64,000 nt of DNA from Lachnospiraceae bacterium (GTDB lineage Bacteria; Bacillota; Clostridia; Lachnospirales; Lachnospiraceae): the NCBI GenBank assembly GCA_910574195.1, contig CAJTBF010000007.1, positions 1 through 64,000 on the forward strand, written 5' to 3'. Below are positions 1 through 64,000 of the stretch, one piece after another. The position numbers and the translations under genes are program-made. The notes under the pieces were generated by a model. That model did no database searches, had not been told where the DNA came from, and was given only the letters and a program-made list of their open reading frames with translations. Positions within the stretch are counted from its first letter, which is position 1; the number at the start of each line of letters is the position of its first letter.

Positions 1-86
1 CGATTGAAATAAAATATAATCAATCGGCTTCGTCGCAAATTTAGAGCGGTTTGTCAAGCGTTTTTTTGAAAAAAGTGGGTGATTTT

Positions 87-115
87 TTGAAACAAGGGTC
101 TGAAAGCCTTATAAA
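87..115 (+). promoter_or_regulatory. Promoter of the two-component pair
   Basis: TTGAAA at 87-92 and TATAAA at 110-115 are separated by 17 nt, a good vegetative promoter 56 nt before the kinase start codon. The -10 lies inside a small inverted repeat (AGCCTT at 105-110, AAGGCT at 119-124), which could be a regulator site. Read by eye only. Confidence 0.6.
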
Positions 116-170
116 ATAAAGGCTGAAGATTCCGAGAAGTTATAAACTTCGAAAGGAGGAATAGATTCAA

Positions 171-1466
171 ATGCTATTGTCTTTTTTTCAGCTTTCCCTG
201 GCCATTCGGAATGTGTGGCCCAAACATATGGAACTAAAAGCGCTTATTGCGCTTTATATGCTGCTGTTACTTGCCGGAATGCCTGTAACACTCTTCTCCT
301 GTATCCCATATGGTCTGTTTGGGATTCTGGTGGCGGTTTGCGTTTATGGATTGGCTACTTCCCGAAATACCGCGTCCCAGAATGTTTGTATGGGAATGAT
401 TGGATGCGTGCTTACCATCGTGACGGATAATTTTTTGACGAATCTTCTGCATCTGCTGATTCCTCTGTCCTTCCTCAATCAGCAGTACGTTTCTTTCGGT
501 ATCCGGCTGATTCACATTTTGCTGTTTTATTTTATTACGCTGTTTTTCGGCAGACTGATTAAAAAGTTATTACTGTCAGACAAAGGGATCTTACGCCTTC
601 CACAGACATGGTATCTGATTGACGCCGCACTACTGCTCCTTATAACCATCTATCTGTTCGATAATTTGATTCCGGGACAAAACGGATCCATCGGTAAAAT
701 GATCTATAATAACGTCTTACATATTTCAGGATACCTGCTTGTTATGCTTTTTTTGATTTTGGCTATGCGCCGTTCCTATCTGGAGCAAATACAGACAGAG
801 GCAAAACAGAAAGCCTTGCGGGATTTACAGGACTACACGCACAATTTAGAAGTCCTGTATAACGGCCTGCGCTCCTTTAAGCATGATTACATGAATATTT
901 TACTTTCTATATCCGGCTATATTGAGAATTGTGAGATGGACGAATTAAAGGAATTTTTTGAAAACAAAATCTTCCCAACAAAAAGTCTGATTGATCAGGG
1001 GGATTACAAACTGAACCAGCTTAGTAACATCGGCGTGTTGGAAATCAAAAGTCTGCTCTCCGCAAAAATGATTTACGCCCATGAGTCAGGGATTGATGTC
1101 ACGATTGATATTCCCGACAGCGTGGACCGTTTTCTCATCGACACCGTAGACCTTGCCAGAATACTGGGAATTTTTTTAGACAATGCAATAGAAGCCGCGC
1201 TTACAACGGAACAACCACAAATAGGCTTAAATATCATCCAGAATAAAACCGGTGTGTCAGTCACCATAAGCAATTCCTTTCAAAATAACGGCACGGTACT
1301 GCACAGGTTGAAGCAAAAAGGCTTTAGTACAAAGACCGGACATCAGGGAATCGGGCTTTCCAACGCGCAAAACATCATCAGTTCCTATGACAATGTACTA
1401 CTGGAAACAACCATACAAGGGGATTGTTTCATACAGCATATGGAACTGACTGCCAGAGAGGAGTGA
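171..1466 (+). CDS. AgrC-type sensor histidine kinase (GHKL family)
   Basis: Membrane sensor kinase that would phosphorylate the response regulator encoded 6 bp downstream. Residues about 20-200 are a run of hydrophobic segments (six or seven helices), the layout of AgrC/ComD peptide-sensing kinases. A coil (200-235) leads to the phosphoacceptor His238 in FKHDYMN. The ATP-binding half has the N-box DNAIEAA (Asn338) and the G-box GIGLSNAQ (393-400), typical of the GHKL group. A strong AAAGGAGG site precedes the ATG. No AgrB- or AgrD-like gene lies in the window, so the signal is unknown; it may be encoded off the left edge. The family call is firm, the ligand is not. Confidence 0.9.
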   Translation: MLLSFFQLSLAIRNVWPKHMELKALIALYMLLLLAGMPVTLFSCIPYGLFGILVAVCVYGLATSRNTASQNVCMGMIGCVLTIVTDNFLTNLLHLLIPLSFLNQQYVSFGIRLIHILLFYFITLFFGRLIKKLLLSDKGILRLPQTWYLIDAALLLLITIYLFDNLIPGQNGSIGKMIYNNVLHISGYLLVMLFLILAMRRSYLEQIQTEAKQKALRDLQDYTHNLEVLYNGLRSFKHDYMNILLSISGYIENCEMDELKEFFENKIFPTKSLIDQGDYKLNQLSNIGVLEIKSLLSAKMIYAHESGIDVTIDIPDSVDRFLIDTVDLARILGIFLDNAIEAALTTEQPQIGLNIIQNKTGVSVTISNSFQNNGTVLHRLKQKGFSTKTGHQGIGLSNAQNIISSYDNVLLETTIQGDCFIQHMELTAREE

Positions 1467-1472
1467 CATCTT

Positions 1473-2192
1473 ATGCTGAATATCTTTGTATGTGAAGATC
1501 ATACCACACAGCGGCGAACGATCGTGCAAACCATTCAAAATACCGTACTGATAGAAGAGTTGGATATGCAGCTCGTTTTAGATACCGAAGATCCTTACGT
1601 GCTGCTGGAACAGGTCAAGACCAGCCAGAACACAGGCGTTTATTTCCTTGATATCGACCTGAACAGCAATATGAACGGAATGAAACTGGCGCAACAAATC
1701 AGATTATTTGATCCTCGCGGTTTCATCATATTCATAACCGCACACTCTGAACTAAGCTACATGACCTTTCAGTATCGGGTGGAGGCAATGGACTTTGTAT
1801 TAAAAGACAATCCTGCCGAAGCGAAAGTGAAAATCAAAGCATGTCTGTTAAATGCAATGGAACGCTATACGCTCCAGACCAACAAGACGCATAAGGTCTA
1901 TACGATTGAAGTCGGTGGAAAAAAATTCAGCGTGGATTATGATAATATTTTCTTTTTTGAAACTTCCAGTAACATTCATAAAGTCATTCTCCATGCAAAA
2001 GACCGTCAAATCGAATTTTCCAGCACCATAAAACAACTCGCCAGCACATTAGGCGATCACTTTGTGCGTTGCCATCGGTCGTTTCTGGTAAATAAAAATA
2101 ACATAACAGAAGTAGACGCGAAAAACCGAACCCTCTATTTTCCCAACGGCGAAACTTGCCCGATGTCCACACGTATGATGAAAGAACTCTGA
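1473..2192 (+). CDS. LytTR-type response regulator (AgrA-like)
   Basis: Transcriptional response regulator of 239 residues, a normal length for AgrA-like proteins. The N-terminal receiver domain (about 1-125) has the acidic pair Glu8-Asp9 and the phosphoacceptor Asp60 in YFLDIDL. The C-terminal LytTR DNA-binding domain (about 140-239) ends with the characteristic CHRSFLVNKNNI stretch. It follows the kinase by 6 bp, so the two are co-transcribed. LytTR regulators bind pairs of short direct repeats; no target site could be assigned here. A long hairpin follows the gene and probably ends the transcript. Likely targets lie outside the window to the left. Confidence 0.92.
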   Translation: MLNIFVCEDHTTQRRTIVQTIQNTVLIEELDMQLVLDTEDPYVLLEQVKTSQNTGVYFLDIDLNSNMNGMKLAQQIRLFDPRGFIIFITAHSELSYMTFQYRVEAMDFVLKDNPAEAKVKIKACLLNAMERYTLQTNKTHKVYTIEVGGKKFSVDYDNIFFFETSSNIHKVILHAKDRQIEFSSTIKQLASTLGDHFVRCHRSFLVNKNNITEVDAKNRTLYFPNGETCPMSTRMMKEL

Positions 2193-2260
2193 ACGCGAAC
2201 GCTGTCATCCATTTTCAAAGTGAACAATGGATGGGACATCACACCATGATTTTGAACTTC

Positions 2261-2334
2261 AAAGCCGTTACATCGCATTGCGAATTAGAACAGAGAACCT
2301 TCTCCTGTCATTCGTAATATGATGTAACGGCTTT
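2261..2334 (+). terminator. Long hairpin after the two-component pair
   Basis: The arm at 2261-2285 pairs imperfectly with 2310-2334 (14 perfect base pairs at the base, then three mismatch positions) and ends in a run of T (2332-2336). It is probably the rho-independent terminator of the two upstream genes. Confidence 0.7.
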
Positions 2335-2366
2335 TTCATTCATCGGAAAGATACAAGAATACAAAT

Positions 2367-2573
2367 TTACTGTGTAATCATTCTTTCCACATCTGCTATG
2401 GAAAGATGGTGATTCTGCATCATTCTATACAATTCCTGAAGTTCTTCTTGTTGCTTTTTTTCCGCAAGTTTCTCTCTCTGCGCAATCAGCCCGTTCAGCT
2501 TGTCCTCTGTTTTTGCAATCTGTTCATTTAGCGTCTCCATTTGTTCTTCATACGATCTGCTTCGCCTTGCCAT
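2367..2573 (-). CDS. Small coiled-coil protein of conjugative-element type
   Basis: A 68-residue, highly charged protein predicted to be one long helix (residues 5-50: many Glu, Lys and Gln with heptad-like Leu and Ile), followed by a short ending with IADVERMI. A GGAGG site 8 nt before the ATG supports translation. In size, composition and C-terminal pattern it resembles the DUF4315-like proteins common in Firmicute integrative conjugative elements; this likeness is from memory, not from a search. It points away from the two-component pair and towards the left edge. Together with the nearby tRNA it suggests that this part of the window is the end of an integrated element. Its function is unknown. 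Confidence 0.6.
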   Translation of the reverse strand: MARRSRSYEEQMETLNEQIAKTEDKLNGLIAQREKLAEKKQQEELQELYRMMQNHHLSIADVERMITQ

Positions 2574-2717
2574 ATATATTTCCTCCCATAACTACATATT
2601 TTATGTGCACGCTAAAAAACCATGCACATTCTGCTATAGTATATGAATGAAATTGGATATTTATTCCAATCCTGTTTCTCATTTTTATCTCCTCTTCCTA
2701 TTTTTACACAACAAAAA

Positions 2718-2756
2718 ATACCGACATCCTCTTCCTAATATAGAAGGATTCGGTAT
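2718..2756. terminator. Imperfect hairpin, possible terminator
   Basis: ATACCGA (2718-2724) pairs with TCGGTAT (2750-2756), extended by partial pairing of the inner ATCCTCTTC and GAAGGAT. It is preceded by A-rich and followed by T-rich sequence. Otherwise 2574-2823 holds no gene that I can recognise. Confidence 0.45.
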
Positions 2757-2823
2757 CTTTCATAAAATGCACAAAACTTGAATCAACTGGTTTTGCTTCA
2801 CTCTATAAAATACGCAAAACGAC

Positions 2824-2857
2824 GCGAAGTCCGAACCGTCCCGGTTCAACTTCACGC
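2824..2857 (-). terminator. Terminator of tRNA-Leu
   Basis: GCGAAGTCCGAACC (2824-2837) pairs with GGTTCAACTTCACGC (2843-2857) around a 5-nt loop. On the minus strand it lies 8 nt past the tRNA 3' end and is followed by T-rich sequence (TCGTTTTGCG). Confidence 0.7.
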
Positions 2858-2865
2858 CGTAAGAT

Positions 2866-2947
2866 GCGGATGGTGGGACTTGAACCCACACGTAGTCACC
2901 TACGCAAGATTTTGAGTCTTGTGCGTCTGCCATTCCGCCACATCCGC
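2866..2947 (-). tRNA. tRNA-Leu (anticodon CAA)
   Basis: An 82-nt class II tRNA. The acceptor arm GCGGATG/CATCCGC closes the ends. The anticodon stem CAAGA/TCTTG encloses the loop CTCAAAA, so the anticodon is CAA, reading UUG. The variable arm is long, as in leucine tRNAs, and the T-arm carries GGTTCAAGTCC. No CCA is encoded. Its 3' end faces the putative integrated element at 1-2860, the usual orientation for tRNA-targeted integration. Confidence 0.96.
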
Positions 2948-2989
2948 TTACCCGGCCGAAAGAAAATCTCTTTCCTTAAGCCGAGATTA

Positions 2990-3018
2990 ATATTACCATA
3001 ATTCAACAGATTTTGCAA
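2990..3018 (-). promoter_or_regulatory. Promoter of tRNA-Leu
   Basis: On the minus strand TTGCAA (3013-3018) and TAATAT (2990-2995) are separated by 17 nt and sit about 45 nt before the tRNA. Confidence 0.55.
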
Positions 3019-3061
3019 CACTTTTTTTGCACTGTTTTTTTACTTATATCCTTTTGTCCAA

Positions 3062-3081
3062 CGGACAGCTTACGCTGTCCG
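3062..3081. repeat. GGACAGC/GCTGTCC hairpin at the lysA stop codon
   Basis: CGGACAGC (3062-3069) and GCTGTCCG (3074-3081) form a perfect 8-bp stem with a 4-nt loop. The lysA stop codon (3070-3072) lies in the loop. The same stem occurs in the repeat units at 40868-41001 and 56634-56692, so this may be a partial copy of that family. It may also help end lysA transcription. Confidence 0.6.
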
Positions 3082-4362
3082 ACAAGGGAGCGTTTTCCCC
3101 AGCTTCTTTCCGACTTCAAAACAATCAAATGTAGCAAAATAATCTGCCGGCGTCTCTGCACGACGGATCAACTTTACGCTTCCGTCCTCTTTCAGAAGAA
3201 GTTCCGCAGACTTTAATTTTCCATTGTAATTATATCCCATTGCAAATCCATGCGCGCCGGTATCATGAATCACCAGATAATCTCCTTTTTCAACTTCCGG
3301 CAGCATCCGGTCAATGGCAAACTTATCATTATTCTCACACAGAGAACCCACCACATCATACCGATGCGTACACGCGCTTTTTTCCTTTCCCATCACCGTA
3401 ATATGGTGGTATGCCCCATACATGGCCGGACGCATCAGATTGACCGCACAGGCGTCCACACCGATATATTCTTTATGCGTATGCTTTTCATGAATCGCCC
3501 TGGTAACCAGACATCCATACGGCCCCATCATATAACGTCCCAGTTCGGTATAAATGGCCACATCCCCCATACCGGCCGGAATCAAAATCTCTTCGTACAC
3601 GCGACGCACGCCCTCCCCAATTATCCGGATATCATTGGGTTCCTGATCCGGGGTGTAGGGAATCCCGATTCCACCGGAGAGATTGATGAATGCAATGTGC
3701 ACTCCCGTTGCTTTTTGCAGCTTTACCGCCTGTTCGAATAAGATCTTCGCTAACATGGGATAATACTCGTTGGTCACGGTATTACTTGCAAGAAACGCAT
3801 GGATTCCAAATCTTTTTGCCCCTTTCTGCTTTAAAATCCGGAACGCTTCTTCCATTTGTTCCGTTGTCATTCCATATTTGGAGTCTCCGGGATTATCCAT
3901 AATATCATTACTGATTTTAAACAGTCCGCCCGGATTATAACGACAGCTTATGGTTTCCGGTATCCGCCCTATGGCCTCTTCCAAACATGCGATATGCGTA
4001 ATATCGTCCAGATTAATGATCGCCCCCAATTGGTCTGCATAGACAAATTCCTCCGCGGGCGTATCGTTCGAAGAAAACATGATTTCCGCCCCGGTTACTC
4101 CAATTGCCTCGGAAAGCATCAGCTCCGTATAGGAGGAACAGTCACATCCACACCCATACTCCCTTAGAATATCAATCAAAAACGGATTGGGCGTCGCCTT
4201 TACCGCAAAATATTCCTTATATCCCGGATTCCAGGAAAACGCCTCCTTCAACGCTTTGATATTTTCCCGGATTCCCTTTTCGTCATACAAATGAAAGGGC
4301 GTCGGATATGTTCCTGTAATTTCTTCCAACTGCTCCTTCGTTACAAACGGTACTTTATTCAT
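3070..4362 (-). CDS. lysA: Diaminopimelate decarboxylase
   Basis: Decarboxylates meso-diaminopimelate to L-lysine, the last step of lysine synthesis, in the cytoplasm with pyridoxal phosphate. It is a 430-residue fold type III enzyme. Lys55 in YFAVKATPNP is the PLP lysine, NLSGGIGIP (about 227-235) matches the phosphate-binding glycine region, and CENND (about 346-350) supplies the active-site Cys. The sequence is of the clostridial subtype rather than the E. coli one. It lies 96 bp downstream of the TrmB-type regulator on the same strand and may share its transcript. The ddh gene at 55 kb makes its substrate. Related PLP decarboxylases for arginine or carboxynorspermidine are less likely on the motifs. 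Confidence 0.9.
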   Translation of the reverse strand: MNKVPFVTKEQLEEITGTYPTPFHLYDEKGIRENIKALKEAFSWNPGYKEYFAVKATPNPFLIDILREYGCGCDCSSYTELMLSEAIGVTGAEIMFSSNDTPAEEFVYADQLGAIINLDDITHIACLEEAIGRIPETISCRYNPGGLFKISNDIMDNPGDSKYGMTTEQMEEAFRILKQKGAKRFGIHAFLASNTVTNEYYPMLAKILFEQAVKLQKATGVHIAFINLSGGIGIPYTPDQEPNDIRIIGEGVRRVYEEILIPAGMGDVAIYTELGRYMMGPYGCLVTRAIHEKHTHKEYIGVDACAVNLMRPAMYGAYHHITVMGKEKSACTHRYDVVGSLCENNDKFAIDRMLPEVEKGDYLVIHDTGAHGFAMGYNYNGKLKSAELLLKEDGSVKLIRRAETPADYFATFDCFEVGKKLGKTLPCRTA

Positions 4363-4458
4363 ATATTCTACCTCATCCTTTCTCTTCTATCTCCGATTTA
4401 CTCTTTCCAGACTACTCGCTGCCCTGTAAATCCATCTCAATCCGGCACGAAACATCTT

Positions 4459-5178
4459 TTACACCACCGGATGTCCCGTAGGTATGTCTAATTTGATCAA
4501 CCTGATTTCGTTTGCCAGGGCATTCTTAAATAATTCCACAAAATTTCTCTGGCCGGAATACAGACAGGTACACATACCATTCTCTTCGTATTCTCCGGAA
4601 ATTGCATATCTGGAATCTACAATTACGCCGATCTGTCTGTCCTTTCCTTCCGTCCGATACAGCAACGCCCCCCGCAATAGAATCTCTGCGTCGGTGATTA
4701 CAACTACTTTCTTTTTCCCACGCAAAAGTTCTTCCAGTTCTTCCCGAAAATCTTCCAGACAAGCTGCTGTACAGGAAATATACACGCGCTCCTTTGCATG
4801 CTGCAATAAATTTTTTATCTTATCACGAATATTCTCCGTTCCTTCTATTGTAATATAACCTTCCTCATGATCCGCCTCTTTCGGAAGATTTTTTATCATC
4901 CACTCCTTTTCCTCCTTCATCCGCCGGATACCATTTTCACAAAATTCCTCCAGACACACCGGGATATATTTTTTTGCCGCCTCCTCCACAAGATAAGCCG
5001 CTCCCTTCTCCACCAGCGCCGACAAAGCCCCGTATACGTTCGACCTGGAGATCCCTGTTTCTTTGGCAATTTCATACCCGGTCTGTTTTCCGTGCAAAAG
5101 TAACTGCCGGTAAATTACGGCTTCCTGCCTTGTCAGCCCAAAATGAATCAGATATTCTTCAAACCGACGCTCCTCCAT
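4459..5178 (-). CDS. TrmB-family transcriptional regulator
   Basis: A 239-residue regulator. Residues 1-85 are a winged helix-turn-helix (FGLTRQEAVIYRQLLLHG, then GYEIAKETGISRSNVYGALSALVEKG), the signature of the TrmB group. The C-terminal part (about 105-239) has the phospholipase-D-like fold usual for TrmB effector domains, with VYISCTAACLEDF near its start. TrmB proteins bind sugars or other metabolites and control sugar uptake or central metabolism. Here the gene lies between lysA and por on the same strand, with its own promoter after the por terminator. Its effector and targets cannot be read from the sequence; lysA downstream is a candidate. Confidence 0.85.
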   Translation of the reverse strand: MEERRFEEYLIHFGLTRQEAVIYRQLLLHGKQTGYEIAKETGISRSNVYGALSALVEKGAAYLVEEAAKKYIPVCLEEFCENGIRRMKEEKEWMIKNLPKEADHEEGYITIEGTENIRDKIKNLLQHAKERVYISCTAACLEDFREELEELLRGKKKVVVITDAEILLRGALLYRTEGKDRQIGVIVDSRYAISGEYEENGMCTCLYSGQRNFVELFKNALANEIRLIKLDIPTGHPVV

Positions 5179-5255
5179 ATCTTCCTCTACTTTCCATATT
5201 TCTTATACAGGATATTTCCCATCTGTTTTACACATTAGTAGTTCTTTACAGAAAC

Positions 5256-5284
5256 ACTATAAATTCTTTTCTGCAAAATGTCAA
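5256..5284 (-). promoter_or_regulatory. Promoter of the TrmB-type regulator
   Basis: On the minus strand TTGACA (5279-5284) and TATAGT (5256-5261) are separated by 17 nt, giving a leader of about 70 nt before the regulator start codon. Confidence 0.7.
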
Positions 5285-5355
5285 CCAGATTTTCAAACTA
5301 TTTTTACTCAAAAGAACCTCTGATATACCGACTTTTGGATAACAGGGCATAAAAT

Positions 5356-5392
5356 AAAACGACAACATTCGTTTTCCAAATGCTGTCGTTTT
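5356..5392 (-). terminator. Terminator of the por operon
   Basis: AAAACGACAACATT (5356-5369) pairs with AATGCTGTCGTTTT (5379-5392) with one mismatch and a 9-nt loop. The stem is flanked by A and T runs and begins 10 nt past the porB stop codon. Confidence 0.85.
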
Positions 5393-5401
5393 ATCCTGCC
5401 T

Positions 5402-6334
5402 TTATCTGACACAACGATATAACAGGTCTTCCCATCTCCGGTCTACTTCTTTCTGGAATTCTGCAAGCAGAAATTCATTCTCTTTCCGGAACAAATGTTT
5501 AAACCGTCCCTGCTTTATGAGGAATTCTTCTATGGGCAATTTTTTCTTCGGCTCATAATTCAGAATCCATTTTCCTTCTACCACTTCAAACAGCGGCCAG
5601 TAACAGGTCTCCACGCCCAGGCGGCAGATCTCCATAATGTCCGGTGTCGCATACCGCCACCCTCTGGGACAGGGCGCCATAATATTCAAAAATGCCGCTC
5701 CCGGCGTATAGATCGCCTTCTCGGATTTTACATGCAGGTCTTTAAAGTTCTGGATAAACGTCGTCTGCGCCACATAAGGAATCTCATGAGCGGCCAGAAT
5801 TGCCGCCAGATCTTTCCGGCTCTGCGGCTTCCCATTACTCTTCGTCCCCACCGGTGTGGTGGTAGTATCCGCATACATGGGTGTTGCCGAAGAACGCTGG
5901 ATTCCCGTATTCATATAGGCCCCATTGTCATAACAGACATAGACCATATCATGGTTCCGCTCCATAGCGCCGGACAGGGACTGGAATCCGATATCATAGG
6001 TTCCACCGTCTCCGCCGAAGGTGATAAACTTATAGGTTTCATCCAGTTTTCCCTTGCGTTTCAACGCCTTGTACGCGCCTTCCACGCCGCTCATAGTCGC
6101 TCCGGCATTTTCGAACGCATTGTGAATATAACTGTCTTCCCATGCCGTATAGGGATAGGTAAATGTGGACACCTCCAGACAACCGGTGGCATTCCCGATA
6201 ACTGCCTTATCTCCCTCATGTAACCCTCTCAGTACATTTCTCACGGCGATCGTACCGCCGCAGCCGGCGCACATCCGGTGTCCCGGCGCCAGACGTTCCG
6301 GTTTATTCATGATTTCCTTAAACTGATAACTCAT
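5402..6334 (-). CDS. porB: 2-oxoacid:ferredoxin oxidoreductase, beta subunit
   Basis: Thiamine-diphosphate-binding subunit of a four-subunit enzyme that oxidatively decarboxylates a 2-oxoacid to its acyl-CoA and reduces ferredoxin. Cysteines in MCAGCGG near the N terminus, NATGCLE and MAPCPRG match the four ligands of the beta-subunit [4Fe-4S] cluster. FGGDGGTYDIG (about 105-115) followed by DNGAYMNTG is the ThDP motif. I chose the ATG at 6334: a GGGGGTG site lies just upstream, whereas the GTG two codons earlier overlaps that site. It is the last gene of porGDAB and lies 11 bp after porA. The substrate (pyruvate or a branched-chain 2-oxoacid) cannot be decided by eye. Confidence 0.88.
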   Translation of the reverse strand: MSYQFKEIMNKPERLAPGHRMCAGCGGTIAVRNVLRGLHEGDKAVIGNATGCLEVSTFTYPYTAWEDSYIHNAFENAGATMSGVEGAYKALKRKGKLDETYKFITFGGDGGTYDIGFQSLSGAMERNHDMVYVCYDNGAYMNTGIQRSSATPMYADTTTTPVGTKSNGKPQSRKDLAAILAAHEIPYVAQTTFIQNFKDLHVKSEKAIYTPGAAFLNIMAPCPRGWRYATPDIMEICRLGVETCYWPLFEVVEGKWILNYEPKKKLPIEEFLIKQGRFKHLFRKENEFLLAEFQKEVDRRWEDLLYRCVR

Positions 6335-6345
6335 CTTCACACCCC

Positions 6346-7527
6346 CTATTCCCGGATTCCAAGATAACGATAGGTCTCCCCGGCATCACCGCATGTTACA
6401 ATCTGTGCCAGGTCCGCAAATACCTGTTCCATGTCTTCTACCCGCATATCCCGGCCGCCAAGTCCGTATATGTAATTCACTGCCAACGCCAAAGAACGCT
6501 TCCGAAACAACGCCGCCATCACATCCGCTCCCAGCGGTCCTCCATGATTGGTATACCCTTCCGCCCGATCCATCACGGCCACCGCTTTTACATGGGACAA
6601 AGCCTCTGCGATCTCTTCCGCCGGGAATGGACGGTACAGACGAATTTTCAACAGACCGGCTTTCACACCCTTTGCCCGCAGATGATCAATGGCGTCTTTC
6701 GCCGTACCCGCCGCAGAACCGATCATCACCACTGCCAGCTCCGCGTTTTCCATGTGATAGGCTTCAAAGAGACCATATTCTCTGCCGGACATTTCCGCAA
6801 ATTCCTTTGCCACATCCAGCACCACCTGACTTACATGCCGCATTCCTTCCGCCTGGTTCCGTTTCGCTTCCATATAATAGTCTGTGATGGAATATGGGCC
6901 TACCGCCATAGGACATTTTGAATTCAGCAGATAGTTCTCCGGTTCATACTCCCCTACAAATTTCTTTACGTCCGCATCTTCCAGCAGTTCTATATTCTCC
7001 ACCGCATGACTGGTGATAAATCCATCCTGACAAATCATAATCGGCAGGCGTACGTCTCGATGTTCCGAGATCCGAAATGCCTGTACCATATTGTCATATG
7101 CTTCCTGGTTATTCTCCGCATACATCTGGATCCACCCGGAATCTCTTGCCCCCATGCTGTCCGAATGATCACAGTTAATATTGATGGGACCGGACAAAGC
7201 ACGATTTACCAGCGCCAGCGCCAAGGGCAGCCGATTGGACGCCGCAATATAAAGCTCCTCCCACATATAGGCCAGACCGCAGGAAGAGGTCGCTGTCAGA
7301 CTCCGTGCTCCGGCGGCCGATGCACCGATTGCCGCGCTCATGGAACTGTGTTCACTCTCCACCGGAATAAACTCCGTATCCACCTGTCCGTTTGCCACAA
7401 AGGAGGCAAAATACTGCGGAATTTCTGTGGACGGAGTAATCGGAAACGCCGGAAATACATCCGGATTGATCTGCCGTAGCGCAATCGCCACGGCCTCATT
7501 GCCGGATAAACGATCTCGTTTTGCCAT
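6346..7527 (-). CDS. porA: 2-oxoacid:ferredoxin oxidoreductase, alpha subunit
   Basis: The 393-residue alpha subunit, with the pyrimidine-binding domain of the split PFOR fold. FPAFPITPSTEIPQ (about 25-38) is the conserved N-terminal motif, and SCGLAYMWEELY (about 82-93) lies in the substrate and cofactor pocket. The C-terminal third (about 255-350) matches the transketolase-C-like domain (VVMIGSAAGTAKDAI). The start codon lies 1 bp past the porD stop, with its ribosome-binding site inside the end of porD, so the genes are tightly coupled. Many Clostridia also carry a single-chain PFOR; this split form may serve a separate 2-oxoacid. Pyruvate is the default assignment. Confidence 0.88.
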   Translation of the reverse strand: MAKRDRLSGNEAVAIALRQINPDVFPAFPITPSTEIPQYFASFVANGQVDTEFIPVESEHSSMSAAIGASAAGARSLTATSSCGLAYMWEELYIAASNRLPLALALVNRALSGPININCDHSDSMGARDSGWIQMYAENNQEAYDNMVQAFRISEHRDVRLPIMICQDGFITSHAVENIELLEDADVKKFVGEYEPENYLLNSKCPMAVGPYSITDYYMEAKRNQAEGMRHVSQVVLDVAKEFAEMSGREYGLFEAYHMENAELAVVMIGSAAGTAKDAIDHLRAKGVKAGLLKIRLYRPFPAEEIAEALSHVKAVAVMDRAEGYTNHGGPLGADVMAALFRKRSLALAVNYIYGLGGRDMRVEDMEQVFADLAQIVTCGDAGETYRYLGIRE

Positions 7528-7528
7528 T

Positions 7529-7834
7529 TTATTTCACCCCTTCCATTGTAATCGCGCCAAACGGGCACGCTTTGACACAAATGCCGCATCCTTTACAGTG
7601 GACGTAATCGAACTCTCCACGTTTATAGTCCGTCACCAGAATACAACTATCCGGACAGACCGGCACACATAAGAGACATTGTTTACACTTTTCCTCCAGG
7701 AACTGCGGTTTCTCGGCAGACCATTCCCCCGTAGGAAATGCCCGGGACGTTCCCGCACCCGCAATCACCATCCCTTCTGTCAGATCCCTCCAACTTACTT
7801 TGACTCCCAGTTTACTGATATCCGCCGTCATCAT
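7529..7834 (-). CDS. porD: 2-oxoacid:ferredoxin oxidoreductase, delta subunit (2x[4Fe-4S] ferredoxin)
   Basis: Ferredoxin-like electron-transfer subunit of about 101 residues. Two complete cluster motifs are present, CKQCLLCVPVCPDSC and CKGCGICVKACPFG, each providing three cysteines for one [4Fe-4S] cluster and one for the other. I chose the ATG at 7834. GGAAGGAGG lies directly upstream, and the ATG overlaps the porG stop as ATGA. An ATG 15 nt further upstream would include the ribosome-binding site and is rejected. The protein passes electrons from the ThDP site to external ferredoxin. The ATGA overlap implies translational coupling. Confidence 0.9.
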   Translation of the reverse strand: MMTADISKLGVKVSWRDLTEGMVIAGAGTSRAFPTGEWSAEKPQFLEEKCKQCLLCVPVCPDSCILVTDYKRGEFDYVHCKGCGICVKACPFGAITMEGVK

Positions 7835-8403
7835 TGTACCTCCTTCCATGCCATCTGCAGTGCTTTCATATTTCCGTCTATGACCTCCGGTTTTCCGGAA
7901 AACTTGTGGGAAAAAGAAGCCTGCATTTCCTTCAAAAACGTTTCCTCCTCCATAATCCCCGCCACTTTGACAATGGCCGCCAACATGGGGGTATTGGGGA
8001 AATATTTTCCCATCGCTTCCATGGATACTTTCTGTGCGTCTATCACATAAACCTTCCCTTCGTACCCTTTCAAATGCGGTAGAATTTCCTCTTTTTTACG
8101 CGGCGTATTCACCAGAATCGCACCTTCCTTTTTCAAACCGGCCGTCACATCCACGGCCTCCAGCAAGGATTCATCCACAACCACCACATACTCCGGATCA
8201 TAAATATTGGAATGTACCCGAATCGGCGTATCACTGATCCGGTTATACGCCGTAATCGGCGCGCCCATCCGCTCCGGCCCATACTCCGGGAAACCCTGCA
8301 CATATTTTCCTGTCTGAAACGCCACGTCTGCCAGCAGAAGCGCCGCCGTTTTTGCTCCCTGTCCGCCTCTGCCATGCCATCTGATCTCTGTAAGACTCCT
8401 CAT
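7831..8403 (-). CDS. porG: 2-oxoacid:ferredoxin oxidoreductase, gamma subunit
   Basis: First gene of the por operon, 190 residues. The N terminus has EIRWHGRGGQGAKTAA, the glycine-rich motif of the gamma subunit (POR_N-type domain), followed by GFPEYGPERMGAPITAY (about 38-54), which is diagnostic for this subunit. It binds the CoA side of the substrate in the split PFOR enzymes. The gene begins 37 nt after the hairpin that follows gpmI. I could not define a clear promoter in that gap, so read-through from gpmI is possible. Confidence 0.88.
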   Translation of the reverse strand: MRSLTEIRWHGRGGQGAKTAALLLADVAFQTGKYVQGFPEYGPERMGAPITAYNRISDTPIRVHSNIYDPEYVVVVDESLLEAVDVTAGLKKEGAILVNTPRKKEEILPHLKGYEGKVYVIDAQKVSMEAMGKYFPNTPMLAAIVKVAGIMEEETFLKEMQASFSHKFSGKPEVIDGNMKALQMAWKEVQ

Positions 8404-8439
8404 CTTCTGTTCTTCCCTTTCCTCTCTATAAATAATTTA

Positions 8440-8472
8440 CTGGCAGTACCTTTTCTGCAAAAGTACTGCCAG
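8440..8472 (-). terminator. Hairpin between gpmI and porG
   Basis: CTGGCAGTAC (8440-8449) and GTACTGCCAG (8463-8472) form a perfect 10-bp stem. The T run is better on the plus side (TTTTTC); the minus side is AT-rich (TAAATTATTT). It probably ends most gpmI transcripts. Confidence 0.65.
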
Positions 8473-8531
8473 TTTTTCATGCCTTATGGAACACAAAGCG
8501 TCCGTGCCAAGCACATCAAATCTGCAGATAT

Positions 8532-10070
8532 TTACTTTACAAGCAGCGACTTTCCTGTCATCTCCGCCGGCTGTTCCAGTCCCATCAGTTCAATCAATGT
8601 TGGCGCGATATCTGCCAGACAACCGCCCTCCCGAAGTTTGTAAGCCGGATCCGCGTTGATCAAAATAAACGGCACCGGATTCGTCGTATGTGCGGTAAAC
8701 GGTTCCCCCGTCTCTCCATCAATCAATTGTTCTGCATTTCCATGGTCCGCGCAGAGGAACATCTGCCCGTCCACTTCCCGAAGCGCTTCCACCGCTCTGC
8801 CGACACATTCGTCCACCGCCTCAACAGCCTTGATTGCGGCGCCCTCCACTCCGGTATGCCCTACCATATCCGGATTGGCAAAATTAATAATGATCACATC
8901 ATAGTTTTGGGATTTGATCGCTTCTACCAGCTTATCACATACTTCATACGCACTCATCTCCGGCTTTAAATCATACGTCGCAACTTTGGGAGAATTTACG
9001 AGAATCCGATCTTCCCCTTTATTCGGTTCTTCCACACCGCCGTTGAAAAAGAAGGTTACATGAGCATATTTTTCCGTCTCGGCAATCCGCGCCTGTTTCA
9101 AACCTTGCTGTGCAAGGAATTCTCCAAATGTTTTGGTAATTTCTTCCTTTACGAATGCGACCTGCTTATTCTCAATCGTCACATCATATTCCGTAAAGCA
9201 TACAAAGGTTGTCTTCACACGCGGGCCTCTGTCAAAACCGGCGAAATTATCATCACAAAATGTTCTCGTGATCTCTCTCGCCCGGTCCGGACGGAAGTTA
9301 TAGAAAATAATGGAATCATTGTCCTGAATCGTTGCAACAGGCGCGCCGTTCTTTACGATCACCGTGGGCAATACAAATTCGTCCGTCGCATCTGCATCGT
9401 AGGAAGCCTGAATCCCCTCCGGACCGGAAACGGCAGTTTCGCCAATTCCTTTTACCAACGCATTATATGCCTTTTCCACACGTTCCCAGCGGTTATCACG
9501 GTCCATGGCGTAATAACGTCCCATCACGCTGGCAACCTGACCGACTCCGATCTCCTTCATCTTTTCTTCCAACTGCTCCACGTATTCTTTTCCGGAGGCC
9601 GGAGGCGTATCACGCCCGTCCAGAAAACAATGCACATATACTTTCTTGATTCCCTGCCTCTTAGCCAACTCAAGTAAACCATAGATGTGTTCGTTATGGC
9701 TGTGCACACCGCCGTCGGACACCAGGCCAAACATATGCAGTGCAGAATCATGTGCTTTTACATTCTCGCAGGCAGAAAGAAGCGCTTGATTCTCAAAAAA
9801 ATCTCCCTCCTGAATTGCTTTCGTGATCTTCGTCAGATCCTGATATACAATTCTTCCGGCCCCCATATTCAGATGGCCCACCTCTGAATTTCCCATCTGG
9901 CCGTTTGGAAGCCCCACTGCCAGGCCGCTTGCATTCCCCTTTACAAAAGGACATTCTGCCATCAGCTTATCCATCACCGGTGTCTGTCCCTGCGCGACCG
10001 CATTACCGCTTTTATTATCATTCAATCCATAACCGTCAAGAATCATTAATACAGTTGGCTTTTTGCTCAT
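8532..10070 (-). CDS. gpmI: Phosphoglycerate mutase, 2,3-bisphosphoglycerate-independent
   Basis: Interconverts 3- and 2-phosphoglycerate in glycolysis using two Mn ions and a phosphoserine intermediate. It is 512 residues, normal for iPGM. TVLMILDGYGLN at the N terminus gives the first metal aspartate, and GQMGNSEVGHLNMG carries the catalytic serine (Ser62 from the chosen start). CADHGNAEQL and AHTTNPVPFI near the C terminus are the alkaline-phosphatase-superfamily metal sites. I chose the ATG at 10070: AAAGGAG lies 7 nt upstream, while the ATG two codons earlier is too close. It has its own promoter and is not in the gap-pgk-tpiA operon. Confidence 0.95.
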   Translation of the reverse strand: MSKKPTVLMILDGYGLNDNKSGNAVAQGQTPVMDKLMAECPFVKGNASGLAVGLPNGQMGNSEVGHLNMGAGRIVYQDLTKITKAIQEGDFFENQALLSACENVKAHDSALHMFGLVSDGGVHSHNEHIYGLLELAKRQGIKKVYVHCFLDGRDTPPASGKEYVEQLEEKMKEIGVGQVASVMGRYYAMDRDNRWERVEKAYNALVKGIGETAVSGPEGIQASYDADATDEFVLPTVIVKNGAPVATIQDNDSIIFYNFRPDRAREITRTFCDDNFAGFDRGPRVKTTFVCFTEYDVTIENKQVAFVKEEITKTFGEFLAQQGLKQARIAETEKYAHVTFFFNGGVEEPNKGEDRILVNSPKVATYDLKPEMSAYEVCDKLVEAIKSQNYDVIIINFANPDMVGHTGVEGAAIKAVEAVDECVGRAVEALREVDGQMFLCADHGNAEQLIDGETGEPFTAHTTNPVPFILINADPAYKLREGGCLADIAPTLIELMGLEQPAEMTGKSLLVK

Positions 10071-10106
10071 CTTCATTCTCCTTTATTATGCTAAAATTCC
10101 AGTATT

Positions 10107-10135
10107 ATTGTACATGCTTTTCCGTGATTTTGCAA
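10107..10135 (-). promoter_or_regulatory. gpmI: Promoter of gpmI
   Basis: On the minus strand TTGCAA (10130-10135) and TACAAT (10107-10112) are separated by 17 nt, about 37 nt before the gpmI start. Confidence 0.65.
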
Positions 10136-10237
10136 ATACCTTTTCGATGATTTCTGATATTTTTTTAACAAAAATGAAAACGGCGCTGTTTTGAAAAATG
10201 AGAACAGTATCTCCCGCCGATACAATGCGCAGAATCT

Positions 10238-10798
10238 TTACATCGGTTTTAGATTTTTATGAAGTCTGTCCACCATCCAGGCTATCCGCTTTTCCCGTCC
10301 CGCGTCTGTCTTTGCATCGAAATACGCCCGCGCGTAGGTTTTCTTTACGGATGGGGACATGGCCTGAAAATGCGTATAGGCGGGCTCATATCCTTCCAGC
10401 AATGCAGACAGGCAGGCAATTTGTTCCTCTGTAATCGTCATAGAATTCGGCGCGTCCCACTGGCCGTCCTTTTTGGCCTCTTCTATTTTCTCTCTGCCAA
10501 AATCAGTCATAAGCCCCCGCTCTTCCAACCTCTTAACCAATTCCTTATTTTTCTCCGACCACTTGCTCTTCTTCCTGCGCATCGAAAAATACTTTTTATA
10601 TGTTTTCTCGTCAATACGCTGCATCTGTCCGTCAATCCATCCAAAACAGAGCGCCTCTTCCAGCGCTTCTCCTGCTTTGATTGTTTTCGGCCCGCCGGCT
10701 TTGCCAAATAAAAGCCAGACGCCGACACTTGACTGACAATGTTCTAAAAGCCAGTTCCGAAATTCTTCTCTGTTGGCAAATTCCATAATATCGCTCAT
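10238..10798 (-). CDS. YdeI/OmdA-family protein
   Basis: A 186-residue cytoplasmic protein of the YdeI/OmpD-associated family. The family pattern is visible: an N-terminal EEFRNWLLEH segment, then GVWLLFGKAGG, the motif ALCFGWIDGQMQRID (about 49-63), SKWSEKNKELVKRL, and a C-terminal domain with FDAKTDAGREKRIAWMVDRL. Members have been linked to bacteriocin or peptide tolerance in some bacteria, but the biochemical function is unknown. A GGAG site precedes the ATG. It is monocistronic, between gpmI and tpiA, with a separate promoter. Confidence 0.8.
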   Translation of the reverse strand: MSDIMEFANREEFRNWLLEHCQSSVGVWLLFGKAGGPKTIKAGEALEEALCFGWIDGQMQRIDEKTYKKYFSMRRKKSKWSEKNKELVKRLEERGLMTDFGREKIEEAKKDGQWDAPNSMTITEEQIACLSALLEGYEPAYTHFQAMSPSVKKTYARAYFDAKTDAGREKRIAWMVDRLHKNLKPM

Positions 10799-10940
10799 TT
10801 TTGTTCTCCTTTTTTAAGGAAAGAACTGGCAGGCGCGTTTGCTTTATCGTCCAACTGATCTACAATTTTCAATATCTTTTGGTATCCGCACTGGTTCTTC
10901 CTTCTGTCTCCATCTGAAAATTTAATATTTATTTTCACTT

Positions 10941-10969
10941 ATCCTATCATTTTTTCTAATATTTGTAAA
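10941..10969 (-). promoter_or_regulatory. Promoter of the YdeI-like gene
   Basis: On the minus strand TTTACA (10964-10969) and TAGGAT (10941-10946) are separated by 17 nt, giving a leader of about 135 nt. Confidence 0.45.
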
Positions 10970-11092
10970 GAAATCCAGGCTCTGTTCCTTTCTAACAAAT
11001 ATAGAAAACCATAATAGTTCAGATGAATATCTGAATTGCTACGGGACACCCGTCATTGGCGGTTTTTACACATATTATGACACTAAAAAAAC
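10970..11092. other. Intergenic stretch with short palindromes
   Basis: No gene is visible. It holds a perfect TTCAGAT/ATCTGAA inverted repeat (11018-11024 and 11029-11035, 4-nt gap) and a small ACGGG/CCCGT hairpin starting at 11041. Either could be an operator for the YdeI-like gene; nothing links them to a known regulator. Confidence 0.35.
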
Positions 11093-11123
11093 GAATGCAG
11101 ACTCCCGATAAGAAGCTGCATTC
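11093..11123 (-). terminator. Terminator of the gap-pgk-tpiA operon
   Basis: GAATGCAG (11093-11100) and CTGCATTC (11116-11123) form an 8-bp stem. On the minus strand it is followed by CGTTTTTTTAG. It lies about 110 nt past the tpiA stop codon. Confidence 0.8.
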
Positions 11124-11231
11124 ATTTCTTTGCGACTAAAACTGATTCCGCTATACATTCTGCCATATGGAATAATGCAACGGCATTTATAATTACAAAG
11201 CCTGTCAGAATCGACGGATACGCATGTACAT

Positions 11232-11981
11232 TTATTTATAATTTACGATCTTACCAAAATCTTCTTTCAAAGAAGCGCCTCCTACCAGGCCGCCATCGAT
11301 ATCCTCCTGTGCAAACAGGTCCGCTGCCGTCGCCGCATTGACGGAGCCGCCGTACTGAATCCGGATCGCTGCTGCCGTCGCATCGTCATACACTTCTGCA
11401 ATACAGGCACGAATTCCTGCACATACTTCCTGCGCCTGCTCTGTGGTCGCAGTCTTTCCTGTTCCGATTGCCCAGATCGGCTCATATGCGATCACTGCCG
11501 TCTTTGCCTGTTCTGCCGTCACATTCTGGAAACCAACCTTTACCTGCTGCCGGATGAAATCCATAGTCACACCCTGCTCTCTCTGCTCCAGACTTTCGCC
11601 GCAGCACATAATCGGCGTAATTCCATGCTCAAATGCTTTCAGGACTTTTTTGTTCACGTCTTCATTCGTCTCTCCAAAGTATTCTCTTCTTTCCGAATGT
11701 CCGAGAACGACATACTTCACACCGGCATCCACCAGCATATTCGGGGAGATCTCTCCTGTATACGCGCCGCTCTCTTCAAAATACATATTCTCAGCGCCGA
11801 CCTGAATGTTAGATCCCCTGGCAGCCTCTACCACCGGAACAATGTCAATTGCCGGTACGCAGAACACTACGTCCACTTCCTCGTTCGCTACCAACGGTTT
11901 TAACAGCTCAACCAAAGCAACCGCTTCGCTCGGAGTCTTATTCATCTTCCAGTTTCCCGCAATAATCTTTTTCCTTGCCAT
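11232..11981 (-). CDS. tpiA: Triosephosphate isomerase
   Basis: Interconverts dihydroxyacetone phosphate and glyceraldehyde 3-phosphate. It is 249 residues, the usual TIM-barrel length. [10 protein letters not shown] at the N terminus gives the Asn and Lys of the active site, LGHSERR the electrophilic His, and [11 protein letters not shown] the catalytic Glu plus the mobile loop. IQYGGSVN and GGLVGGASL bind phosphate. I chose the ATG at 11981 because GGAGG lies 8 nt upstream; earlier in-frame ATGs overlap that site. It is the last gene of gap-pgk-tpiA. The 139-nt gap after pgk holds two structured elements. Confidence 0.96.
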
Positions 11982-12045
11982 ATCCATGGCCTCCTTCATT
12001 TATTTTTTCCTTTATTTCATTTGCTAAATTAGGGATGTTCTCCTT

Positions 12046-12117
12046 GCTAGCTTCGATGATACCTCAGCAAGCGCGGTGAACTAAGTAAACGCTAGGCTCG
12101 ATAATACCTCGCCAAGC
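12046..12117 (-). repeat. Two copies of a covarying hairpin between pgk and tpiA
   Basis: Two 27-nt direct repeats (12091-12117 and 12046-12072) match at 22 of 27 positions. On the transcript each folds as GCT, a T.T mismatch, 3 bp, tandem G.A/A.G pairs, 2 bp and a 5-nt loop. Two stem pairs differ between the copies by compensatory changes (G-C to C-G and C-G to T-A), which supports an RNA structure. The first copy starts 4 nt past the pgk stop codon. I know no named motif that matches. Confidence 0.7.
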
Positions 12118-12120
12118 TTT

Positions 12121-13314
12121 TTACTTATCGTTGGCGGCAGCTACGCCGGGGAGTTCTTTTCCTTCCAGGAATTCCAGGGATGCGCCGCCGCCGGTGGAGA
12201 TATGCGTCATCTTATCGCCATATCCCAACTGGTTTACTGCCGCTGCGGAATCGCCGCCGCCGATGATCGTTACGGCATCCGTATCTGCCAGCGCTTTTGC
12301 AACCGCCTCTGTTCCCGCTGCAAATTTCGGCATCTCAAACGCGCCCATCGGTCCGTTCCATACCACGGTCTTTGCCTCTTTCACCGCATCCGCATAGATC
12401 TTTGCCGTCTCCGGTCCGATATCCAGTCCCTGCCAGTCGTCTGGAATCTCTCCGTTTCCGACTACTTTCGAATTTGCATCGTTGGAGAAATCGTCCGCAA
12501 TCACATTGTCTACCGGAAGAAGCAGCTTCACGCCTTTCTCCTGCGCCTTTTTGATCATATCCAGCGCGTACTGGCAGTAATCCTCTTCCAGAAGGGATTT
12601 TCCTACGTTTCCGCCCTGTGCCTTGCTGAATGTATAGGACATTCCACCGCCGATAATTAAGGTATCTACTTTTTCCAGCAGATTTTCAATTACGGAAATC
12701 TTACTGGATACTTTTGCGCCGCCCAGAATTGCCACAAACGGTCTCTCCGGATTATTTACCGCATTGCCAAGGAAGTCAATCTCTTTCTGCATCAGGTAAC
12801 CTACCACTGCAGTGTCTACAAACTGTGTCACGCCCACATTGGAACAATGTGCTCTGTGCGCGGTTCCAAACGCGTCGTTTACAAAAACTTCACACAGGGA
12901 AGCTAATTCTTTACTAAACGCCTCTCCGTTCTTTGTCTCTTCCGCTCTGTAACGGGTATTTTCCAGAAGAATGATCTCTCCGTCCTGCATAGCCTCTACC
13001 GCTGCCTTTGCATTCGGTCCGACTACTTCCGGATCCGCTGCGAATTTCACTTCCTGCCCAAGCAGTTCCGACAGTCTGACCGCCACCGGAGCCAAGGACA
13101 ACTCCGGCTTCGGCTCTCCCTTCGGCTTTCCAAGATGAGAACAAAGAATCACTTTTCCGCCGTCTGCAACCAGTTTCTTAATCGTCGGAAGCGCCGCGAC
13201 CAGACGATTCTCGTCCGTGATCTTTCCCTCAATCAACGGTACGTTGAAGTCGCATCTCACCAGAACTTTTTTTCCTTTTACATTGATATCGTCTACTGAT
13301 TTTTTATTAAGCAT
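12121..13314 (-). CDS. pgk: Phosphoglycerate kinase
   Basis: Transfers phosphate from 1,3-bisphosphoglycerate to ADP, the first ATP-forming step of glycolysis. It is 397 residues from the chosen ATG at 13314, which follows GGTGGAGG by 7 nt and gives the normal N terminus MLNKKSVDD. Upstream in-frame codons run into the intercistronic hairpin and are rejected. [11 protein letters not shown] and [10 protein letters not shown] are the substrate-binding segments, and the nucleotide site ends with [15 protein letters not shown] (about 350-364). It is the middle gene of gap-pgk-tpiA. Confidence 0.96.
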
Positions 13315-13401
13315 ATACTTGCCTCCACCATTCATTTCTTTCTCATACGGAACCCATTCCGGTTCCGATTCTCTTGCTGCAAGAATTCTTCCAGGATAAA
13401 A

Positions 13402-13431
13402 GGGGCCCGGTCCATGATAAGACCGGACCCC
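13402..13431 (-). terminator. Hairpin between gap and pgk
   Basis: GGGGCCCGGTC (13402-13412) and GACCGGACCCC (13421-13431) pair with one mismatch around an 8-nt loop. On the minus strand CCCCTTTTATCC follows. It resembles an internal terminator or processing site, which would make gap mRNA more abundant than pgk-tpiA mRNA. Confidence 0.75.
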
Positions 13432-13485
13432 TGCTGAGTCTGTTTCAGAAATCAATCTGCACGATTTCGTTTTCCTCTGTCTTTT

Positions 13486-14499
13486 TTACAGTAATGTTCC
13501 GAAATGCTTGATTGTTCTTACCATCTGGCTTGTGTAAGAATTCTCATTATCATACCAGGAAACAACCTGTACCTCTGTGGTGCCGTCGCCAACTGGCAGA
13601 GCCATGGTCTGGGTAGCGTCGAACAGAGAACCATATCTCATTCCTACGATATCGCTGGATACGATCTCGTCTGTGTTGTATCCGAAGGATTCGTTGGATG
13701 CTGCTTTCATTGCTTCATTGATCTGATCTACAGTTACTTCGCCCTCTACAACTGCTGTCAGAATCGTGGTGGATCCTGTCGGTGTCGGGATACGCTGTGC
13801 CGCGCCGATCAGCTTGCCGTTCAGTTCCGGAATAACAAGGCCGATTGCCTTTGCTGCGCCGGTGCTGTTCGGAACAATATTCACTGCTGCCGCACGGGAT
13901 CTTCTCAGATCGCCTTTTCTCTGCGGTCCGTCCAGAGTCATCTGATCGCCTGTATAAGCGTGAATTGTACACATAATACCGGACTTGATGGTTGCGAGAT
14001 CATTCAGAGCTTTTGCCATCGGAGCCAGGCAGTTTGTGGTACAGGAAGCTGCGGAAATGATAGCGTCATCTTTGGTCAGCTTGTCGTGATTTACATTGTA
14101 AACGATGGTCGGAAGATCATTTCCAGCCGGAGCAGAGATAATCACGTGCTTTGCACCTGCGTCAATGTGAGCCTGTGCTTTTGCTTTGGATGTATAGAAA
14201 CCTGTACATTCCAGAACAACGTCTACGCCAAGATCTTTCCAGGGAAGATTCTCCGCCTTTGCTTCTGCATAGATCTTAATCTCCTGTCCGTCTACTGTGA
14301 TAGAATCCTCACCAGCAGTCACTTTATCACACAGATCATATCTGCCCTGTGTGGAATCATACTTCAACAGGTGAGCCAGCATCTTCGGGGATGTCAGATC
14401 GTTGATTGCTACGATCTCATATCCTTCTGCGCCAAACATCTGTCTGAATGCAAGACGTCCAATACGTCCAAATCCATTAATCGCTACTTTTACTGCCAT
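13486..14499 (-). CDS. gap: Glyceraldehyde-3-phosphate dehydrogenase, type I
   Basis: NAD-dependent oxidation and phosphorylation of glyceraldehyde 3-phosphate. It is 337 residues. [11 protein letters not shown] (4-14) is the Rossmann nucleotide motif, Cys153 in [12 protein letters not shown] is the catalytic thiol, and HAYTGDQ carries the catalytic His. [13 protein letters not shown] near the C terminus is family-typical. It is the first gene of the gap-pgk-tpiA operon, with a strong promoter and a hairpin before pgk. No CggR-type regulator gene lies next to it, unlike in Bacillus. Confidence 0.97.
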
Positions 14500-14625
14500 G
14501 ATTAATTCCTCCTAAAAGTTTAAAATTTAACTGTTGCACAGTCTATCATGGTGAAATCCCAACAAACTTTTCCGCAATGCCTGTCCATTGTTTTCCCATT
14601 TGTTAAAGATTCATCAACTAGAAGT

Positions 14626-14654
14626 ATTGTACTAAATCAAAAACAAAAATTCAA
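14626..14654 (-). promoter_or_regulatory. gap: Promoter of gap-pgk-tpiA
   Basis: On the minus strand TTGAAT (14649-14654) and TACAAT (14626-14631) are separated by 17 nt, with a T-rich spacer. The leader is about 120 nt and ends in an AGGAGG site before gap. Confidence 0.7.
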
Positions 14655-14740
14655 GTACTAAATAGATTTTTCTGGAAGTTTGTGTAAGTCCTACACAACC
14701 GGTCTTCCATTTTCGTTATTTGTGATAGTCCGACATTTCC

Positions 14741-15559
14741 TCAATCTATTTTTTTGAAAATCGGTTTTCTTTCCTTGAATTCTGTATAGTATGTAAACCC
14801 ACAATCCACCAGTACCTTTTCTGCCCGCGCAAAATCATATGCCACATGTTCCGGACCGTGCGCGTCCGAACCCACCGTGATAATCTCGCCGCCCAGCTCC
14901 CGGTACCGTCTGAGCACCTCCGGATGGGGATGGCAAAATCCCAGTCCGTATTTCCAGCCGGACGTATTGAGTTCAATCCCTTTTCCCATCCGGATCACTT
15001 TCCGAAGAATCTCGTCCAGAATCGGGGCAAACGCTGCATAAGAGTATGCCTCTGCCTGCCGTTTCCCGTACCGCACGATATAATCGATATGCCCCACCAC
15101 ATCAAAATCCTCCGTATTTTCTATGCATTTCAGGATTTCCTCAAACATGATCTGATAAGCTTCCCCATCGCCCTTTCTCTCGAAAATCTCTCCATAATAG
15201 GGATCCGTATGCTGTACCAGATGCACGGAACCAATGACAAAATCAAGCGGGTAATTCTTTGCAAGTTCCCTGCATTTTTCCCCCAGATGAGGCTGCATCC
15301 CGAATTCTACCCCTTTTCGAATCTCCAGGCGGCAGGAGAATTCCTGCCGCATCTTTTCCAGCTTCTGAAAATATTCATCCAGATCCGGAGAATAACTTTC
15401 CGTCCCAAGCCCTCCGGAAATCGGGTAATCCAAATCCAGATGATCCGTAATACAAATCATCTTCAGCCCTTTTTCGATGGCCTTCTCTGCCATCACTTCC
15501 GGGGCGGTATGCCCGTCCTCCGAAAAAGCAGTATGCATATGACAATCACTGGTAATCAT
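14741..15559 (-). CDS. PHP-family histidinol-phosphatase-like phosphoesterase
   Basis: A 272-residue metal-dependent phosphoesterase of the PHP family, closest in pattern to the HisK/HisJ histidinol-phosphatases. Metal ligands are visible in SDCHMHTAFSEDG (His7, His9), ITDHLDLDYP, VIGSVHLV, VGHIDYIVRYG and GSDAHGPEHVAYDF. If it is a histidinol phosphatase it makes histidinol from histidinol phosphate, the step before the dehydrogenase in histidine synthesis. No other his gene is near. It is the last gene of the isc operon and its ATG overlaps the mnmA stop as ATGA. The exact substrate is uncertain. Confidence 0.75.
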   Translation of the reverse strand: MITSDCHMHTAFSEDGHTAPEVMAEKAIEKGLKMICITDHLDLDYPISGGLGTESYSPDLDEYFQKLEKMRQEFSCRLEIRKGVEFGMQPHLGEKCRELAKNYPLDFVIGSVHLVQHTDPYYGEIFERKGDGEAYQIMFEEILKCIENTEDFDVVGHIDYIVRYGKRQAEAYSYAAFAPILDEILRKVIRMGKGIELNTSGWKYGLGFCHPHPEVLRRYRELGGEIITVGSDAHGPEHVAYDFARAEKVLVDCGFTYYTEFKERKPIFKKID

Positions 15560-16626
15560 ACGATCGTTCCTCCTCCCAATACATATTCCCCATCATAAAA
15601 TACCGCGGCCTGCCCCGGCGTCACCGCGCGCTGTGGTTCTTCAAACACACAGACCACTTCGTCTTTCCCTGCCTTCTCAATCCGCCCCCAGACTCCTTTG
15701 TGATTATAGCGGATTTTCACAAATACACGCATGGGCTCTTCCAGATCTTCTATCGTCATAAAATTCAGATGCACGGCATGAAGGGAGTCCGTAAACGACT
15801 CCTCCTGTGTCCCGATCACTACCTCATTGGTTTCCGGACGAATGGCAAGAACAAATGCCGGATATCCCAAAGCCAGCCCCAATCCTTTCCTCTGCCCTAC
15901 GGTATAATGGATAATTCCTTTATGCCGTCCCAGCACCTGCCCATCCACTGTCACAAAATTTCCTTCCGGCACTTTCTTTCCGGTTTTTTCTTCTATATAA
16001 GAAGCGTAATCTCCATCGGGAATAAAGCAGATATCCTGACTGTCCGGCTTATCCGCCACACGCAGATGCATTCGTTTCGCAAGGGAACGTACCTCGTCTT
16101 TTGTGTATTCCCCGATGGGCATCAGGGTCCGCTTCAATTGTTCCTGTGTCAGATTATACAGGGCATATGTCTGATCCTTTGCCATAGAAACACCGCGGCG
16201 CAGGGTATATCTTCCGTTTGCGAGCCGCACTACCCTGGCATAATGTCCGGTGGCAATATAGTCGGCCCCAATGGACAGACTCCGGGACAACAGCGATTCC
16301 CATTTGACATAACGGTTACAGGCAATACAGGGATTGGGCGTTCTTCCGCAAAGGTACGCTTCCGTAAAATAGTCGATCACATGCTTTTGAAATGCTTCCT
16401 TAAAATTCATGACATAATAAGGAATCTGCAGCGCCGCCGCCACACTTCTGGCATCTTCCACAGCGCTCAAACCACAGCATCCGCCGTTTTCCTCCATTTG
16501 CGCCGATTCTTCCTCCTGCCAGATCTGCATGGTAACACCGATCACATCATACCCCTGTTCTTTCAAAAGACAGGCCGTCACGGAAGAATCCACACCGCCC
16601 GACATTCCCACCACAACTTTGCTCAT
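15556..16626 (-). CDS. mnmA: tRNA-specific 2-thiouridylase
   Basis: Adds sulfur to the C2 of wobble uridine 34 in tRNAs for Lys, Glu and Gln. It is 356 residues. The PP-loop GMSGGVDSSV activates tRNA with ATP. The catalytic cysteines are in NPCIACNRYVKW and DSQDICFIPDGDY. The ATG at 16626 is chosen: AGAGGA lies upstream and the codon overlaps the iscU stop as TGATG. Its place directly after iscS-iscU fits sulfur coming from the cysteine desulfurase, a common Firmicute arrangement. Confidence 0.94.
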   Translation of the reverse strand: MSKVVVGMSGGVDSSVTACLLKEQGYDVIGVTMQIWQEEESAQMEENGGCCGLSAVEDARSVAAALQIPYYVMNFKEAFQKHVIDYFTEAYLCGRTPNPCIACNRYVKWESLLSRSLSIGADYIATGHYARVVRLANGRYTLRRGVSMAKDQTYALYNLTQEQLKRTLMPIGEYTKDEVRSLAKRMHLRVADKPDSQDICFIPDGDYASYIEEKTGKKVPEGNFVTVDGQVLGRHKGIIHYTVGQRKGLGLALGYPAFVLAIRPETNEVVIGTQEESFTDSLHAVHLNFMTIEDLEEPMRVFVKIRYNHKGVWGRIEKAGKDEVVCVFEEPQRAVTPGQAAVFYDGEYVLGGGTIV

Positions 16627-17069
16627 CAATAGTCCTCTTCTTCCGCTTCCTCACCCTCGTGAATATCTGACTTTGGTTTCTCCAGGCCTTCAATCTGAAT
16701 TCCATGCTTCTGTGCATAATCCCATAACGCCGCGTGAATGGCTTCCTCCGCCAGCAAAGAACAGTGCACCTTCACCGGCGGCAAGCCGTCCAGCGCTTCC
16801 ATCACGGCTCTGTTTGTCACGGCCATGGCCTCCTGAATATTCTTCCCCTTGACCAGTTCTGTGGCCATACTGCTGGTTGCCACCGCTGCCCCGCATCCAA
16901 ACGTCTTAAACTTCACATCCCGGATAATCTGGTTCTCATCAATGTCCAGATAAATCCGCATAATATCCCCGCATTTCGCATTTCCCACGGTACCGACTCC
17001 GCTGGCATTTTCGATCTCTCCTACGTTTCTGGGATTCTGAAAATGATCCATTACTTTTTCTGTATACAT
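16626..17069 (-). CDS. iscU: Iron-sulfur cluster assembly scaffold (IscU/NifU type)
   Basis: Scaffold on which [2Fe-2S] or [4Fe-4S] clusters are built from sulfur delivered by IscS. It is 147 residues. The three cluster cysteines are Cys33 (AKCGD), Cys59 (TFGCGAA) and Cys103 (VHCSLLAEEAI), with the stabilising Asp35. After about residue 128 there is an acidic tail (many Glu and Asp) longer than in the E. coli protein. It lies 18 bp after iscS. No hscA, hscB or fdx follows, as is usual for the short clostridial isc operon. Confidence 0.94.
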   Translation of the reverse strand: MYTEKVMDHFQNPRNVGEIENASGVGTVGNAKCGDIMRIYLDIDENQIIRDVKFKTFGCGAAVATSSMATELVKGKNIQEAMAVTNRAVMEALDGLPPVKVHCSLLAEEAIHAALWDYAQKHGIQIEGLEKPKSDIHEGEEAEEEDY

Positions 17070-17087
17070 GCTATTTCCTCCTCGTCC

Positions 17088-18275
17088 TTATTCCTGATGT
17101 TGTTTTTGCAGAAAATCTTCATACAGCGGCGACATGTTTCTTAGATTTTGTACGATTTCCTTCAGCACGTCCACCACATAATCCACCTCTTCTTCCGTCG
17201 TCTCCGCCCCCAGAGTCATCCGCAGAGAACCATGTGCAATCTCTGCCGGCAGTCCAATGGCCAAAAGTACATGGGACGGATCCAGCGAGCCGGAAGTACA
17301 TGCGGATCCGCTGGAAGCACAGATTCCCTTCATATCCAGCATAATCAAAAGGGATTCTCCCTCGATAAAGCGAAAACTGAAGTTCACGTTATTGGGCAAA
17401 CGCTTTTTCCGGTCCCCGTTGAGCCGGCAATAGGGGATCTCCCTCTCGATCCGCCCAATCATATGATCCCGCAGACGAATCTCCCTGTCTGTTCGTTCCT
17501 GCATATCTGCCGCCGCGCGCTTTGCCGCCGCCGCGATTCCCACGATACCCGGGACATTTTCCGTACCGGCCCGTCGTTTGCGTTCCTGGGCTCCCCCATG
17601 AATGAAGGAGCGGATCTTCACCCCTTTACGGATATACAAAAATCCGATTCCCTTGGGACCGTTTAACTTATGCCCACTGGCGCTGAGCATATCAATCTGA
17701 CAGGTATTCACATCAATGGGAAGCTGGCCAAATGCCTGCACGGCATCCGTGTGGAACAAAATCCCATGCGCATGTGCAATCTGCCCGATCTCCGCAATGG
17801 GCTGGATCGTACCGATCTCATTATTGGCAAACATAATGGAAATCAAAATGGTATCTTCCCGGATGGCCGCCTTTAACTGTTCCAAATCCACAATCCCGTT
17901 CTCATCCACATCCAGGTAGGTCACTTCGATTCCGTGCTTTTCCAGATAGGCGCAGGTATGCAGCACTGCATGATGCTCAATCTTACTGGTAATGATATGC
18001 TTTCCCTTTTTTCCATAGGCCTCGGCCGTCGCAATCAGCGCCCAGTTATCCGCTTCGCTTCCGCCGGCCGTAAAATAGATTTCCTCGCGCTTCGCCCCCA
18101 GCAACCCCGCAATCTGTTCTCTGCTGTCTGCAAGAACCGTCTGATTGGACGCTGCAAACCCATACACACTGGACGGATTACCATAATACTCCGTAAAATA
18201 GGGAAGCATAGCTTCCACCACCTCCGGAGCCGTTCTGGTTGTTGCCGCATGATCCAGATATATTTGTCTTTCCAT
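17088..18275 (-). CDS. iscS: Cysteine desulfurase
   Basis: PLP enzyme that takes sulfur from cysteine as an enzyme persulfide and hands it to IscU and MnmA. It is 395 residues. YLDHAATTRTAPEV starts the fold, Lys203 in SASGHKLNGPKG binds PLP, and Cys326 in SSGSACTSGSLDPSHVL is the persulfide cysteine on a mobile loop of the NifS/IscS (group I) type. It is the second gene of iscR-iscS-iscU-mnmA. The 142-nt gap after iscR shows nothing that I can name. Confidence 0.95.
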   Translation of the reverse strand: MERQIYLDHAATTRTAPEVVEAMLPYFTEYYGNPSSVYGFAASNQTVLADSREQIAGLLGAKREEIYFTAGGSEADNWALIATAEAYGKKGKHIITSKIEHHAVLHTCAYLEKHGIEVTYLDVDENGIVDLEQLKAAIREDTILISIMFANNEIGTIQPIAEIGQIAHAHGILFHTDAVQAFGQLPIDVNTCQIDMLSASGHKLNGPKGIGFLYIRKGVKIRSFIHGGAQERKRRAGTENVPGIVGIAAAAKRAAADMQERTDREIRLRDHMIGRIEREIPYCRLNGDRKKRLPNNVNFSFRFIEGESLLIMLDMKGICASSGSACTSGSLDPSHVLLAIGLPAEIAHGSLRMTLGAETTEEEVDYVVDVLKEIVQNLRNMSPLYEDFLQKQHQE

Positions 18276-18417
18276 CTTTCTCCCTCCCGTATTGATTGTC
18301 CGCTTCCCTCGTCCGTTTGTACCAGGAACACGGCAATACTTCTATGTTCGTCAATCTTCTTTTCCTGTATCTGTTTTTTGCCGTTGTCTCTTTCTTCTGA
18401 CCGTGAACAACCGCACC

Positions 18418-18876
18418 TTAATTTTTACAATTTCCCTGTATCGGTAAATTGCCCGTACATTTTTTCCGGCTTTCCTCCACCAGATGGTCCAGCCTGATCT
18501 CGTCTACGGTCTGATTGATACTGTCATTGATCTTCTGCCAGACATATTTCGTCACGCAGTTATCCGCCGCTTCGCAGCCTTCCTCCGGATGCAGACCGGA
18601 ACAATTCACCGGTTCCAGATTTCCCTCCAGCGCCCGGAGAATATCTCCCACGGAAATCTCCGCCGCCTCTTTTGCCAGGATATACCCGCCGCCGGCGCCC
18701 CGGATACTTTTCACAAGTCCGCTTCTTTTCAGCATCCCCATCAACTGTTCCAGATACCGTTCAGAAATGTTCTGCCGATCGGAGATACTGGTAATAGAAA
18801 CCGGAGTCTCTCCGCTATACTGCGCCAGATCAATCAACGCACGCAGCCCATATCTCCCTTTCGTTGACAGCTTCAA
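18418..18876 (-). CDS. iscR: Rrf2-family regulator (IscR-like)
   Basis: Winged-helix repressor that senses Fe-S cluster status and controls the isc operon. LKLSTKGRYGLRALIDLAQY is the Rrf2 N terminus, and SISDRQNISERYLEQLMGML the recognition region. Three cysteines in NCSGLHPEEGCEAADNC (spacing 8 and 5) are the expected cluster ligands. I chose a TTG start at 18876: GAGGG lies 7 nt upstream, whereas an earlier TTG abuts its own GGAAGGG. The protein is then about 152 residues. A dyad between promoter and gene (18927-18950) is the likely autoregulatory site. Confidence 0.9.
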   Translation of the reverse strand: MKLSTKGRYGLRALIDLAQYSGETPVSITSISDRQNISERYLEQLMGMLKRSGLVKSIRGAGGGYILAKEAAEISVGDILRALEGNLEPVNCSGLHPEEGCEAADNCVTKYVWQKINDSINQTVDEIRLDHLVEESRKKCTGNLPIQGNCKN

Positions 18877-18926
18877 ATTTTCACCCTCTTTCAATCCCTT
18901 CCGGATTTCATAAATCCGAGTATTTG

Positions 18927-18950
18927 AATCCCTATAAAATCACTAGGATT
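18927..18950 (-). promoter_or_regulatory. Candidate IscR operator
   Basis: An imperfect dyad with outer half-sites AATCCCTA and TAGGATT sits just downstream of the predicted transcription start of the isc operon. The position fits repression by IscR. The half-sites are read by eye and no consensus was tested. Confidence 0.5.
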
Positions 18951-18962
18951 TACTCCTCTCGT

Positions 18963-18991
18963 AGAATAACACCGTTCTCTTGTTCTGTCAA
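18963..18991 (-). promoter_or_regulatory. iscR: Promoter of the isc operon
   Basis: On the minus strand a consensus TTGACA (18986-18991) and TATTCT (18963-18968) are separated by 17 nt. This is one of the best promoters in the window. Confidence 0.75.
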
Positions 18992-19077
18992 GACGAAATC
19001 CGGAATATCTTAATGTAAACAATCTTTTTAAAGGAACCTCGCCCCCTTTGGTCACGGTTCCTTTTCAGGAGTCTTCT

Positions 19078-20424
19078 TTGTCCAGAAAAAACACTATTAT
19101 CCGCGGTACGATTATTTTGACAATGACCGGATTTTTAAGCCGGTTTATGGGATTCTTTTACCGTATCTTTTTAAGCCGGACTTTTGGAGAGGAAGGAGTC
19201 GGACTATATCAACTGATTTTCCCGGTCTACGCACTCTGCTACTCTCTGACCACCGCCGGCATTGAAACTGCCATCTCCAGAACCGTAGCCCGCAAAGTTT
19301 CTCTGGGGAAAAAACAGGAAGCACAGGAAATTCTTCTGACCGGTCTAATTCTCACTTTTTCCTTTTCCTTCCTCTGCATGATCTTTCTTCAACAAAATGC
19401 TGCTTTCATTGCCACAAAACTCCTGGGCGACGCACGCTGTATCCCTCTGATTACGATTTTGTCCTATACGGGGCCCTGTTCTGCAGTCCACAGCTGCATC
19501 TGCGGATACTGCTATGGATTAAAACAAACGGAAATTCCGGCTGCGGCCCAGTTGATGGAACAGACCAGCCGTATTTTCGGAGTTTGGATTCTGTACCGCT
19601 TCCTGGCAAAAAGCCAGGGGAATGTTTCCATCTCTATTGCCGTCTGCGGACTTGTCATCGGAGAATTTTTCTCGGCGGTATACACCGTGTTTGCCCTGCC
19701 GGGCGCCAGGCAAAAAGAAAAATCGGCCCGCCCCCGTATGGCAATTGGCACCTGGAAACAATGTTCCGGGGAACTGCTCTCCCTCTCCCTTCCGTTGACT
19801 GCAAACCGTGTCCTGATCAACCTTCTGCAAAGTATTGAGGCCATCTCCATTCCCGGACGTCTGCAGCTCTACGGGCTCAGTGCATCTAAGGCTCTGAGTA
19901 TTTACGGCGTCCTGAACGGAATGTCCTTACCCTGTATCCTGTTTCCCTCCGCCGTCACCAGCTCCGTTTCCATTATGCTGATGCCCACCGTGGCAGAAAT
20001 ACAGGCTGCCGACCATCAGGAGGAAATGCTCCGTATTATCAAAAAAGTAACCGGCGCATGTTTCCTGTTGGGATTATTCTGCTGCCTTCTTTTTCTCCTG
20101 TTCGGCTCCTGGATCGGAATCACACTGTTCAAGAGTCCGGATGCCGGAAGATTTATTCTTACTCTGGCATGGATCTGTCCCTTCCTCTACACCAACAGCG
20201 CCCTTTCCAGTGTTATCAATGGCCTGGGCAAAACTGGCAGCACTTTTTTCATCAATACCGTTAGTCTTTTGATTCGAATTGCCGGCGTATTTTTTGTCAT
20301 CCCTGCCTTTGGTATCCAGGGATATCTCTGGGGACTTCTCCTGAGCCAGCTTACCGCAACCATATTGTCCGCTTTTGTGATCTGGAGGCTTATCCGAACG
20401 AACTGCGAACATTCCACAAAATAG
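19078..20424 (+). CDS. SpoVB-like polysaccharide/lipid flippase (MATE/MOP superfamily)
   Basis: Integral membrane protein of about 448 residues with around 14 hydrophobic helices, of the SpoVB/MurJ branch of the MOP flippases. GFLSRFMGFFYRIFLSRTFG and GLYQLIFPVYALCYSLTTAGIETAISR near the N terminus are typical of stage V sporulation protein B, which is needed for spore cortex peptidoglycan. I chose the TTG at 19078, preceded by CAGGAG at 6 nt; an earlier TTG at 19048 has a poorly spaced site. It is monocistronic and divergent from the isc operon. Clostridia often have several SpoVB paralogs, so the sporulation role is likely but not certain. Confidence 0.85.
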   Translation: MSRKNTIIRGTIILTMTGFLSRFMGFFYRIFLSRTFGEEGVGLYQLIFPVYALCYSLTTAGIETAISRTVARKVSLGKKQEAQEILLTGLILTFSFSFLCMIFLQQNAAFIATKLLGDARCIPLITILSYTGPCSAVHSCICGYCYGLKQTEIPAAAQLMEQTSRIFGVWILYRFLAKSQGNVSISIAVCGLVIGEFFSAVYTVFALPGARQKEKSARPRMAIGTWKQCSGELLSLSLPLTANRVLINLLQSIEAISIPGRLQLYGLSASKALSIYGVLNGMSLPCILFPSAVTSSVSIMLMPTVAEIQAADHQEEMLRIIKKVTGACFLLGLFCCLLFLLFGSWIGITLFKSPDAGRFILTLAWICPFLYTNSALSSVINGLGKTGSTFFINTVSLLIRIAGVFFVIPAFGIQGYLWGLLLSQLTATILSAFVIWRLIRTNCEHSTK

Positions 20425-20436
20425 GTACAAAAAAAC

Positions 20437-20471
20437 ACCGGCCGGAAAGCAACCTTCACTTTCCGGCCGGT
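20437..20471. terminator. Bidirectional terminator
   Basis: ACCGGCCGGAAAG (20437-20449) and CTTTCCGGCCGGT (20459-20471) form a perfect 13-bp GC-rich stem. Eight A residues on the left give a T run on the minus strand. It separates the convergent flippase and spoIIM genes. Confidence 0.9.
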
Positions 20472-20536
20472 ATCTGTATCTCCTTTCCCGCTCTCCCCCA
20501 CCACGTTCTCTGATATACTTCTGCTTTTTCCGTTCC

Positions 20537-21076
20537 TTATAGTGTTCCCAAAAGTCCTTTCATCAACACCGGATTCACATATACCTCCAGTACAAGCCCC
20601 AACAGCATCATCAATGCGGCAAAGACTGTTTTCTGTTTATTCCACCGGTTCGCCGGATAAGTCCAACAGTACCAGAGTACCACTATATAGGACGGTATGT
20701 AACACAGAAAATGCGGCACAATTCCCGCAACACATAAAATAATTCCTTTCACTCCCATACCGGCTACTGCCATCGTAAGAAGCATTCCGCTGGAAAAGCC
20801 CGTCCAAAACAAAAAGGCAATCGCAGCAATCTTCCGTACCTTTGTAAATGCCAATCCGGTGAGCAGTGCAAAGGGAACGATTCGAATCCGCAGAAGATAG
20901 ATCGTATATTCCTCCACGATAATATCCGCAGATGCATACTGTTTTAAAAAGTAAGAGCTGAATATCCCTGGTTCTGCAAAATATTGCTTTACTGCAAAAT
21001 TAATATATAAAATTCCAAGCAGAAATCCCGGCATAAAAAAAGCAAACATCTCTTTTCTTGAATGAAACCTCTTCAC
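20537..21076 (-). CDS. spoIIM: Stage II sporulation protein M
   Basis: Membrane component of the SpoIIDMP complex that drives septal peptidoglycan thinning and engulfment of the forespore. About 179 residues with five hydrophobic segments. FFMPGFLLGILYINF near the N terminus and LEVYVNPVLMKGLL at the C terminus match SpoIIM. I chose GTG at 21076, which follows GGAGGGG by 6 nt; two upstream ATGs lack a site. It lies 65 bp downstream of the Nudix gene, an arrangement common in Clostridia. SpoIIP of the same complex is at 45.6 kb. Confidence 0.85.
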   Translation of the reverse strand: MKRFHSRKEMFAFFMPGFLLGILYINFAVKQYFAEPGIFSSYFLKQYASADIIVEEYTIYLLRIRIVPFALLTGLAFTKVRKIAAIAFLFWTGFSSGMLLTMAVAGMGVKGIILCVAGIVPHFLCYIPSYIVVLWYCWTYPANRWNKQKTVFAALMMLLGLVLEVYVNPVLMKGLLGTL

Positions 21077-21141
21077 AGATCTCCCCTCCATCATTCGATG
21101 TTTTATTATATGCCGGGAAATAGAGATTATGCGGCTTTTCC

Positions 21142-21681
21142 TTACTTCCTGTATTTCTGTGCATAAGCAAGCAGGGAGGATACCGTCTTCCCGTCCTCGA
21201 TCTCCCCTTTAAAAATCTTTTCCAGCAATTCCTCTATGGAATACGCCTCCAGCTCAATAAATTCATCCTCATCCAGATGCTGTCTGGATGGAATCAGATC
21301 CCGCGCCACATAGACCTCAATCCGTTCATTGCAAAATGCAACGGTGGTACGAAGGGTAATCAGCCATTCCAGATTTTCACATCGATATCCCGTTTCTTCT
21401 TCCAATTCTCTTGCCGCACAGGTAATTCCCGGTTCTCCCTCAGCGTCCAGCGATCCTGCCGGAATCTCCAGCGTTTCTCTCTCCAGAGCATTTCGATACT
21501 GCCGGACCATCAAAATCTTCCCGTCCTCCCTTACCGGTACGACCGCCGCCGCACCCTTATGCCGGATAAAATCCCAGACCGCCGTATGCTTTCCGTCAAT
21601 TTCCATCGTATCCTGATAAAATTCCAGAATGGTTCCTTTATATTTTAATTCTCTTTTCAGCCGCCTGATTTTCTCGTTCAT
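21142..21681 (-). CDS. Nudix hydrolase, ADP-ribose pyrophosphatase type
   Basis: Hydrolyses ADP-ribose or a similar nucleoside diphosphate sugar to AMP and a sugar phosphate. It is 179 residues from the ATG at 21681, which follows GGAAAGGAG; the longer frame adds 16 residues upstream of that site and is rejected. The Nudix box is at PAGSLDAEGEPG followed by AARELEEETGY. It has one residue more between the first Gly and Glu than the strict consensus, but the REXXEE core is intact. VPVREDGKILMVRQYRNALE is typical of the NudF branch. The gene lies upstream of spoIIM. Confidence 0.88.
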   Translation of the reverse strand: MNEKIRRLKRELKYKGTILEFYQDTMEIDGKHTAVWDFIRHKGAAAVVPVREDGKILMVRQYRNALERETLEIPAGSLDAEGEPGITCAARELEEETGYRCENLEWLITLRTTVAFCNERIEVYVARDLIPSRQHLDEDEFIELEAYSIEELLEKIFKGEIEDGKTVSSLLAYAQKYRK

Positions 21682-21752
21682 CTCTTCTCCTTTCCTGTCA
21701 CACCAATTGTTACAACACACAGATCTCAAAAAATTCGTCCGGACAAAGAAAA

Positions 21753-21774
21753 GCCCCTGTCGAATGACAAGGGC
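21753..21774 (-). terminator. Terminator of rny
   Basis: GCCCCTGTC (21753-21761) pairs with GACAAGGGC (21766-21774), one mismatch, 4-nt loop. On the minus strand TTTTCTTTG follows. It starts 30 nt past the rny stop codon. Confidence 0.75.
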
Positions 21775-21803
21775 AATACTTTTCGCAACCGGTCTGATTA
21801 TTG

Positions 21804-23357
21804 TTACTTCGCATAGTCGGTAACCCGTGACTCCCGGATTACATTTACTTTAATCTGTCCCGGATACTCCAATTCAAATTCAATCTGTTTTGCAATATCC
21901 CGGGCCATAAGTACCATATCATCATCCGATACCTGTTCTGGAACTACCATAACCCGAATCTCTCTACCTGCCTGAATAGCAAAAGACTTATCCACACCTT
22001 TAAACTGGTTGGTGATTTCTTCTAATTGTTTTAATCTGTTTGTGTATGTCTCGATGGTCTCTCTTCTGGCCCCCGGCCTTGCCGCCGAGATCGTATCTGC
22101 CGCCTGAATCACACATGCAATCAATGTCTGCGGCTCCACATCTCCATGATGGGACTCCACTGCATTGATCACGATCGCAGACTCTTTATACTTTCTGCAC
22201 AGATCTGATCCGATCTGAATATGAGAGCCTTCCACATCATGATCAATGGACTTGCCGATATCATGTAACAGCCCCGCACGCTTTGCCATGCGGACATCCA
22301 ATCCGATCTCTCCCGCCAGCAGCCCGGAAAGCTGTGCAACTTCCACGGAATGCTTTAATGCGTTCTGCCCGTAACTTGTACGGAACTTCATACGGCCAAG
22401 AAGCCGAACCAGCTCCGGATGGATTCCCGGCACACCGACTTCCAGCGCCGCCGCCTCTCCTTCTTCCCGGATCATCGCGTCTACTTCCTTCTGCGCTTTT
22501 TCCACCATCTCCTCAATTCTGGCCGGATGGATACGCCCATCCACAATCAGCCGTTCGAGGGCAATTCTTGCAATCTCCCTGCGAATCGGATCAAATCCGG
22601 ACAAAACGACTGCTTCCGGCGTATCGTCAATAATCAATTCCACGCCGGTCAACGTCTCAAGCGTACGGATATTCCGCCCTTCCCGCCCGATAATTCTGCC
22701 CTTCATCTCATCACTGGGGAGCTGTACTACGGAAATCGTAGTTTCCGCCACATGGTCCGCCGCGCATCTCTGAATTGCACTGACAACATATTCTTTCGCT
22801 TTCTTGTCTGCATCTTCCTTCGCCTGCGTCTCCAATTCCCGAACCATTTTGGCCGTGTCATGCTTCACATCATCTTCAACAGTTTTCAACAAATATTCTT
22901 TTGCCTGTTCGGAGGTAAGTCCTGAGATTCTTTCCAGTTCCTGTACTCTTTTCTGGCTGAGCTCTTCCGCTTTGATCTCTCTCTGCTTCAATTGCTCTTC
23001 CCGTGCTGTGAACTTTGCTTCGCGATGTTCCATTGCATCCGCGCGCTTGTCAACGGACTCCTCTTTTGCAAGTACACGCTTCTCATAGCGCTGCAATTCT
23101 GCCCGTCGCTCCTTCGTCTCTTTTTCCAGATCATTCTTTGTCCGAATCGACTCTTCTTTGACCTCCAAGAGAGCTTCCTTCTTCGCCGCTTCCGCAGTCT
23201 TTACCGCATCATCAATAATCTCTCTTGCCTTTGATTCCGCATTCCCGATCTTGGAATCTGCATCATTCTTCAGCTTCGAGACTGTCGCAAAATGCGTAAC
23301 GACACCGACTATCAACGCGAGGGCCACAGCAATAACAACACTTAACGTTATTGGCAC
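21804..23357 (-). CDS. rny: Ribonuclease Y
   Basis: Membrane-anchored endoribonuclease that starts decay of many mRNAs in Firmicutes. It is 517 residues, close to the B. subtilis protein. There is an N-terminal membrane helix (about 5-25), a long coiled coil (about 30-190, rich in Glu, Lys and Ala), a KH domain (about 205-275, with [11 protein letters not shown]), and an HD domain with the metal motif [12 protein letters not shown] (about 360-371). The start is GTG at 23357, preceded by AAGGAGG. It is monocistronic with its own promoter and terminator. Confidence 0.96.
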
Positions 23358-23428
23358 AGGAGCACCTCCTTATTCAATTTTCATTGTACATTTATATTGG
23401 ATAAATTCTATATAAATACAACACTTCA

Positions 23429-23457
23429 ATTTTATACTGTTTTCACAACTCTGTCAA
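23429..23457 (-). promoter_or_regulatory. rny: Promoter of rny
   Basis: On the minus strand TTGACA (23452-23457) and TAAAAT (23429-23434) are separated by 17 nt, about 70 nt before the start codon. Confidence 0.65.
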
Positions 23458-23532
23458 GCATTCTTCTTGATTCTTTTATATTTTCCATAACACTCTCCTG
23501 CCCGTTTTTCGGACAAAATTCGAGCTTTTCTT

Positions 23533-25122
23533 TTAAATTTTTCCGCAGATATCATAATGATTGTTGTGCCGATATAGCAGTACTGTCACAGAAAAGACCG
23601 CCAAACACATCCCCGCCTTCAAAAAAACGGCGTACATTGGGGGAACTACGCACACACCTATTGCACACAGAACTGCCAGCAGAAAACCACCCATTCCGCC
23701 TGCCAGGGCAGACGCACTCTGCTTGACGATACGTACTTCGTTATCCCATTCCATTACAGGAACGTACAGATTCACGGTAATCCCATATACAGAGGAAAAC
23801 AAAATCAACACGGCCGGAAGGAGCATCTGCCAGAAAAGTTCTCCCACACCGGGTTTTAACGCAAAGATCAAAAACAACTCCGACAGCAGATAAAACGGCA
23901 GAAGAAGCAGCAGATTCATCAAAATTTTTGCATCCAGAATATTTTTTACAGTCAAAGGCAGGCTTTTGACAATCCACCAGTTCTTTCCCTCCATGGAAAT
24001 CGAGGTTGCCGTCGTGGCCATCATACAAAACACCCCTGCTATCACAAAAGGAATCAGACTTTCGATTTCCACAGGGAAAGGAAGCACCTTCTCCAATGAC
24101 TCTGTTCCGGTCACAAGCAGGCCGCCGCAAAGAACACATCCCATAATCGGTCCGATGATCGTATTCGTCACATAAATACTGGAAGAAAAATACCGCTGAA
24201 ACTCCCGTTTACATAATGATACCACCATGGAATTTGCTTTCAGTTCTCCCATTCGATAATCGTGTTTTGCATAACTGCCAAAAAGATTCCGACAAATTTT
24301 TTCAAAGCAAAGAGCAGTTCCTGCCGCCACCCCTGCAAATACTGCCACAGAGAACCCTATACACAACATTCCCTTTGATAAATCTCCCTGCGTCATCGCC
24401 GTACCAAGCCATACGGCCGGCGGATATACTTTTTCCAACAGTCCCATAATCCACATGGATAAATTCTTCCACATCTGTGAATCCATTTCTCCCTCCATTG
24501 CGGAAAGCCGAAACGAGCCGTATAAGATTACCAGGACGAAAAAAATAGACAGGCCGGTGGCCACCAGACTCTTATGACGCATACGGGAAGAAATGCCGGT
24601 AATCAAAGTCCCGATCAAAATAGCCGCCGCCATCGGAATCAGAGGAATACTCCAGATTCCTAAAAAACTCATCCAATAAAATGCGGCAGCCGGTCGAACA
24701 TTCCACGCATATATGCCAATACCGGGCAGCAAAACTGCCAAAGTCATCAATAGATTTTCTACATACATTCTGCATAACCGGCTAATGGGCACCACACCTC
24801 TTGACAGTGGCAGAGCGCACAGGATATCATGCCCTTCTTTTCGAAAAACGACACTTCCCGCTTTCAGCATTCCAAAGACAAAAATCAACATACCGGAAAT
24901 CGTGATCAGATAAGCGGGAACTACTTCCGACAGACCAAGAGAACACAATCCATAAGACAGGCCGCCTACGTAACACATCAGGATAGCAAGCACAAACAAT
25001 CCCACTGCCAGAATACCCAAAGACTTTTTCCTTGCCTTTTTATCTCTGGAAAATCGAAGAACGTTCCACCCATAAAGGTTGCAGAGTTCCAGCTTTATCA
25101 ATATTTTACTCTGTGTCAGCAT
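23533..25122 (-). CDS. ABC transporter permease (ABC-2 type)
   Basis: A 529-residue polytopic membrane protein with about 12 hydrophobic segments, partner of the ATPase encoded just upstream. It starts with a short cytoplasmic part (LIKLELCNLYGWNVLRFSRDKKARKKS) before the first helices at about 35-80. The pattern resembles large ABC-2 permeases found beside CcmA-type ATPases in Firmicutes, but no substrate motif is visible. Its start overlaps the ATPase end by 17 bp. With the XRE-TPR regulator the three genes form one coupled unit, suggesting a regulated exporter, perhaps of a peptide or an antimicrobial. The substrate is unknown. Confidence 0.75.
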   Translation of the reverse strand: MLTQSKILIKLELCNLYGWNVLRFSRDKKARKKSLGILAVGLFVLAILMCYVGGLSYGLCSLGLSEVVPAYLITISGMLIFVFGMLKAGSVVFRKEGHDILCALPLSRGVVPISRLCRMYVENLLMTLAVLLPGIGIYAWNVRPAAAFYWMSFLGIWSIPLIPMAAAILIGTLITGISSRMRHKSLVATGLSIFFVLVILYGSFRLSAMEGEMDSQMWKNLSMWIMGLLEKVYPPAVWLGTAMTQGDLSKGMLCIGFSVAVFAGVAAGTALCFEKICRNLFGSYAKHDYRMGELKANSMVVSLCKREFQRYFSSSIYVTNTIIGPIMGCVLCGGLLVTGTESLEKVLPFPVEIESLIPFVIAGVFCMMATTATSISMEGKNWWIVKSLPLTVKNILDAKILMNLLLLLPFYLLSELFLIFALKPGVGELFWQMLLPAVLILFSSVYGITVNLYVPVMEWDNEVRIVKQSASALAGGMGGFLLAVLCAIGVCVVPPMYAVFLKAGMCLAVFSVTVLLYRHNNHYDICGKI

Positions 25123-25831
25123 GTTCCAGCACCTCCATAAAAATGGCCTCCAGAGATCTTCCCTGGTTCACAACGTCCTCCATATCTCCGGAAGCCACCA
25201 AAACCCCGTTCCTGATAATCGCCACTTTGTTGCATAATTTCTCCGCCACATCCAATACATGCGTAGAAAAGAAAATTGCACCGCCTCCCGCACAAATGGA
25301 TCGCATGAGATCTTTCAAAATCACCGTCGCTTTCGGATCCAGCCCCACGAAAGGCTCGTCCAGAATCAACAGCTTTGGCTGATGTACCAATGCCGAGATC
25401 AGCACCAGTTTTTGCTTCATACCATGGGAATAGGTAGAGATCAGATCCCCTAAGGATGCGGTAATCTCAAACGCATCCCCATACTCTTTGATTCGTTCCT
25501 CCCTGTCCCTTGCCGGGACTCCAAAAATATCCGCAATAAAATTCAAGTACTGGATACCGGTAAGATATTCGTATAAATCCGGGTTATCCGGGATATACGC
25601 AAACTGCTTCTTACATTCCAGCGGATCCTTTCGAATATCGACTCCGCCAATCTGAATGGTTCCGGCATCAAAATCCTGAATCCCCGCCACACACTTCAAT
25701 GTGGTCGTTTTTCCTGCGCCATTATGTCCGATAAACGCATACAGATCTCCCGGCGCAATATGCAGACTTAAATCGCTGATTCCCTTACTGCTTCCTTTAT
25801 AATGCTTGGTCACATGTTCAATCTTTAACAA
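25106..25831 (-). CDS. ABC transporter ATP-binding protein
   Basis: A 241-residue ATPase subunit. Walker A is GHNGAGKTT (about 35-43), the signature is YSHGMKQK (a variant of LSGGQ, common in CcmA/BcrA-type exporters), and Walker B is KLLILDEPFVGLD. The D-loop and H-loop (FFSTHVLDVAEKL) follow. The start is TTG at 25831, preceded by GGGAGG, and overlaps the end of the regulator gene by 14 bp. It energises the permease encoded next to it. The variant signature favours an export role in the ABC-2 group. Confidence 0.9.
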   Translation of the reverse strand: MLKIEHVTKHYKGSSKGISDLSLHIAPGDLYAFIGHNGAGKTTTLKCVAGIQDFDAGTIQIGGVDIRKDPLECKKQFAYIPDNPDLYEYLTGIQYLNFIADIFGVPARDREERIKEYGDAFEITASLGDLISTYSHGMKQKLVLISALVHQPKLLILDEPFVGLDPKATVILKDLMRSICAGGGAIFFSTHVLDVAEKLCNKVAIIRNGVLVASGDMEDVVNQGRSLEAIFMEVLEHADTE

Positions 25832-26954
25832 AATTTCCTCCCTCTTCCGCCAATCTGCGGACCATTTTTTGAAATTCTTCTTTTTCTTTTATACAATCGA
25901 AAGCAGGATGATGCAAGGCTTCCCTTAGATTCTGCCGGATGAAACTCTTATCCCGCGGCACCATGCTTCCAAGAGGCAGACGTTCAATCCATGCATCCAG
26001 CAAGTCAAAATAGGAATCTCCGTGAAGCGCAATCTGCTCTGTTCTCAAAAGTTTCTCCACACATCTTTCAAAACAACGCAGCGCGTTCCATGATTCTTCT
26101 TCCTTTCCGTGGATTGCCGAGGCAGCTGCGGATTGATAGTAAAACTGCGCCGCCACATTGGGATGAAGTTCCTCCAAATGATACAACTCCATTATTCCTT
26201 TGATTCGCCGCATCGTTTCCTTACATTGGTTCCAGCTGCCTTCCTGCTGGGAGAGAAAGAGAACCGCGTCTCCTACCAGATTCAACAAATCCAGATAATA
26301 CTTCGCCTGTATATAGCTTCTTGCTTTTTCATATTCTCCCACCGCCTGATATGCCCGAACCAGAATCGCTCCATTCTGTCCCGCAAGACGGCTGGGATCC
26401 GCCGCCGGTTCCAGATCCTCGATTGCTTCCGCCGCCTTCCCAAGCTGCAGATTCAAACCTGCTTTCAAAATCAATGCATCGCTGCACACCCCCACCTCAC
26501 TACAGTTTTCTAAAATCCGGTCGCACCACCCCACCGCCTCCTGCAGAAGCTGCTCACGCTCTTCCTTCGTTTCTGCCAGCATAAAATGATTCCAGTACAG
26601 AACACATAATTGCAACAAAAACGGATAGCAGGCATAATACCGATGTGCCAGATCTCTGACCTTTTCCAACGCTGCCGAAAAAGGGAGGCAGGCAAATCCA
26701 CGGGACAACTCCGCATACTGACGGCGAATCTGTTCCGGAGAAAGCTGTGCCTCATACCCGATCAACTCATCCACCGTCACATCAAAGAACGCTGCAAGTC
26801 TGGGAATAAGCAACAGGTCCGGCGTATTCTGTCCTTTTTCCCACTTGGAAACACTGGCTTTCGTCACACCCATAAAATCGGCCACTTCTTCCTGCGTCAG
26901 TTTCTTTTTATGTCGAAGCCTGACAAGATTCTCTGATAAATGCAGCTCATTCAT
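25818..26954 (-). CDS. XRE-family regulator with TPR-like C-terminal domain
   Basis: A DNA-binding domain of the XRE/Cro type (about 5-62: RLRHKKKLTQEEVADFMGVTKASVSKWEKG) is followed by about 300 residues of helical repeats resembling TPR units. This is the layout of Rgg/PlcR-like or general XRE-TPR regulators that may bind a peptide or protein. I prefer the ATG at 26954; an ATG three codons earlier lies one base from the AAGGAGG site. It is the first gene of a unit with an ABC transporter and probably controls it. A perfect 26-bp inverted repeat stands between promoter and gene. The effector is unknown. Confidence 0.82.
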   Translation of the reverse strand: MNELHLSENLVRLRHKKKLTQEEVADFMGVTKASVSKWEKGQNTPDLLLIPRLAAFFDVTVDELIGYEAQLSPEQIRRQYAELSRGFACLPFSAALEKVRDLAHRYYACYPFLLQLCVLYWNHFMLAETKEEREQLLQEAVGWCDRILENCSEVGVCSDALILKAGLNLQLGKAAEAIEDLEPAADPSRLAGQNGAILVRAYQAVGEYEKARSYIQAKYYLDLLNLVGDAVLFLSQQEGSWNQCKETMRRIKGIMELYHLEELHPNVAAQFYYQSAAASAIHGKEEESWNALRCFERCVEKLLRTEQIALHGDSYFDLLDAWIERLPLGSMVPRDKSFIRQNLREALHHPAFDCIKEKEEFQKMVRRLAEEGGNFVKD

Positions 26955-26974
26955 CCTTTCCATCCCTCCTTAAA

Positions 26975-27040
26975 GCGTGTTTGAAAATTGCTTTGTGCAA
27001 GATGGTGTCCCAATTTGCACAAAGCAATTTTCAAACACGC
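26975..27040. repeat. Perfect 26-bp inverted repeat in the leader of the XRE-ABC operon
   Basis: The arm at 26975-27000 is the exact reverse complement of 27015-27040, with a 14-nt loop. There is no T run on either side, so it is not a standard terminator. On the transcript it ends about 5 nt before the ribosome-binding site of the regulator. It could be a small palindromic mobile element, an RNA control element or an operator. Confidence 0.85.
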
Positions 27041-27067
27041 GCTAGATTCTTAACTGTCTGTAACACG

Positions 27068-27097
27068 ATTATAACAGGAGAAACAACTCTGTTTCAA
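27068..27097 (-). promoter_or_regulatory. Promoter of the XRE-ABC operon
   Basis: On the minus strand TTGAAA (27092-27097) and a perfect TATAAT (27068-27073) are separated by 18 nt. Transcription would start just before the inverted repeat at 26975-27040. Confidence 0.7.
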
Positions 27098-27165
27098 TCG
27101 ACTGTCCCGATATTTCAATCAATAAAATCAACTGACAGGAAACTTATTGTTTGCAGTTTCCCCAC

Positions 27166-27199
27166 ATACTGTGCTTCTTAAACTACGAATGTTCCATAA
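27166..27199. repeat. Short dispersed motif, copy 1
   Basis: ATACTGTGCTT, a 10-nt variable gap, and CGAATGTTCCATAA. The same arrangement recurs at 54599-54632. Both copies lie between genes, shortly before a hairpin terminator in plus-strand reading. Confidence 0.6.
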
Positions 27200-27218
27200 G
27201 ATAAAATAGGACATAAAA

Positions 27219-27263
27219 ACAGAGCCGTCAAACAGTGATTCCTCACTTGTTCATCGACTCTGT
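27219..27263 (-). terminator. Terminator of pnp
   Basis: An imperfect stem of about 20 bp (outer ACAGAG at 27219-27224 and CTCTGT at 27258-27263, inner CAGTGA and TCACTTG). On the minus strand CTCTGTTTTTATG follows. It overlaps the last bases before the pnp stop codon. Confidence 0.75.
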
Positions 27264-27269
27264 ACACCG

Positions 27270-29357
27270 TTACTCTGCTACGTCGCGTATACTGAAACTG
27301 AATCTGCCCATCTTATCTTTCCCCAGGCAGACTACCTTCACTATATCTCCCAGCTTCAGTACGTCTTCCACTTTATTCACTCTCTGTTTGGATATCTTGG
27401 AAATGTGTACCATTCCCTCTTTTCCCGGCGCAAACTCCAGAAAGGCGCCGAACTCCTTGATACTGACCACTTTTCCTTCAAAGACCTGTCCGGCTTCAAA
27501 ATCGGTCACAATCGTCGCAATCAATTTTGCCGCCTTATCCATGCTCTCTTTTTCTGTTCCGCAGATGGACACCGCGCCGTCGTCGTCAATGTCAATCTTC
27601 ACGCCGGTCTCTTCGATGATGGCATTGATGGTCTTTCCTCTTTGTCCGACCACATCCCCAATCTTCTGCGGATCAATCTGCATCTGGATAATCTTAGGCG
27701 CATAGGGCCCCACTTCCGGCCTGGGTTCTGCGATTGCTTTGCCCATCACCTCATCCAGAATATAGGTTCTCGCCTTCTTTGTTGCGGCAATGGCCTCCTC
27801 GATGATAGGTCTTGTCAGCCCGTGAATCTTGATATCCATCTGAATTGCCGTGATCCCCTTATGTGTACCGGCAACTTTAAAGTCCATATCCCCGAAAAAG
27901 TCTTCCAGTCCCTGAATGTCCGTCAATACCAGATATTCCTCATCCGTATCACCCGTCACCAGTCCGGCGGAGATCCCGGCAACAGCCGCTCTGATCGGCA
28001 CGCCTGCCGTCATCAACGACATACTGGACGCACAGACACTTGCCTGGGAAGTAGAACCGTTGGACTCGAAGGTCTCGGAAACCGTACGGATGGCATACGG
28101 GAAATCCGCTTCACTTGGCAGCACCGGAAGCAACGCCCGCTCTGCCAGCGCGCCATGTCCGATCTCCCGCCTTCCCGGCCCTCTGGATGGTTTTGTCTCA
28201 CCCACGGAATAGGACGGGAAATTGTAATGATGCATGTACCGCTTGGAGGTCTCCGTCTCATCCAGTCCGTCCAGCCTCTGCGCCTCCGACAAAGGCGCCA
28301 GCGTCGTCACGGTACAAATCTGTGTCTGTCCCCTTGTGAACATGGCAGAACCATGCACTCTCGGAATCAAATCCACTTCCGCTGCCAATGGACGAATCTG
28401 ATCAATTGCCCGGCCGTCCGGACGTTTATGATCCTTTAAAATCATCTTACGCACCGTCTTTTTCTGGTATTGATATACCGCCTCACCGAGCACTTCCAGC
28501 CATTCCTCTTTTTCTGCAAAAGCTGCTTCCAGCTTTTCACGGATCCCGCGGATATTCTCTTCTCTCGTCTGCTTATCATCTGTAAAGACTGCTTCCTCCA
28601 TCTCAGACGGCGGCACAATCTCTTTGATTGCTGCAAACAATTCTTCCGGTACGGCGCAGCTCTCATATGCATGCTTCGGCTTTCCACACTCCGCGACAAT
28701 GGTATCAATAAATGCGATGACTTTCTGATTTAAGTCATGGGCCGCAAAAATCGCGTCAATCATCTGTGCTTCCGGCACTTCGTTGGCCCCGGCTTCAATC
28801 ATAATTACTTTCTCTCTCGTGGAAGCTACCGTCAGCGCCAGATCAGAAACTTCCTTCTGCTCCACGGTCGGATTAAACACAAATGCGCCGTCCACCAATC
28901 CTACCTGTGTAGTAGAAATCGGCCCGTCAAAAGGAATATCAGAGATACTCGTGGCAATTGCAGCGCCCAGCATGGCGGTCAATTCCGGGCTGCAGTCCGG
29001 ATCCACAGACAGCACCAGATTCTCCAGCGTCACATCGTTCCGGTAATCCTTCGGAAACAGAGGGCGCATGGGACGGTCGATAACACGGTCCGTCAAAACG
29101 GCATTCTCGGATGCTTTTCCTTCTCTTTTATTAAAGCCCCCCGGAATCTTTCCGACCGAATACATTCTCTCATTATACTCTACGCTCAGCGGGAAAAAAT
29201 CAATCCCGTCTCTTGGTTTCTCCGACGCCGTCGCCGTACACAGTACGGTCGTCTCTCCGTAATGCATCAAAACGGCGCCGTTCGCCTGCTTTGCAACTCT
29301 GCCTACATCCACTTGCAGCGGCCTGCCCGCAAGCTCCATTTCAAATTTTTTATACAT
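27270..29357 (-). CDS. pnp: Polyribonucleotide nucleotidyltransferase (PNPase)
   Basis: 3'-to-5' phosphorolytic exoribonuclease. It is 695 residues from the ATG at 29357, which follows AAAAAAGGAGAGG. The open frame runs 73 codons further upstream, across the promoter and leader, and that longer start is rejected. Two RNase PH domains are visible (ETTVLCTATASEKPR in the first; RREIGHGALAERALLPVLP and TSQASVCASSMSLMTAGVPI in the second), then a KH domain (GDVVGQRGKTINAIIEETGV) and an S1 domain (FEGKVVSIKEFGAFLEF). It follows rpsO on the same strand, as in many bacteria, but with its own promoter and a leader hairpin that may be part of autoregulation. Confidence 0.96.
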   Translation of the reverse strand: MYKKFEMELAGRPLQVDVGRVAKQANGAVLMHYGETTVLCTATASEKPRDGIDFFPLSVEYNERMYSVGKIPGGFNKREGKASENAVLTDRVIDRPMRPLFPKDYRNDVTLENLVLSVDPDCSPELTAMLGAAIATSISDIPFDGPISTTQVGLVDGAFVFNPTVEQKEVSDLALTVASTREKVIMIEAGANEVPEAQMIDAIFAAHDLNQKVIAFIDTIVAECGKPKHAYESCAVPEELFAAIKEIVPPSEMEEAVFTDDKQTREENIRGIREKLEAAFAEKEEWLEVLGEAVYQYQKKTVRKMILKDHKRPDGRAIDQIRPLAAEVDLIPRVHGSAMFTRGQTQICTVTTLAPLSEAQRLDGLDETETSKRYMHHYNFPSYSVGETKPSRGPGRREIGHGALAERALLPVLPSEADFPYAIRTVSETFESNGSTSQASVCASSMSLMTAGVPIRAAVAGISAGLVTGDTDEEYLVLTDIQGLEDFFGDMDFKVAGTHKGITAIQMDIKIHGLTRPIIEEAIAATKKARTYILDEVMGKAIAEPRPEVGPYAPKIIQMQIDPQKIGDVVGQRGKTINAIIEETGVKIDIDDDGAVSICGTEKESMDKAAKLIATIVTDFEAGQVFEGKVVSIKEFGAFLEFAPGKEGMVHISKISKQRVNKVEDVLKLGDIVKVVCLGKDKMGRFSFSIRDVAE

Positions 29358-29448
29358 CTTCCTCTCCTTTTTTCTGTCCATCTGCCGTATACACTTCCTG
29401 ATATCTCCGGCAAATTCTTTTTCTGTCCGACAGGAAGAGTCCGAAACT

Positions 29449-29486
29449 ACTGAAAAAAGCACCCAAAGCCGGATACCCTTTTCAGT
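29449..29486 (-). promoter_or_regulatory. Hairpin in the pnp leader
   Basis: ACTGAAAA (29449-29456) pairs with TTTTCAGT (29479-29486), and the minus-strand 3' side runs into six T. It lies in the roughly 160-nt leader of pnp. In E. coli a pnp leader stem is used for autocontrol; an equivalent role here is only a suggestion. Confidence 0.5.
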
Positions 29487-29523
29487 GGTCTCGGGAACAT
29501 GCATCCTGTCTGCAACTTTCCCC

Positions 29524-29552
29524 ATTATAACATACTCTATTTCCCAGCGCAA
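29524..29552 (-). promoter_or_regulatory. pnp: Promoter of pnp
   Basis: On the minus strand TTGCGC (29547-29552) and a perfect TATAAT (29524-29529) are separated by 17 nt, between the rpsO terminator and the pnp leader hairpin. Confidence 0.7.
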
Positions 29553-29625
29553 TCTAATCTTTTCCACATACTGCACTTATTGAATGATTTGGGCGCACTT
29601 ACTTTTCACGGCTCAGGAGCATAAA

Positions 29626-29666
29626 AAAAGATCCGCTGTGTTTGTTGCAATCGCAGCGGATCTTTT
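29626..29666 (-). terminator. Terminator of rpsO
   Basis: AAAAGATCCGCTG (29626-29638) and CAGCGGATCTTTT (29654-29666) form a perfect 13-bp stem 10 nt past the rpsO stop codon, with a long T run on the minus strand. Confidence 0.9.
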
Positions 29667-29675
29667 CTTCGTCTC

Positions 29676-29942
29676 TTATTTTCTCAATCCCAATCTCTCA
29701 ATCAGAGAACGATATCTCTCAATATCAACCTTCTTCAAATATGCCAGAAGGCCTCTTCTCTGTCCTACCATCTTCAAAAGACCTCTTCTGGAATGATGGT
29801 CTTTTGGATTCACCTTGAAATGTTCGGTCAGTTCATTGATTCTTGCAGTCAGAATCGCAATCTGTACTTCCGGCGAACCGGTATCTCCTTCGCTTCTGCC
29901 ATATTCTTTGATAATCGCCTGCTTCTTTTCTTTTGAAATCAT
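29676..29942 (-). CDS. rpsO: 30S ribosomal protein S15
   Basis: Primary rRNA-binding protein of the small-subunit platform. It is 88 residues, the standard length. [23 protein letters not shown] and [22 protein letters not shown] carry the conserved 16S-binding residues. It has its own promoter, a leader of about 85 nt and a terminator. In other bacteria S15 binds its own leader; the leader here can form small stems, but I could not identify a known S15 motif. Confidence 0.97.
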
Positions 29943-30033
29943 GGTTTCTCCTCCTTCTTCTTTTTAAACGCCTGGCATCAAGCGACGGTTGGAGTCTTCC
30001 TGTCACTGAACGCCGGCTGGTTCACACCAGACC

Positions 30034-30062
30034 AGTATAGCACAACACTCCCTGTGTGTAAA
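30034..30062 (-). promoter_or_regulatory. rpsO: Promoter of rpsO
   Basis: On the minus strand TTTACA (30057-30062) and TATACT (30034-30039) are separated by 17 nt. The leader between it and rpsO ends with GGAGGAG. Confidence 0.7.
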
Positions 30063-30070
30063 GTTCTTTT

Positions 30071-31723
30071 TTATTCCTCCTCATCCTCCAGCTCATCCAA
30101 TGTATCCGGCTGCAGAATCGCAAACGCAATATTGGTGGCATGATCTGCCACACGTTCCAGACCGGAGATGGCATCCGAATACAGCATTCCCGCTTCCGGC
30201 GTACACTTCCCCTTACTTAGACGCTTCACATGTGCCTTTTGCAGACGCCGCTCTTTCTCATCCACGGCATCTTCCAGCTCCATAATCTCCCGCATATGTT
30301 CAGGACTGCGGTGGGAAAACATATCAAATGCAAAATCCAGCTGCTGTAAAACCATCTCCGTCATCTCCTGAATCTGACGGACAGCCTTTTCACTCAGCGG
30401 AAGCTGCTGCTCCAGTCGATGCTTGGCGGAATCCGCAAAATTTTCTGCGTGATCCCCAATCCGCTCGATATCATTGGCTACATGAAACAGACCGCCCAGA
30501 ATCTTCTGGTCTGCCATAGGAATATCCAGACTGTTCGCCTGTACCAGATAATCTGTAATCTCACGATTCAGATAATCAATATAGGCTTCCCGCTCATAGA
30601 TTTCTTCAATGGTCCCTTTTTCCGGATGACAAAATACTTCCATACTTGCCCGGATATTGGCCTTCGCCAGATAGCCCATATGCTGCAATTCATGAATGAC
30701 GTCAATCACTGCCGTGGCCGGTGAAATCGCTTTTCCGCTTCCGATATATTTCAGCTTATGTGCATCTTCCGGAATCACATCCTCGCCCGGAACCAGAACA
30801 TACGTTAATTTTACGATCCCGTCCATGAACGGAAACAGCATCACGACCTCACTGACTTTAATAAGCGTATGTGCGTTTGCCACCGCCCGGCCGATATTTC
30901 CCCCGGACATCCGCAGGAATAAATCTGCAATGGGCTGCAGTGCTATCAGCAGAATCACAAAAATAACCAGGGAACCGATGATATTAAACAACAGATGCAC
31001 CCATGCGGCGCGCTTTGCATCTTTATTGGCATTCAGACTTACCAGCATTGCGGAAATACAGCATCCCATATTACATCCCAGGATCATAAAGAAACAGATG
31101 GGAAATTCCAGTAATCCCTGAGACGCCATCAGGATAATAATTCCCACCGTTGCAGAGGAACTCTGCAGCACCGCCGTCACCGCGAATCCCAAAAGAATTC
31201 CCAGAACCGGATTGGAAATGGACTTCAAAAGCTGCACCACCTGCGGCGCTTTCTGCAAAGAAGTCATCTCCTCCCCCATGATATTCAGTCCCATAAAGAG
31301 AATCCCGAATCCCAGCAGTACAATTCCGATCTTCTTCACACCCTGCCTGTCAAAAAACATGTACATGACCGCACCGACAATCACAAACAAAGGCGCAATA
31401 TCCGCAAGATTGAATGCAATCAACTGTCCTGTTACCGTTGTTCCGATATTGGCGCCCAAAATCACTCCCGGAGCCTGATACAGCTTCATCAACCCTGAAT
31501 TTACAAAACTGACTACCATAACCGTGGTCGCATTGGAGGACTGAATAATTCCGGTAAAAATGATTCCTACCATCATTCCTACAAACCGGTTTTTTGTAAA
31601 AAACTCCAGAATGGAACGCATCCTGGCGCCTGCCACCTGTTCCAGGCCGTCACTCATCAGCTTCATACCGAATAAAAACAGGCCCAATCCCCCAAACAAC
31701 GAAATCACATTCGTAATACTCAT
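30071..31723 (-). CDS. Na/Pi cotransporter family protein with PhoU-like domain
   Basis: Sodium-dependent phosphate transporter of the NptA/YjbB type. It is about 550 residues from the ATG at 31723, preceded by GAGGAG. The N-terminal half has two inverted repeats of membrane helices with the QSSNATTVMVVSFVNSG and QSSSATVGIIILMASQG motifs (the QSS substrate and sodium motif), and GANIGTTVTGQLIAF. The C-terminal part (about 340-540) is a helical PhoU-like domain (ANDIERIGDHAENFAD, GLERVADHATNIAFAI). It starts about 90 nt past ribF and may be read from the end of the large operon. The direction of transport is not evident. Confidence 0.9.
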   Translation of the reverse strand: MSITNVISLFGGLGLFLFGMKLMSDGLEQVAGARMRSILEFFTKNRFVGMMVGIIFTGIIQSSNATTVMVVSFVNSGLMKLYQAPGVILGANIGTTVTGQLIAFNLADIAPLFVIVGAVMYMFFDRQGVKKIGIVLLGFGILFMGLNIMGEEMTSLQKAPQVVQLLKSISNPVLGILLGFAVTAVLQSSSATVGIIILMASQGLLEFPICFFMILGCNMGCCISAMLVSLNANKDAKRAAWVHLLFNIIGSLVIFVILLIALQPIADLFLRMSGGNIGRAVANAHTLIKVSEVVMLFPFMDGIVKLTYVLVPGEDVIPEDAHKLKYIGSGKAISPATAVIDVIHELQHMGYLAKANIRASMEVFCHPEKGTIEEIYEREAYIDYLNREITDYLVQANSLDIPMADQKILGGLFHVANDIERIGDHAENFADSAKHRLEQQLPLSEKAVRQIQEMTEMVLQQLDFAFDMFSHRSPEHMREIMELEDAVDEKERRLQKAHVKRLSKGKCTPEAGMLYSDAISGLERVADHATNIAFAILQPDTLDELEDEEE

Positions 31724-31814
31724 TTGTTTCTCCTCAACACTTTCTCTTCTGTGCGCCAGTTCCGCACCCCCATACACCGTGCAACTCTGACATCTTCCTC
31801 CCTGTCTGCACAAT

Positions 31815-32702
31815 TCAGGAAAAATATGCTTTCCCGAACTGAATATCTGCCCTCACCCGGTTCTGCAGTTCCTCCACGGAATGAAACTGCTCTTCCGGAC
31901 GTTCAAATGTACAAAACGTCACCGTCACCTCTTTCCCATAAGCATCCCCGTCATAATCAAACGCAAATACTTCCACCAGAGGACGGTGTGCTTCCGTTAC
32001 CGTTGGCTTAATTCCCACATTCCCGATTCCCGGAAAGCAGCGGCCTTCTATCTCTATCTGACAGGCATATACCCCAAACCGGGGCATAATCTTTCCTTTT
32101 TCCGGCGCCACATTCATTGTGGGAAATCCCAGTGTTCGTCCCAACTGTCTCCCATGTTCCACTTTTCCGGAAATTTGATACGGATATCCCAATAACGCCC
32201 TGGCAAGCTCCACATTCCCTTCACAGAGCGCCTCTTTGATATAGGTACTGCTGATCACCTGGCCTCTGTAACGTTCTTTTTCTATCACGTCCAGATGATA
32301 CCCGCATTGTTTTGCAAAGGCTTCCAGCAGTGCGGCATCACCGCCTTTTCCACGTCCAAACTGAAAATCCGTTCCCACAACAATATACGCCGCATGAAAC
32401 GTCTCTGCCAGAACCCGGCGAATGAACACTTCTGCTTCCATTTCACGGATTTCTTTTGTAAAAGGACAGACGACCAGACTATCCACCTGCGCGGAAAGCC
32501 TCCCTCTTCTTTCCTGGCCGGTCAAAAGGGACTCTTTTCCCATATCAAAAGCGCATACCACACTTTCCACGCCGGCAGACGCATACTCTTTCACCCTGCG
32601 AATCAGTTTTTGATGCCCTCTGTGAAGCCCGTCAAACTTTCCCAGGGTAATCGCACAATGCTGTTTTCCCTCATATGAACCAATTTCCCTAATCTCGCGC
32701 AT
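31815..32702 (-). CDS. ribF: Bifunctional riboflavin kinase / FAD synthetase
   Basis: Makes FMN from riboflavin and FAD from FMN. It is 295 residues. The N-terminal adenylyltransferase domain has TLGKFDGLHRGHQKLI (about 19-34) and later VVGTDFQFGRGKGGD and VISSTYIKEAL. The C-terminal riboflavin kinase domain starts with VEHGRQLGRTLGFPTMNV (about 185-202) and continues with YACQIEIEGR. It is the last gene of the rimP-nusA-infB operon, about 96 bp after truB, a frequent arrangement in Firmicutes. Confidence 0.95.
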   Translation of the reverse strand: MREIREIGSYEGKQHCAITLGKFDGLHRGHQKLIRRVKEYASAGVESVVCAFDMGKESLLTGQERRGRLSAQVDSLVVCPFTKEIREMEAEVFIRRVLAETFHAAYIVVGTDFQFGRGKGGDAALLEAFAKQCGYHLDVIEKERYRGQVISSTYIKEALCEGNVELARALLGYPYQISGKVEHGRQLGRTLGFPTMNVAPEKGKIMPRFGVYACQIEIEGRCFPGIGNVGIKPTVTEAHRPLVEVFAFDYDGDAYGKEVTVTFCTFERPEEQFHSVEELQNRVRADIQFGKAYFS

Positions 32703-32798
32703 AATGCTCCTCTTTATTACACGGCTTCTCCTGCCTGCTTAGCTCCTTCGTTCTCTTCCTCACACACGGCATATCTTTCCTGCCTGCAAAGCTCTATA

Positions 32799-33719
32799 TT
32801 ACATAAGGTTGTCCCTGTCCAGAAACATCTTTTCTACAACAAATAAGTTCCTCTGTACATCATAACGGAAAACACCGATAAATCGTCTCCCACTGTCATA
32901 GACGCGTACCTGCTGCAAAGAAAATTGCAGCGGCAACGTGCTTTTTATCTGCTCTGCGGGAAGCGGATTTCCATTGTATGCCATTTCCTGAAGTTTTCCC
33001 TCCACAGCCACCGCCGGCAGTTCCGCAAAGATCTGATCCACCGGCAGCAGAATTTCTTCTAATCTGCCCGCCTTTTCCAGTTCTTCTATTTCCGCCAGCC
33101 TCACACTGTCCTTCACCCAAAAACGACCGACCTGCGTGCGAAGCAAGGATTCCATACACCCCCCGCAGCCAAGACTTTCCCCGATATCATGACATAATGT
33201 CCGGATATAGGTGCCTTTGGAACAGCATACTTCCATCTGCACGCGCGGAAGCGCCATCTTTTGAATCTGTATGGCATGGATTTTTACTTTTCGTCTCTTT
33301 CTTTCCACTTCCACCCCTGCCCGGGCAAGCTCATACAATTTTTTTCCGTTCACTTTCAGCGCAGAATACATGGGGGGAAGCTGTTCGTAGTCTCCCACAT
33401 ACCCCTCCACACATGCCCGCACATGTGCTTCCGTCAAAAATCCGGTCTCCTGCACGGACAGTGTGGTTCCTTCCAGATCCTGCGTATCTGTGGCCTTTCC
33501 AAGCAAAAGTATAGTCTCATAGGTTTTCCTCTGTTCGGTAAGAAAATCACACAGCCGAGTAGCCATACCCAGACATACCGGCAGCACGCCTTCCGCCTGC
33601 GGATCCAGCGTCCCTGTATGCCCGATCTTCCTCTGCTTTACAATTCCCCGAAGCTTTGCCACCACGTCATGGGAAGTATATCCCTTTTCCTTGTATATAT
33701 TCAAAATTCCATTTCTCAT
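32799..33719 (-). CDS. truB: tRNA pseudouridine(55) synthase
   Basis: Makes pseudouridine 55 in the T-loop of tRNAs. About 306 residues from the ATG at 33719, which has AGGAG 10 nt upstream; an in-frame GTG 24 nt earlier includes that site. GILNIYKEKGYTSHDVV is the N-terminal motif, GHTGTLDPQAEGVLPVCLG carries the catalytic Asp, and CSKGTYIRTLCHDIGE is the second conserved motif. It lies directly after nrnA in the translation operon. Confidence 0.95.
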   Translation of the reverse strand: MRNGILNIYKEKGYTSHDVVAKLRGIVKQRKIGHTGTLDPQAEGVLPVCLGMATRLCDFLTEQRKTYETILLLGKATDTQDLEGTTLSVQETGFLTEAHVRACVEGYVGDYEQLPPMYSALKVNGKKLYELARAGVEVERKRRKVKIHAIQIQKMALPRVQMEVCCSKGTYIRTLCHDIGESLGCGGCMESLLRTQVGRFWVKDSVRLAEIEELEKAGRLEEILLPVDQIFAELPAVAVEGKLQEMAYNGNPLPAEQIKSTLPLQFSLQQVRVYDSGRRFIGVFRYDVQRNLFVVEKMFLDRDNLM

Positions 33720-33739
33720 GAACCGGAATCTCCTATGTA

Positions 33740-34702
33740 TCACTCTGTTTTATCCAGTTGAAGGGCGATCTGGCCGCTCACATTGTTGATCACATCGTAC
33801 ACGGTACCCTTCATCGTCACGCCCGCTGCCTGCGCATGGCCGCCGCCGCCAAAATAAGCCGCAACCTTACTTACATCCACGGACTCCCCGGAACGTAAAC
33901 TCACTTTAAACACCTGTGTTTCCAGCTCATACAAAAACATGGCCACTTCCGTCCCTTTTGTCTGCCGAAGCTGGCTTACGATTCCTTCCATATCGGCGGG
34001 AACCGCCTCAAAGAATGCAATCTGCTTTTTGGTGATCCAGGACACAATACAACGTTTATCCAGCGTCAGAATGCTTTCCAGCAGCGCCAGGCCCAAAATC
34101 TGATTCTGTACATAAGTCTTCTCAAAGAAGGTTTTTTCTATGATCTCATTTCCGTTGATTCCCTTTTGCAGCAGCACTGCCGCCGCCTTTAATGTATCCG
34201 GCGACGTACAGGAATAACGGAATACGCCGGTATCATGCGCCATTCCCATATAAAGAGCCTGTGCGCAGGGCAGACTGATCTTTTCCGGATCCAGCAGACG
34301 ATACACCAGTTCGGCGGTAGAACTGGCATCGGGATCAATCTCATTCCAGTCTGCAAACGCCTGATTGCTGACATGATGATCAATACAGCCGGTCTGGCCG
34401 GCCTGCACAAATAAAGGCGCCGAGAATCCAAGCCGCTTCTCATCCCCGCAATCCAGACAGAGAAACAGGTCATATGTCTTCTCCTGCCCGATCTCATGTC
34501 GGATCATTTCTGTATCCGAAAGTAAATGGAACGATTCCGGAATCTCTTCCAGATACAGATCCGTCTGCATCTGCGGATACTGCTCTTTCAAATAGAGGTA
34601 CAACCCCATACAGGAACCCACACAGTCCCCGTCCGGGCGGACATGCCCGCCCAGCGCAACTGTCTTTTTCCCGTCCAAAAGTTCTGCGAAACTTTCCTTC
34701 AT
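33740..34702 (-). CDS. nrnA: DHH-family oligoribonuclease / pAp phosphatase
   Basis: Degrades nanoRNAs to mononucleotides and removes 3' phosphate from pAp. It is 320 residues. The DHH domain is visible as GGHVRPDGDCVGSCMGL (about 18-34), CLDCGDEKRLGF, and CIDHHVSNQAF with the namesake DHH. The C-terminal DHHA1 domain has YFGGGGHAQAAGV (about 288-300). It overlaps the rbfA stop codon by 4 bp. The rbfA-nrnA-truB order is conserved in Firmicutes. Confidence 0.93.
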   Translation of the reverse strand: MKESFAELLDGKKTVALGGHVRPDGDCVGSCMGLYLYLKEQYPQMQTDLYLEEIPESFHLLSDTEMIRHEIGQEKTYDLFLCLDCGDEKRLGFSAPLFVQAGQTGCIDHHVSNQAFADWNEIDPDASSTAELVYRLLDPEKISLPCAQALYMGMAHDTGVFRYSCTSPDTLKAAAVLLQKGINGNEIIEKTFFEKTYVQNQILGLALLESILTLDKRCIVSWITKKQIAFFEAVPADMEGIVSQLRQTKGTEVAMFLYELETQVFKVSLRSGESVDVSKVAAYFGGGGHAQAAGVTMKGTVYDVINNVSGQIALQLDKTE

Positions 34703-35073
34703 TCTTCTTCCCCATCTTTCAAATTTTTGGTCAACTCGTCGATTTTCCTGCTCATGTTTACCCCGTATTCAATGGACTGATCCAGAATAAACGTGATCTC
34801 CGGTGTATTTCTCATATTGATTGTCCTTGCAAGTTCCCGGCGGATATACCCTTCCGCATTCTGCAGTCCTTTGATGGTATCTGCCTGCGCTTTTTCATCT
34901 CCAAGCACACTGATATACGCTTTGCAGTTCTTCAGATCAGGAGCCACTTCAACAGCAACCACCGAAGTCATCGGTGCGACTCTTGGATCTTTGATGCCCC
35001 CGCGTAATATGTTGCTTAGTTCCCGCTGGACCTCCGCATTGACTCTCGTATTTTTGATACTGTTTTTTCTCAT
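34699..35073 (-). CDS. rbfA: Ribosome-binding factor A
   Basis: Assists maturation of the 30S subunit and 5'-end processing of 16S rRNA. It is 124 residues with a KH-like fold. VNAEVQRELSNILRGGIKDPRV at the N terminus and AKAYISVLG-like KAYISVLGDEKAQ are the family landmarks. The C terminus ends in an acidic tail (KDGEEE). It is preceded by AAAGGAG, lies 46 bp after infB and overlaps nrnA by 4 bp. Confidence 0.95.
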   Translation of the reverse strand: MRKNSIKNTRVNAEVQRELSNILRGGIKDPRVAPMTSVVAVEVAPDLKNCKAYISVLGDEKAQADTIKGLQNAEGYIRRELARTINMRNTPEITFILDQSIEYGVNMSRKIDELTKNLKDGEEE

Positions 35074-35119
35074 TTCTGCTCCTTTTTCTCTTCCAACACT
35101 TCCTGATACGTTCTGCTTT

Positions 35120-38100
35120 TTATTTTCTCTCTACTTCCACCATCTTATACGCTTCTACCAGGTCCCCTTCTTTGATGTCATTATAATTCTCAAAGACAAA
35201 ACCACATTCGTAGCCTGCGCGCACTTCCTTCACATCATCTTTGAATCTCCTAAGAGACGCCAACGGACCGTCAAAGATCACCACATTGTCACGTGTCAGC
35301 CTTACCGAACAATTCCGCTCAAAAATTCCATCCTGCACATAGGAACCGGCAATTGTTCCCACACCGGACGCTTTAAAGGTCTGACGTACTTCCGCGTGAC
35401 CGAGCACTTTCTCTTCAAATACCGGATCCAGCATCCCCTTCATGGCGGCTTCCACATCTTCAATGGCATTATAAATCACTCTGTACAATCTCAGATCCAC
35501 GCCTTCCCTGTCCGCAATATCCTTCGCCGTCGCATCCGGTCTTACATTGAAGCCGATAATAATGGCATTGGAGGCGGATGCCAGACTCACATCCGACTCG
35601 TTGATTGCGCCTACGCCGCCATGGATAATTTTGATGACGACTTCCTCATTGGACAGCTTCAGAAGACTCTGCTTCAACGCCTCCACAGAACCCTGTACAT
35701 CCGCTTTTACAACGATATTTAACTCTTTTAAATTTCCTTCCTTGATCTGTGTAAACAGATCGTCCAGAGACATCTTGGACTTTGTTTCATCCAGAAGTTT
35801 CACCTTATTCTGCGAGATAAAGGTCTCCGCAAAACTTCTTGCCTCTTTCTCACTGCCGCATCCCACAAAGACTTCTCCGGCATTTGGCACATTATTGAGC
35901 CCCAGAATCTCCACCGGCTGGGAAGGCCCCGCCACTTTCACACGTCTGCCCTTGTCGTCCATCATCGCCCGGACTTTCCCATGCGCGGAACCGGCTGCAA
36001 TGGCATCCCCCACATGCAGTGTTCCCTTCTGAACCAGAACCGTGGCAACGGAACCTTTTCCTTTATCCAACTGTGCCTCAATCACCAGACCTCTTGCCGC
36101 ACGGTCTGCGTTTGCTTTTAATTCCATCACTTCTGCAGTCAGAAGAATCATTTCCAGAAGTTCTGAAATTCCTTCCCCGGTATGTGCGGACACCGGCACA
36201 AAAATGGTGCTTCCGCCCCAATCTTCGGCAATCAGTTCATATTCCGTCAATTCCTGTTTTACACGCTCCACATTGGCGCTTGGTTTATCGATCTTATTGA
36301 TGGCGACAATAATCTCGATTCCCGCCGCCTTGGCATGATTGATTGCTTCAATCGTCTGCGGCATTACACCGTCGTCCGCGGCAACCACAAGAATTGCAAT
36401 ATCCGTGGAATTGGCTCCCCGCATACGCATGGCAGTAAACGCCTCATGTCCCGGCGTATCCAGAAACGTGATCTTTTCTCCGTTCGCTTCCACTACATAC
36501 GCTCCGATATGCTGCGTAATTCCACCTGCCTCCCTGTCAATCACATTGGTATGACGGATGGCATCCAAAAGGGAAGTCTTTCCATGATCCACGTGTCCCA
36601 TGACACAGACGACCGGCGGCCGTTTTTCCATGACCTCTGTATCTTCCTCTTCCTCTTTCAGAAGTTCCTCGATCACATCAACCACTTCTTCTTTCTCGCA
36701 GAGAACGTCAAATTCCATTGCGATTTCTTCTGCGGTCTCATAATCAATTTCCTGATTCACCGTAACGATCTTGCCCTGAAGGAATAATTTTTTCACAATC
36801 ACGGAAGGAACGACTTTCATCTTATCCGCCAGCTCTTTGATTGTCAGCACCTCCGGAATCACAATCTGCTTGATTTCCTCCACCGGCGCTGCTTTCTGCT
36901 GCGGCTTCTTCACTTCTGCGACTGTCTTCGGCTTCTTGCCTTTCTTCCCTTTATTTTCAAACTCTGCATCCCGCAGTTCTTTTTTCTTGTAATCTTTTTC
37001 TTTGTCCTTTCCTTTGTTCCGCTGGTTTTTCTGCTGCTCCACCAACGGAGTCGACATGGAATCCCGTTCCTCTCTGCGTCCGCCCTGTCTGCCGCGGGAA
37101 TCCAAACCAAAGGAAGAATTGGTACGTTCCCTGTCTCCATGAGAAAAACGACCTCCCTGATTCTCCCGAAATGGACGGCCTCCTTGCTCCGTACGTCCAA
37201 ACCGGCTGCCCTGACCGTCTCTGGACGGGCGTCCTTCCTGTGGTCTGTTCTGAAACCGTCCCCCCTGGCTTTCCCGGAACGGACGATTTTCCTGTTCCGC
37301 ACGTCCAAAACGGCCTCCCTGACCGTCTCTGGGGGCACGACTCTCCGTATTCCGATTGGGGAAACGTCCTCCCTGACCATCCCGGGACGGACGGTTTTCC
37401 TGCTCGGTACGTCCAAAACGGTTTCCCTGATTCTCGCGGGATACACGTCCCTCCTGCCTTGGCCGTGAAGTCCCCTGTGTTCTCGTATTATGACTGGTTT
37501 CCTGTGCGCGAAGCGTCGATGCGTCACTTTGCGAACGCTGATTTTTCATCTGTTCATCCCCTGCATTTTCTCTCATTTCCTGTACTTTTGACGGAACCTC
37601 TGTCTGGGAATTTTTATGTGTCACTTCCTTGGGCTGTTCTGTATTTCCCTTTTTCTGCTTCTCGAATTCCTTCAAGCGCTGTTCAAAAGCCTGCTGTACC
37701 AGTTCTCTGCCTGCTTTTCCCTGCGTCGCTCTCTTTTCTTTCTCCTGCTTAATTGCCTGCGGCTGACGATGCAATTCTTCCTTGCCCTGCGGGACAACTC
37801 CCTGCGGGTTTTGTGGTCTGTTCTCCCGCTGCGAAGTACCCGGCACTGCCGCACGCCCTTTGACCGTATCCTGGGAACGTCCCTGCGGCAGACGAACCGA
37901 GGGGCCTGCGCTTTTGCGGACACCTGTCATCCCCTGGGAACGATTTCCCTGCCTTGTGCCTGTACCCCTGCCGCCGCTCTTGGCATTCTGGGGACGAAAC
38001 ACCTGCATAATTTTTTTCTTTTTCGGTGCGGCCTCCTCCGGTTTTTCCGGTTCCGCTTTTGCAGTTTGATCTGACTTGACTCCTGTTTCTCCGGCTGCTT

Positions 38101-38383
38101 TTTGGGGGGTGCCTTTTCCTTCCCCTTCGGTCTGTTTCGATTCGGTTTTCACTTCTGCCGCCGGCTTCTTTACCGCCGCTTTTGCTGCTTCTGCATCTTT
38201 TTTCTCTGCTGTACGCCCTGAAGTTCCTTTTCTGAACTCTTTCCGAATCTCTTCCGCCACCTGCTCCTCCAGGGAACTCATATGGCTCTTCGCCTCAATA
38301 TTCTTCTTTGCCAGAACCTCCAGAAGTTCTTTATTCTCTACTCCAAGCTCTTTTGCCAGTTCATGTATCCTCATTTTCGCCAT
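35120..38383 (-). CDS. infB: Translation initiation factor IF-2
   Basis: GTPase that brings initiator tRNA to the 30S subunit. At 1087 residues it is longer than most IF-2 proteins because of the N-terminal extension. Residues 1-50 are an IF2_N domain ([19 protein letters not shown]). Residues about 50-490 are low-complexity, rich in Gln, Gly, Arg, Lys and Glu, and include six 18-residue tandem repeats (319-426). A second IF2_N-like segment follows (about 512-560). The G domain has [12 protein letters not shown] (597-608), DTPGHEAF and NKIDKP, then domains II to IV. The GTPase core is normal. The extension is probably flexible and RNA-binding. Confidence 0.96.
37106..37429 (-). repeat. Six tandem 54-bp coding repeats in infB
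   Basis: IF-2 residues 319-426 are six consecutive 18-residue units of the pattern QGxRFx(4-5)E(x)nRPxRDG. Examples are [18 protein letters not shown] (319-336) and [18 protein letters not shown] (355-372). A partial unit precedes them. The RF-G-rich pattern resembles RGG-type RNA-binding regions. Copy number may vary between strains. Confidence 0.85.
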
Positions 38384-38398
38384 AAAATACTACCTCCT

Positions 38399-38722
38399 CT
38401 ATGCAATTGTTTCGTCATACTTCTTCAACTGTTTCCGGATCCCGTCAGCAAATCCTTTGTCCAATATCGCCAGAGATGCACGGAATTCCTTTCCCATTGC
38501 ATGCCCTAAGGTATCTTTATCTCCGTAAAAATGAATTGGAACTTTATAATATTCACACATATTCTGAAATTTTTTTTTCGTATTATCCGAAGAATCTCCC
38601 GCCACAATCACCAATGCGGCTTTTCCGGATTTCACTTCTTTTTCCGTCATAAATTCTCCACTGACAATCCGCCCTGCTTTCGTGGCCAGACCGATCAATG
38701 ACAATATGTTATCCCTCTGCAA
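38399..38722 (-). CDS. ylxQ: L7Ae-family RNA-binding protein
   Basis: Small protein of the L7Ae/L30e fold, which binds kink-turn RNAs; the role of the bacterial YlxQ member is not settled. DNILSLIGLATKAGRIVSGE, KSGKAALVIVAGDSSDNTKKK and YKVPIHFYGDKDTLGHAMGKEFRASLAI follow the family pattern. I prefer the TTG at 38722, with GGAGA 10 nt upstream and a 14-bp overlap with ylxR. A longer frame starting at 38752 adds 10 residues and cannot be excluded. It lies in the conserved place between ylxR and infB. Confidence 0.85.
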   Translation of the reverse strand: MQRDNILSLIGLATKAGRIVSGEFMTEKEVKSGKAALVIVAGDSSDNTKKKFQNMCEYYKVPIHFYGDKDTLGHAMGKEFRASLAILDKGFADGIRKQLKKYDETIA

Positions 38723-38987
38723 TCTCACCCATCTCCTTTTCCAGACGCTCATACACTTCCAAAGGAACCGCCTGTTTAAAAGAGCGTTCCAGGCCTTTAT
38801 TCTTCACCGCTTTTCGAAAACAATCTTCGGAATAACAAATATATGCCCCCCGTCCGTTCTTCTTGCCTGTAGTATCCAAAACGAAGGTATCTTCCTGTGT
38901 CCGCAGAACCCGCAGCAGCTCTTTTTTCGGTTTCATCTCTCCACATCCGACACATCTTCTCATCGGTGTCTTCCGCTTATTCGCCAA
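38709..38987 (-). CDS. ylxR: YlxR-family RNA-binding/nucleoid-associated protein
   Basis: A 92-residue basic protein. PMRRCVGCGEMKPKKELLRVLR near the N terminus and KKNGRGAYICYSEDCFRKAVK with the family motif GRGAY are diagnostic. Members have been proposed to act as RNA-binding or nucleoid-associated regulators. It lies between nusA and ylxQ in the standard order and overlaps ylxQ by 14 bp from the start chosen there. Confidence 0.92.
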   Translation of the reverse strand: MANKRKTPMRRCVGCGEMKPKKELLRVLRTQEDTFVLDTTGKKNGRGAYICYSEDCFRKAVKNKGLERSFKQAVPLEVYERLEKEMGEIAEG

Positions 38988-39075
38988 ATATCTTCACCTC
39001 TCATTCCCGATAGCTGTTTCCCCGCTTCTTTTTTGCACCGGAGCTTATCCTGTCACCGTCCGGCACCGTTTTTCC

Positions 39076-40314
39076 TCAGGATTCTGCGTCCTCTGTTTCC
39101 ACAAATTCGATATCACTCTCTTCTTCCTCATATACACCTATATCGGCATCCTCTTCTTCGTATGCATCATACGCTTCCGAATCTTCCGGTGCATACTCAT
39201 ATTCTTCATATTCTCCGACATAGCCCTCTTCGTCCATCATTTCCATCTGTTCCATATAATCTGCCGGCAGTTCTCCGGACTCAATAGCCTGTGTCTCGCT
39301 CTTAATATCAATCTTATATCCCGTCAGACGCGCAGCCAGTCTTGCATTCTGTCCTTCTTTTCCAATGGCCAGCGATAACTGATAATCCGGTACAATGACA
39401 CTTGCCGTCTTTTCCTCTGGGTCCGCCATAACGGAAATCACTTTTGCCGGACTCAACGCATTCTCAATCAAAAGTGCAGGGTTCTCGCTCCAATTGATGA
39501 TATCGATCTTCTCTCCGCGCAGCTCGCTGACCACGGCGTTGACTCTGGCGCCGTTTAATCCCACGCAGGCTCCCACCGGATCCACATTTTCATCGTTGGA
39601 CCACACCGCCATCTTGGTACGGGAGCCGGCCTCCCGGGCAATGCTTTTGATCTCCACCGTTCCATCCTTCACTTCGGCCACCTCTGCCTCAAACAAACGT
39701 TTCACCAGTTCCGGATGCGTACGGGACACCAAAATCTTCGGTCCCTTGGGGGCGTTCTTTACCTCTACAATATATAACTTAATCCGTTCCGTAGGCTGGA
39801 ACACCTCGCCTTTCACCTGTTCATTCTCTGTCAGCATGGCATCCGCACGTCCCAGATTGATGCTGATATTTTTCCCCACATACCGCTGCACAATGCCGGT
39901 TACAATATCCCGCTCTTTTTCGAAATACTGGTCAAAGACTACTTTTCTTTCTTCTTCCCGGATTTTCTGCAGAATCAGATTCTTGGCATTCTGGGTTGCA
40001 ATTCTCCCAAACGATTTGGATTCCACCCGGATCTGCGCAACATCCCCCAACTGCAGGGATGAATCGATCTTTTCCGCATCCTCCAGGCTGATCTCCAGCG
40101 CCGGATCCATCACTTCTTCCACCACTTCTTTCTCGGCAAATACGGAGTAATCACAGGTTTCCCGATCCATAATGACTTTGATATTATCTGAAGTTCCGAA
40201 ATGATTTTTACATGCGCTGATCAGAGAACCTTCAATGGCATCCATCATGGTCTCCCTGCTGATGTTCTTTTCCTGTTCCAGGATTGTCAACGCTTCCAAT
40301 AATTCTGTGTTCAT
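39076..40314 (-). CDS. nusA: Transcription termination/antitermination protein NusA
   Basis: RNA polymerase-binding factor for pausing, termination and antitermination. It is 412 residues. The N-terminal domain is about 1-130, S1 about 135-200 (FDQYFEKERDIVTGIVQRYVGKN spans the junction), and KH1 and KH2 about 205-345 (GACVGLNGARVNAVVSELRGEKIDII; LAIGKEGQNARLAARLTGYKIDI). From about residue 346 the protein ends in a roughly 65-residue tail made almost only of Glu, Asp, Tyr and Ala. That is longer than in Bacillus but common in Lachnospiraceae to my knowledge. It has an AGGAGG site and follows rimP by 45 bp. Confidence 0.95.
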   Translation of the reverse strand: MNTELLEALTILEQEKNISRETMMDAIEGSLISACKNHFGTSDNIKVIMDRETCDYSVFAEKEVVEEVMDPALEISLEDAEKIDSSLQLGDVAQIRVESKSFGRIATQNAKNLILQKIREEERKVVFDQYFEKERDIVTGIVQRYVGKNISINLGRADAMLTENEQVKGEVFQPTERIKLYIVEVKNAPKGPKILVSRTHPELVKRLFEAEVAEVKDGTVEIKSIAREAGSRTKMAVWSNDENVDPVGACVGLNGARVNAVVSELRGEKIDIINWSENPALLIENALSPAKVISVMADPEEKTASVIVPDYQLSLAIGKEGQNARLAARLTGYKIDIKSETQAIESGELPADYMEQMEMMDEEGYVGEYEEYEYAPEDSEAYDAYEEEDADIGVYEEEESDIEFVETEDAES

Positions 40315-40359
40315 TTTTTCTTCCTCCTAAATTTCACTTCAAATCCTGATCTGCATTCT

Positions 40360-40827
40360 CTAAAAGTCCAGTGCCAGACGAATCAATGCAATCTCGCTTC
40401 TTTGAAAAACCTGTTCCTCACCGTCCGCACATGCGATCGTAACCGAAGCTCTGTCAAACGCCTGTAACGTCCCTGTAAACTCTTTCTGTCGGTCTATCGC
40501 ACGATATGTACGAATCTCCACTTCTTCTCCCAGACTCCTCTGAAAATCCTTTTCCTTTTTCAGAGGCCTTCCCAGTCCCGGAGAACTCACCTCAAATATA
40601 TAAGTATCTTCAATATAGTCTTTCTCATCCAGAATATCGGAGAACTTCCGGCTCACCACTTCACAATCGTCTACCGTGATCCCCCCCGGTTTATCGATAA
40701 AAGCCCGCAGATACCATGTCCCGGCTTCCTTCACATATTCCACATCCACCAATTCAAAACCATAACCGGCTACAACTGGTTCCAGCAGTTCCTCCGTCTT
40801 TTTCTCATACTCTTCTTTTCGTGACAC
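40360..40827 (-). CDS. rimP: Ribosome maturation factor RimP
   Basis: Needed for 30S subunit maturation. It is 155 residues, the standard length. YGFELVDVEYVKEAGTWYLRAFIDKPGGITVDDCEVVSR and YIFEVSSPGLGRPLKKEKDF (with the conserved SSPGLGRPL) identify it; both are quoted in part only. The start is GTG at 40827 with AAAGGG upstream. It is the first gene of the rimP-nusA-ylxR-ylxQ-infB operon. Its leader of about 230 nt carries a terminator-like hairpin and two tandem repeats, unusual for this operon. Confidence 0.93.
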   Translation of the reverse strand: MSRKEEYEKKTEELLEPVVAGYGFELVDVEYVKEAGTWYLRAFIDKPGGITVDDCEVVSRKFSDILDEKDYIEDTYIFEVSSPGLGRPLKKEKDFQRSLGEEVEIRTYRAIDRQKEFTGTLQAFDRASVTIACADGEEQVFQRSEIALIRLALDF

Positions 40828-40867
40828 GTCTTACACCCTTTCTTTCTATACAAATATCCGGAATAGT

Positions 40868-41001
40868 CCATCCGGGCATCCTGCATTGAATGCCCTTCGG
40901 GCGAGTGGCCAGCTACCGCTGTCCAACAAAGTATACCCATCCGGGCATCCCGTAATTCATGCCCTTCGGACGGACAGCTACCGCTGTCCGATAAGGTATA
41001 C
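40868..41001. repeat. Tandem pair of a dispersed repeat in the rimP leader
   Basis: Two head-to-tail units, 40868-40936 (69 nt) and 40937-41001 (65 nt). Each begins CCATCCGGGCATCC and ends GTATAC. Each holds two hairpins: GGGCAT/ATGCCC and GGACAGC/GCTGTCC (the latter imperfect in the first unit). A diverged third copy is at 56634-56692 and a hairpin-only copy at 3062-3081. Both units lie between the rimP promoter and gene. Confidence 0.85.
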
Positions 41002-41009
41002 TCAACAAA

Positions 41010-41035
41010 GAAGAGTGAACTTTCGTTCACTCTTC
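41010..41035 (-). terminator. Terminator-like hairpin between the rimP promoter and rimP
   Basis: GAAGAGTGAAC (41010-41020) and GTTCACTCTTC (41025-41035) form a perfect 11-bp stem with a TTTC loop; TTTGTTG follows on the minus strand. It ends the topoisomerase operon. It also lies downstream of the rimP promoter, so it may act as an attenuator for the nusA-infB operon. Confidence 0.75.
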
Positions 41036-41063
41036 CGTCGGGTTCCTTATATAACTGCTACCA

Positions 41064-41092
41064 AGTATAACACCTTTTTCCAGTAAAATCAA
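41064..41092 (-). promoter_or_regulatory. rimP: Promoter of the rimP-nusA-infB operon
   Basis: On the minus strand TTGATT (41087-41092) and TATACT (41064-41069) are separated by 17 nt. It lies upstream of the hairpin at 41010-41035, close to the end of parC. Confidence 0.65.
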
Positions 41093-41107
41093 CCTTTTTC
41101 TTCAATA

Positions 41108-43348
41108 TCAGCGTTTGGTTCCCACTCCGTCCCTCTTTGCTGCCCGCAGTCGATGCAGCGCCACCTCTTTTTCTTTATAGATTCCTATGGCTTCCTTTCC
41201 TTCCTCAAACAGATAGACCTGCTCCAGTTCGTCCTTTTTCTGTAATTTGATCCCCCGGACACCCACGGCCCCTTTTTTCTTTTCCGGGATTTCTGCCGCT
41301 GCGAAACGCAGAAAATATCCTCCCTTTGTCTGAAGCACCACCTGCTGGTTCTCTGTCACCACCTGCACCAAAATCAACGCATCTTCCTCCTGCAGTTTTG
41401 TGGCTGCAATGGTTCGTTTCGCCACCTGGAACTCCGTACCCTCCACGCGTTTTACCATCCCCTGCTTCGTTGCAAACAATAATTTTGCAAAACGCATCTG
41501 CTCTCCGTCGCAGACCATCACAATCTGCTCTTTGGAACTGGCATAATTACTCAGGTTATCAATGGGCATCCCCTTATCCCGAAACTTCCCATAAGGCAGA
41601 TCCAGTACTTTCACCTGATGCATCTTTCCGGTATCTGTAAAGATACAGATCTTTCCCGTATTCATACAATGCACCACATACCGGTTCTCATGATCCGCCG
41701 CTTCCTTATTTCTTTCATACACAGAGACGTCCACTGTCTTGGCATACCCGAACCGGTCCATCAAAAAGACGACCTCCTGCTCCTCAATCTTCTTTTCTTC
41801 AAAGACTGCTTCCTCTGCGTTTTCAATCGCCGTGCGCCGTTTTCGCCCATATTCCTTTTTTATGGCATCCAGTTCTTCGATGATCACCTGTGCCATAGAA
41901 TCATAATGATTCAGTATATCCTCATATTTTGCAATATGTTTCAGCGTTTCCTCGTGCTCTTTCCGCAAAGCTTCAATCTCCAGGCCGATCAACTTATACA
42001 GACGCATCTCCAGAATCGCCGTGGCCTGCCGTTCTGTAAACCGGAGCATGGCCGCCATCTTTCTGGAAATGCTGCTCTTAAACTGGATCGGTTCCGTCAC
42101 TCCATGTACCAGACATTCTCTGGCATCTTTCACAGACTTGCTTCCGCGCAGAATTTCGATAATCAAATCAATGACGTTGCAGGCTTTGATCAGTCCCTCC
42201 TGTACTTCCTTTCGTTCCAGTTCTTTGGCAAGCATGGTTTTATATTTTCTGGTCATCAACTCGAACTGAAAATCCACATGATGCTCAATGATGGCTTTCA
42301 ATCCCAACGTCTCCGGCCTGCCGCCGGCGACGGCCAGCATATTAACGCCAAAGGTATCCTCCAGCCGGGTTTTTTTATAAAGCATGTTCTTTAAATTCTC
42401 GGCATCCGCCCCTTTTTTCAGTTCCAGAACGATCCGGATTCCCTCTTTGGAAGACTGATTCGAGATATCCACAATATCCGTCGTTTTTTTCGCCTCCACC
42501 AGTCCTGCCACATCGTTCAGAAACTTTCCGATTCCACTGCCGATCATCGTATACGGGATCTCCGTAATCACCAACTGCTTTTTCCCGCCTTTGAGTTCTT
42601 CTACTTCCACTTTTCCCCGGATCTTGATTTTTCCCTGTCCGGTCTCATAGATCTGCAGTAGTTCGTCCTTATTTACCACAATACCGCCCGTCGGAAAATC
42701 CGGGCCTTTCACATAACGCATCAATTGCTTCGTGCTGATCTCGTCATTCTTCATATAGGCCTGTACCGCGTCGATGACCTCAGACAGATTGTGCGTGGGA
42801 ATACTGGTTGCCATACCTACGGCAATCCCCTCCGCCCCGTTGATCAGAAGATTGGGTACCCGCACCGGAAGCACCAAAGGCTCCTTTTCTGTCTCGTCAA
42901 AATTCGGTCCGAAATCAATCACATTCTTATCCAGATCCGCCAGATATGCTTCCTGCGTAAATTTTGTCAGTCTGGCCTCCGTATAACGCATGGCCGCCGC
43001 CCCGTCTCCTTCAATGGAGCCAAAGTTTCCATGCCCGTCTACCAGGATCATCCCCTTTTTAAACTCCTGTGCCATGACCACCAGCGCTTCGTAGATCGAA
43101 CTGTCTCCGTGGGGATGGTATTTTCCCATCGTGTCTCCTACAATACGGGCGCATTTTCTGTATGGACGGTCATAACGGATTCCCAACTCATGCATATCGT
43201 AGAGCGTCCTGCGCTGCACGGGTTTCAGCCCGTCACGTACGTCCGGAAGCGCCCTTGCAATGATCACGCTCATGGCATAATCAATATAAGATTTTTTCAT
43301 CAGATCCGAATATTCTGTCCGGATAATCTGTGGTTCATTACTGCTCAT
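41108..43348 (-). CDS. Type IIA DNA topoisomerase subunit A (ParC-like)
   Basis: DNA-cleaving subunit of gyrase or topoisomerase IV, 746 residues. Tyr122 in [10 protein letters not shown] forms the covalent bond with DNA. The quinolone-determining region reads [11 protein letters not shown] with Ser83 and Glu87, the usual susceptible form. GINMLA-like [20 protein letters not shown] and the C-terminal beta-pinwheel repeats are present. No GyrA box (QRRGGKG-like) is seen in the C-terminal domain, which argues for ParC rather than GyrA, so this is more likely the decatenase. It follows its partner by 83 bp. A separate gyrBA near the origin would settle the name. Confidence 0.85.
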
Positions 43349-43431
43349 TCTTTTCTCCTGTTTCTGAAATTTCGGTTTCTTTTTCTTTTAAAAACGGCCT
43401 GTCCAATTCCGACTTTCCCTGCCGGATATCT

Positions 43432-45354
43432 TCAGACATCCAGGGCGGCTTCCGTCGCATTCTCATAAATAAACGCTCTTCTCGGCGGTACTTCTGTTCC
43501 CATCAACATCTCGGTCACACCGGAAGCCATTCTCGCATCTTCAATCTCCACCAGCTTCAAAAGACGGCGTGTCGGATCCAATGTGGTCTCCCAGAGCTGT
43601 TCTGCGTCCATCTCTCCTAATCCTTTGTATCTTTGCAATGTAAAAGGACCGTCGTGCGTCTTCCGGTAACGTTCCAGCGCCGCGTCATCGTAGAGATATT
43701 CTTCCTCCCCCTTCTTCGGCATGGCCTTATAGAGCGGCGGCATCGCGATGTATACATGTCCTTCATAGATCAATTCCGGCATAAACCGATAGAACAGCGT
43801 CAAAAGCAATGTGGAAATATGCGCGCCGTCCACATCCGCATCCGCCATAATAATAATCTTGTCATAACGCAGTTTGGAAATATCGAAGTCATTCCCGTAC
43901 CCTTCTGAAAATCCGCATCCGAACGCATTGATCATGGTTTTGATCTCCGCATTGGCCAACACCTTATCAATACTTGCCTTCTCTACATTCAGAATCTTTC
44001 CGCGAATCGGAAGGATGGCCTGGTAATTTCGATTTCGCGCCGTCTTTGCCGAACCGCCGGCCGAATCTCCCTCCACAATGAAAATCTCACATTTCCGGGG
44101 ATCCCGGCTTTCACAGTTTGCCAGTTTCCCGTTACTGTCAAAGGAATACTTCTGTTTGGTCAGCAGGTTTGTCCGTGCTTTTTCCTCGGTCTTTCGAATT
44201 TTCGCCGCCTTCTCCGCACTGGAAAGAATGGTTTTCAATGTCTCCAGATTCCGGTCGAAGAAAAGCACAATCTCATCCCCCGTCACCTTTCCCGCCGCTT
44301 TCGCCGCATCCGGATTATCCAGTTTTGTTTTCGTCTGTCCCTCAAACCGGGGATCGGGATGTTTGATGGATACGATGGCCGTCATCCCGTTTCGGATATC
44401 CGCTCCTGTGAAATTGGCATCCTTCTCTTTCAGCACCGCCAGTTCCCTTGCATACTGGTTCATCACCGTCGTAAACGTGGTTTTAAATCCGGTCAGATGC
44501 GTCCCGCCTTCCGAATTAAAGATATTATTACAAAATCCCAGCACATTCTCATGAAACTCGTTGACATACTGCAGCGCGATCTCCACGGCAATTCCATCCG
44601 ATTCCCCCTTGAAGTAAATCGGCTCATGCAGCACTTCCTTGTTCCGGTTCAGGTCTTTGATAAATCCAAGAATTCCATCCGGCTCATGATAGACGATATG
44701 CTCCGGAGATTCCGGGCGCTTATCATCAAACACAATGGTTAGTTCCGGATTCAGATATGCCGTCTCGTGCATCCGGCTTTTTACTTCTTCCGCACGGAAG
44801 CGTGTCTTCTCAAAAATGGTATCGTCCGGAAGAAAATTGACCTTGGTTCCGGTCTTCCTCGTCTTTCCCACCACCGGAAGAAGCCCGTCCACCAATTCGA
44901 CGGTCGGAATCCCCCGCTCGTAGCGATCATGGTGTACGCCGCCTTCCCGGCTGATCCAGACATCCATATAAGTAGAAAGTGCGTTGACCACGGAGGAACC
45001 TACGCCATGAAGTCCGCCGCTGGTCTTATAGGCGGAATCATCAAATTTTCCTCCCGCATGAAGCGTCGTATAGACCAGCCGGGCCGCCGACATTCCTTTC
45101 TGATGCATTCCCACCGGTACTCCACGGCCGTTATCTTCCACCGTAGCCGAACCATCCTTTTCCAATGTGACACGGATTTCCGAACAAAACCCTGCCAGAT
45201 GTTCATCCACTGCATTGTCCACAATCTCATAGATCAGATGATTCAGTCCCTTGGTGGAAACACTTCCTATATACATACCCGGTCTTTTCCGGACTGCTTC
45301 CAATCCCTCCAATACCGCAATACTGTCCGCATCATATGTAGTTCCTTTTCCCAT
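43432..45354 (-). CDS. Type IIA DNA topoisomerase subunit B (ParE-like)
   Basis: ATPase subunit, 640 residues from the ATG at 45354; the open frame runs 11 codons further. LEGLEAVRKRPGMYIGS starts the GHKL ATPase domain. EIVDNAVDEHLAG, ATVEDNGRGVPVG and TSGGLHGVGSSVVNALS bind ATP. The TOPRIM part has FIVEGDSAGGSAK, PIRGKILNVEKA and IMADADVDGAHI, and LQRYKGLGEMDAEQLWETT is near the C terminus. Paired with the ParC-like subunit, it probably forms topoisomerase IV, though gyrase cannot be excluded from this subunit alone. Confidence 0.87.
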   Translation of the reverse strand: MGKGTTYDADSIAVLEGLEAVRKRPGMYIGSVSTKGLNHLIYEIVDNAVDEHLAGFCSEIRVTLEKDGSATVEDNGRGVPVGMHQKGMSAARLVYTTLHAGGKFDDSAYKTSGGLHGVGSSVVNALSTYMDVWISREGGVHHDRYERGIPTVELVDGLLPVVGKTRKTGTKVNFLPDDTIFEKTRFRAEEVKSRMHETAYLNPELTIVFDDKRPESPEHIVYHEPDGILGFIKDLNRNKEVLHEPIYFKGESDGIAVEIALQYVNEFHENVLGFCNNIFNSEGGTHLTGFKTTFTTVMNQYARELAVLKEKDANFTGADIRNGMTAIVSIKHPDPRFEGQTKTKLDNPDAAKAAGKVTGDEIVLFFDRNLETLKTILSSAEKAAKIRKTEEKARTNLLTKQKYSFDSNGKLANCESRDPRKCEIFIVEGDSAGGSAKTARNRNYQAILPIRGKILNVEKASIDKVLANAEIKTMINAFGCGFSEGYGNDFDISKLRYDKIIIMADADVDGAHISTLLLTLFYRFMPELIYEGHVYIAMPPLYKAMPKKGEEEYLYDDAALERYRKTHDGPFTLQRYKGLGEMDAEQLWETTLDPTRRLLKLVEIEDARMASGVTEMLMGTEVPPRRAFIYENATEAALDV

Positions 45355-45487
45355 GCTGCTTCTCCTCTTTCTCTTTTCACCGTACATCCGTACAAAAACA
45401 TAACTGTAAGCACCCGATCCTGGGGTGAACAGTACTTAAAAAACCTGTCGTCGGCCACGTTCCCGGCCGCCCTTTTTGACTCGTATC

Positions 45488-45517
45488 ATCTTACCACAAA
45501 ATACAGGAACTTTTCAA
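45488..45517 (-). promoter_or_regulatory. Candidate promoter of the topoisomerase operon
   Basis: On the minus strand TTGAAA (45512-45517) and TAAGAT (45488-45493) are separated by 18 nt, about 135 nt before parE. A GC-rich hairpin (CGGCC/GGCCG near 45455-45472) lies in the leader. Confidence 0.45.
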
Positions 45518-45608
45518 TCCTATATTTGAAACGATCCTTCCCGTCACCGGGCAGCACAGTGTCTGGTGCAATGAGAACAGTAACCGCCCCGGCTCATTAC
45601 GGCGAATT

Positions 45609-46790
45609 TTATTCCCCCACCAACACCTGATGCAGCGTCTCCGCAAGTACCTCCATGGCATTGCGCATCTCCCCCACCGTATTCGTCTGTGCCCCGGCTT
45701 CAATTAACAGAGACTTTGGCATCAGATGCAGATTATAGCGATATCCCCGCAGGTAAATATGCCGTGCAAACCCCGGATACATCCGTTCGGAAGCAAGCTG
45801 CATCTGCAGAGAAAACGCCAGATTATCCTGAATATAAGGATTGTACAGATAATCAATATCCCCATTGGTTCTGGTTCGGCTTAATCCGTTAAAGTACATG
45901 ATCCTTGCCGTGGGTTTTCCCCCCACGTCTGTGACCAGATGCGTTCCTTCCGCCACCCCGTCCCGATGCAGGTCAATGACCACTTCCACCGTAGGATTCG
46001 CCTCCAGAATCGGCCGGATGGAAGCCTCCGCATTCTCATACGCATTACTTCGATCCAATTGTCCGTTGATAATATCATAGACTCCGGTATCATGAAGCGT
46101 CGGAATTCCTTTCGCATTCAAAAGCTGCGTCAGATATTCTCCAATCCCTATAATACTTGTGTTCGGATCTCCCGGTGTAGAATCTGCAAATTCTTCCTGC
46201 GAATGGGTATGGAAAACCAGAATCTTTGGCCCTTCTGTTCCTGTATCTATCTTCATGTTCCGTCCCAGCAGATCATCCGCGTTGAGCTGCTCGGGGCCGA
46301 TCATAGTGGAGCTGTCCACCGTATAAAAAGTACCCAGCAGATAATCAAAATCTCTTAACTTTTCGATGGACATGTCGATCACAGGCTGTCCCTGCTGCGG
46401 TACCACATCCTCCACAACTTCTGCGCCTCCTACCAATTTCCCGTTTTCATCTACAAAATGCTCTTCATTGGCCTGATTCTCCAAGATCTTTGCAATCGTC
46501 TCTTCATCCTCCACGGCTGTTTTATATGGAAGTTTTTCCTCCAGATATCCGGGCAGCGGAATCCAGGAAAATGCCTGCGCCAAAAGCCATTGCCCCAGAG
46601 AAGCGGATTCACTCTTAGAGACAAACGCGGCTCCGGACAGATACATTTCCTCTGTTTTCTGAATCAATCCTCTCTGCCAGCGGTACTCCCATCCGTTCCC
46701 GGTACGTCCCGCGCCGCCAAATATCACATATGTAAAAGCCAGGCAAAGCAGAAAAGCTGCCATGCCCCGGCCAAGATATTCTTCCTTCAT
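45609..46790 (-). CDS. spoIIP: Stage II sporulation protein P
   Basis: Peptidoglycan amidase/endopeptidase of the SpoIIDMP engulfment machine, 393 residues. An N-terminal membrane anchor (about 9-27, AAFLLCLAFTYVIFGGAG) precedes an extracellular catalytic part. ILVFHTHSQEEFADS (about 200-214) and VEVVIDLHRDG carry the zinc-binding His and Glu residues, and SLLIEAGAQTNTVGEMRNAM is the C-terminal motif. It follows gpr by 43 bp, the same order as in Bacillus and Clostridium, where the pair is expressed in sporulation. No sporulation sigma-factor promoter was identified. Confidence 0.93.
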   Translation of the reverse strand: MKEEYLGRGMAAFLLCLAFTYVIFGGAGRTGNGWEYRWQRGLIQKTEEMYLSGAAFVSKSESASLGQWLLAQAFSWIPLPGYLEEKLPYKTAVEDEETIAKILENQANEEHFVDENGKLVGGAEVVEDVVPQQGQPVIDMSIEKLRDFDYLLGTFYTVDSSTMIGPEQLNADDLLGRNMKIDTGTEGPKILVFHTHSQEEFADSTPGDPNTSIIGIGEYLTQLLNAKGIPTLHDTGVYDIINGQLDRSNAYENAEASIRPILEANPTVEVVIDLHRDGVAEGTHLVTDVGGKPTARIMYFNGLSRTRTNGDIDYLYNPYIQDNLAFSLQMQLASERMYPGFARHIYLRGYRYNLHLMPKSLLIEAGAQTNTVGEMRNAMEVLAETLHQVLVGE

Positions 46791-46833
46791 ACGTCCCCTC
46801 CCCCGGACTTTTTTCTTACTGTTTACTCCTTCT

Positions 46834-47823
46834 TTACCATATTCTTTCCCCGTCGTTTTTATTCGTAAAAAGCAGGTTCAATGCTTCCGATATCGTATAG
46901 CTGATATGTTTTACCATATCATCCTCGTCTTTTGGCGTCATAAACATTCCGTTTAAGTGAGGAGAGATCAATTCTTTTACTAATTCATATTTTTCTGCGC
47001 CGGTATAGGTTTTCAATACATCACCTACCCCTTTGAGCATTTCCGAGGATTCCAGCGCCTCGATCAGATTTTCCATGGTATCACTGACAATGGTAGCTGC
47101 ATCCACTACGGTGGGCACTCCGATTCCGATAACCGGAACTCCCACGGATTCTTTTGTCAGACCGTTTCGGTGATTTCCCACACCGGAACCTGGATGGATC
47201 CCTGTATCTGCGATCTGAATGGTTCGATTCAGCCTTTTACTGTTTCTTGCCGCCAAAGCATCGACTGCGATGACCAGGTCCGGCTGTGTCTCTTCCACTA
47301 CTCCCTTTACAATCTCCAGCGTTTCCATTCCGGTCTGTCCCATAACACCGGGTACAATTGCGCTGATCAGCCGCACATGTTCCATGCCCATTGCATACTT
47401 TCCATATTCTTTCACAATATGCCGTGTAACACAGAGCTGATCCGCCACATAAGGTCCCAATGCATCCGGCGTCACCTGGCGGTTTCCAAGCCCCACAACC
47501 AGTACGGACAGATCTTCATTTTCCAGATTTTTTCCACGAATCAGTTCCTGAATATATCCGGCAAGCTTTTCCGAAACTTCCCGATGATAATCTTCATCCG
47601 GTATGGCCATATTGGGCGCCTCCATAGTCAGATAGACACCGACCGGTTTTCCCATGGCCTTTGCTCCGTTTTCAGTCTCCACCTTCACCCGGGTAATCCG
47701 AATCTCTTTCTCTTCATCATATTCCTCCTCCAGAATGACTCCGGGGATTTCCACATGATCCGACTCGAACCGTTCTTTTTCCTCCAACGCAAGATCTGTA
47801 CGCACACTATATTTCTCCAGCAT
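46834..47823 (-). CDS. gpr: Germination protease
   Basis: Aspartic-like endopeptidase that degrades small acid-soluble spore proteins during germination. It is 329 residues. The N terminus MLEKYSVRTDLALEEKE contains the autoprocessing region (RTDLA). VVGLGNRQVTPDALGPYVADQL, PGVMGQTGMETLEIVKGVVEETQPDLVIAVDALA (quoted only in part as landmarks) and DTGIHPGSGVGNHRNGL are family-typical. It is divergent from rpsT and upstream of spoIIP, a synteny conserved in endospore formers. This supports a sporulating host. Confidence 0.94.
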   Translation of the reverse strand: MLEKYSVRTDLALEEKERFESDHVEIPGVILEEEYDEEKEIRITRVKVETENGAKAMGKPVGVYLTMEAPNMAIPDEDYHREVSEKLAGYIQELIRGKNLENEDLSVLVVGLGNRQVTPDALGPYVADQLCVTRHIVKEYGKYAMGMEHVRLISAIVPGVMGQTGMETLEIVKGVVEETQPDLVIAVDALAARNSKRLNRTIQIADTGIHPGSGVGNHRNGLTKESVGVPVIGIGVPTVVDAATIVSDTMENLIEALESSEMLKGVGDVLKTYTGAEKYELVKELISPHLNGMFMTPKDEDDMVKHISYTISEALNLLFTNKNDGERIW

Positions 47824-47950
47824 GTTCTTTCCTCACTCTTAGTTTATTGATAAAATAGACTTTCGCTTTTATCCGTCTGCAGATCAGACCCTTAGGCCCG
47901 TCCACAGAAATTTACAATAACAGTTTTTACAATATTTCAAAAAATATGTA

Positions 47951-47979
47951 TTGACATCCTTTACCAGTTAGCATAAAAT
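47951..47979 (+). promoter_or_regulatory. rpsT: Promoter of rpsT
   Basis: A consensus TTGACA (47951-47956) and TAAAAT (47974-47979) are separated by 17 nt, about 80 nt before the rpsT start. Confidence 0.8.
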
Positions 47980-48067
47980 AAACACGTATGTTTCGTTAGA
48001 ACGTCCGTGTCCGAATCTGACGGAACGATAAACAGAATGAAAATTTCATGATTTGGAGGTGTACAAG

Positions 48068-48331
48068 TTGGCTAATATTAAATCCGCTAAGAAGAGAATC
48101 TTGGTTAATGAGACAAAAGCTGCCAGAAATAAAGCAATCAAGTCCAAAGTAAAGACTGCTGTCAAAAAGGTAGAGGCAGCCATTGCACAGAAAGATTCCG
48201 AGACTGCAAAGACTGCTCTGCGGGCTGCAATTGTTGAGATCACAAAAGCCGGAACAAAAGGTGTTTATCATAAGAATACGGTTTCCAGAAAGATCTCTCG
48301 TCTGTCGAAAGCCGTGCACGATATTGCTTAA
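48068..48331 (+). CDS. rpsT: 30S ribosomal protein S20
   Basis: Primary 16S-binding protein of 87 residues, very rich in Lys and Ala. ANIKSAKKRI at the N terminus and NTVSRKISRLSKAVHDIA at the C terminus are diagnostic. The start is TTG at 48068, with GGAGG 8 nt upstream. An in-frame TTG at 48053 overlaps the GGAGG and is rejected. A non-ATG start is common for rpsT and is thought to limit its translation. It has its own promoter and terminator and is divergent from gpr. Confidence 0.97.
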   Translation: MANIKSAKKRILVNETKAARNKAIKSKVKTAVKKVEAAIAQKDSETAKTALRAAIVEITKAGTKGVYHKNTVSRKISRLSKAVHDIA

Positions 48332-48339
48332 ATATATAG

Positions 48340-48374
48340 AAAAAACATCCGTCACCCTCTAACGGATGTTTTTT
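48340..48374 (+). terminator. Terminator of rpsT
   Basis: AAAAAACATCCGT (48340-48352) and ACGGATGTTTTTT (48362-48374) form a perfect stem 9 nt past the stop codon. Confidence 0.92.
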
Positions 48375-48390
48375 ATTTGTAAAAACAGAA

Positions 48391-48434
48391 AAAAAGAGAC
48401 ATGCATCCTCTTCTTCGTCTGCATGTCTCTTTTT
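48391..48434 (-). terminator. Terminator of ilvC
   Basis: AAAAAGAGACATGCA (48391-48405) and TGCATGTCTCTTTTT (48420-48434) form a perfect 15-bp stem. It lies between the convergent rpsT and ilvC and ends ilvC transcription. Confidence 0.9.
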
Positions 48435-48445
48435 TTAGAATCCGA

Positions 48446-49525
<1,080 letters not shown>

Positions 49526-49564
49526 TTATCAGTTAAAGGCTTCCCGCCCCTAGCTACCTTATCA

Positions 49565-50062
49565 TTATAAATAGGTAATATCCTTGCTCCCTCTGGCCAA
49601 TCCTGTAATCCCGGTCCTCGCCAGTTCCAGAATCTCATATCCGTCCAGAAGTTTTAAAAATGCCTCCAGCTTTGACTGATTCCCTGTCAGTTCGATCATC
49701 AGTGATTCCTTCTCCACATCTACGATCTTCGCCCGGAAAATATCTGCCACAGAAATCACTTCCGTTCTCTCCTTCGCATTGGCGCGTACTTTCACCATAA
49801 TCAACTCGCGATATACGGACTCCTCATCATTCAGAAGCTTGATCTCTCTTACATCTTCCAGCTTACGCACCTGCTTCTCAATCTGAGAAAGAATCAGTTC
49901 ATCCCCGGAGGATACAATCGTAATTCTGGTAAATCTTGGATCTGCTGTCATCCCCGCCGTGATACTGTCAATACTGTATCCTCTTCGACTAAAAAGCCCG
50001 GCAATCCGGCTCAATACACCGGAATTATTATCTACCAGCAAAGAATATACCTGTCTTCTCAT
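49565..50062 (-). CDS. ilvN: Acetolactate synthase small (regulatory) subunit
   Basis: Regulatory subunit that gives feedback inhibition by branched-chain amino acids to the catalytic IlvB. It is about 165 residues. The N-terminal ACT domain is seen as SLLVDNNSGVLSRIAGLFSRRGYSIDSI and the C-terminal domain as LMIELTGNQSKLEAFLKLLDGYEILELARTG; both are landmarks. I chose the ATG at 50062, five bases after AGGGG; a GTG two codons earlier is possible. No ilvB lies in the window, so the catalytic subunit is encoded elsewhere. It is transcribed with ilvC behind a structured leader. Confidence 0.93.
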   Translation of the reverse strand: MRRQVYSLLVDNNSGVLSRIAGLFSRRGYSIDSITAGMTADPRFTRITIVSSGDELILSQIEKQVRKLEDVREIKLLNDEESVYRELIMVKVRANAKERTEVISVADIFRAKIVDVEKESLMIELTGNQSKLEAFLKLLDGYEILELARTGITGLARGSKDITYL

Positions 50063-50100
50063 ACACACCCCTACTTTCTTCTCTCTTCTCTTTCATCCTG

Positions 50101-50230
50101 CCGCGGCCAAAACCACCCTCCGGCACATCATTACATTCATTCTGAAGTAAATAGCGTCTGGTATTTACAGCAGCGCAAGGCGGACAAACACAATACCTCA
50201 TTGGGAACACAAAAAACAGAGTGCGTTCTG
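50101..50230 (-). promoter_or_regulatory. Structured leader of ilvN-ilvC
   Basis: On the minus strand the segment at 50162-50168 (GTAAATA) pairs perfectly with 50147-50153 (TATTTAC, loop 50154-50161). An overlapping segment, 50160-50165, pairs with 50192-50197 (GGTATT). The two pairings exclude each other, as in an attenuator. Further on, AGGGTGG plus CCGCG (50101-50119) recalls the T-box sequence but is not a clean match, and no terminator follows it. Confidence 0.5.
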
Positions 50231-50236
50231 TTTTTT

Positions 50237-50265
50237 ATCATAACAATTTTCAAAACACTTGTCAA
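50237..50265 (-). promoter_or_regulatory. ilvN: Promoter of ilvN-ilvC
   Basis: On the minus strand TTGACA (50260-50265) and TATGAT (50237-50242) are separated by 17 nt. A perfect 10-bp inverted repeat (50211-50220 and 50227-50236) abuts the -10 and covers the expected start site, so it may be an operator, or a terminator for read-through from galE. Confidence 0.75.
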
Positions 50266-50291
50266 TACAAAATAATAACTTTAAATCAAGC

Positions 50292-50322
50292 GTAACGATT
50301 CAGCCATAGGCCGAATCGTTAC
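50292..50322 (-). terminator. Terminator of galE
   Basis: GTAACGATTC (50292-50301) and GAATCGTTAC (50313-50322) form a perfect stem, extended by an inner GCC/GGC. The following minus-strand sequence is only moderately T-rich. Confidence 0.65.
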
Positions 50323-50332
50323 AATCAATCTC

Positions 50333-51355
50333 CTAACAGGTATATCCGTCCGGGTTGTTAGACTGCCATCTCCAGGAATCCGCGCACATCTCCTCCACAC
50401 CGCGTTCTGCAACCCAGCCCAGTTCTTCCTTTGCTTTGGAGGCATCACAGTAGCACATTGCAATATCGCCGGCTCTGCGGGGCTTGATCTCATAGGGAAT
50501 CGGTTTTTTACATGCCTTTTCATATGCCTTTACCACATCCAGAACACTGTATCCCACACCGGTTCCCAGATTATAGATATGAACGCCTTTTCCTTCCGGA
50601 GTTCTCATCTTTTCAATGGCCTTTACATGACCAACGGCCAAATCCACCACATGGATATAATCCCGGACACCTGTTCCGTCCGGAGTATCATAATCGTCCC
50701 CGAAGACGCCAAGACAGTTCAATTTCCCGACTGCTACCTGTGCAATATAGGGAACCAGGTTATTGGGAATTCCCTTGGGATCCTCCCCGATTCTTCCGGA
50801 TTCATGAGCCCCGATGGGATTGAAATAGCGCAGAAGCATCACATTCCACTCCGGATCTCCCACATGCAGATCTGTTAAAATCTGTTCCAGCATTCCCTTC
50901 GTCTGCCCATAGGGATTGGTGATCTGTCCTTTCGGACAATTCTCCGTAATCGGAATCTCCGCCGGGTCTCCATATACGGTTGCAGAAGAACTGAAAATCA
51001 TATTCTTACACCCGTGCGCACGCATCACGTCACATAAAATCAGAGTACCGCTGATATTATTATGATAATATTCCCATGGCTTGGCCACCGATTCTCCCAC
51101 GGCTTTCAGACCGGCAAAATTAATCACGGCCTCAATCTCTTCCTTTTCAAAAATCGGTTCCAGATCTTCCCGATTTAAAATATCTCCCTTGTAGAATGTC
51201 AAAGTTTTTCCTGTAATCTCCTGTACCCGTTCCAAAGCCACCTCGCTGGAATTATACAGGTTGTCCACAACTACAACTTCATATCCTCTGTTCAAAAGCT
51301 CTACACAGGTATGACTTCCGATATACCCTGCTCCTCCTGCTACCAAAATTGCCAT
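50333..51355 (-). CDS. galE: UDP-glucose 4-epimerase
   Basis: Interconverts UDP-glucose and UDP-galactose for galactose use and surface polysaccharides. It is 340 residues of the short-chain dehydrogenase type. [19 protein letters not shown] is the NAD motif; SSSATVYG carries the catalytic Ser and Thr, and [14 protein letters not shown] the Tyr-x-x-x-Lys pair. [17 protein letters not shown] and [13 protein letters not shown] are GalE landmarks. It has its own promoter and is monocistronic. Confidence 0.95.
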
Positions 51356-51400
51356 AATCGTACTCCTTTTCCTTTCATTTTATTAGCTGATGCCTTTTTT

Positions 51401-51429
51401 ATTATACGTCCAACCTTCCGGAAGGTCAA
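51401..51429 (-). promoter_or_regulatory. galE: Promoter of galE
   Basis: On the minus strand TTGACC (51424-51429) and TATAAT (51401-51406) are separated by 17 nt. The spacer contains CCGGAAGG. Confidence 0.65.
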
Positions 51430-51475
51430 TGAACGAATGGGACAATTCTATATTTCCAACTGTTATGTGCTCTTA

Positions 51476-51503
51476 CGGACTTTGCAGCAAATGCAAAGTT
51501 CCG
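51476..51503. repeat. GGACTTTGC hairpin, copy 1
   Basis: CGGACTTTGC and GCAAAGTTCCG pair around AGCAAAT, 22 nt past the ABC-F stop codon. An inverted, nearly identical copy is at 56510-56537. It may double as a weak terminator for the ABC-F gene; no T run follows. Confidence 0.55.
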
Positions 51504-51524
51504 GGCTGAACTGTCACTATTTCC

Positions 51525-53324
51525 TTACTGCGCCGCAATCCGCTCTGCCAGATCGTTCAAGTACACCCAACGCTCCATTTTTTCTTCTAGTTTTTCCTCC
51601 TGTTTCGTTTTTTCCTCCACCAGTTCCGACAGTTTTGCAGAATTGGTTGCATTTTTCAGAATCTCTTCTTCCAGTCTTTTTATTTCTGTTTCAATATCTG
51701 CAATTTTCTCGTCGATCTCCGCAAATTCCCGCTCTTCCTTATAACTGAATTTCAGTTTCTGTTTTCGGTTCTGCTTCCAGTCGTTTTTCCCCGCCTTTTC
51801 GGAAATTCTTTCTCCATTTTGCCGGTCGGGCGTCCCCTTCCTGAATCCGCTATCCTGCTCTGTATTCCTCTTACATGCCTGCAGATAATCTGTATAGCCG
51901 CCCTCATACTGCCGGATTCTTCCCTCCTCAAACGCCAGAATCCGATCCGCCACATTATCCAGAAAATAACGATCATGGGAAACAGCCACTACAATCCCGA
52001 TAAAGGAATTCAGATAATCCTCCAGAATCGTCAACGTGGGGATATCCAAATTATTCGACGCTTCATCCAAAAGCAGCACATTGATATTCTGAAAAATAAC
52101 TCCCAGCAAATACAAACGCTGCTTTTCGCCGCCGGAAAGTTTTCCGATCGGGGCGTACTGCATATCCGGCGTAAATAAAAACCGCTCCAGCATCTGAGAC
52201 GCACTGATTTTTCCTTCTTTTGTCGTGATATATTCCCCGATATCCTTCACATAATCAATCACCCTCTGCCGGGCGTCCATGGGCGGCTCTTCCTGCGCAA
52301 AATACCCGATTCGGATTGTCTCTCCTAACTCCACTGTCCCGGAATCCGGCGCTTCCATCCCTGCCAGCATCCGAAGCAGCGTCGATTTCCCGCAGCCGTT
52401 GGGCCCGATGATTCCCACCTTCTGATTCTTCAGAAAAATGTAATTCAAATCCCGGACAATGGTTTTTTCTCCGAAGCATTTACAGAGTCCGTGCAGTTCA
52501 ATTGTTTTCTTCCCCATTCTGGTTTCCACAAAATCCAGTTCCAATTCCTGTTCCGAAACCGGCGCCCTGCCCTCTTTCAATGCTTCCAGACGCTCCAGTC
52601 TTGCCCGCTGCTTTGTGCTTCTTGCCCGGCATCCCCGTTTTGCCCATTCCAGTTCCATCCGAAGGATACTCTGCCTCTTGCGTTCCGATGCCATCTCCCG
52701 TTCTTCCCGTTCTGTCTTTCTCTCCAGAAACCCGGAATAGTTTGTTTCATAACCATACAGATTTCCCTGACTGATCTCCAGAATTCGATTCGTCACCTGA
52801 TCAAGAAAATACCGGTCATGAGTTACCATCAAAAGCACTCCCCGAAAACTGCGCAGATAATCCTCCAGCCAGGAGATCATCTGTGTATCCAGATGATTGG
52901 TCGGTTCATCCAGCAAAAGTACCTCAAAATCAGAAGCCAATACCTTTGCCAGGGCCACTTTTCTTTTCTGACCGCCGGACAGACACGCAATCTGCGTATC
53001 ATACTCTCTGATCCCTAACCTGGTCAAATAACTCTCCATCCTCCACTGCGCTTCACATTCTTTCATATAGGAACGGATCGTTGCATCTGGCGGAAATTCC
53101 GGAGTCTGGGGCAAATAGGCGATCTGCAGATGATTCTGCCGGATAATCTGTCCTGCATCCGGTTCTTCCTGACCCGCAGTCATCTTTAACAATGTGGATT
53201 TCCCGGTCCCATTGATGCCGACAATCCCTATCTTATCCCCCTCATGAATTCCAAAAGACGCATCCTTAAAAATAATTTTTTCTCCATATATTTTGCTGAT
53301 ACTCTCTATATTAATCACATTCAT
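51525..53324 (-). CDS. ABC-F family ATPase (Uup-like)
   Basis: Soluble protein of 599 residues with two ABC cassettes and no membrane helices, so it acts on ribosomes or another cytoplasmic target. Cassette 1 has GINGTGKST (Walker A, about 36-44), CLSGGQKRK and LLLDEPTNHLD. Cassette 2 has GPNGCGKST, KLSGGEKQR and LLLDEASNNLD. A linker of charged helices (about 200-260) and a C-terminal coiled coil (about 515-599) match Uup/YfmR-like members rather than EttA. The second Walker B region deviates from the usual DEPTNHLD. It has its own promoter. Antibiotic resistance cannot be inferred. Confidence 0.9.
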   Translation of the reverse strand: MNVINIESISKIYGEKIIFKDASFGIHEGDKIGIVGINGTGKSTLLKMTAGQEEPDAGQIIRQNHLQIAYLPQTPEFPPDATIRSYMKECEAQWRMESYLTRLGIREYDTQIACLSGGQKRKVALAKVLASDFEVLLLDEPTNHLDTQMISWLEDYLRSFRGVLLMVTHDRYFLDQVTNRILEISQGNLYGYETNYSGFLERKTEREEREMASERKRQSILRMELEWAKRGCRARSTKQRARLERLEALKEGRAPVSEQELELDFVETRMGKKTIELHGLCKCFGEKTIVRDLNYIFLKNQKVGIIGPNGCGKSTLLRMLAGMEAPDSGTVELGETIRIGYFAQEEPPMDARQRVIDYVKDIGEYITTKEGKISASQMLERFLFTPDMQYAPIGKLSGGEKQRLYLLGVIFQNINVLLLDEASNNLDIPTLTILEDYLNSFIGIVVAVSHDRYFLDNVADRILAFEEGRIRQYEGGYTDYLQACKRNTEQDSGFRKGTPDRQNGERISEKAGKNDWKQNRKQKLKFSYKEEREFAEIDEKIADIETEIKRLEEEILKNATNSAKLSELVEEKTKQEEKLEEKMERWVYLNDLAERIAAQ

Positions 53325-53431
53325 CTAAAATTTCCTCTTTCTTTTTCCTGCTTTTCTCCCCGCTGTATCCGGAAATCCCCTTCCTGAAAATATCATTCCC
53401 GCCCGCCGGAAACCTGTTCTGACACTTCCTA

Positions 53432-53460
53432 ATCATATCGAATTTTCCGGCATTCGTCAA
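53432..53460 (-). promoter_or_regulatory. Promoter of the ABC-F gene
   Basis: On the minus strand TTGACG (53455-53460) and TATGAT (53432-53437) are separated by 17 nt, giving a leader of about 100 nt. The rest of 53461-53664 holds a 15-nt match to the ilvN leader (53610-53624) and no other gene. Confidence 0.6.
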
Positions 53461-53664
53461 TGCGGTCTGCCTTCCGGTACTGCAAACAATAACGATCAGC
53501 CATAACTGTGATCGGATTTGCGTAACAGTGAGGCCGAAAGCTGAACTATTACGGATTTTCTTAATTTTCTGTGATATCTCTTGTATTCCCTTCAAAAAAG
53601 TTATACCATATACCTCATTGGGAAAGAAAAAAGTCACACATTTTTCCGGGAAAGGAGTGATTCC

Positions 53665-54588
53665 ATGCGTACTCCCAAAAAAACCAGTTACGATTTTGAT
53701 GAAAATTTTGAAGTTACCTATGAAGAAGAAATTTCGATTCCATATCATACAGACACTATCGGCCGCACCACACAGAGGAAACGGGATACCATTGATTTCG
53801 TGGCGCCCGACATTGACGGCCGCTCTGTATCCTCCCGCAGCAGAAGAAGAAACCGACAGAATCCGTATGATCTGTCCATTGAGAATCCGGACAACGGCTA
53901 TGACGGATATTATGACGAATATGAGGAACCGGAATACCTGGAAGACGAATACGAGAATGAACCTTACAGATCTTCCTTCTATCGGCGTGCTCCACACAGC
54001 CGATACCCCGAAGACGATTACATTCCTTCCAGAGAGCACAATCCCTATCCGGAGCGTTCACGCCAAAAAGGCCGGACACCATTGGCAGCGCCGATCAAAA
54101 AAGGGGGAAAAACCATCTATCGGATTTCCCAGACCCTGCTGCGCAACCTCTCCCTTATTCTGATTCTGGCAATCATCGGACTTCTGACTTATAATTTTTT
54201 ACGGGGGAGCGCCCCCTATGGAGACATTGAAAACGCCGTATCCTCCCAGAACTACACACAGATGCTGGCCGCTTACTTTGTAATCGCCGCTTTTTTTCTT
54301 CTGTTCGAACTGTTATCTGCGCTCTGGGCTATGTCAAAAGTACGGGTGCGGGATGAATTCGGGGTATATAAAGAAGATGTCGGGCGCGGTTTGTTCTCCT
54401 TCGTTTTTATCTACGTCTGTTCTTATGCCTCTTTTTGGGGCAGCAGATGGATTCCGGAAATTCATGATGTCTTAAAGGGAGTTCGCGGAGCGCTGGATGT
54501 CTTTGGGTCCATGCACAATGTTCTCTTTGGAATCTGCGCCGCCGGCGTAATCTCCTGCCTGCTGCGCAAATACAGTCTGGCGTTATAA
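53665..54588 (+). CDS. Uncharacterised membrane protein with disordered N-terminal half
   Basis: A 307-residue protein that I do not recognise. Residues 1-150 are polar and low-complexity, rich in Arg, Glu, Asp, Tyr and Ser, with an acidic Tyr/Glu/Asp stretch at about 77-100 followed by Arg- and Pro-rich sequence. Four hydrophobic segments follow (about 161-179, 200-222, 241-258 and 286-301), with a short charged loop (MSKVRVRDEFGVYKED) between the second and third. I chose the ATG at 53665, with AAAGGAG 7 nt upstream. It is monocistronic and divergent from the ABC-F gene. A cell-envelope role is a guess from the layout only. Confidence 0.75.
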   Translation: MRTPKKTSYDFDENFEVTYEEEISIPYHTDTIGRTTQRKRDTIDFVAPDIDGRSVSSRSRRRNRQNPYDLSIENPDNGYDGYYDEYEEPEYLEDEYENEPYRSSFYRRAPHSRYPEDDYIPSREHNPYPERSRQKGRTPLAAPIKKGGKTIYRISQTLLRNLSLILILAIIGLLTYNFLRGSAPYGDIENAVSSQNYTQMLAAYFVIAAFFLLFELLSALWAMSKVRVRDEFGVYKEDVGRGLFSFVFIYVCSYASFWGSRWIPEIHDVLKGVRGALDVFGSMHNVLFGICAAGVISCLLRKYSLAL

Positions 54589-54598
54589 AATTTTCCTT

Positions 54599-54635
54599 AT
54601 ACTGTGCTTATGGAGCTCCGAATGTTCCATAAAAT
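54599..54635. repeat. Short dispersed motif, copy 2
   Basis: ATACTGTGCTT, a 10-nt gap, and CGAATGTTCCATAAAATA; compare 27166-27199. It begins 10 nt past the stop codon of the membrane-protein gene and precedes a hairpin. Confidence 0.6.
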
Positions 54636-54648
54636 ACGGCACAACAAA

Positions 54649-54677
54649 ACAGCCGTCATTTGTATACTGACGGCTGT
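54649..54677. terminator. Bidirectional terminator
   Basis: ACAGCCGTCA (54649-54658) and TGACGGCTGT (54668-54677) form a perfect 10-bp stem between the convergent membrane-protein and cupin genes. TTTTGTTGTG follows on the minus strand. Confidence 0.8.
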
Positions 54678-54691
54678 CACTACATTTCGAA

Positions 54692-55018
54692 TCAATCCAA
54701 AATAATCAACGCCATAAACACCAGATTCTCTCTCCCGGTATTTTTCAGTCCATGACCACACCCGTCCGGCGTAAATGTCACATCTCCCGCTTTCACCATC
54801 CGGCAGTCCCCATTATCATTATATTCGCCCTCGCCGGAAAGAATATAATATGTCTCACTTTCCTTGTGATGTTCATGGTACCCCAGGGAACACCCCGGTT
54901 CCAGCGTCACCTCCGCATACAGTCTGCACTTCCCGTTTAATTCTTTTTCCCCCAGAATCCGTTTGAGAATGGTATGTCCCTCTCCGCCTGCCATATTCTC
55001 TACCCGTTCAATTGTCAT
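54692..55018 (-). CDS. Cupin-domain protein
   Basis: A 108-residue single-domain cupin. The first cupin motif appears as GCSLGYHEHHKESETYYILSGEGEY (landmark residues His and Glu at about 47-53) and the second as PDGCGHGLKNTG, giving the usual His, His, Glu, His metal site. Such small cupins act as metal-binding isomerases, sugar-binding modules or regulators; nothing here decides between these. It has its own ribosome-binding site and no obvious operon partner, lying 115 bp after ddh. Confidence 0.85.
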   Translation of the reverse strand: MTIERVENMAGGEGHTILKRILGEKELNGKCRLYAEVTLEPGCSLGYHEHHKESETYYILSGEGEYNDNGDCRMVKAGDVTFTPDGCGHGLKNTGRENLVFMALIILD

Positions 55019-55133
55019 GTTCTTTCGCTCCTTTCTTTTTTATTGTCTCTTTCTATTACATATACCTCTCCTCATCGGACAACATACACCGTCCCGTCAG
55101 GAGACATGCATTATGGAATGCCATGATCAATCG

Positions 55134-56117
55134 TCATAACAAGGATGCCCTCAATTCCTCTTTGCTCTTCACACTCAAATACGCGGGCGCAATATCAAAC
55201 ACCGTCTTACACCCGCTGCCGCCTTCCTCACCAAGGCGATATGCGGCTCTTGCATATGCTGCAAGTACACTGGCTGTAAACTCCGGATTGGAATCCAACT
55301 TTAATTGATATTCAATCAAATGTTGATTTTCTTTCTCCCGGCCTGTCCTGCCGCTTCGCAGCACAAAACCTCCGTGAGGAATTCCGCTGTGCTTTTCCCG
55401 CAGTTCCTCCTCACTGATAAAATGCACGGTAGTATCATATTCTGCAAAATAATTAGGCATCGTCTGAATCTCTTTTTCGATTCGGGCCGTGTCTGCTCCC
55501 TCTTCCGGCACTACAAAACATTCTCTTGTATGCTTCTGCCGGGTGGTCAGTTCGGGATTCTCCCCTTTTCTCACAGCCTCCAGTGCTGCATCCACCGGGA
55601 TGGTATACTGCTTTGCATCCTTTACTCCCGAAATCCTGCGAAGTGCATCTGAATGTCCCTGACTGACTCCTTTTCCCCAGAATGTGTAATCCGCTCCTTC
55701 CGGAAGAATTGCACCGGCGTAGAGCCGGTTCAAAGAAAACATACCCGGATCCCATCCCACGGAAATAATTCCTACTTTTCCTCCCTTTTTTGCTGCCGCA
55801 TCCACCCTGGCAAAATGCTCCGGAATCCGGGCATGAGTGTCAAAACTGTCTACCACATGAAACATCTCCGCATAAACCGGCGTCTGCTCCGGCAGATCTG
55901 TTGCACTTCCGCCACATAAAATCATCACATCAATCCGTTCTTTCCACTCCGGCACTTCTGCCACAGAACACACGGTTGCTTCCTCTGTCAGAATCTGCAC
56001 ATCCTGCGGATTACGGCGGGTAAACACTGCCGCCAACTCCATATCCGGATTCTGCTTTACGGCACATTCCACGCCTCTGCCCAGATTGCCATAACCCAAA
56101 ATACCGATTCTTATCAT
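55134..56117 (-). CDS. ddh: meso-Diaminopimelate dehydrogenase
   Basis: NADPH-dependent enzyme making meso-diaminopimelate in one step from tetrahydrodipicolinate and ammonia, a shortcut to lysine and the peptidoglycan precursor. It is 327 residues from the ATG at 56117, which follows GAGGTGG; the longer frame adds 8 residues. IRIGILGYGNLGRGVE is the nucleotide motif, VDSFDTHARIPEH and ISVGWDPGMFSLNR line the substrate site, and GKGVSQGHSDALRRI is diagnostic. Its product is the substrate of LysA (3.1 kb). It has its own promoter. Confidence 0.95.
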   Translation of the reverse strand: MIRIGILGYGNLGRGVECAVKQNPDMELAAVFTRRNPQDVQILTEEATVCSVAEVPEWKERIDVMILCGGSATDLPEQTPVYAEMFHVVDSFDTHARIPEHFARVDAAAKKGGKVGIISVGWDPGMFSLNRLYAGAILPEGADYTFWGKGVSQGHSDALRRISGVKDAKQYTIPVDAALEAVRKGENPELTTRQKHTRECFVVPEEGADTARIEKEIQTMPNYFAEYDTTVHFISEEELREKHSGIPHGGFVLRSGRTGREKENQHLIEYQLKLDSNPEFTASVLAAYARAAYRLGEEGGSGCKTVFDIAPAYLSVKSKEELRASLL

Positions 56118-56153
56118 AACCTTCCACCTCTTCGATTTCAAATTTACTTTTCT

Positions 56154-56182
56154 ATTATAGACGCTTCAAAAAGATTATGCAA
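56154..56182 (-). promoter_or_regulatory. ddh: Promoter of ddh
   Basis: On the minus strand TTGCAT (56177-56182) and a perfect TATAAT (56154-56159) are separated by 17 nt. The -35 lies in the last codons of the upstream small gene. Confidence 0.65.
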
Positions 56183-56441
56183 GAATGAGATGTTGTATTT
56201 CCTTTGCTCTTTCATAATCTTTCCGAAAAACATAAATGATATATGCATTTTGCATGTTAAGATCTTCTCCAAAAGTTCCCGTTCGCGCTCTGGAACCTGC
56301 GCCAAGAGGCGAGGGGCTTTTCCTGTTCACAACTTTTACCGTATAATCAATCTGATGAGAAGAAAGCAGTTCCCGGATTTCTGCCTGTTGTTTCAGATCA
56401 TATGTTGTCATCAGTTCTTTCCTGTTCCATATTGTCAGCAT
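56175..56441 (-). CDS. Small hypothetical protein, possibly DUF2007-like
   Basis: An 88-residue protein of unknown function. GGAGG lies 9 nt before the start, which supports translation. The N-terminal half (TTYDLKQQAEIRELLSSHQIDYTVKVV) looks like the beta-alpha-beta start of small signal-transducing or DUF2007-like domains. A loop (about 41-62) is Gly/Arg/Ser-rich, and the C-terminal part (AYIIYVFRKDYERAKEIQHLI) completes a ferredoxin-like pattern. The family likeness is tentative. It lies directly upstream of ddh, and its 3' end holds the ddh -35 box. No function can be assigned. Confidence 0.6.
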   Translation of the reverse strand: MLTIWNRKELMTTYDLKQQAEIRELLSSHQIDYTVKVVNRKSPSPLGAGSRARTGTFGEDLNMQNAYIIYVFRKDYERAKEIQHLILA

Positions 56442-56509
56442 TGCTTTTACCTCCTTTCTTTCTTCTATATATTATACTTGGTTCCCTGTAACAGTTCAAT
56501 AACTCATCC

Positions 56510-56537
56510 CAGGACTTTGCACTTGCTGCAAAATCCG
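56510..56537. repeat. GGACTTTGC hairpin, inverted copy 2
   Basis: GGACTTTGC, a 7-nt loop, and GCAAAATCCG. Read on the other strand it matches the hairpin at 51476-51503 almost base for base, including the loop (AGCAAGT against AGCAAAT). Confidence 0.55.
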
Positions 56538-56633
56538 TAAGACCGTCTAACAGTCGGAATAGAATCCGGCCTTCGATCTCCTTCGCCACTTGACGGAATT
56601 ACAAAACAGCAGTATTCTAAACAAAGGATGGGA

Positions 56634-56692
56634 ATCCCGTATTTGATGTGCTTCGCACAAGTGGACAGCTAACGCTGTCCACTTAAGTATAT
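56634..56692. repeat. Diverged copy of the 65-nt dispersed repeat
   Basis: ATCCCGTA, a TGTGC/GCACA hairpin, then a perfect 11-bp stem AAGTGGACAGC (56659-56669) and GCTGTCCACTT (56674-56684), and AAGTATA. The order of parts follows the unit at 40937-41001. It lies in the leader of the YbaK-type gene, 24 nt before the start codon. Confidence 0.7.
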
Positions 56693-56715
56693 TTTACAAC
56701 AAGGAGAATGATCTT

Positions 56716-57252
56716 ATGAAACTAGAAAAAGGCCGTCCAAAAAACGCGGAAAACCGGTTGGACCGGGAACTTCGCGTATATGATCTGCTGGATCAGCTCG
56801 GAATCGAATATGAGCGGATCGATCACCTTCATGCAGATACAATGGAAGACTGTGCTGCAATCGAAGAGGCGCTTCAGGCGCCGATCTGTAAAAATCTGTT
56901 CCTCTGTAACCGGCAGCATACTGTCTTTTATCTGCTGCTCCTCGACGGCAATAAAAAATTCAGAACCAAAGAACTTTCCGGACAGATTGGTTCTTCCCGT
57001 CTTTCTTTCGCGGAATCCGAATATATGGAGCAATATCTGAATATCGCCCCCGGAGCCGTCAGTGTGATGGGGCTGATGAATGATACAAAAAATCAGGTCC
57101 GGCTTCTGATTGATGAAGATCTGCTGACACAGGAATACCTGGGCTGCCATCCCTGTGTCAATACATCCAGTCTTCGATTAAAAACCACCGACATGCTGCG
57201 TATTTTTCTTCCCGCCGTACACCATAACATAACCACCGTTCACCTGAAATAG
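56716..57252 (+). CDS. YbaK/PrdX-type aminoacyl-tRNA deacylase
   Basis: Trans-editing enzyme that hydrolyses mischarged aminoacyl-tRNA, commonly Ala-tRNA(Pro) or Cys-tRNA(Pro). It is 178 residues. The family fold is seen in YDLLDQLGIEYERIDHLHADTMEDC, APICKNLFLCN with the catalytic Lys, and the C-terminal PCVNTSSLRLKTTDML. The overall pattern fits the PrdX/ProXp-ala branch, related to the editing domain of bacterial prolyl-tRNA synthetase. AAGGAG precedes the ATG. A diverged copy of the dispersed repeat lies in its leader. Confidence 0.85.
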   Translation: MKLEKGRPKNAENRLDRELRVYDLLDQLGIEYERIDHLHADTMEDCAAIEEALQAPICKNLFLCNRQHTVFYLLLLDGNKKFRTKELSGQIGSSRLSFAESEYMEQYLNIAPGAVSVMGLMNDTKNQVRLLIDEDLLTQEYLGCHPCVNTSSLRLKTTDMLRIFLPAVHHNITTVHLK

Positions 57253-57357
57253 TATTTTTGCAGGAAGCTGTTCCCATTCCTGAATATAAAGAAACACAAT
57301 CGTATAAAGAAAAACCATAGCATGAAAAAACTAATTGAAAAAGGAGGAAACCCAAAC

Positions 57358-57726
57358 ATGAAATTCACATTTGCACACAACAATCTGAATGTTTACAACC
57401 TGCAGAAGTCCCTTACCTTTTATAAAGAAGCATTGGGGCTGTCTGTCGTACGCACAAAAGAAGCTTCCGACGGCAGCTTCACTCTGGTCTACTTAGGAGA
57501 CGGAACAACCCCTCATCAATTGGAACTGACATGGCTTCGCGACATGGAGCGCCCCTATGAACTGGGCGACAATGAGATTCATCTTGCATTCACTGTGGAC
57601 GATTTCGACGCGGCTCTGTCCAGACATCGGGAGATGGGCTGTATTTGTTTTGAAAATCCGGAGATGGGAATTTATTTCATTGAAGACCCGGATGGGTACT
57701 GGCTGGAAATTATTCCTGCAAAGTAA
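57358..57726 (+). CDS. VOC-family protein (glyoxalase I-like)
   Basis: A 122-residue metal-dependent protein of the vicinal oxygen chelate fold, with two beta-alpha-beta-beta-beta modules. FTFAHNNLNVYNLQKSLTFYKEALGL (landmark His in the first module), THQLELTW-like TPHQLELTW, EIHLAFTVDDFDAAL and YFIEDPDGYWLEIIP supply the metal ligands His, Glu, His and Glu. This matches lactoylglutathione lyase-like proteins; since Clostridia lack glutathione in general, the true substrate is unclear. I chose the ATG at 57358, which follows GGAGG; an ATG 36 nt upstream has no site. Confidence 0.85.
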   Translation: MKFTFAHNNLNVYNLQKSLTFYKEALGLSVVRTKEASDGSFTLVYLGDGTTPHQLELTWLRDMERPYELGDNEIHLAFTVDDFDAALSRHREMGCICFENPEMGIYFIEDPDGYWLEIIPAK

Positions 57727-57820
57727 TATAAAAAATACCGTCGTATATGCACCGGGTTATTTTTCACACCCGCGCCGTGCACTCTGCTACACAGAGACGG
57801 AGGATGAATGTTCCGCTATG

Positions 57821-57980
57821 AGGAATCCGGTTCCTTGCCGAAAGGCAGCTTTCAATGAACCGGATTCCTTGCATTTCAAACCGGATTGTATGAAATCATT
57901 TTGGATAACCGGCGTGAGGGAATGTAAGTGCACAGGTTACGATAAGCGGCCTCCCAGGCCGTGAATAGCAAGTGCACAGG
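57821..57980. other. Gene-free stretch with palindromes and a direct repeat
   Basis: Within the 392-nt gap 57727-58118, AGGAATCCGGTT (57821-57832) pairs with AACCGGATTCCT (57858-57869). An exact direct repeat AAGTGCACAGG occurs at 57926-57936 and 57970-57980, flanking a GGCCT/AGGCC hairpin (57948-57960). The rest (57981-58118) is AT-rich leader for the next gene. No protein is evident. Confidence 0.5.
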
Positions 57981-58118
57981 AATCCCGCCGGAATCTTGTA
58001 CAAAGTGACAATTGACGAATACAAAATTTTATGCGAAAATAATTTTAGTGTGATGTTAATTTAACATACCCAACATTATACGCGAGAAAAATCATACATA
58101 TTTGAAAGGAGTATTAAC

Positions 58119-58811
58119 ATGATTTATTCACATGAAGTAGAAATGATGTGTCCGGTAGCACAGGGTGCCAATCACGGCCCGGCTCCCATCCCGGAAGAAG
58201 CAAAATGGGTAAAGGCAAAAGAAGTGAAAGATATTTCCGGCTTTACACACGGCGTGGGCTGGTGTGCTCCTCAGCAGGGTGCCTGCAAGCTGACTTTGAA
58301 CGTAAAAGACGGAATCATTCAGGAAGCGCTTGTAGAGACACTGGGCTGTTCCGGAATGACACATTCTGCTGCTATGGCTTCCGAGATCCTGCCGGGCAAG
58401 ACGATATTGGAAGCATTGAATACAGACCTTGTATGTGATGCAATCAATACTGCCATGAGAGAATTATTCCTTCAGATTGTTTACGGAAGAACACAGAGTG
58501 CATTTTCCGAAGACGGGCTTGCCATCGGCGCCGGACTGGAAGACCTTGGAAAGGGACTTCGTTCTCAGGTTGGTACCATGTACGGTACACTTGCAAAAGG
58601 TCCCCGTTACCTGGAGATGGCCGAAGGTTATGTTACCGGCATCGCTTTGGACGACAACGATGAGATCATCGGATATCAGTTTGTAAATCTGGGCAAATTC
58701 ACAGACTTTATCAAAGCAGGCGATGAACCGAACGAAGCATGGGAAAAAGCAAAAGGACAGTACGGACGTGTAGCTGATGCCGCTAAGATTATCGATCCGC
58801 GGAAAGAATAA
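58119..58811 (+). CDS. NifU/IscU-like iron-sulfur scaffold, partner of the GGGtGRT protein
   Basis: A 230-residue protein with a central IscU-like region: GWCAPQQGACKL (Cys49, Cys56), VETLGCSGMTHSAAMASEIL (Cys77, in the place of the IscU second cysteine) and LVCDAINTAMREL (Cys106). It is much longer than IscU, with an N-terminal part holding Cys11 and a C-terminal part (about 160-230) with no IscU counterpart. GAAAGGAG precedes the ATG. The next gene starts 43 bp later and the two form an operon. A cluster-binding role is inferred; it is not part of the isc operon at 17 kb. The biological role is unknown. Confidence 0.8.
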   Translation: MIYSHEVEMMCPVAQGANHGPAPIPEEAKWVKAKEVKDISGFTHGVGWCAPQQGACKLTLNVKDGIIQEALVETLGCSGMTHSAAMASEILPGKTILEALNTDLVCDAINTAMRELFLQIVYGRTQSAFSEDGLAIGAGLEDLGKGLRSQVGTMYGTLAKGPRYLEMAEGYVTGIALDDNDEIIGYQFVNLGKFTDFIKAGDEPNEAWEKAKGQYGRVADAAKIIDPRKE

Positions 58812-58854
58812 TTCACGGTTGCATGTTGTAAGAATAAATCAGGAGGACATTGAA

Positions 58855-59865
58855 ATGGCTTTATTTGAATCATATGAGAGAAGAATTGATAAAATCAATG
58901 AAGTGTTAAACAGCTACGGCATCGCTTCCATCGAAGAGGCAGAAAAGATCACAAAGGATGCCGGCCTTGACGTTTACAACCAGGTAAAGGGCATTCAGCC
59001 CATCTGTTTCGAGAACGCATGCTGGGCTTACACCGTAGGTGCTGCAATCGCTATCAAGAAAGGCTGCAAGACCGCGGCTGACGCAGCGGCAGCCATCGGG
59101 GAAGGTCTGCAGGCATTCTGTATTCCGGGTTCCGTTGCTGACCAGCGTAAAGTAGGTCTTGGACATGGTAATCTTGGAAAGATGCTTCTGGAAGACGAGA
59201 CAGATTGTTTTGCATTCCTGGCAGGGCATGAATCCTTCGCAGCAGCGGAAGGCGCCATCGGTATTGCAGAGAAAGCAAACAAAGTTCGGAAAAAACCGCT
59301 TCGTGTTATTTTGAACGGATTGGGAAAAGACGCTGCAAAAATCATTTCCAGAATCAATGGATTTACCTACGTACAGACAGAGTATGACTACTATACCGGC
59401 GAATTGAAAGAAGTTTCCAGAACCGCTTACTCCGACGGACTTCGTTCCAAAGTAAACTGCTATGGCGCCAATGATGTACGCGAAGGTGTTGCCATCATGC
59501 ATAAGGAAGGGGTAGACGTTTCCATTACAGGAAATTCTACGAACCCGACACGTTTTCAGCATCCGGTTGCAGGTACCTACAAAAAAGAGTGTGTGGAGCA
59601 AGGGAAGAAATACTTCTCCGTAGCTTCCGGCGGTGGAACGGGACGTACCCTTCATCCGGATAATATGGCAGCGGGCCCGGCTTCCTATGGTATGACCGAT
59701 ACACTGGGACGTATGCATTCTGATGCACAGTTCGCTGGTTCTTCTTCCGTACCGGCTCATGTAGAGATGATGGGCCTGATCGGTGCCGGCAACAATCCTA
59801 TGGTTGGTATGACAGTTGCCGTTGCCGTTTCCGTAGAAGAAGCAGCAAAAGCCGGAAAGTTCTAA
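58855..59865 (+). CDS. GGGtGRT protein, function unknown
   Basis: A 336-residue soluble protein carrying the family's name motif GGGTGRT at 259-265, within SVASGGGTGRTLHPDNM. Other visible features are CFENACWAY (Cys51, Cys56), KVGLGHGNLGKMLLEDETDCF, a Rossmann-like LRVILNGLGKDAAKIISRI, and a Gly-rich C terminus (MMGLIGAGNNPMVGMTVAVAV). The ATG at 58855 has AGGAGG 8 nt upstream; an upstream in-frame start is rejected. It always seems to sit beside an IscU-like scaffold, as here, which suggests an Fe-S enzyme or a protein acting with it. No reaction is known to me. Confidence 0.85.
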   Translation: MALFESYERRIDKINEVLNSYGIASIEEAEKITKDAGLDVYNQVKGIQPICFENACWAYTVGAAIAIKKGCKTAADAAAAIGEGLQAFCIPGSVADQRKVGLGHGNLGKMLLEDETDCFAFLAGHESFAAAEGAIGIAEKANKVRKKPLRVILNGLGKDAAKIISRINGFTYVQTEYDYYTGELKEVSRTAYSDGLRSKVNCYGANDVREGVAIMHKEGVDVSITGNSTNPTRFQHPVAGTYKKECVEQGKKYFSVASGGGTGRTLHPDNMAAGPASYGMTDTLGRMHSDAQFAGSSSVPAHVEMMGLIGAGNNPMVGMTVAVAVSVEEAAKAGKF

Positions 59866-59923
59866 GACATCATATCAAATATAAAAGTTGTTATGAACAG
59901 CTTTTCCAATTTTTAAGCGCTAC

Positions 59924-59961
59924 AAAGGGGCGATCGGTTTTTGCCGGTTTTTAGCCCCTTT
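59924..59961 (+). terminator. Terminator of the scaffold-GGGtGRT operon
   Basis: AAAGGGGC (59924-59931) and GCCCCTTT (59954-59961), followed by TTTTCC, 58 nt past the stop codon. Confidence 0.8.
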
Positions 59962-60049
59962 TTTCCACGTAGGGTGAAAACTATTTTTTATCTCGCCCCG
60001 AAAGAGTGGATGACATTTATGATTTATGAAAACGAGGAGGGAAGGAAAG

Positions 60050-62023
60050 ATGAAAAGCATTCGGACAAAAATCACCCTATGCCTTATGGTGACAGTCCTG
60101 GCTACACAACTCGTAGTGGGAGCATCCAGTATTACACTCAACTACAACAGCACCATCTCCACTGTTGATCAAATGATGAGTGAGACCGCTGTTCTCGCAG
60201 CAGAACGTATTGAACAGGAACTGACTGCCTACAAGAATGTCGCCATGGATACCGGTTGCATTTCGCAGCTTCTTGATGAAACCGTTTCATTGGAAGAAAA
60301 ACGCTCGATTATAGACGAGCGTGTCAGTATGCATGATTTCCAACGTGGGAACATCATCGGCCCGGACGGCATCAGCATCTTTGATGGGAAGGATTATTCC
60401 GACCGCGAATACGTCAAACAGGCCATGCAGGGCAATGTCTATGTATCAGAACCACTGATCAGTAAGATAACAGGAGAACTTTCCATTATGGTGGCAGCGC
60501 CCATTTACAAAAACGGAATCCAGGGGGCCGATATTGAAGGCGTCGTTTACTTTGTTCCTCACGAGACTTTCCTGAACGATATCGTTTCCTCGATTCGTGT
60601 CAGTGAACATAACCGCGCATACATGATCAATCGGTCCGGTGATACGATCGCAGATACGACCCTGGATACGATCACGGTTCAGAATATCGAAAACGAAGCG
60701 CAAAGTGACTCTTCCCTGAAAGAACTGGCATCCATCCATGCTTCCATGCGCGAAGGCAAAAATGGTTTCGGAAACTATAAGAATGGCAAGAAAAGTATGT
60801 TTGCAGCTTATGCACCGGTAAACGGCACGGATGGATGGAGCGTGGCAGTTGTCGCTCCACAGTCGGATTATCTCTCTACTACATATTTTGACATCGTGAT
60901 AAATTTGATCATGATGGTACTTGTCATCCTCCTGTCCATTGTTGTCGCTCTGAAACTTGCCAACAGCATTAGTCGGCCTATGAAAGCCTGTGCCAAACGG
61001 ATGCGTCTGCTGGTGGAAGGTGATCTGGAATCTCCGGTTCCGGAGGTTGTCAGCAAAGACGAAACCGGAATGCTGACACAATCCACCGCCGAATTGGTGG
61101 AAGGCCTGTCTACGATTATTCATGATATCGGATATCTCCTGGGTGAGATGGCAAATCAGAATCTGAATATCCAATCCCGGCACCGCGATGCCTATGTAGG
61201 CGATTTTCAGAGTATCCTGCATTCCATGCGTAACCTGAAAGTAAAATTAAGTGGGATTCTCCACCAGATCAATACTTCGGCAGAGCAGGTATCAAGTGCC
61301 AGCAATCAGGTGTCTTCCAGCGCTCAGAATTTAAGCCAGGGCGCCGTGGAACAGGCCAGTTCCGTAGAAGAGCTGGCAGCCCGGATCAGCGAGATTTCCG
61401 ACCAGGTTAAGAATACTGCAGACAACGCACGGGAAGTACGTGAACAGACTCATCATGCAGGCGAAGGTGTTTCTGTCTGCAATCAGCAGATGCAGGAACT
61501 GATGCGCGCAATGGAAAAGATCCATTCCAGCTCCGAGGAGATTGGCAAAATTATCAAAACGATCGAAGACATTGCATTCCAGACCAACATTCTGGCGCTG
61601 AACGCGGCCGTAGAGGCGGCACGGGCAGGCACTGCCGGGAAAGGATTTGCCGTTGTGGCTGATGAAGTTCGAAATCTTGCCAGTAAGTCCGCAGAAGCCT
61701 CCAAGAACACTTCCCTGCTTATTACGCATTCCACAGAAGCCGTACAGACAGGTTCAAAGATTGCAAAACATACGGCGGATGCCCTGCTGGATGTGGTAGA
61801 AAACATCCAGTCTATGGTTGGCTCCATTGACCAGATTTCTTCTGTGTCAAGTGAACAGTCCGAAGCCGTTTCGCAGGTCAACGATGGAATCAATCAGATT
61901 TCCACCGTTGTACAGAGTAACAGTGCTACGGCCGAGGAGAGTGCAGCAGCCAGTCAGGAACTTTCTGCCGAGGCAAGTAATTTGAAACAACTGGTAGATC
62001 AGTTTACACTTGCCAGAGATTAG
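60050..62023 (+). CDS. Methyl-accepting chemotaxis protein
   Basis: Chemoreceptor of 657 residues from the ATG at 60050 (AGGAGG upstream; the longer frame is rejected). TM1 is at about 7-26, then an extracellular dCache-like sensor (about 30-275) with [29 protein letters not shown] and [19 protein letters not shown]2 is at about 283-306, then a HAMP region and a long signalling coil. The signalling tip carries [15 protein letters not shown] and [12 protein letters not shown] (about 520-555). It is monocistronic. The ligand is unknown; amino acids or small carboxylates are typical for dCache receptors. No other chemotaxis or flagellar gene lies nearby. Confidence 0.93.
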
Positions 62024-62038
62024 AACTATATATAACAT

Positions 62039-62078
62039 AAAAGGCTAAAAATCATTGAAAATTGATTTTTAGCCTTTT
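62039..62078. terminator. Bidirectional terminator
   Basis: AAAAGGCTAAAAATCA (62039-62054) and TGATTTTTAGCCTTTT (62063-62078) form a perfect 16-bp stem between the convergent chemoreceptor and pncC. Confidence 0.92.
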
Positions 62079-62117
62079 ACATATTCTTGTACATGACTGA
62101 TATGACCATAAAGTATA

Positions 62118-62633
62118 TTACCGTATCTCTTGCAGCAGTTCTGCGGCCAGTCGCAGAACCGCTTCCACAGATTGTCTTCTGTTTTCTTCTCTGTTTCCCT
62201 GAAAACGGCATTCCCGGATCCGGACTTTCCCCTGCACATAACAACCGACAAAAACCAATCCTACCGGTTTTTGCGGTGTTCCACCACCCGGGCCTGCAAT
62301 CCCGGTGGAACTCAACGCCACATCCGCTTTTGCCGCAAGCGCCGCTCCGACTGCCATCTCCCGCGCGGTCTCTTCACTGACCGCTCCGAACTGCCGCAAG
62401 GTATCCTCCCTCACACCAAGCAGACGCTGTTTTGCTTCATTGGAATACGTCACATATCCTTCATTCAACACATCCGAAGCCCCCGCCACATTAATCAACG
62501 TACCGGCAATCAGACCGCCTGTACAGGACTCCGCCGTCGTCACTGTAAATTTATGCTGCGCAAGAAGCCGCACCACCTGTGCCTCCAGCGATTCCTGTAC
62601 CCCTTTTTTCAATGTTTTCTCTTCCGCCTGCAT
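62118..62633 (-). CDS. pncC: CinA C-terminal-domain nicotinamide-nucleotide amidohydrolase
   Basis: Deamidates nicotinamide mononucleotide to nicotinate mononucleotide, recycling NAD breakdown products. It is about 171 residues from the ATG at 62633, which follows GGAGGAG; the longer frame adds 28 residues upstream. FTVTTAESCTGGLIAGTLINVAGAS holds the active-site Ser and Thr region, LNEGYVTYSNEAKQRLLGV and ALSSTGIAGPGGGTPQKPVGLVFVG are diagnostic; all are quoted as landmarks. It is the stand-alone domain, without the CinA N-terminal part. It follows pgsA and rimO, a frequent order in Firmicutes. Confidence 0.9.
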   Translation of the reverse strand: MQAEEKTLKKGVQESLEAQVVRLLAQHKFTVTTAESCTGGLIAGTLINVAGASDVLNEGYVTYSNEAKQRLLGVREDTLRQFGAVSEETAREMAVGAALAAKADVALSSTGIAGPGGGTPQKPVGLVFVGCYVQGKVRIRECRFQGNREENRRQSVEAVLRLAAELLQEIR

Positions 62634-62818
62634 GCAACACTCCTCCTGTCTCCGGTCTTTTCCATGCGCTTTCCCTTTTTCTTTTTCACTTCTGCCTGTC
62701 CGCCAGCCTTCTTTCACTTCTGTCCTTCCTCAATATCTTACATTCTGGTCTGGTTTTTATCCCTCGAACAATATTTTACTTTCCCGCCTGACTTTCACCC
62801 CGCAGACAAGACAACGTC

Positions 62819-63361
62819 CTACATTCCTCCCTGCGTCAGTACCTGCTTATTCTTTGCCACATAATCTGCCAGGGAAATCACCGTCAGCGCCAGCGATACC
62901 CAGATCAGAATTTCTCCCAGCACAGAAAAGACACCGCCCAGATCTGCAATTAACAGGATGATCATAGCCATCTGAGAAACGGTTTTCAATTTTCCCCAGT
63001 AACTTGCTGCGATCACAATCCCGTTGTCCGATGCTACCAAACGGAATCCACTGATAATAAACTCTCTGGCAATCACAATAATCACGAACCATGCTGTCAG
63101 CTTCCCGGAGTCAATCATACAGATCATGGCAGAACAAACCAGCAGCTTATCCGCCAGCGGATCCATAAACTTTCCGAAGTTTGTTACCAGATTATATTTA
63201 CGCGCTATCTTTCCATCCAGCATATCTGTCAAACTGGCCACACAAAACAAGATCAAAGAAATCCACTTATCCGCAAACCATCCTTCTGTCATCAACATGG
63301 ACGCCACAAAAAACGGAACCATGATCATCCGCAGTACCGTCAATTTATTTGGCAAATTCAT
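62819..63361 (-). CDS. pgsA: CDP-diacylglycerol-glycerol-3-phosphate 3-phosphatidyltransferase
   Basis: Makes phosphatidylglycerol phosphate, the first committed step to phosphatidylglycerol and cardiolipin. It is a 180-residue membrane enzyme with about five hydrophobic helices. The CDP-alcohol transferase motif DG-xx-AR-x8-G-xxx-D-xxx-D is complete, spanning DMLDGKIARKYNLVTNFG and KFMDPLADKLL. MNLPNKLTVLRMIMVPFF is the usual N terminus. Its start overlaps the rimO stop codon by 4 bp. Confidence 0.95.
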   Translation of the reverse strand: MNLPNKLTVLRMIMVPFFVASMLMTEGWFADKWISLILFCVASLTDMLDGKIARKYNLVTNFGKFMDPLADKLLVCSAMICMIDSGKLTAWFVIIVIAREFIISGFRLVASDNGIVIAASYWGKLKTVSQMAMIILLIADLGGVFSVLGEILIWVSLALTVISLADYVAKNKQVLTQGGM

Positions 63362-64000
63362 TCCACAATCCCTCCTATCAAATCATATTCCAATGCTCCC
63401 GTCACCTGCACTTTTGCAAAATCACCGGACATCATCTCTTTCTCTGCATCTACAAAAATCAGGCCGTCCACGCCGGGCGCGTCTCGATAGGTCCGCCCCA
63501 CATAAGCATTTTCATCCGCCACTTTTCCTTCAATCATAACAAGCACTTCCCGCCCAATCATGGTCCTGGCATTCTCAAATGCAATATCCTGCTGCAGCTC
63601 CATCAGTTCCGACTGCCGATCCAGTTTCACTTCCTCGTCCACATGATCCGGCATCTTCTCCGCCGGCGTTCCTTCCTCCAAAGAATAGGGAAACACGCCC
63701 AGTCTGTCGAATTTCATCTCCTCCACAAACTCCAGCAGTTCCTCATGCTGCCGGAGCGTCTCTCCCGGGAATCCGGTGATCAACGTGGTCCGCAGGCAAA
63801 GATCCGGAATCTCACTGCGCAGTTTTCCGATCAATTCCACCAACTCCTGCTTTGTTGTCCTGCGCCCCATTCTCCGCAGAATCTCATCGCTGGCATGCTG
63901 AATGGGAAGGTCCAGATAATGACAGATCTTTGGTTCCTCCTTCATAACCTGAATCAAAGCATCCGTGATCTCCTCCGGATAGCAGTAAAGAAGCCGAATC
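63358..64000 (-). CDS. rimO: Ribosomal protein S12 methylthiotransferase (partial, 3' end only)
   Basis: C-terminal part of the radical SAM enzyme that methylthiolates an aspartate of ribosomal protein S12. About 213 codons lie in the window; the start is beyond the right edge. LLYCYPEEI, CHYLDLPIQHASDEILRRMGR (landmark) and TTLITGFPGET belong to the radical SAM barrel. The TRAM domain (about the last 65 residues) includes GREVLVMIEG and YVGRTYRDAPGVDG. The DAPGVDG-type ending fits RimO rather than MiaB. The Fe-S cysteine motif is off the window. Confidence 0.9.
   Translation of the reverse strand, partial: IRLLYCYPEEITDALIQVMKEEPKICHYLDLPIQHASDEILRRMGRRTTKQELVELIGKLRSEIPDLCLRTTLITGFPGETLRQHEELLEFVEEMKFDRLGVFPYSLEEGTPAEKMPDHVDEEVKLDRQSELMELQQDIAFENARTMIGREVLVMIEGKVADENAYVGRTYRDAPGVDGLIFVDAEKEMMSGDFAKVQVTGALEYDLIGGIVE

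Follow-up and report, generated by a model that had tools for sequence, protein, structure and literature searches.

A REP-like family of structured repeats in Lachnospiraceae with a predicted helix over the pgk stop codon

Introduction

What kind of element separates pgk from tpiA in this Lachnospiraceae genome, and is it read as RNA or carried as a DNA repeat? A first-pass annotation of the window, that is, of the whole 64,000-nt stretch of DNA analysed here, described two 27-nt direct repeats between these genes, 18 nt apart, and took them for RNA hairpins of the glycolytic operon with compensatory changes and no named counterpart. Both cores were found where they had been placed, on the minus strand, and the element turned out to be larger and far more widespread than described. 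We concluded that it is a new REP-like family of structured repeats.

Two hairpins and their outer helices

On the minus strand pgk is followed by tpiA, and both genes were confirmed by Pfam (Table 1). The first core hairpin began at the fourth base after the pgk stop codon, as annotated, with three bases intervening. The two hairpins shared one shape, namely 3 bp, a U.U mismatch, 3 bp, tandem GA/GA and a short apical stem-loop. The mismatches were thus as first described, but ViennaRNA closed the apex with 3 bp and left a loop of 3 nt, where 2 bp and 5 nt had been described. The two stem pairs that had been reported to differ on both sides between the copies (G-C/C-G and C-G/T-A) were real. 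The extent given for the element was too small, since outer helices around both cores had been missed.

Table 1. Features of the pgk-tpiA locus in the window
Feature	Position	Strand	Basis or remark
pgk (PF00162)	12121..13326	-	Pfam; start codon not fixed
tpiA (PF00121)	11232..11981	-	Pfam; counted from MARKK start
pgk stop codon TAA	12123-12121	-	within hairpin 1 outer helix
Core hairpin 1, GCTTGGCGAGGTATTATCGAGCCTAGC	12117-12091	-	model (R1) match, 36.1 bits
Core hairpin 2, GCTTGCTGAGGTATCATCGAAGCTAGC	12072-12046	-	model (R1) match, 31 bits
Hairpin 1 outer helix, 5' arm TAAGTAAA	12120..12127	-	last base of Asp codon, Lys AAG, stop TAA, one further base
Hairpin 1 outer helix, 3' arm TTTACTTA	12082..12089	-	fold and between-species alignment
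Hairpin 2 outer helix, 5' side (GTTC, A, CC, then GC)	12073..12081	-	fold; adjoins preceding arm directly
Hairpin 2 outer helix, 3' side (AA, then GG, A, GAAC)	12037..12045	-	fold

When 100 nt from GAUAAGUAA were folded, exactly these two hairpins were obtained (minimum free energy -32.3 kcal/mol). Each was extended by an outer helix, of 8 bp in hairpin 1 and of 4+2 bp in hairpin 2, and the extended hairpins adjoined directly. Shuffled sequences had a mean of -23.4 (sd 3.3), corresponding to a z of -2.69, and 4 of 200 shuffles were equally good. A longer stretch of 136 nt reached a z of only -1.44 (19 of 200 shuffles equally good), and folding energy alone was therefore weak support. A strict scan in which the CTT and TAG letters were also fixed returned the two hairpins as the sole cores of the window, and 60 first-order Markov resamples of the window gave a mean of 0.02 cores and no pair. 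Together with reversed and antisense motif controls, the resamples ruled out a chance origin of the pair. A looser scan without the CTT and TAG letters gave 10 matches in the window; since eight of these were unrelated, the hairpin shape alone would not stand out. A pairing between a GGUAU loop and an AUACC tail was also considered, judged by eye and dropped as inconsistent.

Relatives of the element at pgk-tpiA

Relatives were taken from one scan of species genomes as the best 80 of 580 pgk loci. The 80 spacers cut out comprised 79 loci and the window; the spacer of L108 could not be resolved, and this locus was scored as lacking the element in the tree, codon and nearest-pair counts below. 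The core was present in 25 of the 80 spacers, with 47 elements in all and one to three in each. Their apices were of two kinds: some had a short loop as in the window, others a longer hairpin in which a further stem covaried.

The first scan of the spacers required at least five of the six core pairs, and a motif made of the constant letters only, free of any pairing requirement, was applied to the same 80 spacers. All three inner pairs were Watson-Crick in 35 of its 47 distinct sense matches, whereas the antisense motif had no match and the reversed motif one, with two pairs. In the rpsH-rplF spacers 9 of 15 matches had all three pairs. Over all loci fetched, most of them by the covariance model, three pairs were present in 75 of the 111 short matches and in 102 of the 266 long ones, compared with 1 of 35 and 1 of 120 for the reversed control. 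Where a pair was odd, G.U prevailed over A.C by 30 to 15 (3 to 4 in the control).

Covariation was scored in 36 of the 44 distinct cores, eight mostly imperfect ones having been omitted. The 13 proposed pairs had 80 double-changed cells, compared with 27.1 in shuffles; every covariation measure dropped when the partner was slid by one to three columns, and two measures were weaker (9/500 and 71/500). The rows are related, so that the shuffle tests overstate significance, and the 91.2% pairing of this set arose partly by construction, owing to the omissions and to the five-of-six-pairs scan. Across all 44 distinct cores, 253 of 264 core pairs were paired. The first-pass annotation had seen in the compensatory changes an argument for selection on RNA structure. 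Selection on a folded nucleic acid was borne out by the contrast with the motif controls, but covariation alone cannot separate RNA from single-stranded DNA.

On a pgk tree, the presence and absence of the element required 17 changes, 13 of them on well-supported branches. Shuffled labels needed about 22, so presence was somewhat clustered. Given these changes and its presence in 25 of 80 spacers only, the element was dispensable at pgk. The remaining sequence in L037 and L045 resembled a scar of the element, and in L085 and L086 the pgk stop codon ran straight into the next ribosome-binding region.

Pairing with the end of the upstream gene

The predicted outer helix of hairpin 1 enclosed the last codons and the stop codon of pgk, UAAGUAAA pairing with UUUACUUA. 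Twenty pgk loci, those in which the stop codon and a core were at most 16 nt apart, were tested for such a helix, and an outer helix of 8-9 bp between the pgk end and the linker was present in 11 of them, the window included. Three variants were distinguished (TAAGTAAA/TTTACTTA, TAGGTAAA/TTTACCTA and CAGGTAAA/TTTACCTG). Namely, GAT AAG TAA A paired with TTTACTTA in the window and seven relatives (one pair longer in L033), GAT AGG TAA A with TTTACCTA in L036 and L038, and GAC AGG TAA A with TTTACCTG in L047. A shorter pairing of TAAGT with ACTTA, covering one stop base, was found in L056, L077, L079, L084 and L102, and no stop helix of the pgk type was found in L068, L081, L099 and L104. Two pairs of the helix were changed on both sides between species. 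Ten of the eleven helix loci were aligned; as these were chosen for having the helix, their full pairing is a matter of choice and the double changes alone count. Both fell in related Dorea-like loci and represented about two events. Taken as a prediction, the stop-codon helix at pgk was well supported.

Similar pairing was found beyond pgk. Among 58 distinct stop-proximal elements, 30 had a predicted helix of 5 bp or more that took in two or more stop bases, where 12.7 were expected. Many of these had TGACC paired with GGTCG; TAACC/GGTTG was found in L152 and GGTAAC/GTTGTT in L262. A counter-example was L260, in which the stop codon TGA lay opposite GGCCG, not GGTCG. In the set of 196 distinct cores, 84 were enclosed by 6 bp or more of outer helix, compared with 17.4 expected with exchanged flanks, and the outer helices of at least 5 bp were of 61 different sequences.

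The synonymous codons at the end of pgk tracked the presence of the element. Among Lys-ending loci, 21 of the 22 with the element used AAG as the last Lys codon, the codon usage of the individual genes predicting 10.3; of the 48 without the element, 18 used AAG (23.6 expected), several of these AAG loci containing remnants of the element. The Asp codon before the last codon behaved in the same way, GAT being used in 24 of 25 loci with the element (15.4 expected) and in 31 of 53 without it (34.4 expected). We also matched 25 loci with the element greedily to their nearest loci without it, in pairs that are not strictly independent and reach down to an identity of 0.73. For Lys, 13 pairs had AAG with and AAA without the element, none was reversed and 12 were uninformative; for GAT, eight pairs had the expected direction and one was reversed. 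Pairing in the helix was not the whole reason for AAG, because L068, L081 and L099 used this codon without a predicted helix. L104 had neither.

A dispersed family in Lachnospiraceae

A covariance model was built from the pgk-tpiA cores. With 150 of 834-866 candidates scored, it matched the window's own genome 11 times at E up to 0.1. Two of these matches were the pgk-tpiA hairpins, three formed a tandem array in the rpsH-rplF spacer and six lay elsewhere. The element was thus not confined to the pgk-tpiA spacer or the glycolytic operon, and these genome-wide copies ruled out a pgk-specific regulator. All 12 genomes of the genus had matches at the same threshold, from 3 to 57 per genome, and 21 of 40 genomes of the family (one per genus, own included) had matches at E up to 0.001. 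Further copies with covariation in related genomes, which the annotation had named as a check, therefore exist. In a draw from the class, 2 of 41 genomes matched, both of the same family, and none of the 39 genomes of other families did at E up to 0.001; this search used stricter filters, yet it recovered all 9 own-genome matches. A draw from the phylum gave 2 of 119 genomes, the own genome and G189, and says little, as its sensitivity was low: with stricter filters and fewer candidates scored, it recovered one own match, compared with 9 in the family search at the same threshold. The exact motif GAGGTATNATCGA matched in 28 of 150 family genomes and its reversed control matched in many too, which made this search uninformative. 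The family as such was well supported.

Different genomes had their own subfamilies, with differing flanks around a constant core. In G154 a 59-nt unit was identical at 4 of 20 loci fetched, which pointed to recent spread of copies in this genome. Six copies of the own genome had long complementary ends, and the window copy lacked such ends.

Several variants are worth describing in their own right. In the own genome, L114, L118, L119, L120, L190 and L191 were copies of a MITE-like repeat of about 150 nt with long complementary ends of the CAGGACAGAAATACTTGCCC type, which differed in step between copies; each copy carried one core hairpin within a nested AAAAAACGT/ACGTTTTTT stem. Between rpsH and rplF (L113, G000 C5:155526-155816), three tandem units of about 103 bp had two hairpins each. 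A subfamily of G038 (L174-L176, L179, L180, L182, L183 and L192) had a TATAAT-like sequence just before hairpin 1 and lay mostly about 40-70 nt before a gene, as if a transcript could begin at the hairpin. In most of L216-L235 of G030, a longer element surrounded one core, and several of these were located between convergent genes with terminator-like ends, judged by eye. The match in G189, of another family of the phylum, was a single strong one (L140, C17:23908-23949) and may reflect transfer or contamination.

Placement relative to genes

Placement was examined at loci from 11 genomes, which were best matches rather than a random sample and to which G154 contributed many. There were 97 arrays between genes and 9 inside called ORFs, and among the latter some appeared to be chance matches or false ORFs. 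The preceding gene had sense orientation relative to the array in 64 cases and antisense orientation in 32. Of the 64 sense arrays, 22 had a core starting 2-10 nt behind the stop codon, compared with 0 of 39 on the antisense side; stop-proximal placement thus held for part of the family only. Recurrent sites were pgk-tpiA, rpsH-rplF, rpsM-rpsK, rpsL-rpsG, rplK-rplA and grpE-dnaK, the last named by eye. At rpsH-rplF the strict scan found the element in 9 of 30 spacers, and a tenth, L302, had an antisense pair. By eye, further G154 sites lay behind genes for ordinary metabolism or transport, so the genes hosting the element need not be highly expressed. Other copies are untranslated: in L255 (G035) the genes of an rRNA operon were ordered 16S, 5S, tRNA, tRNA, 23S, with a two-hairpin element separating the two tRNA genes, and in L238 a copy followed a 23S-like end (by eye). 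The MITE-like copies of the own genome lay in both orientations, and one G038 subfamily was mostly antisense (by eye).

Comparison with known elements

That no named element has this shape held as far as Rfam 15 goes. No match covered the element in the window at gathering level, in 5 loci at E up to 1, or in 10 loci (among them L115, the locus of the window's element) at E up to 0.5; no known RNA family of Rfam 15 was therefore a candidate. The sole Rfam match in the window at gathering level was a tRNA gene at 2865-2947 on the minus strand. No description of the element was found by title or abstract opening in mainly non-subscription literature. The main text of a human microbiome survey (PMC8040213) contained no word beginning with Lachno, Blautia or Dorea.

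The closest likeness was to REP and BIME sequences. The RepRanger paper (PMC12306157) describes these in E. coli and other bacteria as short imperfect palindromes between genes, present in many copies, single or arrayed, and in part located just behind stop codons. Our element is likewise a short imperfect extragenic palindrome with many copies per genome, and hairpin 1 of the window, 3 nt behind the pgk stop, lay within the 15 nt behind a sense stop codon that we took as REP-like placement. However, it differs in sequence and shape, its outer helix can take in the stop codon itself, and it has no firm link to a REP-associated transposase. The foot of REP hairpins carries a conserved GTAG/GGAG tetranucleotide; by eye, a foot of this type was not a constant feature of the element flanks. 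Nor was a REP-associated tyrosine transposase regularly flanked by copies, PF01797 being absent from 3 of the 12 copy-bearing genomes. Because these two defining features of REP failed, we class the element among dispersed structured repeats, as a new form of these, and do not call it a REP.

Non-autonomous elements derived from IS200/IS605 consist of two imperfect hairpins in direct orientation. They resemble our element in this pairing and differ from it in that the Y1 transposase is missing from the same three genomes. In PMC3049150, BOX, RUP and SPRITE of Streptococcus pneumoniae appear as small dispersed repeats with extensive secondary structure, co-transcribed and judged parasitic; the likeness is one of description, and no relation is known. 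A motif survey of 50 genomes (PMC11109978, in part) lists mobile/repeat sequence candidates (MRSC) as multi-copy and covarying, RNA or DNA form undecided. MRSC-65-2, the sole such motif compared, differs from our element in being a single long stem with a UYCCGG repeat.

Discussion

The reading that we prefer, with a probability of roughly 45%, is a REP-like dispersed repeat specific to Lachnospiraceae that works as RNA over the stop codon at pgk-tpiA. Its defining unit would be the core hairpin with the U.U mismatch and tandem G.A/A.G pairs, often paired and with separate outer helices. Hairpin 1 would close over the last pgk codons and the stop codon, with hairpin 2 directly behind. A terminating ribosome would then have to open the outer helix of hairpin 1, which would refold once the ribosome leaves. 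The twin hairpin might slow termination on the upstream gene, as has been reported for stop-proximal REPs in E. coli, or it might protect the upstream mRNA against decay from the 3' end and set the two genes apart. Judging from sequence, the cell probably reads the repeat as RNA, either when translation terminates or during mRNA decay. The sense bias, the stop-codon helix, the codon coupling and the excess of G.U over A.C all point to RNA. Several observations count against this explanation, among them the untranslated copies of L255 and L238, the antisense pair of L302, the dispensability of the element at pgk, the use of AAG without a predicted helix in L068, L081 and L099, the counter-example of L260 and the one reversed Asp pair.

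Other features point to an element acting at the DNA level: the multi-copy spread, the tandem units, the MITE-like copies in both orientations and the mostly antisense G038 subfamily. Antisense subfamilies argue against a role confined to RNA. A selfish miniature DNA element of the REP/MITE kind, moved by an enzyme that reads single-stranded hairpins, would have the core as its recognition hairpin, and its place behind stop codons would be a tolerated insertion. We regard this as a serious but somewhat less probable alternative. It fits the genome-specific subfamilies, the identical unit in G154, the paired hairpins in one direction and the patchy presence at pgk-tpiA, but pairing with synonymous pgk codons or with stop codons would not be expected from it. 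G038 has three Y1 transposase loci, two of them within about 2 kb of copies; against this, the Y1 family was absent from G002, G039 and G013, and model matches (E up to 0.001) were found in 2 of 23 Y1 loci with 1.5-kb flanks, so that Y1 as the mover was not supported. A mobile repeat may also be read as RNA, and both may be true.

The matched arms could in principle have been made by mutation and not selection. In template-switch repair of imperfect palindromes, one arm is rewritten from the other; here such repair would have copied the pgk end into the arm and fixed AAG and GAT. This would jointly explain the covariation, the codon coupling and the varying apical stems. We consider it improbable, because it should also have erased the U.U and tandem G.A mismatches, which persist in paired stems with many flanks, although the scans require most of these letters and elements that had lost them go uncounted. 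An intrinsic terminator or attenuator, suggested by hairpins between two genes of one operon, is very improbable: a T-run is missing after either hairpin, and a consensus terminator scan of the minus strand at 11900-12200 gave no terminator-like site.

A stronger form of the RNA reading would be a device used throughout the family, folding over stop codons with an outer helix matched to the end of the preceding gene. Its folded state would report terminating ribosomes, and a protein or nuclease would read the U.U/tandem-G.A core and thereby adjust termination or mRNA decay in operons for ribosomal proteins, glycolysis and other functions. This seems unlikely to us. For the repeat as such, we infer both function and spread.

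Small structured repeats have been studied best in enterobacteria, pseudomonads and the pneumococcus. A repeat that conserves a non-canonical core of its own, that Rfam does not contain and that recurs in operons for ribosomal proteins and glycolysis across a major lineage of gut bacteria would add a new subject to this field. It is unusual for a downstream element to be coupled to upstream synonymous codons, and through this coupling an action of such repeats on RNA as translation terminates can be tested cheaply and directly.
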